A program made the position numbers and the translations under genes. Below are positions 1 through 51,186 of a stretch of DNA of 51,186 nucleotides, piece after piece; the stretch's first letter is position 1, and every line of letters begins with the position of its first letter. The notes beneath the pieces are model-generated. The model ran no database searches. It was not told the DNA's origin and saw nothing but the letters and a program-made list of their open reading frames with translations. This DNA is from Bacteroidales bacterium (GTDB taxonomy: Bacteria > Bacteroidota > Bacteroidia > Bacteroidales > Marinilabiliaceae), in contig JAFYCM010000008.1 in the NCBI GenBank assembly GCA_017539645.1, positions 1-51,186 of the forward strand. The letters are read 5' to 3'.

Positions 1-231
1 AATAAATTCGTAGGGAGCATCGTCGATAAGGAGCATCATGGCTTCGGCATTTTTCACAATGGCTTTGCGATTGCCCCATGCTATTGTGGCTGCCAAAAAT
101 CCCGAAATCTCAATGTCCTCTTTGCGTGTGTAGCGATGCGGAATACTTATCGGGTCGGCTGCTATGAATGCAGGCGATTCATATTGATATGCTTTAGCAT
201 CGAGAAGTTCTTTTAGCTCACTGTCGTTCAT
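1..231 (-). CDS. TIGR02757/DUF2400 family protein, N-terminal part (cut by window edge)
   Basis: Reading leftward from an ATG at 231 the frame stays open to base 1, giving the first 77 residues. Visible pieces are ESPAFIAADPISIPHRYTR and a later SGFLAATIAWGNRKAI; the 'F...DPI.IPH...' start followed by an AWGNR segment is typical of the TIGR02757 family, conserved in Bacteroidetes and of unknown biochemical role. The gene starts 9 bases after the lolD stop on the same strand, so the two are probably co-transcribed. The C-terminal two thirds lie outside the window. Family call is from recalled motif similarity only. Confidence 0.7.
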   Translation of the reverse strand, partial: MNDSELKELLDAKAYQYESPAFIAADPISIPHRYTRKEDIEISGFLAATIAWGNRKAIVKNAEAMMLLIDDAPYEFI

Positions 232-240
232 AATGTATTG

Positions 241-897
241 TTAATCAACTGATACAAGACCGTCTTGAATATGTATCATGCGGTCACACATGGAAGCAAG
301 ATGATTGTCGTGCGTAACTATGACGAAAGTCTGACCAAACTCATCGCGGAGTGAGAAGAAAAGGCGCTGCAGTTCCACGGCGTTGTGCGAATCGAGGTTG
401 CCCGAAGGTTCGTCGGCAAAGACAACAGCTGGGTTGTTTATGAGTGCGCGCGCAATGGCCACACGCTGTTTTTCGCCGCCGCTGAGCTCCATAGGTTTGT
501 GTTCGGCGCGTGCCGTAATGTTCAGAAACTCAAGCAATTCGTATGCACGTTTTTCAATCTCTTTGCGGTTGCGATTGGCAATAAGAGCCGGAATCATAAC
601 ATTCTCGAGCGCAGTGAACTCTGGCAAAAGTTGATGAAACTGGAAAACGAATCCTATGTTCTTATTGCGGAAATCGGAGATAGCATCGTCGGAGAGATTG
701 GCTACATCTGTATTATTAATAATTACGCGACCAGAAGTAGGTTTTTCTAGCGTACCGAGAATCTGCAAAAGCGTCGTCTTGCCAGCGCCACTGGCACCAA
801 CAACCGACACCACTTCACCTTTGTTGATATGTAGATTTATACCGCGAAGCACCTCAAGTGTGCCAAACGATTTTTTTATATCCTCTGCTATAACCAT
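241..897 (-). CDS. lolD: LolD-like ABC transporter ATP-binding protein
   Basis: 218-residue ABC ATPase, the usual length of LolD/MacB-type ATPases. Walker A is GASGAGKT (residues 34-41), the Q-loop Gln is about residue 86 ([10 protein letters not shown]), the signature LSGGEKQ is at 138-144, Walker B ends ADEPSGNLD (D162, E163) and the switch His is in VTHD (H196). The [16 protein letters not shown] region is typical of LolD, the ATPase that powers release of lipoproteins from the inner membrane to the periplasmic carrier LolA. No LolC/E permease is adjacent; in Bacteroidetes the ATPase is often encoded apart from its permease. It precedes the TIGR02757 gene by 9 bases and is divergent from the TPR gene. 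LolD is the best fit, but a FtsE- or MacB-type ATPase is not excluded. Confidence 0.8.
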
Positions 898-1065
898 TTC
901 GCAAATTGAAAATTCAGAATCATGTTAGTGGCGTAAAATTAGAATTATTAATGTTTGCGAGACATAGTATTATTTGTGTTTCATCCCATAGATATAAGAA
1001 TTTATAATTTGTAAATTCGCAATAATTAACACTCACGTATAATCTATCACATAACATAAACGGGT

Positions 1066-2133
1066 ATGATACTAAAGAAAATGCCAATATTTTTAGTGCT
1101 TTTGGCGGCATCGTGTTCTACGATGGTGCTCGGTCAAAAGCCAGTAGGCAACGACTCAACTCTCATCGTAGCAGAAAATCAAGAAGCCGAGGTCGCGTTC
1201 AATCAAGGCAACGACTTTGTGGCGGAACGTAACTATACGCAAGCCATTCAAAGTTTTTCGGAAGCCATTTCGGTGAATCCTCGGTTTACCAAAGCTTATA
1301 TAAATCGCGGTTTTGCCAAATCGGAGATTTCCGACTACACGGGCGCCATTTCGGACTTCACGCACGCCATAAGTACTGATGCTCAGGCTTCTGCAGCATA
1401 TTATGGTCGTGGACTTGCATACTTCAACCAAGGCAAATCGAGCGAGGCTCTGCAAGACTTCAACGAGGCGATGGGCAAAGGCTACAAAGAGGCTAAAGTG
1501 TACTATTATGCCGGCATTGCGCATTTTGAACTTGGTGAATACGAAGACGCTGTGAACAACCTCACGCTTGCCATAAATACCGATGGCACCAACGCTCAGA
1601 TGTATAACGACCGCGGCAGTGTGAAGCGTATGCTCGAAAAATACGACGAAGCCATTGCCGATTATCGCCAAGCTATCCGCCTCGACCCAAAGATGGCTAC
1701 GGCATACAACAATCTTGGCAGTGTATATATGAAAAAGGGCAACATCGACGAGGCTATCAGCCAATATGGTCTTGCCATAGCGCTCGACCCGCAATACTAC
1801 ATTGCATACAACAACCGCGCGCGTGCCAAATTCGAGAAAAACCTCTTCGACGATATGATTTCCGACTGCCAGAAAGCAGTAAGCATAAAGTCCGACTACG
1901 CTTTTGCATACAATAATATGGGCATTGCGCAGATGAAGAAAAAAGACTACGACGCTGCATATAAGTCGTTTAGCAAGGCCATTCAACTTAATCCGAAATT
2001 TGCCGAAGCATATCTAAACCGCGGCAGTTGCGCCGAGATGCAACGTAAGTTCGACAATGCCGTAGCCGACTGGAAGAAAGCTTCGGAGCTCGGCATCGAC
2101 AAAGCTCGCAACTATATCGCATTCTATGAATAA
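1066..2133 (+). CDS. Exported tetratricopeptide-repeat protein
   Basis: 355 residues. The N-terminus has two lysines, a hydrophobic stretch and then LAASC or VLGQ, so it is either a lipoprotein modified at Cys17 or a signal-peptidase-I substrate cut after VLG. The rest, about residues 40-345, is an almost unbroken run of 34-residue TPR units (repeated A..YN..G.A, A...Y..AI.LDP), about eight or nine in number, which form a superhelical protein-binding surface. I chose the ATG at 1066 over the one at 1081 because it keeps the lysines that begin a signal peptide. It lies 18 bases upstream of the PorE-like gene on the same strand, so a shared transcript and a periplasmic scaffolding role beside that OmpA-type protein are likely (inference). 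Confidence 0.8.
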   Translation: MILKKMPIFLVLLAASCSTMVLGQKPVGNDSTLIVAENQEAEVAFNQGNDFVAERNYTQAIQSFSEAISVNPRFTKAYINRGFAKSEISDYTGAISDFTHAISTDAQASAAYYGRGLAYFNQGKSSEALQDFNEAMGKGYKEAKVYYYAGIAHFELGEYEDAVNNLTLAINTDGTNAQMYNDRGSVKRMLEKYDEAIADYRQAIRLDPKMATAYNNLGSVYMKKGNIDEAISQYGLAIALDPQYYIAYNNRARAKFEKNLFDDMISDCQKAVSIKSDYAFAYNNMGIAQMKKKDYDAAYKSFSKAIQLNPKFAEAYLNRGSCAEMQRKFDNAVADWKKASELGIDKARNYIAFYE

Positions 2134-2151
2134 TCACTAAATCAGACTGTT

Positions 2152-4200
2152 ATGAAGAACATATATATAATATGCCTACTCTTATTTGCAAGTGCAGCAG
2201 CCGCATTCGCACAGGACGTGCCATTCGACAAAAAGAATTTCCCGAACCAAAAAGATGAGTTCAAAAAGGCAAAACGAGCCTACGAAACAGCCGAAGCCGC
2301 CTACGAGAACGAGTCTTATTATGAGGCTATTAGATATTATAGCGAGGCATACAAATTCAATCCTAACTATTCGGACCTCAACTACAAAATGGGACAGTGC
2401 TGCCGTAACTTGCCATATAAATATAAATGTCTGGAATATTTCGAGAAGGCATACAAACTGAATCCATCGGTGGCAGACGACATTCACCTGATGCTCGCCA
2501 TTGGCTACCACTTCAATAGCCGATTCGACGAAGCCATAAAGGAGTACAAAACCTTCGAGAAACACCTGACGCCCGACGAGATGGATTTGAAACCATCGAT
2601 AGATAAGAAGATTAAGGAGTGTGAGTTCGGTAAAAAGATGCAAAACGAGCCAGTTCGTGCCTTCATCGACAACCTCGGGCCAGTAATCAACACCCGTTTC
2701 AACGAACATAGTCCGCTCGTTTCGGCCGACGAATCGCTCATGCTATTTACCTCTACGCGCGAGAATGGTCGCGACATCAACGAAGAAGATGGTCAGTACG
2801 ACGAGGACGTATATATATCGCATAGCTATAGTAAGAATTGGGCTGTGCCTAAGTCAATTTCTGAAAACATCAATACCAAGAGCCACGATGCCACTGTAGG
2901 TATCTCGCCCGATGGACAGTTGCTGCTCGTATACAATGGTCGCAATGGCGGCGGCAACATCGAATTAAGCGAACTCGATGGCGATGATTGGTCTTCGCCC
3001 GACGAACTGCCAAGGCCTATCAACGACAATAATGCGCACGAGTCTTCGGCTTGTTTTTCGCCAGATGGTAAGCGTATATATTTCGTGAGCGACCGCGAAG
3101 GTGGTTATGGCGGTAGCGATATTTACTACTGCGAACGCAACAAAAAAGGCAGATGGGGACAAGCCGTAAACCTTGGTCCGGTTATAAATACGCAATACAA
3201 CGAAGAGTCAGTATTTATCCACCCCGATGGTCGCACACTCTACTTCAGCTCCAATGGCCACGAAACGATGGGCGGTCTCGACATACTTACCTCGCAGATG
3301 GACGACCGCGGCGAATGGTCGACGCCAACGAACGTCGGTTTCCCTATCAACTCGCCCGATGACGACCTCTGTTTTTCAATGTCGGCAAGTGGTCGACATG
3401 GTTACCTAAGTAGCTCGCGTGCCGATGCTATTGGCGGCCTCGATATATATAGAATTACGTTCCTCGGTCCAGAGAAGCCATACGTACTCAGCGGCGAGGA
3501 TAATCTTATTGCTGCACGCTCACAACCCGTGTCGGATATGGTTATGGAGAAGTCGGTTGAGATTAAGACCATCCGCCTTACCATAGTGAAAGGTGTGGTA
3601 AAAGATGCCATAACTGGCGAACCAATATCTGCTAAGATTGATATTACCGATAATGAGAAAAACGAGTTGATATTTACCTCACAGAGCAATGCATCAACGG
3701 GTCGATTCCTCGTATCGTTGCCGTCGGGTAAGAACTACGGTATTGCCGTTCACGCCGATAATTATCTGTTCCACTCGGAGAACTTCGATATTCCAGCAGC
3801 CACTGAATATCAGGAAGTTGAAAAAGAAGTCAATCTCGCCAACATCAAGAAGGACGTGAAGATTGTTCTTCGAAACGTATTCTTCGAAACGGGCAGCGCG
3901 AAACTGAAACCTACGTCGTATGCTGAACTTGGACGTTTGACCCAACTGCTCAACGACATGCCTACGCTACGCATAGAGATTTCGGGTCACACCGACAACA
4001 AGGGCGGACATGCAGCCAACCAGAAACTATCGGCAGCACGTGCTAAAGCCGTGGTTACATTCTTGATTTCGGAAGGCATAGCCGCTGACCGTCTCGAGCA
4101 TAAAGGCTACTCATACGACCAACCCGTTGCCGACAACAAGACTGCAGTTGGTCGCGCACTCAACCGCCGCGTAGAGTTCAAAGTCTTGAGCGTGGAATAG
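2152..4200 (+). CDS. porE: PorE-like TPR / beta-propeller / CRD / OmpA-C protein
   Basis: 682 residues. After a signal peptide (AAAAFA then QD) come a TPR region (about 30-150), PD40 beta-propeller repeats (about 165-450, with recurrent S.DG..L.F.S.R and GG.DIY), a carboxypeptidase-regulatory-like domain (about 473-560, GVVKDAITGEPI) and an OmpA C-terminal peptidoglycan-binding domain (about 567-680, with SGHTDNKG, LSAARAKAV and NRRVEF). This order is that of PorE, the T9SS component that links the outer-membrane machinery to peptidoglycan. The signal peptide has no lipobox cysteine, so outer-membrane attachment would be through partners. Bacteroidetes carry paralogues with the same layout, so orthology to P. 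gingivalis PorE is likely, not proven. It follows the TPR gene and ends at a strong terminator. Confidence 0.75.
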   Translation: MKNIYIICLLLFASAAAAFAQDVPFDKKNFPNQKDEFKKAKRAYETAEAAYENESYYEAIRYYSEAYKFNPNYSDLNYKMGQCCRNLPYKYKCLEYFEKAYKLNPSVADDIHLMLAIGYHFNSRFDEAIKEYKTFEKHLTPDEMDLKPSIDKKIKECEFGKKMQNEPVRAFIDNLGPVINTRFNEHSPLVSADESLMLFTSTRENGRDINEEDGQYDEDVYISHSYSKNWAVPKSISENINTKSHDATVGISPDGQLLLVYNGRNGGGNIELSELDGDDWSSPDELPRPINDNNAHESSACFSPDGKRIYFVSDREGGYGGSDIYYCERNKKGRWGQAVNLGPVINTQYNEESVFIHPDGRTLYFSSNGHETMGGLDILTSQMDDRGEWSTPTNVGFPINSPDDDLCFSMSASGRHGYLSSSRADAIGGLDIYRITFLGPEKPYVLSGEDNLIAARSQPVSDMVMEKSVEIKTIRLTIVKGVVKDAITGEPISAKIDITDNEKNELIFTSQSNASTGRFLVSLPSGKNYGIAVHADNYLFHSENFDIPAATEYQEVEKEVNLANIKKDVKIVLRNVFFETGSAKLKPTSYAELGRLTQLLNDMPTLRIEISGHTDNKGGHAANQKLSAARAKAVVTFLISEGIAADRLEHKGYSYDQPVADNKTAVGRALNRRVEFKVLSVE

Positions 4201-4225
4201 TATCTATTTAGATATAAAACACTTA

Positions 4226-4258
4226 CGGAGCATCTCTTGGTGGGGTGCTCCGTTTTTT
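4226..4258 (+). terminator. Intrinsic terminator after the PorE-like gene
   Basis: CGGAGCATCTC and GGGGTGCTCCG form an 11-base-pair stem (two G-T pairs) with a six-base loop, followed directly by six T. It lies 26 bases after the stop codon. Confidence 0.85.
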
Positions 4259-4262
4259 AGTT

Positions 4263-4283
4263 GCTACGCTTCGAGCGTGTAGC
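4263..4283 (-). terminator. Hairpin between convergent genes, possible terminator of the DUF3784 gene
   Basis: GCTAC-GCT pairs with AGC-GTAGC around a three-base loop, with a two-base bulge. On the minus strand it is followed by a short A/T stretch rather than a clean U-run, so a termination role is weak. It sits just beyond the plus-strand terminator, in the gap between convergent genes. Confidence 0.35.
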
Positions 4284-4340
4284 GACCCAAACTACATCGA
4301 GAGTCTCGGTGCGGTCCTTATTTTGTCTTTATGCCGAAAC

Positions 4341-4667
4341 CTATACCTTCTTCTTTATACACCACTTATTGGCAACAACGCAACCAATAACAAGCAAAAG
4401 CAAAAAGATCCCTACTGCAACCATCTGAGCAGTCTTACTACAATGCAACTCCGTCATATAGTACAGCACAGCCATAAGTATCGATACGGCAAAGAGCATT
4501 ATAGCAACTATCTTCCGTAGACGGCCGACATTTACTTGTTTGCGCTCCTCGTTGTCCATTGTGTTGTAGCCAGCAATTAGCCCATCAATTCTGCCCATAA
4601 GAATTAGTACACCTATCATTATAAAAATGACGGCGATAAATATTGTTACAACCTCTTTCATAGTCAA
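4341..4667 (-). CDS. DUF3784 family small membrane protein
   Basis: 108 residues with three hydrophobic segments (about 6-26, 48-70 and 80-100). Between the first two lies GLIAGYNTMDNEERKQVNVG, which matches the 'AGYNT(M/L)..EE...Y/V' hallmark I recall for DUF3784 membrane proteins of Firmicutes and Bacteroidetes. Function is unknown. The gene is monocistronic, convergent with the PorE-like gene and divergent from the esterase gene. The first codons read M-T-M; either Met could start translation. Confidence 0.7.
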   Translation of the reverse strand: MTMKEVVTIFIAVIFIMIGVLILMGRIDGLIAGYNTMDNEERKQVNVGRLRKIVAIMLFAVSILMAVLYYMTELHCSKTAQMVAVGIFLLLLVIGCVVANKWCIKKKV

Positions 4668-4682
4668 TTATGTTTAGTTACT

Positions 4683-4690
4683 CAAAATTA
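4683..4690 (-). promoter_or_regulatory. -7 element for the DUF3784 gene
   Basis: On the minus strand the bases read TAATTTTG, matching the Bacteroidetes -7 consensus TAnnTTTG, 16 bases upstream of the start codon. I see no TTTG at the -33 distance. Confidence 0.35.
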
Positions 4691-4784
4691 TATGAATATT
4701 TATGTGCATTATTATCTTCGCTCACAAATAGTGTGAAGAAATCGCCTGCGAACTCTCTCAACTCCTAAAGAAATTGCAACTACC

Positions 4785-5441
4785 ATGAAATACAAAATAT
4801 TCACTCACGGCACTGGTGGACCAGACATCTATTGGGGCGCGTTGCCCGACGAGCGCGATGCTGAGCGCGTTTTCGACCTTGTGAAGCAGCAAAATGGAGA
4901 TCGACCATTTCGCTTAATCGCCTACGAGCCAAATAATTGGAATGGCGATTTCTCGCCATGGGAAGCGCCTGCAGTGTTCAAGGGCAACGATTTTCTTGGC
5001 AATGGCAAACAGATGCTCAATTGGCTGTTGGAACGCTGCTTTCCACAGGTGGAGCAGGCTGCCGAGCCTTGTTGTAGATATTTAGCAGGTTATTCGCTCG
5101 CTGGACTATTCTCGCTTTGGGCGCTCACCGTTAGCGATGCGTTTGCTGGCGCTGCAAGTTGTTCGGGCTCACTGTGGTTTCCAAACTGGGTAGAATACCT
5201 GCAAGGCACAACCATTCCTTTGCATAAAAACGTATTTCTAAGCCTCGGCGAATCGGAGAAGAATACCAAGATTCACCCAATGAATACCGTAAACGAAGCC
5301 ACACAGGCCACCTACGACCACTTTAGCCACTTTGCCGACAACATAACATTAGAGTGGAACGTCGGTGGACATTTCAACTACACCACCGAACGCACTGCAC
5401 GCGGAATCGGGTGGCTGGTGGAGAAAACGAGGTTATCATAA
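4785..5441 (+). CDS. Alpha/beta-hydrolase, esterase-D-like
   Basis: 218 residues, no signal peptide, so probably cytoplasmic. The nucleophile elbow is AGYSLAG (Ser104) and a likely catalytic His is in GGHFNYT (His196); the acid is not clear but may be Glu or Asp in the GESEKNTK region (about 155-162). The layout resembles the putative esterase/enterochelin-esterase-like family of alpha/beta hydrolases, which cleave carboxyl or acyl esters; the substrate cannot be read from the sequence. The gene stands 32 bases before the C10 peptidase on the same strand, but differences in base composition suggest separate histories. Confidence 0.7.
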   Translation: MKYKIFTHGTGGPDIYWGALPDERDAERVFDLVKQQNGDRPFRLIAYEPNNWNGDFSPWEAPAVFKGNDFLGNGKQMLNWLLERCFPQVEQAAEPCCRYLAGYSLAGLFSLWALTVSDAFAGAASCSGSLWFPNWVEYLQGTTIPLHKNVFLSLGESEKNTKIHPMNTVNEATQATYDHFSHFADNITLEWNVGGHFNYTTERTARGIGWLVEKTRLS

Positions 5442-5473
5442 TTAGTAGTTGAAACACTTATCACGACAAAAAA

Positions 5474-7066
5474 ATGGCAACGAGAAAGACCGATACATTG
5501 AGAAAAATGCTACAAATATTGCTTGTGTTAGTTTGCAATATTGCAGCAATCGGACAAGCTATAGCACAACAGAGAAGCGAGGCTGAAACAGAAGCAATTG
5601 CGCGAAGTTTATTTGGTGCAGATGCAGAACTGAGTCTCGTTGCTCGCCTACATGGAGGTCTGATACACGTGTATGCTCGAGGTCGAAATGAAGGTTGGGT
5701 TATGACTTCGGCCGACGTTAGAGGACGATCTGTGCTGGCATACGCAGAAAATGGCATTTATGCACAAGATTCGGTAAACTTCAGCATAATAACAGACGAA
5801 TATATAAAGCAGATACTACAGAGTAAGAATAGATACGAAGCCAAGCAATCAGTCCATAGCGTTGTTGCACCAATGCTAAAAACGAAGTGGGGCCAGGGCG
5901 AGCCGTATAATAATCTATTGAAAAATCAGGAGTGCGGTGATGTGTCGTGTGGCTGCATAGGTTTGGCAATGGCTCAACTAATGTATTATCATCGATACCC
6001 CACTAATGAAGTATCAATACCTGCATATATTGGCAAAGATGGGAAGCGCCGTGAAGCGCTAACAAACAGGAAGATACGATGGGATGATATAAAATGTGAG
6101 TATAAAGACACTGATGACCCTAACGATGAATCGGTGAAGGCTGTAGCAGAACTCATACAGATGGCATCCAATGCTGCTAAGACTACTTATAATAAGGATA
6201 AGACTATCGGGGCAGGAATAGATTTTCTGCAGATGGTTCATGTTTTTGGCTATGATGATGACATACAACATATTTATGTAGAAGATGGCGCGGAACCTCT
6301 TATTTCCAAAGAGATAGATGAGGGGCGTCCCGTATTTATAGAGATTGCGACAAAAGACGAATATGGTCATGCGTTCATTTGCGATGGACGCGACGCTATA
6401 GGGCTATATCACGCAAATCTTGGCTGGTATGGACTTTGCGACTGCTATTTAGCTCTTGAGGCTACAGACGACAAAAATGTAACTAACAACTTCGGGGCAT
6501 TCATAGGTATTATGAAACCAGATGGCAAGAGAAGCACCCATGTGACTCGGCTGCATCTTGAGCGACTGAAACTGCAAGAGAATACATTGACTTACGAGAT
6601 AGATAATAGATCGGGGAAAACATGCAAAATAGACATCGCATTAGCCGAGATACAAGACACACAAATACGAGTGCTTCCTAATTATGTACGAAGAGACGAG
6701 TATGATATTATGACGCTCTACAAAGGATCTATGTGGATAGATTCAAGAAAATTGGGGCAAGCTGGATTGAGACCTGGCAAACATAAACTTACGGTGGTCT
6801 ACAAAGGTATATATGAAAAAGATAGCGAATGGCATCTATCAGACGGATGGGAAGATAACCTCGTAACTTACGAAGTAGAACAACATCAGCTGACAGTCAA
6901 GAAAATACAGAAAGGAGTTGACGGAAAAGTAGAAATCTATGTATGCAACTTAACTGGAATGAAAGGTAAGTATACAATTTGTCTTGGCATGGTTGCGTCC
7001 GATGGCAGCCTACTGCCGAAGCCGATAGAAGAACTCAAAGAGATAGAATACAATGACGGAGAGTGA
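5474..7066 (+). CDS. C10-family (streptopain-like) cysteine peptidase, apparently cut short by TGA
   Basis: 530 residues. The signal peptide ends near AIAQQ (about residue 32). A propeptide-like part (about 35-130) is followed by KTKWGQGEPYNN, then CGCIGLAMAQLMYYHRYP with catalytic Cys161, GHAFICDG with catalytic His299, and NLGWYG (about 315-320), equivalent to the W-G-W segment of streptopain. Family members are secreted proteases, often virulence-related in Bacteroidales. The remaining 200 residues look like beta-sandwich modules. The reading frame stops at TGA (7064-7066) but stays open in the same frame for 41 codons to TAA at 7190, so the last strands of the final module seem to be missing. 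Arginine is often coded AGA here, unlike neighbouring genes, which hints at transfer. Confidence 0.85.
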   Translation: MATRKTDTLRKMLQILLVLVCNIAAIGQAIAQQRSEAETEAIARSLFGADAELSLVARLHGGLIHVYARGRNEGWVMTSADVRGRSVLAYAENGIYAQDSVNFSIITDEYIKQILQSKNRYEAKQSVHSVVAPMLKTKWGQGEPYNNLLKNQECGDVSCGCIGLAMAQLMYYHRYPTNEVSIPAYIGKDGKRREALTNRKIRWDDIKCEYKDTDDPNDESVKAVAELIQMASNAAKTTYNKDKTIGAGIDFLQMVHVFGYDDDIQHIYVEDGAEPLISKEIDEGRPVFIEIATKDEYGHAFICDGRDAIGLYHANLGWYGLCDCYLALEATDDKNVTNNFGAFIGIMKPDGKRSTHVTRLHLERLKLQENTLTYEIDNRSGKTCKIDIALAEIQDTQIRVLPNYVRRDEYDIMTLYKGSMWIDSRKLGQAGLRPGKHKLTVVYKGIYEKDSEWHLSDGWEDNLVTYEVEQHQLTVKKIQKGVDGKVEIYVCNLTGMKGKYTICLGMVASDGSLLPKPIEELKEIEYNDGE

Positions 7067-7192
7067 TACAAACTACAGACGAATTGCTTGAAGACTACAT
7101 TCAAAAATGTTAAGGGTAAAATAGGCATATTCTGCAAGGAGCGCGGAGGTAAGTGGCGAAATTGTCATGGTAAGACATTGGTCAGACAGTAA
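7067..7192 (+). pseudogene. In-frame continuation of the C10 peptidase beyond the TGA
   Basis: In the same frame as the peptidase, 41 sense codons follow the TGA and end in TAA (7190-7192). The translation includes KTTFKNVKGKIGIFCKERGGKW, which resembles the preceding module's own pattern (NLTGMKGKYTICLGM). A single change TGA to TGG would read straight through. It may be a nonsense mutation, a sequencing error or simply chance. Confidence 0.4.
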
Positions 7193-7330
7193 GTCATAAG
7201 AGTGTCAAAAACGAATTTAGAATCATCAAGTTAGGCTCATGATTGTCATCTTGAATAAATTCCACTAAACTTGCACTGTATTACATAAATACTTAACCCT
7301 TTTTTCACTCATCATAAGTATTATTTGATT

Positions 7331-9412
7331 ATGAAAAAGCTCCTCACTTCTCTCGCCATTTGTGCAGCCGCAGTACAAGTTGCGAAAGCCGATGTAGGCA
7401 TGTGGATTCCATCGCTCATTGGCAAAAATATCGACGAGATGCAGCGCCTTGGACTGAAGCTATCGGCCGAAGATATTTATAGTATTAATCACGAATCGCT
7501 CAAAGACGCTGTCGTAATTTTCGGCGGCGGTTGCACTGGCGAAATAGTTAGCGAAGATGGTCTTCTGCTTACCAACCATCACTGCGGTTTCGACTACATA
7601 CAGTCGCACAGTTCGGTTGAACATAACTACCTCGCAAATGGTTTTTGGGCTATGACTCGCGCTGACGAATTGCCAAACAAAGATTTGAGCATCTACTTGC
7701 TTAATTATATCGAAGATGTCACCGATAGCATCTTGGCTGGCACCGATACCATTGCGTCTGCCGAACGTTACAAGGCGCTGATAGCAGAGCGTAAAAATAA
7801 CCTCATAAAACGCAATAGCGATGACAAATTCCAGAAAGCCGAAGTGGAAGATTTCTATGGAGGCAATCAGTATTTACTATTTGTATATACAGAATTTCGC
7901 GATGTGCGTCTAGTAGGTGCTCCTCCCTCAGAGATTGGCAAATTTGGTGGTGACACCGACAACTGGGTTTGGCCGCGCCACACTGGTGACTTTTCCATTT
8001 TCCGTATCTACGCCGATAAGGATAACAACCCTGCCGAATATGCAGCCGACAACGTTCCTTATCATCCTAAAAAACATCTTACCATAAGCACTAAAGGCGT
8101 TCAAGAAGGCGATTTTGCTATGGTTTTGGGCTATCCAGGCTCTACCAATCTTTATGCGCCTTCGTGCGATATTGAAGATGTGCAGAATAGCTACAACCCA
8201 CAAATGGTAGAGATTCGCACAGCCAAACTCGAGGTTATGAACCGTCATCAGGCTAAGAGTGAGAAGGTTAATATTCAATATGCTGCTAAAAATGCTCACA
8301 CCTCCAACGCTTGGAAGAAATGGCAAGGCGAAGTGAAAGGCCTCAAAAAGACCGATGCATTGCAGAAAAAACGTGACTTTGAAGCCGAACTCTGCCACAA
8401 GAGCGCTATCTGCGATACGCTTCTGAATGAATATGAAAAATATTATCAAGCGAGCAACACCAGCGAGACAAATGTCGTATGGGGTTACTGGAGCGAAATA
8501 GTTCGCCGTGGTGGCGTAGAAATTCTCGAAGCACCCTACGAATATTGGGGCAGCGACGAGAGCAAAGCTGTCAAACCCGAAGTGTCGTTGAAGGATTTCG
8601 ACTACAATCTTTCGGTAGAGATGGCTGGCGAAGTGTGGAATGTATATTGCAAAAATATTGCACGTAAATATTGGCCTGTAAGCATGCTAAAATGGAAAGG
8701 CACACCTCAAGAATATATGCGCAAGATGTATCAGAAGAGTGCTTTCACCGATAGTGTGAAAATGGCAAAATTGCTAAGCGGCAAAAATTGGCAAAAGAAG
8801 TTGCGCAACGACCCTGCATATAAGTTTGTAGATGAGATGTTTGCCGTTCGCAATGCGCTCCGAAAAGAGATGGGCAAAGTTGAGCGTCCTGCTGTCATCA
8901 ACAACTTTGAACGTAAGTATATCAAAGCTATGCGCGAGGCTTACCCCGACAGCATTTTCCCTGCCGATGCCAACTTCACCATGCGCATATCGTATGGAAA
9001 TGTGGCAGGCTACGAAGCCGACGATGCAGTGCGCTATAACTATTACACCACACTCGATGGCATAATAGAGAAAAACCGCACGGGCAACCCCGATTACACT
9101 GTTCCGCAGCGTCTCATCGACCTCTACAAGCAAAAGGCTTTTGCACCATACGCTGATGCCAAAGACGGCAAACTACATACAGCTTTTGTAAGTACATGTC
9201 ACACTACAGGTGGCAACAGCGGAAGCCCTGTACTCAACGCAAATGGCGAACTCATAGGACTTAACTTCGACCGCGCTTGGAATGGCGTGATGAGCGATAT
9301 GAGCTACGACGCAAGCATCTGCCGCAACATTACGCTCGACATACGTTATTTATTGTTCATTGTAGATAAATATGCCGGCGCAGAACACTTGATAAAAGAG
9401 ATGCTGAAATAG
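7331..9412 (+). CDS. dpp11: S46 dipeptidyl-peptidase, DPP11-type
   Basis: 693 residues from the ATG at 7331; a TTG six bases earlier is a poorer start because MKK begins the signal peptide, which ends near AKA (residue 20). Peptidase S46 features: TNHHCGFD (His83/84), WPRHTGDFS (catalytic Asp) and TGGNSGSP with the nucleophile Ser630. Eighteen residues after this Ser is Arg648 (NFDRAW). In P. gingivalis an Arg 18 residues after the Ser (673 after 655) gives DPP11 its Asp/Glu preference, whereas DPP7 has a small residue there. The enzyme should release dipeptides with acidic P1 residues in the periplasm, feeding amino-acid catabolism. Length is close to the family norm (about 700-720). It is monocistronic, with its own terminator. 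Confidence 0.88.
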   Translation: MKKLLTSLAICAAAVQVAKADVGMWIPSLIGKNIDEMQRLGLKLSAEDIYSINHESLKDAVVIFGGGCTGEIVSEDGLLLTNHHCGFDYIQSHSSVEHNYLANGFWAMTRADELPNKDLSIYLLNYIEDVTDSILAGTDTIASAERYKALIAERKNNLIKRNSDDKFQKAEVEDFYGGNQYLLFVYTEFRDVRLVGAPPSEIGKFGGDTDNWVWPRHTGDFSIFRIYADKDNNPAEYAADNVPYHPKKHLTISTKGVQEGDFAMVLGYPGSTNLYAPSCDIEDVQNSYNPQMVEIRTAKLEVMNRHQAKSEKVNIQYAAKNAHTSNAWKKWQGEVKGLKKTDALQKKRDFEAELCHKSAICDTLLNEYEKYYQASNTSETNVVWGYWSEIVRRGGVEILEAPYEYWGSDESKAVKPEVSLKDFDYNLSVEMAGEVWNVYCKNIARKYWPVSMLKWKGTPQEYMRKMYQKSAFTDSVKMAKLLSGKNWQKKLRNDPAYKFVDEMFAVRNALRKEMGKVERPAVINNFERKYIKAMREAYPDSIFPADANFTMRISYGNVAGYEADDAVRYNYYTTLDGIIEKNRTGNPDYTVPQRLIDLYKQKAFAPYADAKDGKLHTAFVSTCHTTGGNSGSPVLNANGELIGLNFDRAWNGVMSDMSYDASICRNITLDIRYLLFIVDKYAGAEHLIKEMLK

Positions 9413-9433
9413 GCATACATACAAAAAAACAAG

Positions 9434-9468
9434 AAGCGAAGCCTACCCGTTTAGACTTCGCTTTTTTT
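9434..9468 (+). terminator. Terminator after the S46 peptidase
   Basis: AAGCGAAG (9434-9441) and CTTCGCTT (9456-9463) pair perfectly and are followed by a run of T. It lies 21 bases after the stop and between convergent genes. Confidence 0.8.
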
Positions 9469-9506
9469 ATTTTGTGTCCTATCTGACTTGTCTTCTATCC
9501 ATTGAA

Positions 9507-10511
9507 TCAGCGCTGATATGTCAACCATTGGTCGGGGGTATTGCCAGACGACTCTACATCGCCAAGCACTTGTCCCTTAGCCGCTAGAATGCTATTGTCC
9601 ACTAAGCATATTCCTCCGCCAGAATTTGTTGCCACATTATCCGTCACAGACAGGCCTTCGGATTCAATGGTAACATATTCATACACAACCATTCCACCAC
9701 CATCGTAAGCCTTATTGTCGGTTATCTTGCTATTCTTTATAGTTATGGTGTAAGGCTTAGTCTCCTCAAAGGCATTAATGTCGGCACAGATACCACCGCC
9801 TGTGTTGTGCGCTTCGTTGCCCGAGATGACACAATTTTCTATCACATAACCGCGCTTATCCCTTTCCGAAGCATTGCGCATATATATACCGCCGCCATTC
9901 GAACCAACTTCCTCTGTTATGATTTTATTGTTGATAATCAAACAGTTATCTAAATGTATGGCGGAATTATCGGCATAGATACCAGCACCACTACTCTCGC
10001 GTCTATTGTTGCGAACCGTACAGTCTTTCATATATAAGTAGCCATCGAAACTAACATCTATAGCGCCATTGATACAATTCTCTACAACGCAATTCTCCAT
10101 GTAACATTCTGCAGTTGTGATACTTATGCCACAACCATCGACGTTGCTAATAGTAAGATTTTTCAGTATGGTAGGCTGCGTCTCCTCGAGCCAAATGGCA
10201 TAGCTCTGATTTGAGTATTTCAACACGGCATTGTCGTCGCCATAACCGATAACCTTGTTATTCGAGAAAGACAAACCGGCATCTTCTTGAAATTCAAAAA
10301 TGCCCTCAAGATAGTAGGTAAACGAGGTAGTGTCTTCATAATTACGAAGTTCGTTGGCTCGCTCGATAGTTTTGAAGGGGCTATCTTTAGTGCCCAAATT
10401 CTCGTCCGAACCATTTATTGAACTTACGTACACCTCATGTGCATAGTGTTTACATCCCGTCAAACTCAGTGCTGCAAAGAGACAGACACCGATGATAATT
10501 TTGCGTTTCAT
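9507..10511 (-). CDS. Lipoprotein with right-handed parallel beta-helix
   Basis: 334 residues. The N-terminus ends in a clear lipobox, SLTGC (Cys20), so this is a lipoprotein, probably of the outer membrane or cell surface. VYVSSINGSDENLGTKDSPF is typical of the DUF1565-like start of Bacteroidetes beta-helix proteins. From about residue 85 to 320 there are repeated short strands with N-ladder patterns (CIINGAI, NNRRESSGAGIYADNSAIHL, GGGICADI, GGGICLVDN), characteristic of pectate-lyase-like parallel helices. No catalytic residues can be assigned; it could be an adhesin or a polysaccharide-binding or -cleaving protein. It is divergent from rplU, and a perfect palindrome overlaps its -7 element. 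Confidence 0.75.
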   Translation of the reverse strand: MKRKIIIGVCLFAALSLTGCKHYAHEVYVSSINGSDENLGTKDSPFKTIERANELRNYEDTTSFTYYLEGIFEFQEDAGLSFSNNKVIGYGDDNAVLKYSNQSYAIWLEETQPTILKNLTISNVDGCGISITTAECYMENCVVENCINGAIDVSFDGYLYMKDCTVRNNRRESSGAGIYADNSAIHLDNCLIINNKIITEEVGSNGGGIYMRNASERDKRGYVIENCVISGNEAHNTGGGICADINAFEETKPYTITIKNSKITDNKAYDGGGMVVYEYVTIESEGLSVTDNVATNSGGGICLVDNSILAAKGQVLGDVESSGNTPDQWLTYQR

Positions 10512-10535
10512 AGTTATAGTTTTGAAAAGAACAAG

Positions 10536-10558
10536 ATTACAAATGTAAGATTTGTAAT
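10536..10558. promoter_or_regulatory. Palindrome over the -7 element of the beta-helix lipoprotein gene
   Basis: ATTACAAAT, five bases, ATTTGTAAT is a perfect 9-base inverted repeat. Its left half contains the minus-strand -7 element TACATTTG (10540-10547), about 30 bases upstream of the start codon. The symmetry and position fit a repressor operator (inference). Confidence 0.45.
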
Positions 10559-10592
10559 GAGCCTATTTACAACATACGTTGACAAAAATCCG

Positions 10593-10623
10593 TTTGCACG
10601 AAACAATTAATTATGTAATTTTG
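10593..10623 (+). promoter_or_regulatory. Promoter of rplU-rpmA
   Basis: TTTG (10593-10596), 19 bases, TAATTTTG (10616-10623) is a full match to the Bacteroidetes primary-sigma promoter. It leaves a leader of about 85 bases before rplU; the leader holds the short pairing ATACC/GGTAT (about 10668-10688), for which I claim no function. Confidence 0.7.
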
Positions 10624-10713
10624 CGCCCGAAAATCTGTATGGCTCTACAAGTGGCTGCTAAGCAAAATACCGCGCCCGCCTGCAGGTATAACTCAAAATA
10701 GTTATAATAAACA

Positions 10714-11025
10714 ATGTACGCTATTGTAGAAATTGCGGGACAGCAATTCAAAGTCCAGAAGGACAACAAAATTTTCGTTCATCGTTTGGCACAAAACGAA
10801 GGCGACAGTGTAGAATTCGATAAGGTGCTTCTTATCGACAACGATGGTGCAGTAAAGATTGGCGCACCTACCGTAAGCGGAGCAAAAGTATCTGCAAAAG
10901 TATTGTCGCACGTGAAGGGTGACAAAGTGATCGTTTTCCACAAGAAACGTCGTAAAGGCTATGAGAAGAAGAACGGTCATCGTCAGTGCTTCACTCAGAT
11001 TCAAATTGAAAGTATTATTGGTTAA
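10714..11025 (+). CDS. rplU: 50S ribosomal protein L21
   Basis: 103 residues, the standard length. The start [15 protein letters not shown] and the later GPT/GAPTV..AKV...[21 protein letters not shown] segment are the L21 signature. It binds 23S rRNA in the large subunit. It lies 22 bases upstream of rpmA, the usual rplU-rpmA pair, under a strong consensus promoter. Confidence 0.97.
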
Positions 11026-11047
11026 CCTTCTAAAAAAGTAAAGCAAG

Positions 11048-11305
11048 ATGGCACATAAGAAAGGTGTCGGCAGTTCTAAGAACGGTCGTGAATCAGAAAG
11101 CAAACGCCTTGGCCTCAAAGTTTTTGGTGGCCAATTTGCAAAAGCAGGCAACATCATCGTACGTCAACGCGGTACACAACATCACCCAGGTGAGAACGTA
11201 GGTATGGGTAAAGATCATACCCTTTTCGCTCTCGTTGATGGAACGGTTCAATTCACTAAAAAAACAGAGAATCGCTCTTACGTATCAGTTATTCCTGCTG
11301 AGTAA
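11048..11305 (+). CDS. rpmA: 50S ribosomal protein L27
   Basis: 85 residues beginning [16 protein letters not shown], the conserved N-terminal tail of L27 that reaches the peptidyl-transferase centre, followed by G..FGGQ...[24 protein letters not shown]. There is no N-terminal extension of the kind that is processed in Firmicutes. It forms a two-gene operon with rplU. Confidence 0.97.
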
Positions 11306-11320
11306 GCGAAGCTTAATGTT

Positions 11321-11342
11321 CCATACTTATTCGTAAGTATGG
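11321..11342. promoter_or_regulatory. Perfect 9-bp hairpin with TTCG loop after rpmA
   Basis: CCATACTTA-TTCG-TAAGTATGG folds into a perfect stem with a UUCG tetraloop 15 bases after the rpmA stop. No T-run follows, so it is not itself a terminator; a role in protecting the 3' end of the mRNA is possible. Confidence 0.55.
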
Positions 11343-11355
11343 CGTACAGAACTAC

Positions 11356-11403
11356 AACTCCCGTTGTGTAGCTCCACTCTCGGAGGCGCATGCGGGAGTT
11401 TTT
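11356..11403 (+). terminator. Terminator of the rplU-rpmA operon
   Basis: AACTCCCG (11356-11363) pairs with CGGGAGTT (11393-11400), followed by T. An inner CTCC/GGAG helix stacks within the loop. It ends 30 bases before serS. Confidence 0.75.
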
Positions 11404-11433
11404 CATATTTATAACCGATAATTACAACATCGT

Positions 11434-12705
11434 ATGTTAACCCTTAAGCTCATTCAAGAGCAAACACAATACGTAATAGATCGCTTGGCAGTGAAATGCT
11501 TCGATGCCAAAGAGATCGTAGCTAAAATCATCGAACTCGACAACAAGCGCAAGGCTACTCAAGTTGAGGTTGAAACCGCTCAGAAGGAACTCAACGAGAT
11601 TTCACGCTCCGTTGGTCAGTTGATGAAAAATGGTCAGAAAGAGGAAGCTGAGAAGGCTAAACAGAAAACCAGCGAACTCAAGCAGACCATCAAAGACCTC
11701 GACACTAAGCGCACCGACATTGAGGCTGAACTTCAGAATCAACTCGTGCTTCTGCCTAATATTCCTTACGAAGATGTTCCCGTTGGCAAGACTGCCGAGG
11801 ACAACGAAGTAGTGAAGATGGGTAACGAGATACCTACTCTTCCCGAAGATGCACTTCCGCACTGGGAACTCGCAAAGAAATACAACCTCATAGACTTCGA
11901 GCTTGGTGTGAAGATTTCGGGCGCAGGTTTCCCTGTATACATAGGCAAAGGCGCACGCTTGCAACGCGCCCTCATCAACTTCTTCCTCGATGAGGCTCGC
12001 AAGGCTGGCTACACCGAGATTATGCCTCCTACGGTAGTTAACCAAGCATCGGGCTTCGGTACGGGTCAATTGCCCGACAAAGAGGGTCAGATGTACCACT
12101 GCGATTTGGACGATTTGTACCTAATTCCAACCGCTGAGGTGCCTGTTACCAACATCTACCGCGATGTTATCCTCGACGAGAAGGATCTTCCTATCAAGAA
12201 CTGCGCATATACACAGTGCTTCCGTCGCGAGGCTGGTTCGTACGGTAAAGACGTTCGCGGCTTGAACCGTTTGCACGAATTCTCTAAGATTGAGATTGTA
12301 CGCATAGATACTCCAGAGCACTCTAAGGAGAGCCACAAAGAGATGCTTGCACACGTTGAGAGCCTCGTACAGAAACTTGAGCTCCCATACCGCATTCTTC
12401 ACCTTTGCGGTGGCGATATGAGCTTCACGGCCGCTACTTGCTACGACTTTGAAGTATTCTCGGCTGCTCAGAAACGTTGGTTGGAAGTTTCGTCAGTATC
12501 GAACTTCGACTCATATCAGGCAAACCGCTTGAAGTGTCGCTATCGTTCGGCCGACAAGAAACCTCAGCTCTGCCACACTTTGAACGGTTCGGCTCTTGCT
12601 CTTCCGCGCATCGTGGCTGCGTTGCTCGAAAATGGTCAGACGGAGAATGGCATACGTATGCCTAAAGTGCTCGTGCCTTACTTGGGCTTCGAATACATTG
12701 ACTAA
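11434..12705 (+). CDS. serS: Seryl-tRNA synthetase
   Basis: 423 residues, the normal length. The N-terminal 100 residues are a charged coiled-coil arm (KKELNEI..., QLMKNGQKEEAEKAKQ) that contacts the tRNA-Ser long variable arm. The class II catalytic core shows motif 2 (CFRREAGSYGKDVRGL..LHEFSKIE) and motif 3 near the C-terminus (NGSALALPRIVAALLEN). It charges tRNA-Ser in the cytoplasm. It is flanked by terminators on both sides, so it is a single-gene unit. Confidence 0.96.
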   Translation: MLTLKLIQEQTQYVIDRLAVKCFDAKEIVAKIIELDNKRKATQVEVETAQKELNEISRSVGQLMKNGQKEEAEKAKQKTSELKQTIKDLDTKRTDIEAELQNQLVLLPNIPYEDVPVGKTAEDNEVVKMGNEIPTLPEDALPHWELAKKYNLIDFELGVKISGAGFPVYIGKGARLQRALINFFLDEARKAGYTEIMPPTVVNQASGFGTGQLPDKEGQMYHCDLDDLYLIPTAEVPVTNIYRDVILDEKDLPIKNCAYTQCFRREAGSYGKDVRGLNRLHEFSKIEIVRIDTPEHSKESHKEMLAHVESLVQKLELPYRILHLCGGDMSFTAATCYDFEVFSAAQKRWLEVSSVSNFDSYQANRLKCRYRSADKKPQLCHTLNGSALALPRIVAALLENGQTENGIRMPKVLVPYLGFEYID

Positions 12706-12727
12706 TAAACGTCACGCATAAAGAGAC

Positions 12728-12773
12728 AAAGAGTTGGGAGCGAGCCTAATGCGGGTAACTCTCGACTCTTTTT
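12728..12773 (+). terminator. Terminator of serS
   Basis: AAAGAGTTGGGAG pairs with CTCTCGACTCTTT over 13 positions (two G-T pairs) and is followed by T; loop about 18 bases. Confidence 0.8.
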
Positions 12774-12774
12774 A

Positions 12775-12810
12775 GTTATAAAATCACAGAGAACGCAGAG
12801 TTTTTATAAC
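12775..12810. repeat. Inverted repeat upstream of the DUF4286 gene
   Basis: GTTATAAAA (12775-12783) and TTTTATAAC (12802-12810) are perfect inverted copies around an 18-base centre containing CACAGAGAACGCAGAG, a wording that recurs in similar form near 46232. It lies 35 bases before the gene; role unknown. Confidence 0.4.
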
Positions 12811-12844
12811 ATAAAACTTTCTACTTCTTACTTTTTACTTTTCA

Positions 12845-13153
12845 ATGTATTTATACAATACAACATTCATAGTAGCAAATTCGGAGCGCGAATGGTGGCA
12901 CGAATGGATGCGTGGTATGTACATACCTACAATACGCGACATTGCACCTATGGTAAACTTCGAAGCCTACTCGATAGACCAAAACGACAGCCCCGACACG
13001 AAGAACTTTTCGTGCCAATGGAGATGCGAATCACTGAAGGAGCTTGGCGAAATAGATATGTATTCGAAATCGCTGTGCAGCCGCATGATGAAAGAAAAAG
13101 GAGAGAAGTGCTTGTTCTTCTCTACCATGATGAAAAGCGTTGATTTTGAATAA
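12845..13153 (+). CDS. DUF4286 family protein
   Basis: 102 residues. The start MYLYNTTFIVANSEREWWHEW, with the aromatic tract and the later YSIDQ.....T.NFSCQW.C.S, fits DUF4286, a small ferredoxin-like-fold family conserved in Bacteroidetes and usually found just before ruvC. Function unknown. Its stop codon TAA shares its last base with the ruvC start ATG (13153), so translation is probably coupled. Confidence 0.8.
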   Translation: MYLYNTTFIVANSEREWWHEWMRGMYIPTIRDIAPMVNFEAYSIDQNDSPDTKNFSCQWRCESLKELGEIDMYSKSLCSRMMKEKGEKCLFFSTMMKSVDFE

Positions 13154-13761
13154 TGAAAGGTCGCATAATAGGTATTGACCCGGGAACCAACGTGCTTGGA
13201 TACGCCATTTTGCAAGTTGATGGCAAAAAGGCCGACGTTGTAGTTATGGGCGTGGTGGAGATGAAAGGCATGGAAGACCACTACGCCAAGCTCAAGCGCA
13301 TCCAAGAGAAGGTGACCGTAATTATGGATACGTACAAGCCCGACGTACTGGCCATAGAAGCGCCGTTCTTCGGCAAAAATGTGCAGAGTATGCTCAAACT
13401 TGGGCGCGCACAGGGCGTCTGCATGGGCGTGGCTTGTGCACACAACATACCTATTCATGAATATGCGCCGCTTCGCATCAAGCAGTGCATCACGGGCCAA
13501 GGTGCGGCATCGAAGGAGCATGTAGCTACTGTGCTTCAGCGTCTTCTGCATTTCGACGACATACCCAAATACCTCGACGCAACAGATGCTATGGCAGCTG
13601 CATATTGCCATTTTGTGCAAAGTCAAGTTCCGGCAGCACTCACCAAAATGCCAGCGGCTGCAAAGAAAGTTGCCTCGGCAAAAAAGTCGAGCCGCACGTC
13701 GAGCAAAGACGCTTGGAGCAAATTCATTGCTCAAAACCCCGATAGAATATCAAAAAAATAA
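13153..13761 (+). CDS. ruvC: Holliday-junction resolvase RuvC
   Basis: 202 residues. The four catalytic acids are visible: Asp9 (GIDPGT), Glu69 (LAIEAPFF), and Asp142 and Asp145 (LDATDAMAAAYCH). RuvC is a dimeric endonuclease that resolves four-way junctions together with RuvAB. The catalytic core ends near residue 158; the remaining 45 residues are a Lys/Ala/Ser-rich tail ending in WSKFIAQNPDR, a tail I recall from other Bacteroidetes RuvC proteins. It overlaps the DUF4286 gene by one base and is followed after 12 bases by queA. Confidence 0.95.
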   Translation: MKGRIIGIDPGTNVLGYAILQVDGKKADVVVMGVVEMKGMEDHYAKLKRIQEKVTVIMDTYKPDVLAIEAPFFGKNVQSMLKLGRAQGVCMGVACAHNIPIHEYAPLRIKQCITGQGAASKEHVATVLQRLLHFDDIPKYLDATDAMAAAYCHFVQSQVPAALTKMPAAAKKVASAKKSSRTSSKDAWSKFIAQNPDRISKK

Positions 13762-13773
13762 AATTGCATAATT

Positions 13774-14970
13774 GTGAACGCAGAAAACTATACATACGAA
13801 CTGCCCGAAGAACGCATTGCCCGCTACCCTCTTCCGGAGCGCGACAGTTCTAAGCTACTTATATATAGAAACAACGAAATTGGCGAGTCGGTGTTCAGAA
13901 ACATCGGCCAATATCTGCCCTCGAACGCCACGCTCGTATTCAACGACACGAAGGTGATTCGCGCACGTCTGCGTTTTCAGAAAGAGACGGGAGCTCTCAT
14001 TGAAGTCTTCTGTCTAGAACCTATTGAGCCTGTGGATGTTGCGTTGGCATTCGCGCAGCATAATAGTACTACATGGAAATGTATAGTTGGCAACTCGAAA
14101 CGCTGGAAATCTGGCGATTTGACGGCCGAGATAAACGCTACCAATGGTTCAACGACGCTCCACGTAACGCGTCTAAAACAAGAAGACCAAACGAATGAGA
14201 TTCGCTTCTCGTGGGACAACGAACGACTCTCGTTTGCCGATATTATTGAGAGCCTCGGCGAGATACCTATTCCTCCATACCTAAACCGTAAGACGGAAGA
14301 GATTGATAAAGAGCGTTATCAGACGGTCTACTCCGAACACAAAGGCTCTGTAGCTGCTCCTACTGCAGGATTGCACTTCACCGACAAGATTCTGTCCGAC
14401 TTGAAGAACGATGGCCATAAGATGCTCAAAGTCACGCTACACGTTGGCGCAGGCACATTCAAGCCGATGAAGACCGACGAGGTGGAAGAGCATGTTATGC
14501 ATACGGAGCACATTGTGGTTACTCGCGACGTCATAACCAACCTTCGCGACAAGCGTGAGCCCATCGTGGCCGTAGGTACTACGTCGGTGCGCACGCTCGA
14601 ATCGCTATACTGGCTTGGTGTGAAGCTGCTCGAAAAACAATCTATCGAAGGCGGACTTTTGCAATGGGAAGCCTACAAACTGCCACAGTCGTACACATTG
14701 CACGACTCGATGCAAGCCCTTCTGCAATATTTGGACGACAATCAAACCGATCTCCTGCACAACCAAACGCAGATAATGATTGTGCCTGGCTACCAATTGC
14801 GCGTAGTCGATGCCATAATTACGAACTTCCACCAGCCGCATAGCACGCTTCTGCTCCTCGTGGCTGCCGTGGTAGGCGACGATTGGCACAAGATATACGA
14901 CTACGCCCTCCAGCACGATTTTCGCTTCCTCAGCTACGGCGATAGCTCAATATTGTATAAGAAAATTTGA
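13774..14970 (+). CDS. queA: S-adenosylmethionine:tRNA ribosyltransferase-isomerase
   Basis: 398 residues. QueA transfers and isomerises the ribosyl part of SAM onto 7-aminomethyl-7-deazaguanine in tRNA to give epoxyqueuosine. Hallmarks: YELPEERIARYPLPERDSSKLL at the N-terminus, ATLVFNDTKVIRARL, GEIPIPPYL, YQTVYSEHKGSVAAPTAGLHFT and HVGAGTFKP. The start codon is GTG (13774); no ATG is available at the right distance, and the Leu-Pro-Glu segment follows at the usual spacing. It is the last gene of the DUF4286-ruvC-queA unit. I see no clear terminator before the his leader promoter. Confidence 0.95.
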   Translation: MNAENYTYELPEERIARYPLPERDSSKLLIYRNNEIGESVFRNIGQYLPSNATLVFNDTKVIRARLRFQKETGALIEVFCLEPIEPVDVALAFAQHNSTTWKCIVGNSKRWKSGDLTAEINATNGSTTLHVTRLKQEDQTNEIRFSWDNERLSFADIIESLGEIPIPPYLNRKTEEIDKERYQTVYSEHKGSVAAPTAGLHFTDKILSDLKNDGHKMLKVTLHVGAGTFKPMKTDEVEEHVMHTEHIVVTRDVITNLRDKREPIVAVGTTSVRTLESLYWLGVKLLEKQSIEGGLLQWEAYKLPQSYTLHDSMQALLQYLDDNQTDLLHNQTQIMIVPGYQLRVVDAIITNFHQPHSTLLLLVAAVVGDDWHKIYDYALQHDFRFLSYGDSSILYKKI

Positions 14971-15051
14971 GTGCTCGCGCTCTAAGCGTTCATAAATACA
15001 ATACAAAAGGTTTTTTAGCGACATACGTATACATAAAACTTATAACACATA

Positions 15052-15081
15052 TTTCAATTATTGAATAGAGTGTTATATTTG
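15052..15081 (+). promoter_or_regulatory. Promoter of the his leader and operon
   Basis: The -7 element TATATTTG (15074-15081) matches TAnnTTTG exactly; the -33 position holds only a weak TTTC (15052-15055) at 18 bases. Transcription would start about 15 bases before the leader-peptide ATG. Confidence 0.5.
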
Positions 15082-15102
15082 CAACGCAAAAACGAGAAAA
15101 AT

Positions 15103-15153
15103 ATGATTCTTAATGTTCACCATCATCATCACCATCATAGCTTACAGCAGTAG
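15103..15153 (+). CDS. hisL: His-operon leader peptide with seven consecutive histidines
   Basis: A 16-codon frame reads MILNV, then seven His (CAC, five CAT with one further CAC among them), then SLQQ and TAG. Such a run by chance immediately upstream of a histidine operon is very unlikely. By analogy with proteobacterial hisL, ribosome stalling at the His codons reports the charging of tRNA-His. The frame begins 22 bases after a consensus -7 element, and a terminator hairpin lies 41 bases after its stop codon. The stop codon sits inside the proposed antiterminator arm. Confidence 0.85.
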   Translation: MILNVHHHHHHHSLQQ

Positions 15154-15228
15154 GCCGGTCTTGATGTGCGAACAAATGAGATAAAATAACATTGAGGCTT
15201 GCCTTTTGCGGGGCAAGCTTCTTTTTTT
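15150..15228 (+). promoter_or_regulatory. His attenuator: antiterminator and terminator
   Basis: Terminator: GAGGCTTGCC (15194-15203) and GGCAAGCTTC (15212-15221) form a 10-base-pair stem with an 8-base loop followed by seven T (15222-15228). Competing structure: GTAGGCC (15150-15156) can pair with GGCTTGC (15196-15202), inside the terminator's 5' arm, using two G-T pairs. A ribosome paused at the His codons would leave 15150-15156 free and favour the antiterminator; a ribosome reaching the TAG at 15151 would cover it and allow termination. The mechanism is inferred from geometry. hisG starts 27 bases further on. Confidence 0.75.
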
Positions 15229-15255
15229 ATGTATAAACAATAAAAACTAAATACC

Positions 15256-16119
15256 ATGCTAAGAATTGCAGTGCAGGCCAAGGGCCGACTTTACGAAGAA
15301 ACAATGACGATGTTAGCCGAATCGAGTATCAAGATTGATGCAGCAAAACGCACTTTGCTCGTGCCGGCGAAGAATTTCCCAGTAGAAATACTTTATCTCC
15401 GCGACGACGATATTCCTCAAGCTGTGGCTGGTGGTACAGCAGACGTAGGCATCGTGGGCGAGAACGAATTTGAGGAGCGCCAAGAAGATGCTCAAATCAT
15501 CAAGCGCCTCGATTTCAGCAAATGCCGACTCTCGATAGCTATTCCAGAGCGCAACCTCGAAGAGTACAATAAACTCGGCAGCAAATGGCTCAACGGCAAG
15601 AAGATAGCCACTTCGTATCCGAACATTTTGAAGCGATTCTTAGATAAAAACAACCTCAAAGCCGACATACATATAATTACAGGCTCGGTGGAGATTGCGC
15701 CGGGTATCGGCTTGGCAGATTGCATCTTCGACATCGTCAGCTCGGGCGCAACGCTCGTAAGTAACAACCTAAAGGAGGTCGAAGTAGTTATGAAGAGTGA
15801 GGCCGTACTTATTGGCAACAACAAGATGAGCGCCGAGAAGAAGCAAATTCTCGATGAATTGCTTTTCCGCTTCGACTCGTATAAAAACGCCGAGGGCAAG
15901 AAATACATAGTTCTCAACATACCTAATGATAAAATTGCCGATGCAACGAAGCTACTCCCAGGTATGAAAGCGCCCACCATCACGCGCCTCGAAACGGAAG
16001 GCTGGTCGTCGATGGCGTCGGTGGTTTCGGAAAAAGATTTTTGGGATATTATAGGTAAGCTGAAACAACTTGGCGCTGAGAGTATATTAGTGATGCCAAT
16101 AGAAAAAATGATTCTCTGA
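15256..16119 (+). CDS. hisG: ATP phosphoribosyltransferase, long form
   Basis: 287 residues, so the long HisG type with its own C-terminal regulatory domain (about 210-287, with histidine feedback) that does not need HisZ. It catalyses the first step of histidine synthesis, ATP plus PRPP to phosphoribosyl-ATP. Visible: LRIAVQAKGRL at the N-terminus, GTADVGIVGENE, and the PRPP-binding stretch near ADCIFDIVSSGATL (about 155-168). Its stop TGA overlaps the hisD ATG by one base (TGATG). Confidence 0.96.
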   Translation: MLRIAVQAKGRLYEETMTMLAESSIKIDAAKRTLLVPAKNFPVEILYLRDDDIPQAVAGGTADVGIVGENEFEERQEDAQIIKRLDFSKCRLSIAIPERNLEEYNKLGSKWLNGKKIATSYPNILKRFLDKNNLKADIHIITGSVEIAPGIGLADCIFDIVSSGATLVSNNLKEVEVVMKSEAVLIGNNKMSAEKKQILDELLFRFDSYKNAEGKKYIVLNIPNDKIADATKLLPGMKAPTITRLETEGWSSMASVVSEKDFWDIIGKLKQLGAESILVMPIEKMIL

Positions 16120-17399
16120 TGAAATTTGTAGAATATCCAAGCAAGGCGCAATGGGGCGAACTGCTCACGCGTCCACACATCGATAGCGGCGACCTTTCGT
16201 CCATTGTGGGCGGCGTACTCAACGACGTGCGCACTCGTGGCGACGAGGCCGTGAAGGAGTACGAACTAAAGTTCGACAAAGTTGCGCTTCAATCGCTTGC
16301 CGTTAGCGATGCAGAAATAGCTGAAGCAGAGCATCTTGTAAGCAACGAGCTGAAACGCGCCATACTTACTGCAAAGGAGAATATAGCTAAGTTTCACGCT
16401 GCGCAAGACCAGCCACTACCTTCGCTCGAGACCATGCCCGGCGTGCGTTGCTGGCAAAAAGCCGTACCAATTCAAAAAGTCGGGCTCTACATACCTGGCG
16501 GCACAGCACCGCTTTTCAGCACCGTACTTATGCTTGCAGTACCAGCACAAATAGCTGGCTGTAAGGAGATTGTACTCTGTTCTCCACCTGCAGCCGATGG
16601 CAAGATTAACCCCGCCGTCGTCTACGCGGCTCATGTGGCTGGCGTAAGCAAGATTTTCAAGATTGGCGGTGTGCAAGCTATCGGCGCAATAGCATACGGA
16701 ACGCAATCTGTACCAAAGGTCTACAAGATTTTTGGCCCGGGCAATCAGTTCGTTACGGCGGCAAAACAAGCTGTCAGTCTGCGCGACGTAGCTATAGATA
16801 TGCCAGCAGGTCCGTCGGAAGTTGAAGTCATTGCCGACGAGACTGCAAACGCTGCTTTTGTGGCTGCCGACATGCTTTCGCAAGCCGAACATGGCGCTGA
16901 TAGTCAGGCTATTCTAATTACGTCGTCGGCAAAATTGGCGCAGGATGTTATGAAAGAGGTTGAGCGGCAGGCGGCATTGCTACCTCGTCTCGAACTAACG
17001 GCTAAGTCGCTAGAACACAGCCGTATAATAGTTGTAAAGAATCTCGATGAAGTTATCGACCTCACCAACGAATATGCGCCCGAGCACCTAATTATCGAAA
17101 CTGCCGAACCGCACAAGATTGCCAACCGCATCTGCAACGCTGGCTCACTCTTCCTCGGCCACCTAACGCCCGAGAGCGCAGGCGATTACGCAAGTGGTAC
17201 GAACCATACGCTGCCCACGAGTGGCTACGCTCATGCCTACAGCGGTGTGAACTTAGACAGCTTCCGCAAGAAGATGACCTATCAGGAGATTACACCCGAA
17301 GGTATACGCAATATTGCTGAAACTGTGGAAGTTATGGCAGAAAACGAGCATCTCGATGCGCACCGTTTGGCAATGAAAATTCGCCGAGAAAGTCTATAA
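16119..17399 (+). CDS. hisD: Histidinol dehydrogenase
   Basis: 426 residues, the usual length. It oxidises L-histidinol to L-histidine in two NAD-dependent, zinc-requiring steps. Motifs: KVGLYIPGGTAPLFSTVLM, GVQAIGAIAYGT, FGPGNQFVTAAK, MPAGPSEV, and the zinc/substrate segment ADMLSQAEHGADSQAILIT (Gln and His ligands); NHTLPTSGYAHAYSGV lies near the C-terminus. It overlaps hisG by one base and is 39 bases before hisC. Confidence 0.97.
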   Translation: MKFVEYPSKAQWGELLTRPHIDSGDLSSIVGGVLNDVRTRGDEAVKEYELKFDKVALQSLAVSDAEIAEAEHLVSNELKRAILTAKENIAKFHAAQDQPLPSLETMPGVRCWQKAVPIQKVGLYIPGGTAPLFSTVLMLAVPAQIAGCKEIVLCSPPAADGKINPAVVYAAHVAGVSKIFKIGGVQAIGAIAYGTQSVPKVYKIFGPGNQFVTAAKQAVSLRDVAIDMPAGPSEVEVIADETANAAFVAADMLSQAEHGADSQAILITSSAKLAQDVMKEVERQAALLPRLELTAKSLEHSRIIVVKNLDEVIDLTNEYAPEHLIIETAEPHKIANRICNAGSLFLGHLTPESAGDYASGTNHTLPTSGYAHAYSGVNLDSFRKKMTYQEITPEGIRNIAETVEVMAENEHLDAHRLAMKIRRESL

Positions 17400-17438
17400 T
17401 ACTTATAACTCTAAACTACAACTTATATCTCCATAACT

Positions 17439-18467
17439 ATGAACTTGAAAAGTCTCATACGGCCTAATATATGGAAGTTGGCGCCATACAGCTGCGCGCG
17501 CGACGAGTTCAAGGGAGAAGCTCGCGTCTTCGTCGATGCCAACGAGAACCCATTCCCAAATGGATTCAACAGGTACCCCGACCCACTGCAACTATCAGTA
17601 AAAGAATCTATTAGCAAAATAAAGAACGTTCGCCCGACGCAAATCATGCTTGGCAATGGCTCCGACGAACCTATCGACTTGATTTACAGAATTTTCTGTG
17701 AACCCAAAGTTGACAATGCCGTAGCTATTGCGCCGTCGTATGGTATGTATGGTGTTTGCGCCGACATCAACGACGTAGAGTATCGCACCGTGCGCCTCAA
17801 CGACGATTTTTCGCTCAATGCCGACGCAGTGCTAAAGGCTACCGACGAGCGTACGCACGTAATTTGGCTCTGCTCACCCAACAACCCAAGTGGTAACTTA
17901 CTAAACCGCAACGAGATAAAGAAAATACTCGATTCTTTCGATGGCATTGTAGTTATCGATGAGGCTTACCAAGATTTTGCTGCGGAATCTTCGTGGTTGA
18001 CTGAACTCGACAAATATCCGCAATTGATTGTATTACAGACATTTTCAAAAGCTTGGGGCATGGCTGGCGTACGTTGCGGAATGGCATTCGCGAGCGAGGA
18101 GATTATCGCCTTTTTCAACAAGGTGAAATATCCATATAACGTAAATATACTTACGCAAAAAACTATAGCTGAAGCACTTAGCAACGAGCAGAAGATGCGC
18201 GAGCAGGTAAAAACCATTCTCGACGAACGTGCAAAGATGCAGCGCGAATTGGCAAAACTCGGCGTGGTTAAGCACATTTTCCCAAGCGATGCAAACTTCT
18301 TACTTGTGCGCGTCACCGATGCACCGAAAATCTACAAGGCATTGGCTGATCGCGGTTGCGTGGTGCGTAGCCGCCACAATGTAGTGCTGTGCGAAAACTG
18401 TTTGCGCATAACCATAGGTACGCCCGAAGAGAACGAAATTATTATTAACGAGTTGAAAACCTTCTAA
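17439..18467 (+). CDS. hisC: Histidinol-phosphate aminotransferase
   Basis: 342 residues. Fold-type I PLP enzyme that makes histidinol phosphate from imidazole-acetol phosphate and glutamate. Visible: DANENPFP (about 33-40), [21 protein letters not shown] (about 143-152), VIDEAYQDF and the PLP lysine Lys204 in [14 protein letters not shown]. It stands two bases before hisB. HisC enzymes sometimes also act on aromatic amino acids, but the operon context fixes the main role. Confidence 0.96.
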
Positions 18468-18469
18468 TT

Positions 18470-19573
18470 ATGAAAAAAGTAATCTTCGTCGACCGCGACG
18501 GAACTCTAATAGTAGAACCGCCTATCACTGAGCAAGTTAACACGCTCGACGAGCTCGAATTTCTTCCGGGCGTAATTAGAAATCTCTATTTCTTGCGTAA
18601 ACATACTGATTTTGAACTTGTTATAGTATCGAATCAAGATGGACTGGGTACTCCGGCCTATCCGCGCGAGGTATTCGACCGCATCGAAGCTAAAATGATA
18701 CAAACGTTTGCTAACGAAGGTGTTACGTTCGACGACGTCTATTTCGATGAGACTTATGCGAGCGACAATAAGCCAACGCGCAAACCCGGCACTGCGATGC
18801 TAACTAAATATCTGACAGGCGATTACGACCTCGCCAACTCCTACATGATTGGCGATCGCATGACCGATATGCAACTTGCTAAAAACTTAGGATGCAAAGG
18901 ATTACTAATCACGCAAAGCGCTGAGCCACTGAATATTGAACGTTGCTGCAAAGTGGCATCGTGGGATAAGATTAGCGAGATTATCTACGCTGGCGAACGC
19001 GTTGGCACGGTGGAGCGCAAGACGAATGAGACGGATATTTACGTAAATATAAACCTCGATGGTTCAGGCGTTTGCAACATAAATACTGGCCTCGGATTCT
19101 TCGACCACATGCTCGAGCAGATTGGTCGCCATTCAGGTTCCGACTTGACTATCAGAGTAAAAGGCGACCTTCACGTCGATGAGCACCACACCATAGAAGA
19201 TACCGCAATTGCTCTCGGCGACGCAATCCGTCAGGCACTTGGCGACAAACGTGGCATTGAACGCTATGGTTTTTGCCTACCTATGGATGACTGTCTATGC
19301 CAAGTGGCGCTTGACTTTGGTGGCCGTCCGTGGCTTGTGTACGATGCGGAGTTCAAACGTGAAAAGATTGGTGATATGCCTACCGAGATGTTTCTTCACT
19401 TCTTCAAGAGCCTCAGCGATTCGGCGCGCATGAACTTGAATATCAAAGCAGAAGGCGAAAACGAACATCACAAGATTGAGGGGATTTTCAAAGCCTTGGC
19501 AAAGAGCATCAAGATGGCCGTTCGCCGCGACATATATAACTATCAGCTACCCAGCACAAAGGGAATGCTGTAA
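18470..19573 (+). CDS. hisB: Bifunctional histidinol-phosphatase / imidazoleglycerol-phosphate dehydratase
   Basis: 367 residues. The N-terminal half (about 1-165) is a HAD phosphatase with Asp8 and Asp10 in [15 protein letters not shown], and MIGDRMTD. The C-terminal half (about 180-367) is IGP dehydratase with [26 protein letters not shown] and [16 protein letters not shown], whose His/Glu clusters bind Mn. The fused form is known from enterobacteria and Bacteroidetes. It closes hisGDCB; hisH, hisA, hisF and hisIE are not in the window. Confidence 0.97.
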
Positions 19574-19579
19574 ATAACA

Positions 19580-19610
19580 TTTTCAAGGTCGCAAATAGCG
19601 ACCTTGAAAA
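19580..19610. terminator. Bidirectional terminator between hisB and msrC
   Basis: TTTTCAAGGTCGC and GCGACCTTGAAAA form a perfect 13-base-pair stem with a five-base loop and T/A flanks on both sides, serving the convergent hisB and msrC genes. Confidence 0.85.
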
Positions 19611-19622
19611 TAATAATTTGAA

Positions 19623-20105
19623 TCACACCAACTTATCGGCGAGTTCCTTCACAAGTTTTTCGAGCCACGTTTTATCAACCTCGTCGAAAGTGGCAAGTTG
19701 AGCGCTATCTATGTCGAGGACGGCTTTTACGTCACCATTAATAATTATAGGCACAACAATCTCGCTTTTCGACTCCGATGAGCACGCAATGTGTCCGGGA
19801 AATTGGTCGACATCGGGCACAACAATGGTGTGCGCCTCTTTCCACGACGTGCCGCACACACCACGACCTTTACCAATGCGCGTACAAGCCAATGGACCCT
19901 GGAACGGTCCGAGAACCAATTCGCCGTCTATAACACGGTAGAAGCCAGTCCACCAGAAACCAAACGTAAAATGCAGCATAGCAGCCACGTTACCCATGTT
20001 TGCTATGACGTCTGATTCAGTTGATACTACGGATTTTGCCTGCTCAATAAGGTCGGCATACATATCGGCTTTAGAGCCTTGGGGAATATTGAATGTTTCT
20101 GCCAT
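19623..20105 (-). CDS. msrC: Free methionine-(R)-sulfoxide reductase (GAF domain)
   Basis: 160 residues, a single GAF domain. The three cysteines of the fRMsr family are present: Cys74 (PLACTRI), Cys84 (GRGVCGTSW) and Cys108 (GHIACSSESKSE), along with WTGFYRV and VVPDVDQFPGHIA. It reduces free Met-R-sulfoxide using thioredoxin, in the cytoplasm. It is the last gene of the minus-strand group from the ABC exporter onward; an AT-rich heptamer repeat separates it from the thioesterase gene. Confidence 0.9.
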   Translation of the reverse strand: MAETFNIPQGSKADMYADLIEQAKSVVSTESDVIANMGNVAAMLHFTFGFWWTGFYRVIDGELVLGPFQGPLACTRIGKGRGVCGTSWKEAHTIVVPDVDQFPGHIACSSESKSEIVVPIIINGDVKAVLDIDSAQLATFDEVDKTWLEKLVKELADKLV

Positions 20106-20113
20106 GAGTATAA

Positions 20114-20164
20114 TTATGAGTTATGAGTTATGAGTTACGAATTACAATTTTCAATTATGAATTC
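20114..20164. repeat. AT-rich heptamer repeat
   Basis: Three exact copies of TTATGAG are followed by decaying copies (TTACGAA, TTACAAT, TTTCAAT and so on). Nineteen bases within it (20145-20163) recur exactly, inverted, at 43124-43142. It occupies the gap between the msrC and thioesterase genes. Confidence 0.6.
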
Positions 20165-20614
20165 TCAATTCTTCTCAATCTCCTCAATCCTTTTGCGCCA
20201 TTCATCGGGAATGGGAATAGGTTTGCGGGTGGTGAGGTCTACGCAGGCCATTACGGATTCGCCAACGGTGAAAATCTCGCCCGTGTTGGCATCGACAATC
20301 TTCTGTATCAGGCGAATGCTTTTGTTGCCCACGTGGTAGACCGAAGTTTGCACCTCCACTTGCTTGTCGATAGTTATCTGGCTTAGGAAATCCACCGTGT
20401 ACGAAGCCAAAATGAACGTCACGTTGTTGGCGAAGAAGAGCCCTTTGTCCTTATAAATACGATGCATATAAGCCTCTTTGCCAACGTCGAGGAGCTGCTG
20501 TTGCGACGCATTGTTGACGTGTTGATATGGGTCGAGGTCGCTGAAGCGAAGTTGTATGGGTGTACGTATGGCAAACTTATACGTATGTATATCTACCGGA
20601 TATTCTCTATTCAT
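20165..20614 (-). CDS. YbgC/FadM-like acyl-CoA thioesterase (hotdog fold)
   Basis: 149 residues, the common length of single-domain 4HBT thioesterases. The active-site loop RFSDLDPYQHVNNASQ (residues 23-38, Asp28 and His32) matches the 4HBT pattern 'D.D..GHVNN..Y' with Tyr-Gln in place of the Gly. The later segments VTFILASYTVDFLSQITI and EVQTSVYHVGNKSIRL fit the hotdog beta-sheet. It hydrolyses acyl-CoA or acyl-ACP thioesters; chain-length preference cannot be told. It starts seven bases after the tsaC stop. Confidence 0.8.
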   Translation of the reverse strand: MNREYPVDIHTYKFAIRTPIQLRFSDLDPYQHVNNASQQQLLDVGKEAYMHRIYKDKGLFFANNVTFILASYTVDFLSQITIDKQVEVQTSVYHVGNKSIRLIQKIVDANTGEIFTVGESVMACVDLTTRKPIPIPDEWRKRIEEIEKN

Positions 20615-20620
20615 TATCAG

Positions 20621-21193
20621 CTATTTACGTATAATAGTAATCTCGCCATTGTTCTTCAACTTCACAATGCTCGACGGCTTATGCGGCGTATTATCGTTTT
20701 GCTTGAAGTCGACAATGTAGTCCACACCGTTCTTTATCTCATCGGAAATCTCGGCAAACGTAGCTGCCGTAGGCTGTCCGCTGATATTGGCTGATGTCGA
20801 CACGATTGGTTTCTGAAAACGGAAACAGAGCTCCTTACTGAACTCTTCGCTCGTCACGCGGAAAGCTATCGAACCATCTTCGGCAACGAGGTTTGGCGCA
20901 AGATTGCGAGCATCGTCGAGAATCACGGTGAGCGGCGAAGTGGAGAGCGTCATCATGTCGTAGGCAACGTTAGGAATCTCCTTCACGTAGCGCACAATGC
21001 GGTCGGGACTATCTACGAGCAGTATCAAGCTCTTCGACTCGCTGCGTTGCTTCAGCGCGTAGACCTTCTTCACCGCCTCTTCGTTGGTGGCATCGCAGCC
21101 AATGCCCCACACGGTATCCGTCGGGTACAGTATTATTCCTCCCTTGCGCATCACATCGATGCTGCGCTTCACTTCTTCTGCTATGTTGCTCAT
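20621..21193 (-). CDS. tsaC: Threonylcarbamoyl-AMP synthase (YrdC/Sua5 family)
   Basis: 190 residues, one YrdC domain and no C-terminal Sua5 domain. Visible: GGIILYPTDTVWGIGCDA, YALKQRSESKSLILL (the KxR motif), AFRVTSE, and PIVSTSANISGQP. It makes threonylcarbamoyl-AMP for the t6A37 modification of ANN-reading tRNAs. The short form could also be the YciO paralogue. It lies 18 bases after dapD and 7 before the thioesterase gene, so it is in an operon. Confidence 0.85.
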   Translation of the reverse strand: MSNIAEEVKRSIDVMRKGGIILYPTDTVWGIGCDATNEEAVKKVYALKQRSESKSLILLVDSPDRIVRYVKEIPNVAYDMMTLSTSPLTVILDDARNLAPNLVAEDGSIAFRVTSEEFSKELCFRFQKPIVSTSANISGQPTAATFAEISDEIKNGVDYIVDFKQNDNTPHKPSSIVKLKNNGEITIIRK

Positions 21194-21211
21194 CGCTATA
21201 CTTATTTATAT

Positions 21212-22030
21212 TTATATAGATACATCGAAGTCGCGCAAGCACTCGTTGAGTGACGTCTTGCGGTCGGTCGATTCTTTGCGTTTACCAATGATGAGAGCCG
21301 CCGCCGTGCCGAATTTGCCTGCCGGAAACTCTTTTACATACGTACCAGGAATTACTACCGAACGTGGCGGTACGTAGCCTTTCGTAATTACTGGTTCAGG
21401 GCCTGTTACGTCGATAATCTTCGTAGATGCAGTAAGTACAGTGCCGGCGCCCAACACAGCTTCTGCGCCAATGTGGCAACCTTCTACCACGATGCAGCGC
21501 GAACCAATGAACGCGTGGTCTTCTATAATTACGGGTGCAGCCTGAACTGGCTCCAACACACCACCGATGCCCACGCCACCGCTTAAGTGTACGCCGCGAC
21601 CTATCTGCGCGCAACTGCCCACGGTAGCCCATGTGTCCACCATAGTGCCGCTGCCTACGTGTGCTCCTATATTTACGTACGAAGGCATCATAACTACGCC
21701 TCGCTCCAAAAATGAACCGTAGCGAGCCACAGCCGGCGGGACAACGCGCACGCCCAGCTCGGCATAGTTTTCCTTCAACGGAATTTTGTCCGTCCATTCG
21801 AGCGGACCAACCTCCACAGTCTCAGCTTTTTGCAGCGGGAAGTAGAGTATTACAGCTTTCTTTATCCATGTATTTACGAGCCACTCGCCATTTTCGGTTG
21901 GCTCAGCCACACGGATTTTGCCTTTATCGAGGAGCTCTATCACTTCGCTTACGGCATTTTTCACCTCTTGCGTCTGTAGCAGAGTGCGGTCGTCCCACGC
22001 GCGCTCTACCACCTCTTTTAGTTTTTCCAT
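21212..22030 (-). CDS. dapD: 2,3,4,5-tetrahydropyridine-2,6-dicarboxylate N-succinyltransferase
   Basis: 272 residues, typical DapD length. After an alpha-helical N-domain with VVERAWDDR, the centre is a left-handed beta-helix of hexapeptide repeats (IGAHVGSGTMVDTWATVGS, HLSGGVGIGGVLEPVQAAPV, AFIGSRCIVVEGC). It carries out the succinylation step of meso-diaminopimelate and lysine synthesis and so feeds peptidoglycan. It lies 33 bases downstream of the ABC exporter gene and 18 upstream of tsaC. Confidence 0.95.
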   Translation of the reverse strand: MEKLKEVVERAWDDRTLLQTQEVKNAVSEVIELLDKGKIRVAEPTENGEWLVNTWIKKAVILYFPLQKAETVEVGPLEWTDKIPLKENYAELGVRVVPPAVARYGSFLERGVVMMPSYVNIGAHVGSGTMVDTWATVGSCAQIGRGVHLSGGVGIGGVLEPVQAAPVIIEDHAFIGSRCIVVEGCHIGAEAVLGAGTVLTASTKIIDVTGPEPVITKGYVPPRSVVIPGTYVKEFPAGKFGTAAALIIGKRKESTDRKTSLNECLRDFDVSI

Positions 22031-22063
22031 GTTTATATAAATGTTAGGTTGTTAGGTTCAGGG

Positions 22064-25000
22064 TTAGGCTCTTAGTTTTTGCAGTCGACGGTGCATACGA
22101 TGCATCTGAATCTTCTCGATGTAGCGCAGCACTCGGCGCAGCAGATCGAAATAGAGCGTGAAATATAGCACTATCGTAAATATCCATAGCATGATGATGT
22201 TGAACCATTGCGTAGGTATGGTGAAGTCGGCAAAACGCTTGTATGGAGCGTAGAAATGCGCACGTCCCCAATGGTTATCTGTGATATTATAGATAGGCTG
22301 CTTCTTACGCACAAGCACGTCGGGGTAAGCTTCAATCTGCGTGAAATCGCGCTTGTTGAGGGCAAATTCGTCGATGGCTTCGTTGGTATTGCGATGCTTC
22401 AGAGCCACCACGGCATCGGTAGAACCGAGTTTCGCAACGAGAGCTTTATTTATGCTGTCAATCTGAGCATTATAGGTATTGAACTGCTCGCTGTAACGCG
22501 TCTTTAGCTCCTCAAGTTGCTGCTCAATTACGGCGTAGCTCGACTCATCGTATTTCGGAGACATCAGCGTGCGCAAGAGCTTCGGATACTTCTTCAAACT
22601 TGTAGATGCAAGTTTGCTAAGCTCCGTAAATAGCAATTCTGAGCGCATTTGCAGTTTCTCATTCTCGCCATTCGAACGCAGCGTTTCGCAATCTTTATTA
22701 ATCTTGCTAAGTTCTGGAATCCAAGAGGTTACTGCATACGATGCCTCACTGCGTTTTTGCTCAGCATTGAAGAAGTGGCGCTCATATTCATTCTCTGTAA
22801 ACTGATAAACTGCCAACGCCTCATACGACCAGCGCGAAATCATCAAGTCGCCAATGCGCGGCACGTACTCTTTGTTGGTTATGCTCTCGTGAAGGTGGTC
22901 GAAGCGCACCATCGTTCCGCTGAAGAGCAGCTGCGGCACTATAATTAACGGTATAAGTATGTATATAGATACCGTACTCTTCAAGCCACTACTTATATTC
23001 AGACCAAACACAATCGACGTTGCGAAGGTGCTGAAGAGTATCGCCCAATGACCGAGCCACATGTCTTCAAGGCCCAAAATGAAGTCGCCAATAAGTACGA
23101 GCGATAGCGATTGAAGCGACGCTAACACAAAGAGATTCAGTATTTTACTATTTAGATATGCCGAGCGACTCAAATTCAAGAACTTCTCGCGCACAAGCAA
23201 TTTGCGGTCTCTTATTATCTCTTGCGCCGACACGTTTAGTCCAACGAAAATAGCCACTATCACGCTCATAAATAGATACGTAGGAATATTCTCGTTGGTG
23301 TATAGGTCGTAGAAGCCCGCGTTGTTGAGGTAGCGCGTGCAGAACGCCAAAAGGAATGCCAAAATGGGCACTTCGAAGATATTTATGAGTAGCGACTGCG
23401 TGTCCTTGAGCTTCTTGAGCGCGTCTCGACGCACGTAAGTGCGGAATTGGCTCACGCGGCTCGGCGCACTGTAGAGGTTGGGGGGAAGTTTCTCCTTCAG
23501 CACTCGCTCTTTGTATTTCCAATCGAACGAGGCTTCAAACTCGTCGCAGTATTGGCGATACCACTCTTCGGGGCTCACTTTGCGCTTGCGTATCAGCTTG
23601 CCCGACGGGTCTACCATTCGCGCCTCAATGATGCGTAGCGGCTGCTCGGTCTTCACGTTGCCACATACGTAACACTCTTTTTCTTCGGGGTTTACGTAGT
23701 GCGCCTTGCGCTTGAAGTATACTATGGCCTGCATCGGGTTGCCATTGTAGACCACGTGTCCGCCTTGGTCGATAATTACAAGTTTGTCGAGCAGTTTATA
23801 TATATCGCTATTCGGCTGGTGAATATTTATAATTACGAGCTTTCCTTTGAGCGCCTGACGTTTTAGCAACATCATAACCTTCTCAGAATCAAAGCTTGAG
23901 AGACCCGACGTTGGCTCATCTACGAAGAGAATCGACGGTTCACGCATAAGCTCGAGCGCTATGTTGAGGCGCTTACGCTGTCCGCCGCTGAGCACCTTGT
24001 TGAGCGGAGTACCTACGCGGAGGTCGTGCGCCTCCACAAGGTCGAAGTCGTTGATGGCTTTCTCCACAAGTTCGTGCTGGCGTTTCTTCGAAAAGTTGCT
24101 AAAAACGAGGCGCGCATTGAAGAGAAGGTTTTCGTATACAGTCAACTCTTCGTTGAGCATATCGTCTTGCGGCACATAGCCAATTACACCTTGCAACTTC
24201 TTGTGGTCGCGATGCAGGTCGTAGCCATTTATACTTATGCTGCCATTCGACAATTTGAGGTTGCCGTTCATAACATTCATAAGCGTCGACTTGCCAGAGC
24301 CCGAACCGCCCATAATACCTACGAGCTGCCCCGATTTGCCAAGGTAGCTGAAGCGGTGAATGCCTATGTTGGTGTCGGAAAATTTATACTCTATGTCGGT
24401 GGCTTTGTATATGATGCGGCCCGTCTCGGTCTTGGTGATGAATTTCTCGGCAATGTGGCCGTAATATACCGGTCGAACGTGCGACGTATTTATCACAGCG
24501 CCAGGCTCCATTGGGTAGACTTTGCCCGGTTCCACCTTATGGCCGCTGAGGTAGAGGTTACGTTCGTTGCTGCAGCGGAAGAGGAATGTGTTGGTGCGCT
24601 TGATATGCAGCACCCAAACCGACACTTGCTGTTTCGAAATAAATATATGCTTGATGTCGGGATTGGGCTTGTCGGGATTGCCGTTTATAAGTAGCAAGCA
24701 GCCTTTGTCCGCAACATTGAGCGGTTCACCGAGCGAGAAATCTTTCAAATTCCAGTAATCGCTGGGCGGGATACGCAGATGCTCAGCCAAATTGTCGATG
24801 AAGAGTTCCTCCTCTTCTGTAATCTCAGGCTCGCGCATGAAGTTGAGCAGCGAGTTGAGTATCAATATTTTGGCTTCGAGATCAATTTCTCTATTTATAT
24901 CAGCACATATACGGCTCATAACCACGAGGTTGCTCGCGGCTTCATCTTCGGGCGTACTTTCATCGGTAGCGTTGAAGAAGCCTAAATAGTAGTCGTATCG

Positions 25001-25147
25001 CTTTAGAAATTGCTTGACGTACTCGGTGCTAAATTGCTCCGAAAGGTACTCTTCAACCTTGGCTCGCCCCTCTTTGGTGTTGGTGTGCTTCACCACAGTG
25101 AGAAGAGCATACAATTGCATCAGTGCTTCAAGCAGAACTTCGCTCAT
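22064..25147 (-). CDS. ABCG-like exporter with N-terminal regulatory domains
   Basis: 1027 residues, half-transporter layout. Residues 1-130 are a helical TerB-like region. Residues 165-235 look FHA-like (VWVLHIKRTNTFLFRC, NLYLSGHKV). The ABC ATPase follows: Walker A GGSGSGKST (280-288), signature LSGGQRKR (386-393), Walker B LFVDEPTSGLSSFD (D410, E411) and NIHQP. A CYVCG pair sits near residue 485. An ABC2-type membrane domain with about five hydrophobic segments (about 600-780) is interrupted by a long coiled-coil, periplasm-facing insert (about 800-960); the last membrane helix is near 990. This order is known from Bacteroidetes exporters of unknown cargo; the FHA-like part suggests phosphothreonine-dependent control. 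Confidence 0.85.
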   Translation of the reverse strand: MSEVLLEALMQLYALLTVVKHTNTKEGRAKVEEYLSEQFSTEYVKQFLKRYDYYLGFFNATDESTPEDEAASNLVVMSRICADINREIDLEAKILILNSLLNFMREPEITEEEELFIDNLAEHLRIPPSDYWNLKDFSLGEPLNVADKGCLLLINGNPDKPNPDIKHIFISKQQVSVWVLHIKRTNTFLFRCSNERNLYLSGHKVEPGKVYPMEPGAVINTSHVRPVYYGHIAEKFITKTETGRIIYKATDIEYKFSDTNIGIHRFSYLGKSGQLVGIMGGSGSGKSTLMNVMNGNLKLSNGSISINGYDLHRDHKKLQGVIGYVPQDDMLNEELTVYENLLFNARLVFSNFSKKRQHELVEKAINDFDLVEAHDLRVGTPLNKVLSGGQRKRLNIALELMREPSILFVDEPTSGLSSFDSEKVMMLLKRQALKGKLVIINIHQPNSDIYKLLDKLVIIDQGGHVVYNGNPMQAIVYFKRKAHYVNPEEKECYVCGNVKTEQPLRIIEARMVDPSGKLIRKRKVSPEEWYRQYCDEFEASFDWKYKERVLKEKLPPNLYSAPSRVSQFRTYVRRDALKKLKDTQSLLINIFEVPILAFLLAFCTRYLNNAGFYDLYTNENIPTYLFMSVIVAIFVGLNVSAQEIIRDRKLLVREKFLNLSRSAYLNSKILNLFVLASLQSLSLVLIGDFILGLEDMWLGHWAILFSTFATSIVFGLNISSGLKSTVSIYILIPLIIVPQLLFSGTMVRFDHLHESITNKEYVPRIGDLMISRWSYEALAVYQFTENEYERHFFNAEQKRSEASYAVTSWIPELSKINKDCETLRSNGENEKLQMRSELLFTELSKLASTSLKKYPKLLRTLMSPKYDESSYAVIEQQLEELKTRYSEQFNTYNAQIDSINKALVAKLGSTDAVVALKHRNTNEAIDEFALNKRDFTQIEAYPDVLVRKKQPIYNITDNHWGRAHFYAPYKRFADFTIPTQWFNIIMLWIFTIVLYFTLYFDLLRRVLRYIEKIQMHRMHRRLQKLRA

Positions 25148-25181
25148 GGAAATGTATATGTGTCGTTATAAAATGGAATAA

Positions 25182-25207
25182 GGAGACGACCCATCAAAGC
25201 CGTCTCC
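25182..25207 (-). terminator. Hairpin after the 270-residue lipoprotein gene
   Basis: GGAGACG and CGTCTCC form a seven-base-pair stem with a 12-base loop. On the minus strand a TTATTCCATTTTAT stretch follows, so it may act as a weak terminator before the exporter gene. Confidence 0.5.
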
Positions 25208-25232
25208 CATAACTTATGTAACTATTCGTCGA

Positions 25233-26045
25233 TTAGTTGTTGTAGTCTACAATATCCTTACGTATGGCACTAATTGTCGCCTTTATGTTATCAGACTGCT
25301 CCAAGCTGATGCCGCTTTCGTCAACGCTGTTGTAGATAGCGTGAAGCGGATCGAGTGCAGTACGAAGAGGCTCAACGTTGTTGTTGCCAGGATATTTAGC
25401 CAAAAGGTCCATCAACTTGTTGAGTGGCTCTTTCTGACTCATAATTATCTTCACCATCTCTTTGTTCTCAAAAGTATACTCCGAGATGTTTGTAGCTATG
25501 TATAGACCTTCAATCCAGCTACCAGCCACAACCATGATAGCCACTGGGCTACGGTCGTTTTTGTTTAGGTAGTCGTAGCAATCGTAGAAAGCTTCGCTGA
25601 TGAGCTGCGTCGACTCGTCTTTGTTATTCTCGTTACCTTCGAGTTTCGATGGAAGTTCAGGGTCAACGGCTTTTGTCATATCGAGTTCGTCGATAAGTTT
25701 CTTGATAACCTCGGTATACTCCATCACGTTTGCCTGCTGATTGTAGGTGCTTGCGTAGCAAAGGTCGGCAGAGTAGATACCCAAGTTGAGCGCACGTTTG
25801 CTCTCGGTGAGGTAGCGCTCAGCATTAGCTTGGTCGTTGCAGATGTCGAGTATATATGCAGCCTCGATGCGGTTGAGCATGTCGGTCACTTGGAACGCCG
25901 TAGGAAGCGGATAAACGAACTCACGAACGTTCTTGTCGACATCTTGTTTGGTTAGAACTTCTTCAGTTGGTTGTTGGTTGCAGGTGGTGCAGCTTGTTGC
26001 AGTAAGCGCTGCAGCGATGGCTGCTAAAGTGATTATTTTATTCAT
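25233..26045 (-). CDS. Predicted lipoprotein of unknown function
   Basis: 270 residues. The N-terminus MNKIITLAAIAAALTATSC gives a lipobox with Cys19 (another Cys at 22). The mature part is almost all helical and rich in Asp, Glu and Asn, with no cofactor motif that I recognise; NVREFVYPLPTAFQV and AGSWIEGLYIA look like conserved cores. Proteins of this kind recur in Bacteroidales genomes. It has its own -7 element and is followed by a hairpin and then the ABC exporter, so the two may be functionally linked, but that is only positional. Confidence 0.6.
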   Translation of the reverse strand: MNKIITLAAIAAALTATSCTTCNQQPTEEVLTKQDVDKNVREFVYPLPTAFQVTDMLNRIEAAYILDICNDQANAERYLTESKRALNLGIYSADLCYASTYNQQANVMEYTEVIKKLIDELDMTKAVDPELPSKLEGNENNKDESTQLISEAFYDCYDYLNKNDRSPVAIMVVAGSWIEGLYIATNISEYTFENKEMVKIIMSQKEPLNKLMDLLAKYPGNNNVEPLRTALDPLHAIYNSVDESGISLEQSDNIKATISAIRKDIVDYNN

Positions 26046-26069
26046 AATTTTTTATTTTCTCATTTTCAG

Positions 26070-26077
26070 CAAATATA
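26070..26077 (-). promoter_or_regulatory. -7 element of the lipoprotein gene
   Basis: TATATTTG on the minus strand, 25 bases upstream of the start codon at 26045; it matches TAnnTTTG. No clear -33 TTTG is visible. Confidence 0.4.
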
Positions 26078-26166
26078 CGAATGAAAAAGAGTTAGTTATG
26101 CGTTCTGTTAATTTTCGAAGTAAAAATGCTTATGAAGCTATAAATATCAAATAGCTATGGCATCCT

Positions 26167-27393
26167 TTATCCATTGATTTCGCGGTCACGGAAGCCAACT
26201 AAGTATAGTATGGAATCCAATCCGCCCGACGAAATGGCATGCTGCGCGGTGGCTTTCACCTTGGGTTTTGCGTGGAAGGCTATGCCCAGTCCAGCGAGCT
26301 GTATCATAGGTAGGTCGTTCGAGCCATCGCCAACGGCAATACACTGTTCGAGGTGAATATCCTCCTTGAATGCAAGCAGTTTCAGCAATTCGGCCTTCTT
26401 TGCACCATCTACAATGTCGCCCACATGACGTCCGGTGAGGTGGCCATCTTCAATCTCGAGCTCGTTTGCAAATACGTAGTCGATGTCGAGCTTCTGTTTC
26501 AGGTAGTTACCGAAATATGTAAAACCACCGGAGAGAATAGCCGTCTTGTATCCATATTTTTTCAACGTACGGAAAAGGCGCTCGGCGCCATTGGTAAGTG
26601 GCAGATTCTCAGCTATTTCTTTCATTACCGACACGTCCAAACCTTTCAGTAGCGAAATACGCTTACGGAAGCTCTGTTGGAAGTCAATCTCGCCGCGCAT
26701 TGCACTTGCGGTAATAGCGCTCACTTCGTCGTAGACGCCTGCACGACGGGCCAACTCGTCGATAACCTCCGTTTGAATGAGCGTCGAATCCATATCGAAG
26801 CAAACCAAGCGGCGATTTCGGCGGAACATATTGTCGGCTTGGAAGGCTATGTCGATGGCCGTCTCCTGCGACACTTTGATGAAGTCGGTCTTTAGCTGCG
26901 CCATATCTTTAGGCACACCGCGCACCGAAAATTCCACCACACTCATCACGCTGTCGTTATTGTCGTTGAGCGAGCGACGACCCGACAGACGCATAATCTT
27001 ATCAATATTAAGACCTTGCTGCTTAATTATTTTGGTTACGTTGGCTATGTGGGCCGCCTTCAAGTTGTGCGCCATAAGCGTAACTATATTACGCTGCTTA
27101 CCTTGCTGACCTACCCAATTCTCGTAATCTTCAATTTTGATAGGTGTAAACTTTATATTCAAGCCCAACTCGTAAGCCTTGAAAAGCAAGTCTTTCAGTA
27201 TCGAGGATGAGTCGGAGTTGGGATCCAAAGCTATAAGAATACCCAAGCCAAGGTCGTTGTGAATGGTAGCTTGACCAATATCCAATATATCTACGTGATG
27301 TTCCGCAAGCACTTCTGTCAGGGCGGCTGTCACACCGGCGCGGTCTTCACCCTGAATATTTACGCGGATTATTTCTCGAACTTTATTAGTCAT
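26167..27393 (-). CDS. serB: Phosphoserine phosphatase with two ACT-like domains
   Basis: 408 residues. Two ACT-like domains (about 7-85 and 102-185) precede a HAD phosphatase with Asp200 and Asp202 in CFDMDSTL, LSGGFTYF, and VGDGSNDLPM. It makes serine from phosphoserine, the last step of the phosphorylated pathway; the ACT domains probably bind serine as feedback effector. It overlaps the epimerase gene by eight bases (27386-27393), so the two are co-expressed, although no shared pathway is evident. Confidence 0.94.
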   Translation of the reverse strand: MTNKVREIIRVNIQGEDRAGVTAALTEVLAEHHVDILDIGQATIHNDLGLGILIALDPNSDSSSILKDLLFKAYELGLNIKFTPIKIEDYENWVGQQGKQRNIVTLMAHNLKAAHIANVTKIIKQQGLNIDKIMRLSGRRSLNDNNDSVMSVVEFSVRGVPKDMAQLKTDFIKVSQETAIDIAFQADNMFRRNRRLVCFDMDSTLIQTEVIDELARRAGVYDEVSAITASAMRGEIDFQQSFRKRISLLKGLDVSVMKEIAENLPLTNGAERLFRTLKKYGYKTAILSGGFTYFGNYLKQKLDIDYVFANELEIEDGHLTGRHVGDIVDGAKKAELLKLLAFKEDIHLEQCIAVGDGSNDLPMIQLAGLGIAFHAKPKVKATAQHAISSGGLDSILYLVGFRDREING

Positions 27394-28303
27394 AATCAGT
27401 TTCGTTGTTTTTTATATAGTTAGCAACATTGTTGATAGTGTCGTCGATGCTACGAAAATCGTGATGCACAGCATTTTGCAGCTTCTGAGCATTATACGTA
27501 TGCACCTCATCGAGCTCATTGTTTTTTCTAAAAATGCGGTCGAACATCTTGCCTATTTTCGATGGTGATGATGGCCTTAGAGTGCTCAATTTATCGGCAA
27601 AAACATTCTGTAAATCAGCGCATTTTGCATTGTGTCCCACAGCAATATAGCGTTCGCCAATGCAGTTTGTATTATTTATGGCATCGATAACTATTTCAGC
27701 CAAATCGCGTGCATCAATAACACCAACTTCGCCCGCAAAATAGTGCTTCGAGGTACGTATAGTATCCATAATATGAGCGTCTCTACCTAAGCGAGAAGTC
27801 GGTCCAATAGCTATGCCCGCACAGATAACCACGGCTTGCAAACCTTCGTAGATACCGCGCCAAATCTCCATCTCTTGGAAAAATTTCTGCTTAGCGTACG
27901 TACTTCTGTGGCTATCTGGTTGCCACGGTGTCTGCTCGTCCGACATTGCGCCATGCTCTGCTGTGCCAATAGCCTCCGCAGAACCCACGTAGCAGAGTTT
28001 TGCTCCTTTTTGCTGCGCCAGTCGCACCACATTGCGCGTGCTAATTATGTCAGTATCAGCACAATGAAATATCACATCTATTCCGTGCAAGGGGCTCGAT
28101 TCGTCAATATCTGCTATGCTTTGATAATCGGAGAAATCTACGTCGGCATAACTAATGTTTTCATGCCTTACGCCGTAATAATCTAAAAAGCAGTCTAATG
28201 TGTGGCTATCGATGTTTGCTACACACACGTGCGCCCCTCGTTGCAAGAGGTTCACCACGATATGAATACCTTTTATTTCGTCTGCTCCAGTTACCAAAAT
28301 CAT
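27386..28303 (-). CDS. NAD(P)-dependent epimerase/dehydratase-like (extended SDR)
   Basis: 305 residues. It begins directly with the first Rossmann strand, MILVTGADEIKGIHI. The usual TGxxGxxG is altered to TGADEIKG, with Glu in place of the central Gly, so nucleotide binding may be changed. The catalytic pattern is present: Ser108 (VGSAEAIG), Tyr136 and Lys140 (STYAKQK). The sugar- or hydroxysteroid-like substrate is not clear. Strand beta-2 lacks an obvious arginine for NADP. It overlaps serB by eight bases and begins only five bases after a -7-like element. Confidence 0.75.
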   Translation of the reverse strand: MILVTGADEIKGIHIVVNLLQRGAHVCVANIDSHTLDCFLDYYGVRHENISYADVDFSDYQSIADIDESSPLHGIDVIFHCADTDIISTRNVVRLAQQKGAKLCYVGSAEAIGTAEHGAMSDEQTPWQPDSHRSTYAKQKFFQEMEIWRGIYEGLQAVVICAGIAIGPTSRLGRDAHIMDTIRTSKHYFAGEVGVIDARDLAEIVIDAINNTNCIGERYIAVGHNAKCADLQNVFADKLSTLRPSSPSKIGKMFDRIFRKNNELDEVHTYNAQKLQNAVHHDFRSIDDTINNVANYIKNNETDYD

Positions 28304-28307
28304 AGTG

Positions 28308-28315
28308 CAAAGCTA
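28308..28315 (-). promoter_or_regulatory. -7-like element just before the epimerase start
   Basis: TAGCTTTG on the minus strand, matching TAnnTTTG, ends five bases before the ATG. If used, the mRNA would be leaderless or nearly so. No -33 TTTG is found at the right distance. Confidence 0.35.
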
Positions 28316-28373
28316 CGTTTTTTAGTAGATGTGAAAATATATGTATATGCAAAGTTTAGCGATAGGAACAACA

Positions 28374-28400
28374 AAGGGAGACTTTTCTTGAGCCTCCCTT
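28374..28400 (-). terminator. Terminator after carA
   Basis: AAGGGAG and CTCCCTT pair over seven bases with a 13-base loop that can add CT/AG. On the minus strand TTTGTTGTT follows. It lies 24 bases after the carA stop. Confidence 0.6.
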
Positions 28401-28423
28401 GTAAGTATCTGTGCTATTGATAT

Positions 28424-29509
28424 TTATTTCTTATACTTCTTGCAGTTGTCTACAAACTCGTCGAAGAATTTCTCGGTGTCGGTAGGACCAGAACTTGCTT
28501 CTGGGTGGAACTGCGTTGAGAAGAATGGCTTCGACTTGTGGCGGATGCCTTCGTTGGTTTCGTCGTTGATATTTACGAACGATGCTTCCCAGTCTGCCGG
28601 AAGAGTCTTGGTGTCAAGTGCGAAACCGTGGTTCTGGCTTGTTATGTAGCAGTTGTTCGTGCCTACGCGAATCACTGGATGGTTGTGCGCGCGGTGACCA
28701 TAAGGAAGTTTATAGGTAGAAGCGCCTGCAGCAATGCCAAGCAACTGATTGCCAAGGCAGATACCGAAGATCGGTTTACCAATTTCGAGAGCCTTACGAA
28801 TATGTCCAATGGTAGCTTGACACATCTGAGGATCGCCAGGACCATTCGAAAGCATAAGACCATCGTAATCCTCTTGTGTGAAGTCGTAATCCCAAGGCAC
28901 GCGAATCACGGTGGTGTCGCGCTTCAAGAGACAGCGCAAAATGTTGTATTTAGCGCCGGTATCGACAAGTACAATTTTGTATTTACCATTGCCATAAACT
29001 TCACGCTTTTTGCAGCTAACCTTTGCCACAAGATTTTCCTTGTTCGGGTCAACGAAGTCGATTTTATCGTCGTCGAATACAATTTTACCGAGCATTGCGC
29101 CCTTTTCGCGAATTATCTTGGTGAGCTCACGTGTGTCGATGCCACAAATGCCTGGCACATTGTTCTCTTTCAACCATTGTCCGAGACTCTTTTGTGCATT
29201 CCAGTGGCTGTATTCGTATGAATAATCAGAAATAACGAGACCCGTTATATGTATGCGATCCGACTCGAAAAAGCGTGGAAGTCCATTCTCATCTTTATCG
29301 TCGTGGGGGACGCCATAGTTACCAATAAGAGGATAAGTGGATACTAAGATCTGACCTGCGTATGAAGGGTCGGTGAGGCTCTCCGGATAACCGGTCATGG
29401 CTGTGTTGAACACTACTTCGCCGGCTACCGACTGTTCGCTACCAAACGATACTCCTTTGAATTCAGTGCCGTCTTCCAGCACCAATCTAACTTTTTTTGT
29501 TTCAGACAT
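28424..29509 (-). CDS. carA: Carbamoyl-phosphate synthase small subunit
   Basis: 361 residues. The N-terminal domain is followed by a class I glutamine amidotransferase with the nucleophile Cys251 (FGICLGNQLLG) and His335/Glu337 (QFHPEASSGP). GYPESLTDPSYAGQIL and SNGPGDP are CarA landmarks. It supplies ammonia to CarB for carbamoyl phosphate used in pyrimidine and arginine synthesis. No carB follows: the gene is flanked downstream by a terminator and the epimerase, so the large subunit must be encoded elsewhere. It has its own consensus promoter. Confidence 0.96.
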   Translation of the reverse strand: MSETKKVRLVLEDGTEFKGVSFGSEQSVAGEVVFNTAMTGYPESLTDPSYAGQILVSTYPLIGNYGVPHDDKDENGLPRFFESDRIHITGLVISDYSYEYSHWNAQKSLGQWLKENNVPGICGIDTRELTKIIREKGAMLGKIVFDDDKIDFVDPNKENLVAKVSCKKREVYGNGKYKIVLVDTGAKYNILRCLLKRDTTVIRVPWDYDFTQEDYDGLMLSNGPGDPQMCQATIGHIRKALEIGKPIFGICLGNQLLGIAAGASTYKLPYGHRAHNHPVIRVGTNNCYITSQNHGFALDTKTLPADWEASFVNINDETNEGIRHKSKPFFSTQFHPEASSGPTDTEKFFDEFVDNCKKYKK

Positions 29510-29565
29510 TTATGCGGCTAATTATACGATTGCTATCCGTTGTTAGTGCTTTGTTTAGCTGCGCA

Positions 29566-29596
29566 CAAATGTAGGTCTTGCACGCGTTTTATCAAA
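29566..29596 (-). promoter_or_regulatory. Promoter of carA
   Basis: On the minus strand TTTG (29596-29593), 19 bases, TACATTTG (29573-29566): an exact Bacteroidetes consensus. The leader before carA would be about 50 bases. Confidence 0.7.
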
Positions 29597-29603
29597 GTAC
29601 ATA

Positions 29604-32600
29604 TTAGAACTTTATACCCATTATAAGTATGTCGTCTATTTGCTCGCGATTGCCTTTCCATTTGCGGAACTCCTCTTTCAAGTAGTCCATCTGCTCTTCC
29701 ATAGGTTTCTCGAAGATATTTTCGAGCGTACGTTTGAAGGCTCCCGTGGTATATTTATCGCCAGTCTTCTCGCCAAATTGGTCGGTGAATCCATCGCTGC
29801 TGAGATAGAATACGTCTCCAGGGTAGAATTGCGTTGTGGTCTCTACGAATTCGTTACCGTTTCGGCGGTCGCCTATGCTTCGGCGCGTACCTTTTATCTC
29901 GCTTAACTTACCTTTTATAAATGTGTATATAGAGCGACGTGCAGCTGCCGATACCATCACCAAATTATCGAGATCAATATCCACTATCGCGCAGTCCATA
30001 CCATCTTGTGTTTCAATGGTTTGGTTCTTATTAAGCGTATGCTTAATCTCGTGATCGAGGCGGTCGAGGAGCACTGCCGGACGGCGCAACTCTGGGTCGC
30101 GGGTAGCATCATTCAATATTGTAGTACCTATCATCGACATAAATGCACCTGGCACACCATGTCCTGTACAATCGGCACAACAGATTATTATGTGGTTCTC
30201 GTAGCGATTGAACCAATAGAAGTCGCCACTGACTACATCGCGCGGCATAAATAGCAGGAACGAATCCTTGAACGGGAAGTCTTGCAGACTTGTCTGCGGC
30301 GGTAGGATAGCCGTCTGTATGCGTTTCGCATAGTTTATACTATCCATTATATCGTTGTTCTTGCGCTCGATGATTGCATTTTTACTACTCAACTCAGCCG
30401 TCTGACGCGCAACTTCAGTTTCAAGTTCTTGCTGACGCTGGCGAAGTTGACGTTCGCGCATCTTGGTGATGAAACGTCCAAGCGCAGCCACAAAGAATAG
30501 AATCGTTATTGGGAACCACGTCGACTTCCAGAATGGGTTGTCTATATGTATATCTACTGTGAGAGGTCGACCGCTGATAGCACCGTCGCTATTTACGGCG
30601 CGAACGTGAAGTTTGTAGTCGCCGTCGGGAAGGAAGTCGAACTCTTTGTGACTCTGCATACCAAGAGGCATCCAACGTTCGTCTTTAGAAGTCGACCCGC
30701 CTATCTCAAGCCAATATTCGTAGCGTACGTTGATAGGGTCTTTCATACATACGCCTACGAAGCTGAATTCGAACTTCGCCACATTTCCATCGTATGGATA
30801 AGGCAAGTCGATAGGTTCGGAGAGGTCATGCTTCTTACCCGAAATAGTTACACCAATAAGGTTGATGAGCGGCGGCACGCTATTGCGCTTGTCGTAGAGC
30901 GACATATAGTGCATAGCACCGCAATTGGCTGTAAACCAAAGGTCACCATTGTTATCGGCAGACACGCCCGAAAATTCTTGACTTATACCGTTCGATGCAT
31001 TGAACACTCGAATATTACCCGTGCCAAGGTCTACACAACTCAAGCCCGGTTGATGACAAACCCAGATGCGACCATTCTCGTCGGTAGCAATGCCGTAGCA
31101 ATAGTTTTTCTCAAGGCCATCGGTAGTGCTTATGGACTGCATCGAGCCATCTTCATTGTTACATATTATGCCATTGTTGACCGTAGCGAGCCACATACGA
31201 CCACGCTTATCGAATGTCATACCGGCAATATTTACAGGAATATCCGACAAACGATAAATCTCGAATGTACCGTTTTCTCCGTAAGGCGTGTAGAGCGCTA
31301 TACCGCTATCTTTAGGACCGAGCCAAACTTGTCCCTCTTTGTCTATGTACGTAAAATTGATGTTGTTGTGCGGCAAACCCTGCAGTGTGGTATATAGTTG
31401 CGGATTGCCCGTCGTGAGGTCGTATACAAAGAAACCGCCTTGAGTAGCAAGGTATAAATGGTGCTCGTCTATCTGCATACCATTTATCATCTCACACGTG
31501 AGCGATGGTGCGCCGTAGTTGAGTTTGTAGAATCGCGGAGAATCGCTCATTCGGTAATAAACGCCATCGTTCTCTGTACCTAAGTATGTGATTTTCCGGC
31601 GTTTATCTATGCATATTGATGTTATAGCAATATTGGTTGGCAATCCGTACGCACTATCGAAATACTCGAAGTTGGTCATACACTGCACGTCCATACGTAT
31701 GAGGCCATTAGCCATGCCGAGCCAAAGGTCGTTGCCATCGACAGCCGATGAGAAAACTTTGTTGCGTTGAAAACCGATGTCGGCTGTGTTGTATTGCGCA
31801 AAGTAGTTGTTAATCCACGCCACAACGCCGCTGCCATACGTAGCAAACCAGAAGATGCCTTCGCGGTCGACCGTAATATCCGCTACATAATTATTTCCAA
31901 GTCCGTTATCTTCGGTAAGTTGCAGCACCTCAACGTATTGGTTACGTTCGTCGGAGAAGCGCATCTCGCGTACGCCGTAGCCCCACGTAGCCAAATAGAG
32001 GTTGTTGCCTTCGTCTTCGTAAATATCGCGTATGTCATACGTAATAATATCGGTACTTGCGCACGACTCGGAGCAGCGGCTGACCTGCGTTGCGCCTACG
32101 CCATGGGTATACTTATATACATTGCCTACGTCTGTTCCTATCCAAAAACTACGACCATCGTAGCTCTTGCTAATACAGTTCACAGCATCGTACGTACCTT
32201 CAATCTGTGTTTCTGATTTCAGTTCGCCATCGGCATCGAACTTCACAAGCATAAGGCCATCCGACGTACCTACGAGGATGTTGAGCGAGTTGACAGCATT
32301 TACAGAATAGTATATATGCTGCCCCATAAGTTCGTTGTCGAAAAATGTGGTTGTTTTCTTATTAGGGTTGATGCGAATCAGACCTTGGTTTTGCTCCACT
32401 GCCCAGATATTGCCCTTATCATCGAGGCACATATCCTTGATAGGAGCATTTACGCCCGGCACAAAAACACGTGAGAATCTATTCTTCTCGAACACCGAAA
32501 AGTTGCCATTGCCATGACCGCACCAGAGACGGTTGTCAGAGTCGACAAGCAGACGGCTAACGTAGTTATCTGCCAACGAGTCGCGCGTGAAATAGTTCAC

Positions 32601-32795
32601 GAAGTTTATGCCATCGTAGCGCGTCAGACCTTCAGCCATAGCCATCCACATAAAACCATTTGGATCCTGGGCTACGCTATAAACGTAGTTCTGCGGCAGG
32701 CCGTTAGACATGGTATATTTAGCCAAGTTGAAGTTTTGTGCCATTGCGCACAAAGCTGCTTGTAGCAAAATCAGTGTTAACGCGATTTTTCTCAT
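29604..32795 (-). CDS. Membrane sensor: periplasmic beta-propellers, Y_Y_Y domain, SpoIIE/PP2C phosphatase
   Basis: 1063 residues. A signal peptide (CAMAQ, about residue 20) leads into about 14 propeller repeats of the two-component-regulator type (DPNGFMWMAMAEGLTRYDG, D.KGNIW, D..GRIWV), spanning about 25-640. A Y_Y_Y-like beta-sandwich follows (about 650-750), then one transmembrane helix (about 757-777), a coiled coil (779-825) and a SpoIIE serine phosphatase (about 840-1063). The metal-binding residues are intact: Asp853/Asp858 (PRDVVSGDF), Asp875 with GHG (CADCTGHG), Asp1001 (LSSDGFTD) and Asp1054/1055 (QIDDILIMG). Such phosphatases usually act on anti-anti-sigma (STAS) proteins. It is last in the 37864-29604 operon, 40 bases after the preceding gene. 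Confidence 0.88.
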   Translation of the reverse strand: MRKIALTLILLQAALCAMAQNFNLAKYTMSNGLPQNYVYSVAQDPNGFMWMAMAEGLTRYDGINFVNYFTRDSLADNYVSRLLVDSDNRLWCGHGNGNFSVFEKNRFSRVFVPGVNAPIKDMCLDDKGNIWAVEQNQGLIRINPNKKTTTFFDNELMGQHIYYSVNAVNSLNILVGTSDGLMLVKFDADGELKSETQIEGTYDAVNCISKSYDGRSFWIGTDVGNVYKYTHGVGATQVSRCSESCASTDIITYDIRDIYEDEGNNLYLATWGYGVREMRFSDERNQYVEVLQLTEDNGLGNNYVADITVDREGIFWFATYGSGVVAWINNYFAQYNTADIGFQRNKVFSSAVDGNDLWLGMANGLIRMDVQCMTNFEYFDSAYGLPTNIAITSICIDKRRKITYLGTENDGVYYRMSDSPRFYKLNYGAPSLTCEMINGMQIDEHHLYLATQGGFFVYDLTTGNPQLYTTLQGLPHNNINFTYIDKEGQVWLGPKDSGIALYTPYGENGTFEIYRLSDIPVNIAGMTFDKRGRMWLATVNNGIICNNEDGSMQSISTTDGLEKNYCYGIATDENGRIWVCHQPGLSCVDLGTGNIRVFNASNGISQEFSGVSADNNGDLWFTANCGAMHYMSLYDKRNSVPPLINLIGVTISGKKHDLSEPIDLPYPYDGNVAKFEFSFVGVCMKDPINVRYEYWLEIGGSTSKDERWMPLGMQSHKEFDFLPDGDYKLHVRAVNSDGAISGRPLTVDIHIDNPFWKSTWFPITILFFVAALGRFITKMRERQLRQRQQELETEVARQTAELSSKNAIIERKNNDIMDSINYAKRIQTAILPPQTSLQDFPFKDSFLLFMPRDVVSGDFYWFNRYENHIIICCADCTGHGVPGAFMSMIGTTILNDATRDPELRRPAVLLDRLDHEIKHTLNKNQTIETQDGMDCAIVDIDLDNLVMVSAAARRSIYTFIKGKLSEIKGTRRSIGDRRNGNEFVETTTQFYPGDVFYLSSDGFTDQFGEKTGDKYTTGAFKRTLENIFEKPMEEQMDYLKEEFRKWKGNREQIDDILIMGIKF

Positions 32796-32835
32796 GTGTT
32801 TATTTTATTCGGTTTGTGCTACAGCGACAAGCGCT

Positions 32836-33819
32836 CTACTTCTTGGGCTTGACGCCTATCGTATACTTATACTTAGGAATACCACCGATAGGTACACTAT
32901 AGAACGGAAGCAGTTCGCCGTACTGGTTCTCCAAATATATCACTACGTTGTTATTCTTCAACGGTTTCGACTTCGATTTTATCATTTGAATGTCCCAAGA
33001 TGAGTTTTTCTCGGCATCGTCGATCTTGTGCGTACTGCTTTGCCACTCGTTGTCGTTAGAAGTTTTCATCATCACGCCATTTTTGCTGACGGAGATAATA
33101 CGTAGGAATCCATCGCTATCCCAGTCGAAGTTCGATTGCTTAATCGAAACCACGCGGTTGTCGATGTATGGGTAGATATGCGACACTTCGGTGCCACTAT
33201 CGTGCATACGGAATTTATATTTGAAATAGTATGCAAATGCGCCGTCAACTTTGACGTTGTTGTTGCCATTGCGCGAGAGGAATAGGCGGTACATATTACC
33301 ATCGTCACCCGAAGCACCTTCTATGACAAGTTTGAATGTGCGTCCGCCAAACTCAGGTAGATTCTCGCCTTCTGATGGGTTAATTGGACCAAACGTGTAC
33401 CATTTGCCATCGAATGTAGGCTCAGAGCCAAATGTCTTGGTAAGTAGCATTGTACCGCTCTTGTAGTTGCCTTTCTCGTTGCATTTCTGCGCATCTTTAT
33501 TGGAGCAAGAGCCAGCGCCACCATATACGGTAAATCTTGTTTTGGTGTTCCATGAAGTTTTCATCTCATCGTTCTCGCCACCGCAATCGGGGTCGAACAC
33601 GCGAATGAAGATTGGCGAATTGTGGTCGGCAGGTATAGAGAAAAATATTATTTGAACGAAGTTGTCATCGCCCCACGCAGTTTCGCCGTCTTTGCCAAAT
33701 GTAATGAGGTATGGAATGTTCTCATCGGTTCCTGGAACGGGTTGCGCATTCACTGCTTGAAGCCCAAGCATAAGCGCAAATGATGCTATAATAAAACGTT
33801 TCATGTGATAAGTTTTCAT
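32836..33819 (-). CDS. Secreted protein of unknown function in the T9SS-linked operon
   Basis: 327 residues. Signal peptide, cut near VNAQ (about residue 25). The mature part is rich in beta-strand, Asn, Asp and Gly, with a four-cysteine patch (FDPDCGGEND, GAGSCSNKDAQKC) that may form disulphides; I recognise no family. The ATG at 33819 overlaps the previous gene's TGA (ATGA), which argues for this start although MKRF five residues later looks like a cleaner signal peptide. Its position between the PD40-PKD protein and the sensor phosphatase suggests a periplasmic or surface partner. Confidence 0.6.
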   Translation of the reverse strand: MKTYHMKRFIIASFALMLGLQAVNAQPVPGTDENIPYLITFGKDGETAWGDDNFVQIIFFSIPADHNSPIFIRVFDPDCGGENDEMKTSWNTKTRFTVYGGAGSCSNKDAQKCNEKGNYKSGTMLLTKTFGSEPTFDGKWYTFGPINPSEGENLPEFGGRTFKLVIEGASGDDGNMYRLFLSRNGNNNVKVDGAFAYYFKYKFRMHDSGTEVSHIYPYIDNRVVSIKQSNFDWDSDGFLRIISVSKNGVMMKTSNDNEWQSSTHKIDDAEKNSSWDIQMIKSKSKPLKNNNVVIYLENQYGELLPFYSVPIGGIPKYKYTIGVKPKK

Positions 33820-35192
33820 TTTACAACTGTTATTTCTATGTAGTTGCTAACGCGAACCGATTTGTCTTTATCATCAATTGTGCCACATACCACTCGGTAG
33901 GTTCCCGGTTTTTTATATTTAGTAGTTACCTGCTTGCCTTTTACGAGCACTCCTTGGCCAAAATTCCAATAAAATTTTGTTGGTTTGAACGCCGTAACTC
34001 CCGATGCATCAACGTCAAACTGGACTTCTTGACCTACATGTATGGTGCCCGCAAGACAGCTTATTTTTAGCTGTTCTTTATGCTCTATCTCGAAAGGAAA
34101 ATTAACAAGCGAAAACATCTCTTCGTTGGTCGTTTTGTCGAAAACGCTGAGTACCACATCGTACATACCTGGACCTTTGAAACAGTGATCGACTTCCAAA
34201 CCTGCCACTTCTGCCCCATCGCTAAACGACCATTTGAACGAAAATTCGCTCGGGTCGTAGTTCTCTGCCGAACTCTCGTAGAATGTGTAGCAAAGAGTCT
34301 CCTCCTCGTATGGCTGCGGATTGTCGAAGCGTGGGAATGTCTCCTCGAAATAGTAGATGCGCTCCTTGCCTTGACGGTTGCTGGTGAAGAAACCCCACTC
34401 TTCGTTTTTACTATAAAAGAAGCCATAGTCGTCGGCAGCGGAATTTATACCGAAGTCCACTTTGACTGGCTTTGCGTAGCCATCTTTAGTAGGATATGTA
34501 TAGTAAATATCGAGTCGGCGACTATCGGGGCGACCGCTGCTGGCAAAGAATATCAAACCCGAATCGTGGATGAATGGCGAAGTTTCTGCCTCTTTGGTAT
34601 TTACGTCGGGGCCCATATTTTCGGGTTCGGACCATGATCCAGCCACTTTCTGACATATATACAAGTCCGACGAGCCATAGCCACCATCTTTGTCGCTGGC
34701 AAAAATCATCGTTTTGCCGTCGGGCGAAATTGCTGGATATGCGGCGTTGCCCTTGCCAAGGTTTTTCACCACTTCGCTGCCGTTCGTCGCATCGCCACGG
34801 TCGTTGTAGCTAAATATTCCTAATGGATGTCCGTGGTAGCTATCGCGTTCGAGGTCGTTTTGCGTAACTATGGGCTGCTCGCCAGAAAAGGTAATGCCCA
34901 CTTGGTTGTATACACGATTGCTATTGCGGAAAAAGCTATGCGTTAGACCGCTCGGCTGGCGATTTTTCAGTTTTACGTAGTATAGCTGGTAGAGACGCGA
35001 TTCGTCACTATTGAAATAGTTTACGGCAATGCTATTCTTCTTATTCGACGAGAAATAGAGCACCGAATCGACCACAACAGGGTTTATGATGTTGGCATCG
35101 CTAAAGATGTCGATAGACGAAATCTTCACTTGCTGGGCGCGCGTGCCAGCAGCCATAAGCAGAAGAATGATATATATGAATGCTCGTTTCAT
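33816..35192 (-). CDS. PD40 beta-propeller plus PKD-domain exported protein
   Basis: 458 residues. The signal peptide ends at TRAQ (about residue 19). Residues 20-290 have PD40/WD40-like repeats (AISPDGKTMIFASDKDGGYG, SSDLYICQK, GFFTSNRQGKERIYYF) much like the propeller of the PorE-like protein at 2152. Residues about 300-385 and 385-458 are two PKD-type Ig folds (FSFKWSFSDGAEV, FYWNFGQGVLV). There is no OmpA domain, so it is not a PorE copy. It lies three bases after the PorP/SprF gene and overlaps the next gene by four, a tight operon. Probably periplasmic, helping its secreted partner (inference). Confidence 0.78.
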   Translation of the reverse strand: MKRAFIYIILLLMAAGTRAQQVKISSIDIFSDANIINPVVVDSVLYFSSNKKNSIAVNYFNSDESRLYQLYYVKLKNRQPSGLTHSFFRNSNRVYNQVGITFSGEQPIVTQNDLERDSYHGHPLGIFSYNDRGDATNGSEVVKNLGKGNAAYPAISPDGKTMIFASDKDGGYGSSDLYICQKVAGSWSEPENMGPDVNTKEAETSPFIHDSGLIFFASSGRPDSRRLDIYYTYPTKDGYAKPVKVDFGINSAADDYGFFYSKNEEWGFFTSNRQGKERIYYFEETFPRFDNPQPYEEETLCYTFYESSAENYDPSEFSFKWSFSDGAEVAGLEVDHCFKGPGMYDVVLSVFDKTTNEEMFSLVNFPFEIEHKEQLKISCLAGTIHVGQEVQFDVDASGVTAFKPTKFYWNFGQGVLVKGKQVTTKYKKPGTYRVVCGTIDDKDKSVRVSNYIEITVVK

Positions 35193-35195
35193 CGC

Positions 35196-36119
35196 TTAGA
35201 AGAATTTAGGACCGACAACTTTCACCTTGTATATAAAATCGTATTGTAGCGAAATCTCGTGCGAGCCGTTGTTGTATCCGCTTAGGTCGCCAGTGGTAAA
35301 CTCGAAATGGTACGCCACACGGAAGCGTTTTGCCACTTGCGCTGCCAAACCCAAAATTGCATCGCCATCGGTGCGATAACCCGCGCTGACCCAAAGGAAG
35401 TTGTTGTATATGCCACTGAGCGTAGCATCGAGGTGCGTGTCCTCGCTTTTCTTGTAGCGCATAAGTAGCGAAGGCTGAAGCTCGAACTTGTCGGAAATAT
35501 CAAATAGATAGCCGCCTGTAGCTATGTATGTAGCATCGCCTGGCGCGAATTTGGCACTGCGCTGGTCGAAGTCGTCACTCACAAGGAGCGATTGCACCGA
35601 TGCGCCCACAAAGTACTTCTGTCCGTACCAACTTGCGCCCACACCAAGCAGTGGAGCCGCAGAAGTTTCATTTTCACTAAAGACATCGTCGGTATTTTCG
35701 TCCATCAGGCGAACTTTAGTCCAATCGGTTTTGTGCAACGAGATACCTGGTTGCAAAGCGAACGACAGCCATTGGTGCTTGCCCGTACTCACGCGGTAGC
35801 CCACAGCCGCCATAAGACCGGTGTTCGACGATTGATGAATATGTTGGTTGTAAGCTTGTACGCCCAAAACGAGGTTGTCGTGCTTGAGTGGTGCATGAGC
35901 CGTAAGCAGAATACTTCGCGGCGTATTTTCTATGCCAGCCCACTGTTTGCGGAAGCTGCCAAAAATCGAAAGACCATTTCGCGCACCAGCAAACGACGGA
36001 TTCACTGCATACCTATTATGTATATATTGGCTTATAATGAGTTCATTTTGCGCCGTTACCGTTATCGTAGCCATCACAACAGCTACCACAGATAATATTT
36101 TTTTTGTGGCTTGCATCAT
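35196..36119 (-). CDS. PorP/SprF family outer-membrane protein
   Basis: 307 residues. A signal peptide ends at TVTAQ (about residue 24). It is followed by SQYIHNRYAVNPSFAGARNG, the diagnostic start of the PorP/SprF family ('Q.Y.NPA.AG..'), FRKQWAGIENTPRS, then amphipathic strands of a beta-barrel to the C-terminus. In Flavobacterium SprF is needed to deliver SprB, a protein with a type B sorting domain; here the gene directly follows such a protein with a four-base overlap (ATGA), so it is the likely dedicated partner. ATG codons at 36119 and 36116 are both possible; the first gives the coupling overlap. Confidence 0.88.
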   Translation of the reverse strand: MMQATKKILSVVAVVMATITVTAQNELIISQYIHNRYAVNPSFAGARNGLSIFGSFRKQWAGIENTPRSILLTAHAPLKHDNLVLGVQAYNQHIHQSSNTGLMAAVGYRVSTGKHQWLSFALQPGISLHKTDWTKVRLMDENTDDVFSENETSAAPLLGVGASWYGQKYFVGASVQSLLVSDDFDQRSAKFAPGDATYIATGGYLFDISDKFELQPSLLMRYKKSEDTHLDATLSGIYNNFLWVSAGYRTDGDAILGLAAQVAKRFRVAYHFEFTTGDLSGYNNGSHEISLQYDFIYKVKVVGPKFF

Positions 36120-37864
36120 TTCTTGTTGCGTTTTACTACTAATGTTTCTTTCACTGTCTTTGTGCCGCGCCCTTTGAATACGTATACATAGTATCCGTCT
36201 TCAAGATTTTCTGCCGACCAATCGTTGCGATAGTTATGCGCCTCGAAAACCTTCTTGCCGTGCATGTCGCAGACAAAAACATCGTTCTCGTCGGGCAAAC
36301 CTTCGATGCGCAAGCAGTCGTTCACGCCATCGCCATTCGGACTTATGGCGTTAGGATAGCGGAACGGCATCTCTACATATAGCGTAACCTCTTTCTCTGT
36401 AGCGCAGCCTGCAACCGACGCGTCGAGAGCATTGCCGTTGCGGTCGTCGGTATTGGTTTCGGTAACTATCAATGTGATGTAGCCGTTCATGTTTGTGCGG
36501 AAAAGTCCAGTGTATATGCCGTCTACATCGTCATCTTCGCGGACAATCTCAGGGCGATAATCCACATCGTAGTCACTGCACTGTTCGCCAAGTCGCCACG
36601 TGATGCTATTGCCAGACCCCAGGCTACCTCTATCGCGCACGTAGACAGGAATCTCCAAGTCGTGTTTCTTGTCTATAACGTACGAAAGAGTGTCGCGGCT
36701 GAAATTCGGATTCGGCGTACGATCGTAGACGTCCACAACGCCATAGACATGCTCGCCTGCGCCGAAATGCGAAACGCAGTTGTTGGCATCTACAATCTCT
36801 GCTATATATACATCTTCGGGCACAGCAATATCGAACTCTATCGCGTTGACGCCGTCTATGTAGTAATCGCCCTCGGAGTAAGTACTATCAATATTCATGC
36901 GGTCGTGCCAAAGTTCACTGGCAATCACTTCCGCCGAAGTTCCCCACTCGCCTTTTATCTCAGCAGGCTGAACGTCGCTATATGTAGCACCATTCGACAA
37001 CTTCACCGTGTATGGAGCCACACCGCCATACGTATTCCACGCTGCCAAATATGCATCTACTCCTTCGCGTTTCTCTCTGATTTTAGGGCAGATACCTATG
37101 GAATCTTTGCGCCAAACAGATGCCGACGGCGTGCCAAGAATCGTAATCTCTTTTTCGACGGAACTTACGCACGTCTTGCCACTCGTCTCGGTGAGGCGCA
37201 TTGTCAGCGCGAGGTGAGTATTAGTAATAATATGTGCTACAGCCGAATCGGTGTTTTCAAATGTCGTGACGTGTGGCGCATCGGCATCGCTAATGGAGGC
37301 TATTGACCAACTGTATGTAGAAATATCGCTCCACTTGGTGTCGGCAGCGAGTTGCTGGTCGTAGCCGCAAAGGCGATTGCCGTTCAATATTTCGGGCGTA
37401 GGTGTAGCATAGACATCAATGCGCAGCGAATCACCAACGAATTTTATCGGCGTGCCTTGCGTTGGGTCTTGCGCCGATATAGATATGTAGTAGAAATTAT
37501 GGGTCTCATCGCCTTTGAGCGTCATTTCCACCTTGTTTTTTATGGTATAGTCGCCGCCCATAGCAGTTACATCGCCGCCTTTTATACTTACATTAAGTGC
37601 ATACTGGGTAACACCCTCATGTATAATTTCGCCGTTTTTGCATACGTATTTACTGACGTTTTCATTGCAGCGAATCACCTCCGCCGTTGAATATTTAGAC
37701 GGAATATTAAGATTTATGGTAGGATGAGGATCGTAAGAGTCACAAGCAATGTAGCCACTTTCAGACACCATTTTTATCTCCACTACGGGGTCTTGCGCCC
37801 GCAGCGATAGTGTGCTAAACGTTGCTATCCCGACAAGGAGAAGTTTTGCGAATGTTAATCTCAT
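36116..37864 (-). CDS. Secreted protein with T9SS type B sorting domain
   Basis: 582 residues. Signal peptide ending LSLRAQ (about residue 24). The middle is a series of beta-sandwich (Ig/PKD-like) modules. The last 85 residues form a type B C-terminal domain: RYPNAISPNGDGVNDCLRI, then VFVCDMHGKKVFEA, DGYYVYVFKGRG, and a final VKETLVVKRNKK. Type B signals direct cargo through the T9SS together with a PorP/SprF-like barrel, encoded next. At 582 residues it is far smaller than the SprB adhesin. It is the first gene of the five-gene operon, with a -7 element 20 bases upstream. Exact function unknown; surface adhesin or stalk component is likely. Confidence 0.82.
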   Translation of the reverse strand: MRLTFAKLLLVGIATFSTLSLRAQDPVVEIKMVSESGYIACDSYDPHPTINLNIPSKYSTAEVIRCNENVSKYVCKNGEIIHEGVTQYALNVSIKGGDVTAMGGDYTIKNKVEMTLKGDETHNFYYISISAQDPTQGTPIKFVGDSLRIDVYATPTPEILNGNRLCGYDQQLAADTKWSDISTYSWSIASISDADAPHVTTFENTDSAVAHIITNTHLALTMRLTETSGKTCVSSVEKEITILGTPSASVWRKDSIGICPKIREKREGVDAYLAAWNTYGGVAPYTVKLSNGATYSDVQPAEIKGEWGTSAEVIASELWHDRMNIDSTYSEGDYYIDGVNAIEFDIAVPEDVYIAEIVDANNCVSHFGAGEHVYGVVDVYDRTPNPNFSRDTLSYVIDKKHDLEIPVYVRDRGSLGSGNSITWRLGEQCSDYDVDYRPEIVREDDDVDGIYTGLFRTNMNGYITLIVTETNTDDRNGNALDASVAGCATEKEVTLYVEMPFRYPNAISPNGDGVNDCLRIEGLPDENDVFVCDMHGKKVFEAHNYRNDWSAENLEDGYYVYVFKGRGTKTVKETLVVKRNKK

Positions 37865-37883
37865 TGATTAGGTGTTTGAACCG

Positions 37884-37891
37884 CAAAATTA
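37884..37891 (-). promoter_or_regulatory. -7 element of the five-gene surface operon
   Basis: TAATTTTG on the minus strand, 20 bases before the start codon at 37864. The same wording forms the -7 of rplU and asnS. No TTTG at -33. Confidence 0.4.
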
Positions 37892-37984
37892 ACCTTTTTT
37901 ATGTAAACATCGCTGTTACTTGGAATTTGTGTTAATTACGATACTTTTTCGGTGTGTTTAGCGGCTTCGTTCATAAGTAGGCAT

Positions 37985-38024
37985 AAAAAAATTGTCCTTC
38001 ACTTCATAGAGCAAAGGACAATTT
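37985..38024 (-). terminator. Terminator of rpmE2
   Basis: AAATTGTCCTT and AAGGACAATTT form a perfect 11-base-pair stem with a 14-base loop; on the minus strand a T-run follows. It is 22 bases after the stop and isolates the surface operon. Confidence 0.85.
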
Positions 38025-38045
38025 CGCTTCGTACTATACGTAAGA

Positions 38046-38309
38046 TTATTTCTTACGGTTTTCGAAGTGCTTCTGATAGCGGTTCATGAACTTATCAACA
38101 CGACCAGCGGTGTCGACGAGTTTCATCTTACCAGTGTAGAACGGATGCGACATGCTCGAGATTTCGAGCTTTACTTGTGGATAAGTAACACCATCGATTT
38201 CTACAGATTCCTTAGTGTTCACTGCAGAGCGAACGATGAATGTCTCGCCGTTGGACATGTCGGTAAAAGCTACCAAGCGGTAATTGTCCGGGTGAATTCC
38301 TTCTTTCAT
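38046..38309 (-). CDS. rpmE2: 50S ribosomal protein L31 type B
   Basis: 87 residues. [28 protein letters not shown] and [28 protein letters not shown] are the type B signature. The CXXC zinc pairs of type A are absent, so it is the zinc-free form that can replace type A when zinc is scarce; in many Bacteroidetes it is the only L31. It stands alone, with its own promoter and terminator. Confidence 0.95.
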
Positions 38310-38357
38310 TGTTCTATTTTATAATATATTTTTCTTACTCCGAGAGTTTTCGAGCCG

Positions 38358-38387
38358 CAAAGGTAGCATTTTTATATTCTTCTCCAA
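38358..38387 (-). promoter_or_regulatory. Promoter of rpmE2
   Basis: On the minus strand TTG (38387-38385), 19 bases, TACCTTTG (38365-38358), a good TAnnTTTG promoter about 50 bases upstream of the gene. No zinc-regulator palindrome is evident. Confidence 0.6.
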
Positions 38388-38415
38388 CGCAACCTTGCTG
38401 AAAAATGATTAACAA

Positions 38416-38466
38416 GTGATAAATGGCTGTATATACATAGGTATGTACGATGCAGCCATTTATCAC
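38416..38466 (-). terminator. Long hairpin after the 870-residue secreted protein gene
   Basis: GTGATAAATGGCTG and CAGCCATTTATCAC form a perfect 14-base-pair stem; inside the loop TACATA/TATGTA can also pair. It lies 12 bases after the stop codon at 38479. The minus strand then reads TTGTTAATCATTTTT, an interrupted U-tract. Confidence 0.7.
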
Positions 38467-38478
38467 GCTATCAATCTT

Positions 38479-41091
38479 TTACTTTATAATCACAAGGTGT
38501 CCGTCCTGAATGTACAAACCGCGCGACGGGTTGGCTACTTTCGTGCCTTGGAGCGTATATATGTCGCCACGTTTGCCTTTGTCGGCAGTTATGGTGCTGA
38601 CGGCGGTAGGTTTTTCGAAGCTGATGACAACGTGTTTGTTGCCGGCTGTCATGGTGAACGTAGCACTTGCGTCGCCGAGGGTGATCTCCTCGCCGTCAAC
38701 AAGAATCTGGGTCGGCTTCATTGCGTATTCGATGGTCACTTCGTCGCCGGCATTGACGAATCGCGGAGCTTTGGTTATGTTGTCCGCGTCTTTCTCGTCG
38801 CAGGTGTAGTCGATGCCGTAGAGCGCTTCGTCGGCCGAGCGGGCAAGAACCGGATATTGCGGACCCTGACGCCATTTGGCGGTGTAGTCGCCAGTGTAGC
38901 CCGCACCGCTGTAGTTGAGCCAATATGCCACAACGCCGCATGCAAACTCATCTACGGTGAATAGTCGCGAAGTCTTCGTAAGTTCTTCGTTACTATATAT
39001 ATAGCCGTTTATGCCGCTCTTTACGCCGAAGTCGGCATACGTAGAAGCCATCTTGCACGAGCCGCCCGACTTGTTGCCGTTGTCGAGGCGGATTGGCTGC
39101 ACCTCGCGCAGGCGGACGGCCTTGGTGTTCTCGTCGGCTCTGTAGTTATAGTAGAAACCGTTCACTTTGCCCGTAGGTTTCAGTTCGCCGATGATGCAAA
39201 GTATGATATGTGGATATTTGGCGCTCAGTTCGTCGCTAACAATCACGTGTCCAGCAAGCGCAAAGCCTTCGACGCTACCGCCGACTTGACTTGCCAGAAT
39301 ATCTACAAACAGCGTGTCGCCGCGTACCGTCCAATTGGCTGTGTCGGCGGCAGTTATGTATATCGCAGTGTTGTCGAAGTAGAGGTCTTGCACCACAGCA
39401 CCCGAATCGATATTCTCGAAGAGACCGCCTTTCATCTGCACTATGAGGTCGGAAATTTCGGCGTCGGTAGCTATGAACTCGCCTGTGTACCTGCCGCCGA
39501 CGGTGCTCAGCATGTGTAGCGATGACGGAATGACAGACTCCAAAAAGTTTACCGACATTTCGGCAACGTTGTGCCGTGTAGTTATCGAGTCTTCGAGCAC
39601 TATCGACGTAGGATTTTCATATTCACTACTATAATTACTCAAGTTGTTCAGCAGAGTCTCTAAACTCTGTATCGACGAGACGTGCGTTTTTTCTGCATAT
39701 TCTGCCATAACGTACATAGTATCAGGCATATTAGCATCAATATTCAACGTAAGTATAGTATCGGTGAGTTGCTCGGCAGAGATGAAGTCGACGTCCTGTC
39801 CATTATTGCCGACAATACGCCAATTCTTGAATTCGTATGCGAACGTCTGTGTGGTGGGTTCTCCTTCGTCGTCATCGTTATGATGGAAATTTTCCTCGAA
39901 CGTCAATTCTGATTCTACATACATCTTGACAACATCGCCCAAGCCGAGCACCAGCCAGTTGTACGACGCGTTACCCCATTCGCCTGGAGCTACGGAAATC
40001 ATCTTGCTTGTGTAGCTACCGCTCTGCTCGTCGTAGTCCCAATTTTCGTACGTAACCAACGCGGTTTCGTTCGACTGCATCATGAGTTGCCCTTGACGGC
40101 CTTCGGGGAATATGTATTTCTTGGCCTCGTTGCGATAGTATGCTATAACTTCGGTGTCGCCTGCCACGGAGTCGATTTTCATAAGACCATCGTCGACCGA
40201 ACCACCATAGACAGCGTAGAACTCGTAGCCAGCCTTAGGTTGAGGTTCAATATTTATAGGCTCGCCGTAGCTATAGCCAACGGCCGTTTCGCCGCGTTCC
40301 GTCATGTTCGGCACTGCCGTAACTTTATAGACTGAACGCACAAGGCGTACGTAGCTTTTATAGTCGCGCGAAATACATTCAATTGTAGCGCCCGTTTGAC
40401 TACTGATGCCAAGTGCCATGGCTGTCGAGTACGGCGCATCGCCGCGTTCCGACGAAGTGTCGTAGCCAGTCGAAGTCCAGAAGAAGGCTCGTTCGCCGTT
40501 CAAATTGCTGTTGAATGGAAGAATGACGGCCTCCTTTTCATAGAATGCTGACATTTCGTTGCCGGTGAGGTGAAGCGCGCCGTCGCTAATAAGAGACACA
40601 TAATACTGAAGCTCTTTCGACGGCTCGTCGGGGAACAACACATAGCCGTAATATTCCTGATCGACGTAGAGCTGGCAACGGCGGTCGGTCGCATTTGCGC
40701 GCTTGTTCAATATGTAATCGAACTCTTCGTATGTAGGAGTGCGCCAAGTTTGAGCGTACTCATCTGCGATATTTACGCCCCAATCGCCACCTTTATCTGA
40801 TGGTATTTCGGCAAGCGAGGCATAATCGGTATTTTCGATCGACTCTGACGAGTAATTCGACAGAAGATTGCACGACCACGCAAACTGCTGAGTACCATAA
40901 TTTTCGAGAATCCACGACCATTCGGTCGCTACAGAATCTTCATACAATGCATGATTGAGAAGAGAAACGTTTGCTTTGGCGAACTGAATCTTGGTAGAAT
41001 CGGATGTTGAAAACAATGCTGTAACATCAACAGCAAAACTGCGCACCGACGTCAGCAACGCCAATAGTGCAAGCGGTAGAATACGTTTCAT
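38479..41091 (-). CDS. Large secreted protein with short T9SS-like C-terminal domain
   Basis: 870 residues from the ATG at 41091; the frame is open for 22 codons upstream but only from this Met is there a signal peptide (KRILPLALLALLTSVRSFA). About residues 60-260 (TWRTPTYEEFDYIL, FFWTSTGY, SYVRLVRSVY) resemble the 'fibrobacter-type' lectin-like FISUMP/DUF1566 domains. Two stretches (PNMTERGETAVGYSYGEPINI, and RFVNAGDEVTIEYA) look like repeat modules for turn-rich beta-sandwiches. The end, GDIYTLQGTKV...RGLYIQDGHLVIIK, is typical of Bacteroidales secreted proteins with a type A-like sorting signal. Function unknown. Confidence 0.7.
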   Translation of the reverse strand: MKRILPLALLALLTSVRSFAVDVTALFSTSDSTKIQFAKANVSLLNHALYEDSVATEWSWILENYGTQQFAWSCNLLSNYSSESIENTDYASLAEIPSDKGGDWGVNIADEYAQTWRTPTYEEFDYILNKRANATDRRCQLYVDQEYYGYVLFPDEPSKELQYYVSLISDGALHLTGNEMSAFYEKEAVILPFNSNLNGERAFFWTSTGYDTSSERGDAPYSTAMALGISSQTGATIECISRDYKSYVRLVRSVYKVTAVPNMTERGETAVGYSYGEPINIEPQPKAGYEFYAVYGGSVDDGLMKIDSVAGDTEVIAYYRNEAKKYIFPEGRQGQLMMQSNETALVTYENWDYDEQSGSYTSKMISVAPGEWGNASYNWLVLGLGDVVKMYVESELTFEENFHHNDDDEGEPTTQTFAYEFKNWRIVGNNGQDVDFISAEQLTDTILTLNIDANMPDTMYVMAEYAEKTHVSSIQSLETLLNNLSNYSSEYENPTSIVLEDSITTRHNVAEMSVNFLESVIPSSLHMLSTVGGRYTGEFIATDAEISDLIVQMKGGLFENIDSGAVVQDLYFDNTAIYITAADTANWTVRGDTLFVDILASQVGGSVEGFALAGHVIVSDELSAKYPHIILCIIGELKPTGKVNGFYYNYRADENTKAVRLREVQPIRLDNGNKSGGSCKMASTYADFGVKSGINGYIYSNEELTKTSRLFTVDEFACGVVAYWLNYSGAGYTGDYTAKWRQGPQYPVLARSADEALYGIDYTCDEKDADNITKAPRFVNAGDEVTIEYAMKPTQILVDGEEITLGDASATFTMTAGNKHVVISFEKPTAVSTITADKGKRGDIYTLQGTKVANPSRGLYIQDGHLVIIK

Positions 41092-41303
41092 ATTACTTAT
41101 GTTTATGTGTGATTTACAATTCTGCGTACGAAGTGTGAGAAGTTCGAACACTTGCATTAAGCATACCGACCGTGTGGCCTACGTAGAGATTTAATATTCG
41201 TGCGAGAAAATACTGATTATTAGGCGAAAAAGAAAATTGTTGCACGCATTTCTGTTGCTAACCCGCGTACGCAGAGCTGTTTATGTGTGTGTATATGTAA
41301 CTG

Positions 41304-41561
41304 CTATTCACTCAGAACAAACACTTCGCCCCGCGGCTCAACTCTGTATAGTTGAGAGAATTGCTGCCATAGGAAATCCTCGTCGTGAAAATAGATGCAA
41401 CCTGAGGCTAAATCGCTGTGTGATATAAACTTATCCACAAAATGTTTGAGCTCGTTGGGGTTAGAATACTTGAAAATAGCCTCATACGTATGTTCATTAT
41501 CAATACGTACGACCGTGTCGAGCACAAGAATGCGATTGCCAATTAGGATGCGTCTCATCAA
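41304..41561 (-). CDS. N-terminal domain of a NUDIX-type protein, C-terminal hydrolase absent
   Basis: 85 residues. MMRRILIGNRILVLD, FKYSNPNELKHFVDKFI and IYFHDEDFLWQQFSQLYRVEP resemble the roughly 80-residue N-domain that in Bacteroidetes precedes a NUDIX hydrolase ('IYHED...LW..F...F..I.AAGG'). Here the frame stops at the point where the NUDIX fold should begin (after VEPRGEVFVLSE), and the bases that follow (41303-41220) do not encode a NUDIX box in any frame I read. So it is a truncated gene or a free-standing domain. Its resemblance is recalled, not computed. Confidence 0.5.
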   Translation of the reverse strand: MMRRILIGNRILVLDTVVRIDNEHTYEAIFKYSNPNELKHFVDKFISHSDLASGCIYFHDEDFLWQQFSQLYRVEPRGEVFVLSE

Positions 41562-41592
41562 CCGAAAGTGAAAATTATTTACCTATAAAAGT

Positions 41593-41634
41593 AAAAGGCA
41601 CTACCGCAACTATTGAAGTGCGACAGAGCCTTTT
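41593..41634 (-). terminator. Terminator of asnS
   Basis: AAAAGGC (41593-41599) pairs with GCCTTTT (41628-41634), with further partial pairing of GCAC/GTGC-like bases inside. On the minus strand a T-rich stretch (ACTTTTAT) follows. It is 30 bases after the asnS stop. Confidence 0.65.
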
Positions 41635-41663
41635 TTACTTTATACTTATTAAGTCTTACTTAT

Positions 41664-43058
41664 TTAGAAGTCGGCTCTACCCGGGGTACGTGGGAAAGGA
41701 ATCACGTCGCGGATGTTCTGCATACCCGTCACGAAGAGCAACAAGCGCTCGAAGCCGAGGCCGAAGCCTGAGTGAGGACACGTACCGAACTTGCGCGTAT
41801 CGAGATACCACCACATATCTTTCATAGGAATATTGAGTTCTTGGATGCGTTTGAGAAGCTTGTCGTAGCTCTCTTCGCGCTCCGAACCACCAATGATTTC
41901 GCCAATCTTCGGGAAGAGCACATCCATAGCGCGAACGGTCTTGCCGTCGTCGTTTTGCTTCATATAGAAGGCCTTTATTTCCTTCGGATAGTCGGTAAGT
42001 ATAACCGGACATTTGAAGTGCTGCTCTACGAGGAAGCGCTCGTGCTCCGATGCAAGGTCGCAGCCCCAGAACACTGGGAATTCAAACTTATGGCCATCGG
42101 CGATTGCCTTCTCAAGAATTTTGATGCCTTCGGTGTAAGGCAAGCGGATGAACTTGTTCTCGGTGACGAATTTCAAGCGGTCGATAAGTTCGTTGTCGAT
42201 CATCTTGTTGAGGAACGCGAGGTCGTCGGCGCAATTGTCGAGAGCCCACTTCACGCAATATTTGATGAAGTCCTCGGCGAGGTCCATATTGTCGGTAATA
42301 TCGTTGAAAGCAACCTCAGGTTCAACCATCCAGAACTCAGCCAAGTGGCGAGGGGTATTCGAATTCTCAGCGCGGAACGTAGGACCGAAGGTGTAGATAG
42401 CACCCAGGGCCGTAGCACCCAGCTCGCCCTCCAACTGACCAGAAACTGTGAGGCTCGTCTGCTTGCCGAAGAAGTCGTCGTCGTATTTTATAGCGCCGTT
42501 CTCGTCCTTCTCAATTTTATAGAGATTCTTTGTAGTTACTTGAAACATCTGTCCAGCGCCTTCGCAGTCCGATGCGGTGATGATAGGCGTATGGAAATAG
42601 TAGAAACCGCGCTCGTGGAAGAATTTGTGGATAGCATAAGCCATGTTGTGACGAATGCGGAACACAGCGCCGAACGTGTTCGTACGTGGGCGGAGGTGAG
42701 CCACGTCGCGGAGGAACTCCATCGTGTGACCTTTCTTCTGGAGTGGATAAGTATCGTCGCACGCACCGAGGAGTTCTATTTCGGTAGCTTGCACTTCAAC
42801 AGCCTGACCAGCACCTTGCGATGCCACAAGTTTACCCTTCACAGCAATGCAAGCGCCTGTGGTTATGCTCTTTATCAGTTCGGGGTCGAAATTATTTACG
42901 TCTACAACTATTTGAAGATTATTTATTGACGAACCGTCGTTGAGTGCTATGAAGTTTACTTGCTTAGAGCCTCTGCGGGTTCTAACCCAACCTTTCACCA
43001 ATACGTCTTCTCCAGCCTGAGCCTTGCTCAGTATCTCGGAAATTCTTGTGCGACTCAT
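41664..43058 (-). CDS. asnS: Asparaginyl-tRNA synthetase
   Basis: 464 residues, the standard bacterial length. The OB-fold anticodon-binding domain (about 1-110, [23 protein letters not shown]) precedes the class II core with motif 1 near [21 protein letters not shown], motif 2 in [22 protein letters not shown] and motif 3 in [15 protein letters not shown]. The residues of the E-N-S-N and W-M-V-E-P-E segments are typical of AsnRS rather than AspRS. It has a -7 element 35 bases upstream and its own terminator. Confidence 0.96.
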
Positions 43059-43092
43059 GTTATTGCGTTTTTCTTTTCTTTTTTTCGAGGCG

Positions 43093-43100
43093 CAAAATTA
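43093..43100 (-). promoter_or_regulatory. -7 element of asnS
   Basis: TAATTTTG on the minus strand, 34 bases before the start codon; a TTG lies 22 bases upstream of it, slightly far for a -33 element. Confidence 0.45.
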
Positions 43101-43123
43101 ACATTGAGATTTGATAAAATGAC

Positions 43124-43142
43124 AATTCATAATTGAAAATTG
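43124..43142. repeat. Inverted exact copy of part of the 20114-20164 repeat
   Basis: AATTCATAATTGAAAATTG is the exact reverse complement of 20145-20163 (19 of 19). The same wording, less exact, occurs near 904-917. These look like members of a dispersed AT-rich intergenic family. Confidence 0.6.
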
Positions 43143-43268
43143 AAACTTTTGAATAGAAGTGTTGCAAACACCGCGTTTGTAGCTTTCATTTTATAACTAT
43201 ATATATACAACTTTCAATCTATAAATCTCGATACGCAACGTATTACTTACGAATTGAAATTCAGCTGA

Positions 43269-44714
43269 CTATTCAAACCTTTCGCTCTTCATATTTATGG
43301 CTCTTCCAACGGCTTCGGCGGTAAACGGTAGTGGTGCGCTACCCAACTCGGGTATATTGAAACTCTTCAGGTTATAGTCGTAGAAGGTCGGACTCTCTTG
43401 TGGAAGAACAAACGGTTTATGCGCCTTGCCGTTGGCATCTACATAGCAAAAATATGGCTTGCCGTAGAGCCCGTCGTCGCGCTTGCTGGCAAATACAAAC
43501 CAACGGCTGTTGCTGCTCCAACTGTGATATGTGTCGCTCTTTTGGCTATTCACCACGGCAAGTGTATCTATCGCACCAGTCTGCAAATCAAGCATCTGCA
43601 AGTCCGATTCGGTGTGCCAAATGGGAAACGTACCGTAGGCAGCCACGGTGTATAGCAGATACTTTCCATCGGGCGAAACTTTCGGGTGACAAACTGAGCC
43701 TTTGCCCTCAATAGCAGCATTTTGCGCATTTATAATAGTATCGACCTGAGTACCTAATGTGCCCGTAGTTTCGTCGAAAGCGATGCGGCAGAGGCTGTAC
43801 TGCAAATCCTCTATTCGCGCTACATTTGGCGCAGTGCAGAAATATATGTATCGCCCATCGTGGCTGAAGGTTGGGAAGGTCTCGAACACGGTGCTGTCGT
43901 TGAGCAGTGGGCTACTTATAATCTTGTTCGCATCCAAGTCGGCAACGTAGACATCGCTCTTGCTGTCGTACACCTCGAGGCGGCGGCTTGGCTTGCTATG
44001 GAACGCCGGAATAATCACGTTCGACGAAAAGACCGCGTAGCGCCCCGTCGGGCTGAAGTGGAAGTAGACACTCGGCGAAATCATATCGGGTGTTTTGATG
44101 TCGAGTTTGCGCAGTACGCCGTTGGTGTTGAGAATAGCGCCACCGTTTTCGCCACGCACATACATCATCGAGCGGTTGGCATCGCGGTTGGCATACGTAT
44201 GGCAGTTCATACAGCGGTTACCCACAATCTTGTACGTACTTATGTTGCGTTCTTCGAAATTCTCTACGCAGCGCTCGCGCAGTTCTATATTCTGATAAAT
44301 CTCATAGTCGGGTTCAATGAGGCGATAGGTAAGAAACGCATCAACACTATCGCTCGCAACGTGCCACGTAAACTGCTTGTATTCAATCCATTTGCTATCA
44401 TTTTTTATATATATACTTACTCGCAAATCCTTATTCGCCGACCTCTCCATTAGGCGTTTCCATTCATCGAGGTCAAAAGTGGCTACATTGCCGCGATGGT
44501 GCGACATACATACGCTGTCGATGGTCACGTAGGTCTCGTCGGCAGCGGTGCGTAGCAAGAAGTTGAGCGGTGCAATGTTTTGCGGAATTGTCACATCGGT
44601 GTAGTCGGGATAGATGGGCGGCAGAGAGTCGACAAACGTAGCATTTTCGGGCGTTGTGAGGCAACTCGTCATAAATATGATGCACGTGGCAAAGCCGGAT
44701 AATCTTTTGAACAT
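43269..44714 (-). CDS. Lipoprotein with CXXCH haem motif and PD40 repeats
   Basis: 481 residues from the ATG at 44714; the frame is open 31 codons upstream but MFKRLSGFATCIIFMTSC gives a lipobox with Cys18. A single c-type haem site, RCMNCHTYA (Cys168, Cys171, His172), is followed by a PD40/TolB-like propeller (about 210-450: HFSPTGRYAVFSSN, FSHDGRYIYFCTAP, KVSPDGKYLLYTVA, NSRWFVFASKRDDGLYG). Similar proteins, paired with DUF6057 membrane proteins, occur in other Bacteroidales; their electron-transfer partner is not known. It lies seven bases after the DUF6057 gene. Confidence 0.75.
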   Translation of the reverse strand: MFKRLSGFATCIIFMTSCLTTPENATFVDSLPPIYPDYTDVTIPQNIAPLNFLLRTAADETYVTIDSVCMSHHRGNVATFDLDEWKRLMERSANKDLRVSIYIKNDSKWIEYKQFTWHVASDSVDAFLTYRLIEPDYEIYQNIELRERCVENFEERNISTYKIVGNRCMNCHTYANRDANRSMMYVRGENGGAILNTNGVLRKLDIKTPDMISPSVYFHFSPTGRYAVFSSNVIIPAFHSKPSRRLEVYDSKSDVYVADLDANKIISSPLLNDSTVFETFPTFSHDGRYIYFCTAPNVARIEDLQYSLCRIAFDETTGTLGTQVDTIINAQNAAIEGKGSVCHPKVSPDGKYLLYTVAAYGTFPIWHTESDLQMLDLQTGAIDTLAVVNSQKSDTYHSWSSNSRWFVFASKRDDGLYGKPYFCYVDANGKAHKPFVLPQESPTFYDYNLKSFNIPELGSAPLPFTAEAVGRAINMKSERFE

Positions 44715-44721
44715 ACGAACG

Positions 44722-46152
44722 TTATTTATGCGTATCGAAATAATACCAATAAGTATCTGAATATGAACTATTACCGCGCTGCTGGCTGTATGCGTCGAAG
44801 CGCGCAATCACATCGGCACTGATGCCGGCTTGTTGCCACTGTTCTTGCGTTGCGTTGGTGCCAGCAAGGTAGATGCAGAGCGCCTCGTCGTATAATTTAC
44901 GGTGCTGACGCGTGCCGTAGTATTTATTGTAGTCGCGCCAAAAGGTATCCATCTGTTTCAATAGCAAATCACTACACAGCAGGTAGTTAAGTGCGGCATC
45001 GTTCGCAGGATTCGAGTTGAGCAGCTGCGTAAGTATTACGTATGCATTGTCGCCATACTGCATGGTGTCGGTCGCATTCGTAAGCGACTGCTTCGTAACT
45101 ATCTGGCGCTTTATGGCTTCACTCTGATTATGCGGCATGTGGCGTTGCGCCCAATTCCTGTAGATAGGCGTCCGCTCGAGCACGCGCAGATATTTCATAG
45201 CCGCAGCGGTGTCGGCGGTCACGAGGTTAATCTCCGCCATTCGCTTGACCATGCGCACATTGCGGTTCTGCGGCGAAAAGACGTGGTTCATCATGGCAGC
45301 GCGCTCTGCGTAGGTCATGTCGCCTACGAGCCAATAGAGCTCGTTCATATTATTTATAAGTATGTGCGGCGTCTGCGGGCCAATATTCTCGAAAGTTCCA
45401 AGATACGGATTGCTAAAATCGAGCAGATGCTCAGGTAGCTCACCCACCTGCGCCGCTGATAGATAGTAGAAAAAGAGCATCTCTTTGGTGATGCGCTCGG
45501 CGGGCGCGTGTTGCACAATATCGAGCACGCGGCGATAATTGCCGAAATAGTACTCGTTGTCCACTGCAAAGTCGCTTTCGAGAATGGTTTCTGGGGCGTG
45601 AATTGCACCTATATATTGTTTAATATCAGCCTTGTAGTATTTGCCATAAGGGATAGTTACGAGCGTAAATATAATTATGGGCTGCACCGCGCACCAACGG
45701 CAGCGTTTGTACATAAATATTGATTGCCAGATAGTTACAACAAGCATTATTTTACCGATGGTGGCTGCGAGTTGATAGTTGATGTCTAAGTGGAAGGCAA
45801 ACTCGAGCAGCATTACTATTACAGCTACTATACACGCAATAGTTTTTATATGGCGTAACCTGATGAACGATAGTGCTTTATATATATATATACCCAACAA
45901 AAATATGCACATCGATACGATGAACGGCCCGAGGAATTTGTAGTAGAAGAAGGTGGTGAACAAGTCGCCAATGTAGTTGGCAAGCCACGCCGGCGTTGAG
46001 GTATACGACCCGAAGAAGTCCGCAGTGAGCAAGAAAACTTGGTTCTGCTCTTTGTAGTAGAAATGATATTGATAGCAGAGCGCAAAATAGACAAACGCGG
46101 CAAGCGCAACCACGCCAATGACTGCTATGTGTTTATGCTTTGAGAGAGGCAT
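44722..46152 (-). CDS. DUF6057 family membrane protein
   Basis: 476 residues. The N-terminal 170 residues have about six hydrophobic segments (VIGVVALAAFVYFALCY, FIVSMCIFLLGIYIY, TIACIVAVIVMLLEF and others); the rest is soluble, rich in Tyr, Asn and helices with weak TPR-like spacing (AERAAMMNHVF, AAAMKYLRVLERTP, DAALNYLLCSDLLLKQ). KEQNQVFLLTADFF...PAWLANYIGD is a pattern I recall from DUF6057. Function unknown. It leads the two-gene unit with the CXXCH/PD40 lipoprotein. Confidence 0.7.
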   Translation of the reverse strand: MPLSKHKHIAVIGVVALAAFVYFALCYQYHFYYKEQNQVFLLTADFFGSYTSTPAWLANYIGDLFTTFFYYKFLGPFIVSMCIFLLGIYIYKALSFIRLRHIKTIACIVAVIVMLLEFAFHLDINYQLAATIGKIMLVVTIWQSIFMYKRCRWCAVQPIIIFTLVTIPYGKYYKADIKQYIGAIHAPETILESDFAVDNEYYFGNYRRVLDIVQHAPAERITKEMLFFYYLSAAQVGELPEHLLDFSNPYLGTFENIGPQTPHILINNMNELYWLVGDMTYAERAAMMNHVFSPQNRNVRMVKRMAEINLVTADTAAAMKYLRVLERTPIYRNWAQRHMPHNQSEAIKRQIVTKQSLTNATDTMQYGDNAYVILTQLLNSNPANDAALNYLLCSDLLLKQMDTFWRDYNKYYGTRQHRKLYDEALCIYLAGTNATQEQWQQAGISADVIARFDAYSQQRGNSSYSDTYWYYFDTHK

Positions 46153-46500
46153 CGGTCAACAAATTGAGTTGTGTAAAAATAGTTACGATTTCCGATTATA
46201 AGCGCACAGATTGCGCAGATTGGATGAATTTGTAATCACAGAAATCGCAGAAGTTCGGTGCTTTTCGTGTATTCCGTGGTTCATCTTCGTGTTTTGTAAT
46301 TTATAGGCGAGTATTTCGTTTGTTTGGTTCAATTAGGTGTATAATGCTTCAAATGAAAAAGCCACTGATTTAGGCAGATTTCTACTTCTCTGCTCGGAAA
46401 CAAAAAAGACCGCTCCGAAGAGCAGCCTTTTGGTTGAGAGTTGAGAGCGTTGTGTAGAACTACTATCTACACTACCCTATACGCTCTCCCCTTTTTACTT
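46153..46500. other. 348-base intergenic region
   Basis: No gene is supported here. Contents from left to right: an AT-rich stretch; bases 46230-46300 with the phrases CACAGAAATCGCAGAAG and CGTGTATTCCGTGGTTCATC, resembling widespread intergenic wording and the 12784-12799 sequence; the GH97 terminator (46402-46431); and a second inverted repeat just after the GH97 stop, GAGAGCG/CGCTCTC (46443-46449 with 46482-46488) around TGTAG/CTACA. The DUF6057 promoter should lie at the left end, but I cannot identify it. Confidence 0.5.
46402..46431 (-). terminator. Terminator after GH97 with TTCG tetraloop
   Basis: On the minus strand AAAAGGCTGCTC-TTCG-GAGCGGTCTTTT pairs over all 12 positions (two G-T pairs) with a C(UUCG)G loop and a following T-run. 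It lies 70 bases after the GH97 stop. Confidence 0.85.
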
Positions 46501-48450
46501 CTATTTACCTACGTATACCACGCCCGAGAGCGGAGCTACGCGCAACTTAGCATTCTTCTTATACTTAACCTCGGCGAACGTTGGTTTGCCGGCTTTGTCG
46601 TCGCTATAGCAATCGACAAGTTCTTTGTCGGCAAATGGTAGATTCATGGTATTGATAGACAGTTCTTTATCGGTGCCATTAGCTATGGCAACGTACCACT
46701 TGCCGCCACTCTTGCGCGCGAGCACAATGTACTTACCAGGATAGCCATCTATGAAGCGCGTCTCGTCCCACGTGGTAGGCACACTGCGGAGGAAATCCAT
46801 GCAGATTTTGGGTGCATCGGTGAGGTTGTTTGGCGCAAGGGCAAAGTTCTGTATCGGATTTTGGAACAGAATTGTGGTTGCGAGTTCAAACACGTCAGAA
46901 GTGCGGCGAACGTTGCCTTTGGCGTTGCTACGGTGCATATACTTATTCATAAAGCAGCCTCCAAATTCCATGCAGCCCACAGCGTTGCGCACAAATGGGT
47001 GAAGCATGGCATTGGTGCCAAACACGTCGCAGAAGTGCTGCTCGAAAATCAGGTTTTCGCTAGCGAGAACTGCCTCAGAGCCAACATAGTTAGGATACAT
47101 ACGCTCCCAACCGCGAGGCAGCGTGCAGCCGTGGAATATCACCATCAGGCCGTTGTCGTTGGCATCGGAGAGGATGTCTTCGTAGAGGCGCAGCGTCTCT
47201 TGCTTGTCGCCCGCAAAGAAGTCCACTTTGATGCCGGCAGCGCCAATCTCCTTAAGCCATTTCATCTCTGCCTTGCGCGTGATGGCGCGATCCATAATAT
47301 TTATAGGGCTTTGCACAATGTCGTTCCAGTAGCCGCTCGAGCTATACCACACAAAGAGTTTCACACCTTTCGAACGCGCATAGTCGGCGAGCTGCTTCAT
47401 TCGCTCGTGGCCTATATTTATGTCCCAAGCGCAGTCGACAAGCGTGTAGCTATAGCCCATAGCCGCAGCGAGGTCGATGAACGCCACTTGGTCGTCGTAG
47501 TTGATACTATTGTCTTGCCAGAGAATCCAGCTCCACGTGCCTTTGCCGTATACATACTTATTATCAGTGCTATAGAGCGGGCGAACGGTGTTCCACGCAG
47601 CCGTTGTCTCTACTATCGGAGCGAGCGTTTTGCCCACGGTGATGGTGCGCCAAGGTGTCACGCCTGGAAGCGCGAACGCTGGTTCTGCCGTGCCGTTGCC
47701 GTTGTTCTCCTCTTGCATAGCGAACGCGAGTTCGTAGCCTTCGCTTGCGTAGTCGCTGAGGTGGCTTGCGCAGTAGCGGCTGTCGACACCCGTTTCGCTA
47801 ACGAGCACCCAACCAACTTCGCCAACTTTGAAGAGGCACGGGAAAGTGTATCCATGGCCAAACTTCGATTTTGCCGTAAGCGGTGCATCAAGCGCATACT
47901 CCTCTTCGTAGCTTGGTTTTGAGCGTTTCCAGCCAATCATAGCATCGCTTTGCGGGCAGAGGAAGGTGGTTGTGTTGTCGCTAAAGTTGAACGTCGTCTG
48001 CTCTTTCATCATACGTATGCAGCCACGTTCGCCACGATTCTGGCGCGGAACTTCGTAGCGGAACGCCACATCGTTGTCCGACACGCTGAACGTCACCACA
48101 TAGCTACCAATATTGTTATGTACATACGCCTTCAACTCGTTGGCTACGTAGTGCACGTGCGCCGTTTTTATGCGGTCGAGGTCGAACTCATTATCTACGC
48201 GCGAAATCGTCGATGAATCGATTGTCAAGCCTTTCGAGAAATCGCCAAACTCAGCCACAAAGCCCAGACGCGACTTGGTCAGCATCGCTTGTCCGTCGTA
48301 GTTGACTACGTATGAGAGTGCGCCGCCTTCTTCGCTAATTTTCACTACTAATCGATTGTCGGGCGAGGCTACCTCTACCGTTTTTGCAGCACACGTCAGA
48401 GTGGTCACGAATGCCGCTACTAATGCCATTGTTTTTACGTATGTATGCAT
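46501..48450 (-). CDS. GH97 family glycoside hydrolase
   Basis: 649 residues, family-typical. A signal peptide (about 1-21) is followed by an N-terminal beta-sandwich (about 22-280, SPDNRLVVKIS, AFRYEVPRQ), a (beta/alpha)8 barrel (about 290-560, GKGTWSWILWQDNSINYDDQ, YTLVDCAWD, LFVWYSSSGYW) and a C-terminal beta domain. GH97 contains inverting alpha-glucosidases (SusB) and retaining alpha-galactosidases; Asp410 in GIKVDFF sits where retaining members have their nucleophile, so alpha-galactosidase-like activity is the better guess. A second acid lies at Glu459 or Glu465 (GSEAVLASE). Periplasmic. It begins 18 bases after the miniature amidohydrolase-like gene; no SusC/D pair is present. Confidence 0.88.
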   Translation of the reverse strand: MHTYVKTMALVAAFVTTLTCAAKTVEVASPDNRLVVKISEEGGALSYVVNYDGQAMLTKSRLGFVAEFGDFSKGLTIDSSTISRVDNEFDLDRIKTAHVHYVANELKAYVHNNIGSYVVTFSVSDNDVAFRYEVPRQNRGERGCIRMMKEQTTFNFSDNTTTFLCPQSDAMIGWKRSKPSYEEEYALDAPLTAKSKFGHGYTFPCLFKVGEVGWVLVSETGVDSRYCASHLSDYASEGYELAFAMQEENNGNGTAEPAFALPGVTPWRTITVGKTLAPIVETTAAWNTVRPLYSTDNKYVYGKGTWSWILWQDNSINYDDQVAFIDLAAAMGYSYTLVDCAWDINIGHERMKQLADYARSKGVKLFVWYSSSGYWNDIVQSPINIMDRAITRKAEMKWLKEIGAAGIKVDFFAGDKQETLRLYEDILSDANDNGLMVIFHGCTLPRGWERMYPNYVGSEAVLASENLIFEQHFCDVFGTNAMLHPFVRNAVGCMEFGGCFMNKYMHRSNAKGNVRRTSDVFELATTILFQNPIQNFALAPNNLTDAPKICMDFLRSVPTTWDETRFIDGYPGKYIVLARKSGGKWYVAIANGTDKELSINTMNLPFADKELVDCYSDDKAGKPTFAEVKYKKNAKLRVAPLSGVVYVGK

Positions 48451-48468
48451 AAATATTATGTTGGTTGG

Positions 48469-48819
48469 TTAGACTAATCTATTTACTATAAGCCTATTAC
48501 TTATGCCGTCGATGCAGAACTCGTTCAGGTCGAAACCGTTCAACAGCAACAATCCCGTGCGCTTCCCCGCGGCTATTTGATGCTCATTATCAACCAATTC
48601 GCGCATCGAACGGCAAAATTTTTCACGCGAGCCAAAGCGAATCTTTGTGGTATCGACTTCGGGAATAATTACGCCAGTGAAAAATCGCGTATGAGCCATC
48701 TCTGCCATGCGCTCATTCTCAATAACTTCGGTAATTACGCCATTGGCATCGACCGAAATTACTGGATAGTGACCGAGTGTACCATCAGTACGAAAATATA
48801 GGTGGGAGCTGAACCTCAT
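48469..48819 (-). CDS. Small protein resembling the composite beta-domain of an amidohydrolase without its barrel
   Basis: 116 residues. The first half (YFRTDGTLGHYPVISVDANG, VITEVIENE, RFFTGVIIPEV) resembles the N-terminal beta strands of amidohydrolases, ending where the metal-binding HxH barrel normally starts. The second half (IAAGKRTGLLLLNGFDLN, ISNRLIVNRLV) resembles their closing strands ('..PGKRADLLL..'). The roughly 250-residue TIM barrel is absent, as are all metal ligands. The ATG at 48819 overlaps the DUF4296 gene by 35 bases; no other Met precedes the conserved start. Function unknown; no catalysis expected. Confidence 0.6.
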   Translation of the reverse strand: MRFSSHLYFRTDGTLGHYPVISVDANGVITEVIENERMAEMAHTRFFTGVIIPEVDTTKIRFGSREKFCRSMRELVDNEHQIAAGKRTGLLLLNGFDLNEFCIDGISNRLIVNRLV

Positions 48820-49636
48820 CGAATGTTATGCTATCGGTTACTTCGTATGGTATATATTGAAACTTTATAGCCGAGAGGTTTGCAGTAGTTTTTTTCAACT
48901 GCTTAGAGGTTAGCAATGTAGCCTTAAGTTTTGTAGCAGCCAAAGTGTCACGAATCTGTTGCTCTATGGTAGCCGTCTGACGAATGGTTTTTCGGTTTAT
49001 GAGGCATTGTGTGGTGTCGGCTATGGTATCGTTGTACACTGCAATAAGTTGCATGTAGCACGTGTCGCGCGCCTCGTTTTTGTGCGGGAACATATAGGTC
49101 ATCTCAAGCGTCACCGTGCCGCCACTAATCGAATCTACATCTACCTCAAACACAAGGTTTTTGGGAAATGTATCTTTAGGGGCAAATGGTAAGCGAATAA
49201 CCTCTTTGCCATATTTCCAGTAATTCACCGTCAGCGAATCGCGCATCTTATCTATGAGCGCCGAAATGGAATCGCGCTTTTGCAGCACTTGACCGAAGCG
49301 AGCCTCACGCTCCGTAAGAAGCGCCACAACTTCGAAATAGACTTCGCTATATTTTTCGGGGTGCGCCGAATACCATGCTATTATCGAGTCGAACTCGGGT
49401 TTGGTGAGATCGTAGTGGCTAAGCACCGACTTGTAAATATGCTCAATAACCTTATCCTTGCTCTTCTCCTTGGTTTTGTGTTGCACCACGGCATCGGCAA
49501 TATATATATCGGAAAGAATCTGAGCCATGCGCTCTTTGCCGGGAATCAAGCGGTTGCAATACGCTCTATACGACACGATAGCTGCTACAACTACCGCAAT
49601 GGCTATGGCTACTATTATGAACTTCTTTCTCGTCAT
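48785..49636 (-). CDS. DUF4296-containing membrane-anchored protein
   Basis: 283 residues. One N-terminal hydrophobic segment (about 6-24) acts as anchor or signal. Residues about 32-125 fit DUF4296: RMAQILSDIYIADAVVQ, HYDLTKPEFDSIIAWYSAHP, EKYSEVYFEVVALLTERE. The remaining part is beta-rich and ends in DEVQLPPIFSY. DUF4296 is found only in Bacteroidetes and has no known function. It starts three bases after the glycosylphosphotransferase and overlaps the next gene by 35 bases. Confidence 0.75.
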   Translation of the reverse strand: MTRKKFIIVAIAIAVVVAAIVSYRAYCNRLIPGKERMAQILSDIYIADAVVQHKTKEKSKDKVIEHIYKSVLSHYDLTKPEFDSIIAWYSAHPEKYSEVYFEVVALLTEREARFGQVLQKRDSISALIDKMRDSLTVNYWKYGKEVIRLPFAPKDTFPKNLVFEVDVDSISGGTVTLEMTYMFPHKNEARDTCYMQLIAVYNDTIADTTQCLINRKTIRQTATIEQQIRDTLAATKLKATLLTSKQLKKTTANLSAIKFQYIPYEVTDSITFDEVQLPPIFSY

Positions 49637-49639
49637 GGG

Positions 49640-51064
49640 CTACTTGCCATCGGCGCGAAACATTGTTCGCACGGTTTTCAATATTATTACTATGTCGAGC
49701 GAAATCGACCAGTTGTCGATGTACTCCATATCCAAGCGCATCCACTCGTCGAAGGTGATGCTGTTGCGCTCGCGCGACACTTGCCACAAGCATGTTATGC
49801 CCGGACGCATGGAGAGTCGGCGCATCTGCCAACGTTCATACTTAGCAACCTCATCGGGCAACGGTGGACGTGGTCCAATCATCGACATATCGCCACGCAA
49901 CACGTTGATGAACTGCGGAAATTCGTCGATACCTACCTTGCGAAGGAATCGGCCAACGCGAGTGATGCGCGGGTCGTTGGTCATCTTGAAGGCAGGACCA
50001 GACATCTCGTTCTGCGCCTGAAGTTCGGCTTTCATCTTGTCGGCGCCTACAACCATTGTGCGGAATTTGTATAGATTAAACGTCTTGCCGCGCAATCCCG
50101 AACGTTTCTGCTTGAAGAATACTGGGCCTTTAGAGTCCAATTTTATTATCAATGCCACTAATAGGAAGAACGGCATACCTATGATAATCACGCCAAGTGC
50201 CGATAAAATGTCGGCCACACGCTTGACAAGTAGACCTGTGTAGTCGGTTGGTGTATTACAAATGGTGAGTACGGCCTGTGTATCGAAATAGCGCACTTGC
50301 ACGTTGGACGACAAGCGGTTGAAGAACGACGAACAGAGACGGAACATAACGCCAAAGTCGGTGCAAACGTCGATGATGTGCTTTATGTGCTCCATACTAT
50401 CGATGTCGCACGCATAGATAAGTTCCTCAACTTTCGATGTAAGTATCGATGCAAAATCTACATCGTTGATGTTATAAGTACGGAAACGGTCTTTGTATTT
50501 TTCTACTATGTACTCATCGCCCACAAGCGACGTGATGCGATAGCCCCACTCGAAGTTTTTCAATATTAGTTTGAGCAGCGTTTCGCCTTGCTTGTCGCAC
50601 ACAAACACGATGTGCTTTATGTTACGGCCTCTGCTGCGCATTCTACGCATAACTATGTAGAACGTTATCTTCAGCGAAATGCTCAATACGCTTGCTATAA
50701 CGCCAAACAAGATGACAAACGCGCGATTGTAGATAGGCAAACCAAGCATCGTCTGCGTAAAGACCAGCATCACGCAGGTCAGCGCACTCTCCATAATATG
50801 GAACAACACAACGTATGCATACGAACGGCTTCGGTAGACCTCATTGAGGTTGAACCACGAATCTATCGCGCCCCAGAAGATAACTATGAATACGTACGAA
50901 ATCACATTGTCGCGACTGAGCACAACGTTTATCAACGATGGCTCGTCCCACTTGACAATGAGTATTGCCAACATGTACGACACTACAGCAAAGATTGCCG
51001 TCACTGCCGTCATCAACACCTTTACGAATCGTCCTCTATTACTTAGATTATCAACCGTCTCCAT
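49640..51064 (-). CDS. Polyprenyl glycosylphosphotransferase (exopolysaccharide initiation)
   Basis: 474 residues. Four hydrophobic segments in the N-terminal 130 residues, a Rossmann-like CoA-binding domain (about 140-260, IKHIVFVCDKQGETLLKLI), a fifth membrane segment (about 280-305) and the catalytic bacterial sugar-transferase domain (about 275-474): VFFKQKRSGLRGKTFNLYKF, KVGIDEFPQFINVLRGDMS, MIGPRPPLPDEV, RPGITCLWQVS. It transfers a sugar-1-phosphate to undecaprenyl phosphate, the first step of capsule or exopolysaccharide synthesis (WbaP/PglC class). Sugar unknown. It heads the operon with DUF4296, the mini protein and GH97. Tandem 13-base repeats lie 29 bases upstream. Confidence 0.93.
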   Translation of the reverse strand: METVDNLSNRGRFVKVLMTAVTAIFAVVSYMLAILIVKWDEPSLINVVLSRDNVISYVFIVIFWGAIDSWFNLNEVYRSRSYAYVVLFHIMESALTCVMLVFTQTMLGLPIYNRAFVILFGVIASVLSISLKITFYIVMRRMRSRGRNIKHIVFVCDKQGETLLKLILKNFEWGYRITSLVGDEYIVEKYKDRFRTYNINDVDFASILTSKVEELIYACDIDSMEHIKHIIDVCTDFGVMFRLCSSFFNRLSSNVQVRYFDTQAVLTICNTPTDYTGLLVKRVADILSALGVIIIGMPFFLLVALIIKLDSKGPVFFKQKRSGLRGKTFNLYKFRTMVVGADKMKAELQAQNEMSGPAFKMTNDPRITRVGRFLRKVGIDEFPQFINVLRGDMSMIGPRPPLPDEVAKYERWQMRRLSMRPGITCLWQVSRERNSITFDEWMRLDMEYIDNWSISLDIVIILKTVRTMFRADGK

Positions 51065-51092
51065 AAATTCTCTTTTCGTTTATGTAGCTATT

Positions 51093-51186
51093 TATGCATT
51101 TTCATTATGCATTTTCATTATGCATTTTCATTATGCATTTTCATTATGCATTTTCATTATGCATTTTCATTATGCATTTTCATTAT
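51093..51186. repeat. 13-base tandem repeat, at least 7.2 copies, running off the window
   Basis: TATGCATTTTCAT is repeated seven times without a change (51093-51183) and a partial eighth copy reaches the edge. On the minus strand the array reads ATGAAAATGCATA and sits immediately upstream of the glycosylphosphotransferase gene, in or near its leader. Confidence 0.95.

Follow-up and report, generated by a model that had tools for sequence, protein, structure and literature searches.

Operons that pair a type B cargo protein with an outer-membrane barrel are already known in the Bacteroidota. To our knowledge, little has been established about how cells learn the state of the surface complexes that these pairs form. 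In Porphyromonas gingivalis, the type B CTD protein PG1035, the barrel PorP and the PD40-type protein PorE form a complex (PMC9143113 and PMC12618676), and Flavobacterium johnsoniae has operons of a type B substrate, an SprF-like protein and a PorE homolog. The operon described here shares this gene set in its first three genes (A, B and C). It differs in that C has neither the TPR nor the OmpA part found in PorE, and in that two genes are added, one for a secreted protein (D) and one for a transmembrane phosphatase sensor (E). The word SpoIIE is absent from the main texts of both papers.

Three signalling systems also invite comparison. In SiaABC(D) of Pseudomonas aeruginosa, a partner switch based on threonine phosphorylation, a membrane sensor likewise carries a SiaA-like PP2C domain. 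SiaB-kinase and SiaC genes occur in the genome studied here as well; such genes adjoin sister sensors, and SiaC lies beside the module in two relatives. Unlike in that system, the sensor has a Reg_prop/Y_Y_Y ectodomain and its gene stands in line with T9SS surface genes, and siaB and siaC lie outside the operon. Hybrid two-component sensors with Reg_prop/Y_Y_Y (HTCS) have the same type of ectodomain, and in the relatives L043 and L141 the output is also HisKA-HATPase, whereas E itself ends in a PP2C phosphatase with no kinase domain. Finally, the surface CTD-bearing protein PorA of P. gingivalis is proposed to signal to a membrane sensor, as we suggest here, in a relay to PorXY-SigP (PMC7712824); that system uses a histidine kinase and a sigma factor, whereas the module uses a phosphatase. 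We found no published description of the five-gene module or its wiring in the literature searched, in keeping with the initial annotation, which had not recognised it as described.

The five genes and their products

The window is the whole analysed stretch of 51,186 nucleotides from a Bacteroidales bacterium. All five ORFs were recovered on its minus strand, with the coordinates and spacings first given for them: A and B overlap by 4 bases, B and C are 3 bases apart, C and D overlap by 4 bases, and D and E are 40 bases apart.

37884..37891, minus strand: -7-like TAATTTTG, about 20 bases ahead of gene A
36116..37864, minus strand: gene A, 582-aa secreted surface protein with a C-terminal CHU_C (type B-like T9SS) sorting domain
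35196..36119, minus strand: gene B, 307-aa PorP/SprF-family outer-membrane barrel
33816..35192, minus strand: gene C, 458-aa PD40 and PKD protein
32836..33819, minus strand: gene D, 327-aa secreted protein, family-less
29604..32795, minus strand: gene E, 1063-aa sensor
30561..32738, minus strand: E ectodomain, about residues 20-745 (Reg_prop, Y_Y_Y)
29607..30278, minus strand: E phosphatase domain, about residues 840-1063, SiaA-like
29566..29596, minus strand: promoter-like TTTG-N19-TACATTTG, between E and carA, from a motif scan of the window

The consensus TTTG-N19-TACATTTG, which we take to be the Bacteroidetes-type promoter, has three matches in the window against 1.02 expected, a weak excess that 11 of 100 shuffles equalled. 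The match between E and carA would allow the operon to terminate at E. Matches of the -7-like TAATTTTG type number 38 in the window against 36 expected and alone are no evidence; the motif scan placed none in the 40-base gap between D and E, the nearest on the same strand being at 32932-32939, within D.

On its profile scores, A is filed as a CHU_C protein only, because it passes CHU_C (Pfam PF13585, 58.3 bits, cut-off 27) but misses the cut-off of 35 bits of the NCBIfam type B model TIGR04131 (23.7 bits). Its earlier reading as a type B sorting-domain protein therefore stands for CHU_C, and membership of TIGR04131 is ruled out. B is the PorP/SprF barrel it was taken for, over both family cut-offs (PF11751, PorP_SprF, 203.8 bits, cut-off 22.3; TIGR03519, 218.9 bits, cut-off 90.55), and is one of four PorP_SprF matches in the genome. 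C exceeds the Pfam cut-offs for PD40 and PKD (PKD_4) only, as its description as a PD40-PKD protein implied. With no TPR or OmpA domain and 98.6 bits against the 600 of the NCBIfam PorE model, C is not PorE, although it is PorE-related in its PD40 part. The relative L134 has an OmpA domain.

D matched no Pfam or NCBIfam profile over cut-off, and its description as a secreted protein without known family holds. It is the best conserved member of the module, with a mean pairwise identity of 58% in the alignment. Its structure model (mean pLDDT 85.7) looks like two tandem beta-sandwich domains, and comparison of the fold returned weak matches only. The cysteines by which D had been marked are not a defining feature: Cys occupies any given alignment column in at most 22 of 42 relatives.

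E has the architecture described for it, in the order signal peptide, Reg_prop propellers (Pfam, 105.4 bits), a Y_Y_Y-like part slightly below cut-off (23.9 against 26.6 bits), one membrane helix, a coiled linker (by eye) and PP2C/SpoIIE (65.6 bits). The 12 most hydrophobic 19-residue windows all fall in residues 1-25, the signal peptide, or 755-779. The PP2C domain is of SiaA type with intact metal-binding motifs (SGDFY at 856, DCTGHGVPGA at 875, SDG at 1000 and DDI at 1054), and a Pfam search of E found no HisKA or HATPase kinase output. Among complete sensors already matching the SpoIIE profile, these motifs are kept in all 66, and the strict pattern in 65. The closest solved relative of the phosphatase by sequence is SiaA (6k4e, E 1.3e-42). 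Against the SiaA equivalog NF038263, E reaches 220.5 bits, over residues 771-1063 only, where the cut-off is 700; it is not a SiaA equivalog and at most may work like SiaA. PorZ was ruled out as well (70.8 bits, NCBIfam cut-off 260).

Conservation of the gene order

The five genes are a conserved module. D is present in 18 of 149 genomes of the order, at 22 places, and E comes directly after it at 21 of these, the remaining place being cut by a contig end. A second set consists of 80 named loci, the best 80 of at least 437 confirmed D relatives and biased to the window's kin; the two sets overlap (G029 is L080 and G047 is L123, for example) and were never summed. E adjoins D in 74 of the 80 loci, 73 by ORF calling plus L128, where D was missed by ORF calling yet is intact and is followed by an E-type gene. 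The median D-E gap is 14 nt, with overlap in 10 of 73. Upstream, an A-B-C run precedes D in 70 of the 80: C immediately precedes D in 70 and lies no more than three genes away in another (L111), and A and B adjoin C in 70 (L131 not among them).

Exceptions also occur. C is absent from eight of the 80 loci, namely L079, whose sequence begins just ahead of D, and seven that have D-E without C upstream, three of which start at most 2.6 kb from a contig end. No E was seen in five: it is absent from L077, L078, L079 and L131, and the contig of the fifth, L076, stops about 860 bases past D, too soon to decide. L144 is cut by a contig end. Two of the horse-gut MAGs L077-L079 show A-B-C-D and the third, L079, begins just before D. 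The lack of E beside D in L077-L079 and L131 indicates that D can exist without E. In one genome, a second surface-protein/barrel pair is inserted in the module. Thus, the same order is found in many Bacteroidales, but it is not as fixed as had been supposed, given the D-E loci without C, the gut MAGs without E and the insertion. Recurrence of the same order in other genomes rules out a chance neighbourhood of five genes.

By the initial annotation's own criterion, its reading would fall if the sensor were usually found without the other four genes in related genomes. With an ectodomain profile built from 13 D-linked sensors and seven candidates scored per genome, all 19 hits of at least 754 bits lie beside D, and the next best reaches 463 bits. 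On this search the refuting condition fails, and E as a stray sensor is ruled out.

The sensors of the 73 E-adjacent loci have a SpoIIE output in 70 cases (five on ORFs ended by a contig end), a kinase in one (L141) and a split sensor ORF without assigned output in two (L123 and L130). At L043 and L141 the same ectodomain is joined to HisKA and HATPase_c, which fits inward signalling by the sensor. Together with the conserved order, this supports the proposal of a surface-to-cytoplasm signalling module.

A possible route from the surface inward

We consider it quite possible, if somewhat short of probable, that the operon encodes one trans-envelope device, in which an A-B-C complex acts through D on E and hence on the phosphorylation of SiaC. 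As in P. gingivalis, B would anchor A at the cell surface, and C would lie on the periplasmic side. D may be a messenger subunit coupling this complex to the propellers of E, since D remains next to E in loci that lack A-B-C and next to A-B-C in loci that lack E. Assembly of the complex, or a ligand bound by A or D, would alter E; relatives whose E has a histidine kinase would take a two-component route instead.

Alternatively, E could sense a soluble ligand, for example a glycan, with D as the binding protein and A-B-C as no more than its regulated neighbours, outside any joint signalling complex. We judge this to be rather unlikely.

SiaC and SiaB as candidate partners

In the trans-envelope device that we prefer, the E phosphatase would strip phosphate from a conserved Thr/Ser of a SiaC-family protein, a SiaB-type kinase would be opposed by E, and SiaC would then swap partner. 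As judged from homology and gene neighbourhoods, E probably dephosphorylates a small SiaC-type switch protein, and SiaC with SiaB is a likelier partner than an anti-sigma/STAS pair, because the phosphatase is SiaA-like, siaC occurs near the module and near sister sensors, the genes co-occur in genomes, and SpoIIE and SiaC counts are correlated.

On the E-phosphatase profile, phosphatases linked to SiaB/SiaC (L058, L216 and L217) score 239-259 bits, and the genome's own RsbU-type phosphatase 37 bits. SiaB and SiaC genes come next after the sister sensors L216 and L217, and the window's genome holds a SpoIIE-SiaB-SiaC run. Two SiaC genes stand beside the module at L134, the nearer of them 33 nt upstream of A, and one stands just ahead of D at L137. 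By profile search, SiaC lies close to the module in 2 of the 80 named loci, and in none of 21 other loci; neither SiaC nor SiaB was found in the window's own locus, and both are elsewhere in the genome.

At genome level, SiaC and SiaB are both present in 18 of 18 D genomes, and SiaC in 45 of 131 non-D genomes (Fisher 3.7e-8 for SiaC, kinship ignored). The co-presence of D and SiaC/SiaB follows kinship. Among genomes of the order, SiaC is found in 58 of the 60 with at least four SpoIIE and in 5 of the 51 with one to three, and the counts of the two correlate across the order (Spearman 0.87, counts near 20 being lower bounds). The SiaC phosphosite is T68, in the peptide LLYLNTSSIK (PMC7647112); at this place the seven SiaC proteins of the window's genome have NT in six cases and NS in one.

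The same surface module could instead end in the target first suggested, with E an RsbU/SpoIIE-type phosphatase acting on a STAS anti-sigma antagonist and a sigma factor freed via an RsbW-like kinase. The genes sought for this elsewhere in the genome do exist in D genomes. STAS occurs in 17 of the 18; HATPase_c_2 occurs in all 18 and exceeds its cut-off in 17, with many of its matches in long ORFs likely to encode histidine kinases. The SiaC fold is itself STAS-like (PMC8457831), so that a single partner family separates the two ideas. Against STAS, the phosphatase tree sets the RsbU-like rows apart from E and the SiaB/SiaC-linked phosphatases (100/100), among them the genome's own RsbU-type phosphatase, which is fused to its own HATPase, adjoins its own STAS gene and has the low profile score given above. 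That is all the tree separates: it leaves E and the SiaB/SiaC-linked phosphatases unseparated and places SiaA weakly (73/28), on a long branch, which counts against the SiaC reading. The SiaC genes beside the module in two loci also count against it, in loci searched for SiaC with STAS left out. E falls outside the RsbU-like branch, but STAS and RsbW-like genes do occur in these genomes; the anti-sigma/STAS target is weakened, not refuted, and we regard it as unlikely.

A third alternative is that E works in the manner of PorY with PorX-SigP, watching how T9SS assembles or how heavy its export load is in general, with feedback on the T9SS genes. We consider this very unlikely: it has a precedent in the PorA relay of P. 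gingivalis, and the SprA translocon, searched for in the D genomes, is in all 18, but D occurs in just 18 of 149 genomes of an order in which T9SS is presumably commoner, and E travels with one cargo/barrel pair, whereas there are four PorP_SprF genes in the window's genome.

Implications

Our preferred reading, that the operon is a device reaching SiaC, can be extended, more tentatively still. The module may represent a dedicated outside-in line in Bacteroidota, in which a T9SS-exported surface protein, with its own barrel and PorE-like partner, would act through a new family of secreted adaptor, D, on a propeller phosphatase and so on SiaC. This line would be a single branch within a large network of SpoIIE and SiaC proteins expanded in the order, with exchangeable outputs (phosphatase or histidine kinase). 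If this is true, one conserved protein, D, would join a T9SS surface complex to a phosphatase whose substrate family can be tested. The many SpoIIE phosphatases of Bacteroidales, whose numbers track SiaC, would then also have a suggested role.

Conservation of the module

ORF calling recovered the five minus-strand genes that the initial annotation had read as an operon joining type B T9SS export to a SpoIIE sensor, with the same spacings. We refer to them as A to E (families from Pfam and NCBIfam scans).

Features of the module and its flanks in the window
36116-37864, minus: A, surface protein, CHU_C domain at its end
35196-36119, minus: B, PorP/SprF barrel
33816-35192, minus: C, PD40 and PKD domains
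32836-33819, minus: D, secreted protein, zero families above cut-off
29604-32795, minus: E, sensor; Reg_prop and SpoIIE/PP2C, with Y_Y_Y slightly below cut-off
about 38053-38309, upstream of the module: short rpmE2-like ORF, named by eye
downstream of E: carA, by Pfam domain matches

The hydrophobicity maxima of E (window scan) are a signal peptide and residues 755-779, and a motif check found all of its phosphatase motifs. A promoter-like site lies directly past E, a weak signal given three such sites in the window against 1.02 expected. Also upstream of the module is an 892-aa protein (38479-41157, minus) with no Pfam or NCBIfam family above cut-off.

The five-gene order proposed initially recurs in other Bacteroidales. 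A D profile searched against 149 genomes of the order, including that of the window, found D in 18 genomes at 22 places. Neighbourhoods were fetched for the 21 places outside the window. An E-type sensor is the next gene after D in 20 of them, and the remaining place is cut by a contig end; the sensor is split into two ORFs in one fetched locus (L033) and cut in another (L046). In a second set, the best 80 named D loci of at least 437 confirmed relatives, E adjoins D in 73, and also in L128, where the ORF caller overlooked D. The other six are one contig end, L076, where the sequence stops about 860 bases past D, L131, where an opposite-strand gene follows D, and three loci from horse-gut MAGs (L077-L079), where a gene judged by eye to be outer-membrane-receptor-like replaces E, perhaps through loss in gut lineages. 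L077 and L078 read A-B-C-D, and L079 begins just upstream of D. The median D-E gap is 14 bases, with overlap in 10 of 73. An A-B-C run lies within three genes upstream of D in 70 of the best 80 loci and C immediately adjoins D in 70, the two sets differing by L111 and L131.

Some neighbours vary. An extra surface-protein/barrel pair lies between C and D in L040. In 19 of the best 80 loci (L112, L115 and L121 among them) one of the two genes preceding A codes for a histidine kinase, of 1232 aa with HAMP in L112; the window has none there. In L111, L112 and L121, E is followed by two convergent genes alike in size and start, in L112 a LuxR-type regulator and a hemerythrin-like protein.

The idea of a module would suffer if related genomes usually carried the sensor without the other genes. 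When the E ectodomain was searched in the same 149 genomes, all 19 matches of at least 754 bits adjoined D, so close sensors were not found alone. The next match scored 463 bits, a gap that is widened by the use of D-linked sensors to make the profile; two D-linked sensors fall below 754 bits, a split one in genome G047 and a truncated one (G042:C129), the latter being the 463-bit match itself. The module is almost certainly real, and is a conserved, new composite of known parts and one new family, D.

Among the next ectodomain matches is a sister group of propeller-SpoIIE sensors with its own upstream partner gene. In loci L202-L211 the partner has 779-787 aa and the same type of ending in seven, 261-263 aa in L208 and L209, and is absent from L207; in L217 it is likewise about 780 aa long and carries TPR repeats.

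Direction and target of the signal

Inward signalling, as first proposed, is very probable: in L043 and L141 an E-type ectodomain carries a HisKA-HATPase output in place of the phosphatase, a swap that fits such a direction. The L043 sensor is followed by a 133-aa gene, response-regulator-like by eye, and the truncated L046 sensor resembles these two by eye.

Among solved structures, P. aeruginosa SiaA (6k4e) is the nearest to the PP2C domain of E by sequence, with an E-value of 1.3e-42. According to passages of PMC7647112, SiaA dephosphorylates SiaC at T68 (peptide LLYLNTSSIK) and SiaB is the opposing kinase. The window's own genome has seven SiaC and two SiaB matches; the T68 place reads NT in six SiaC proteins (NTSSSK in four) and NS in one. 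A further SpoIIE gene there is followed by SiaB and SiaC (L058), as are the sister sensors of L216 and L217. SiaC is linked to the module itself in 2 of the best 80 named loci: L134 has two same-strand SiaC genes upstream of A, with 33 bases between A and the nearer one, and L137 has one directly before D and two more about 5 kb past E. A profile search found none beside the module in the 21 other fetched loci. SiaC and SiaB occur in 18/18 D genomes, and SiaC in 45/131 others, relatives being counted as independent. On these sequence grounds, SiaC is a reasonably likely candidate substrate of E.

Homologues of a 1027-aa ABC transporter of the window (22064-25147, minus), which scores 670-805 bits to ABC proteins of other loci, adjoin SiaB-SiaC in L058 and L224 and occur in the sister-sensor locus L208.

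Alternatively, E may act through the anti-sigma/STAS switch suggested in the initial annotation, a possible route given that genes of the kind it proposed to look for do occur: STAS is found in 17/18 D genomes and HATPase_c_2 in 18/18. A single clear RsbU-type set is present in the window's genome, a phosphatase-HATPase fusion with adjoining STAS (C17). Against this route, the E-phosphatase profile gives 239-259 bits to SiaB/SiaC-linked phosphatases but 37 bits to the RsbU-type one, and by this score E is nearer the former kind. A phosphatase tree sets the C17 enzyme and those of L192, L193 and L196 apart with 100/100 support, and does not resolve E, SiaA and the SiaB/SiaC-linked phosphatases from one another.

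D as a possible coupler

D is the best conserved member across 52 complete loci, with a mean pairwise identity of 58% (A 26%, B 38%, C 36%, E ectodomain 38%, E phosphatase 56%). It occurs with E and without A-B-C in 7 of the best 80 loci and in L036, at least 6.9 kb of upstream sequence being present in L075, L085, L092 and L137, and with A-B-C and without E in L077 and L078. Its AlphaFold2 model (mean pLDDT 85.7) apparently has two beta-sandwich domains, with weak matches only in fold comparison. Eight genomes of the phylum outside this class also carry D-like domains, which lie close to the N-terminal end of long ORFs (L192-L200; complete ones span 1149-1649 aa); the two that were Pfam-scanned have 15 PKD_4 matches each. 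In L192, L193 and L196 the locus includes a kinase-profile gene and a SpoIIE gene of 387-391 aa (response-regulator/SpoIIE in L192), whose phosphatases are on the RsbU-like branch, other than that of E. L192 additionally has a HAMP/nucleotide-cyclase gene. We lean modestly towards D as the coupler.

Relation to known systems

Passages of PMC9143113 and PMC12618676 describe a complex of PorE, PorP and PG1035 in P. gingivalis, and five operons of F. johnsoniae that each combine a type B substrate with a SprF-like protein and a homolog of PorE. A-B-C is of this kind. C as PorE itself was rejected on score and domains. For PorA-PorXY, part of PMC7712824 proposes a surface CTD protein as relay to a sensor. 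Among the open-licence papers listed in the searches, none joined SpoIIE to T9SS, and DUF1987, DUF6272 or the names of the SiaB/SiaC families appeared in a single paper, on P. aeruginosa, whose text does not mention Bacteroidetes.

SiaC occurs in 63/149 genomes of the order, every one with SpoIIE, and in 58 of 60 genomes having at least four SpoIIE genes versus 5 of 51 having one to three. Copy numbers of the two rise together (Spearman 0.87 over 149 genomes, the highest counts meaning at least about 20), and this suggests that Bacteroidales have an extensive network of phospho-switches. The module merits experiments.
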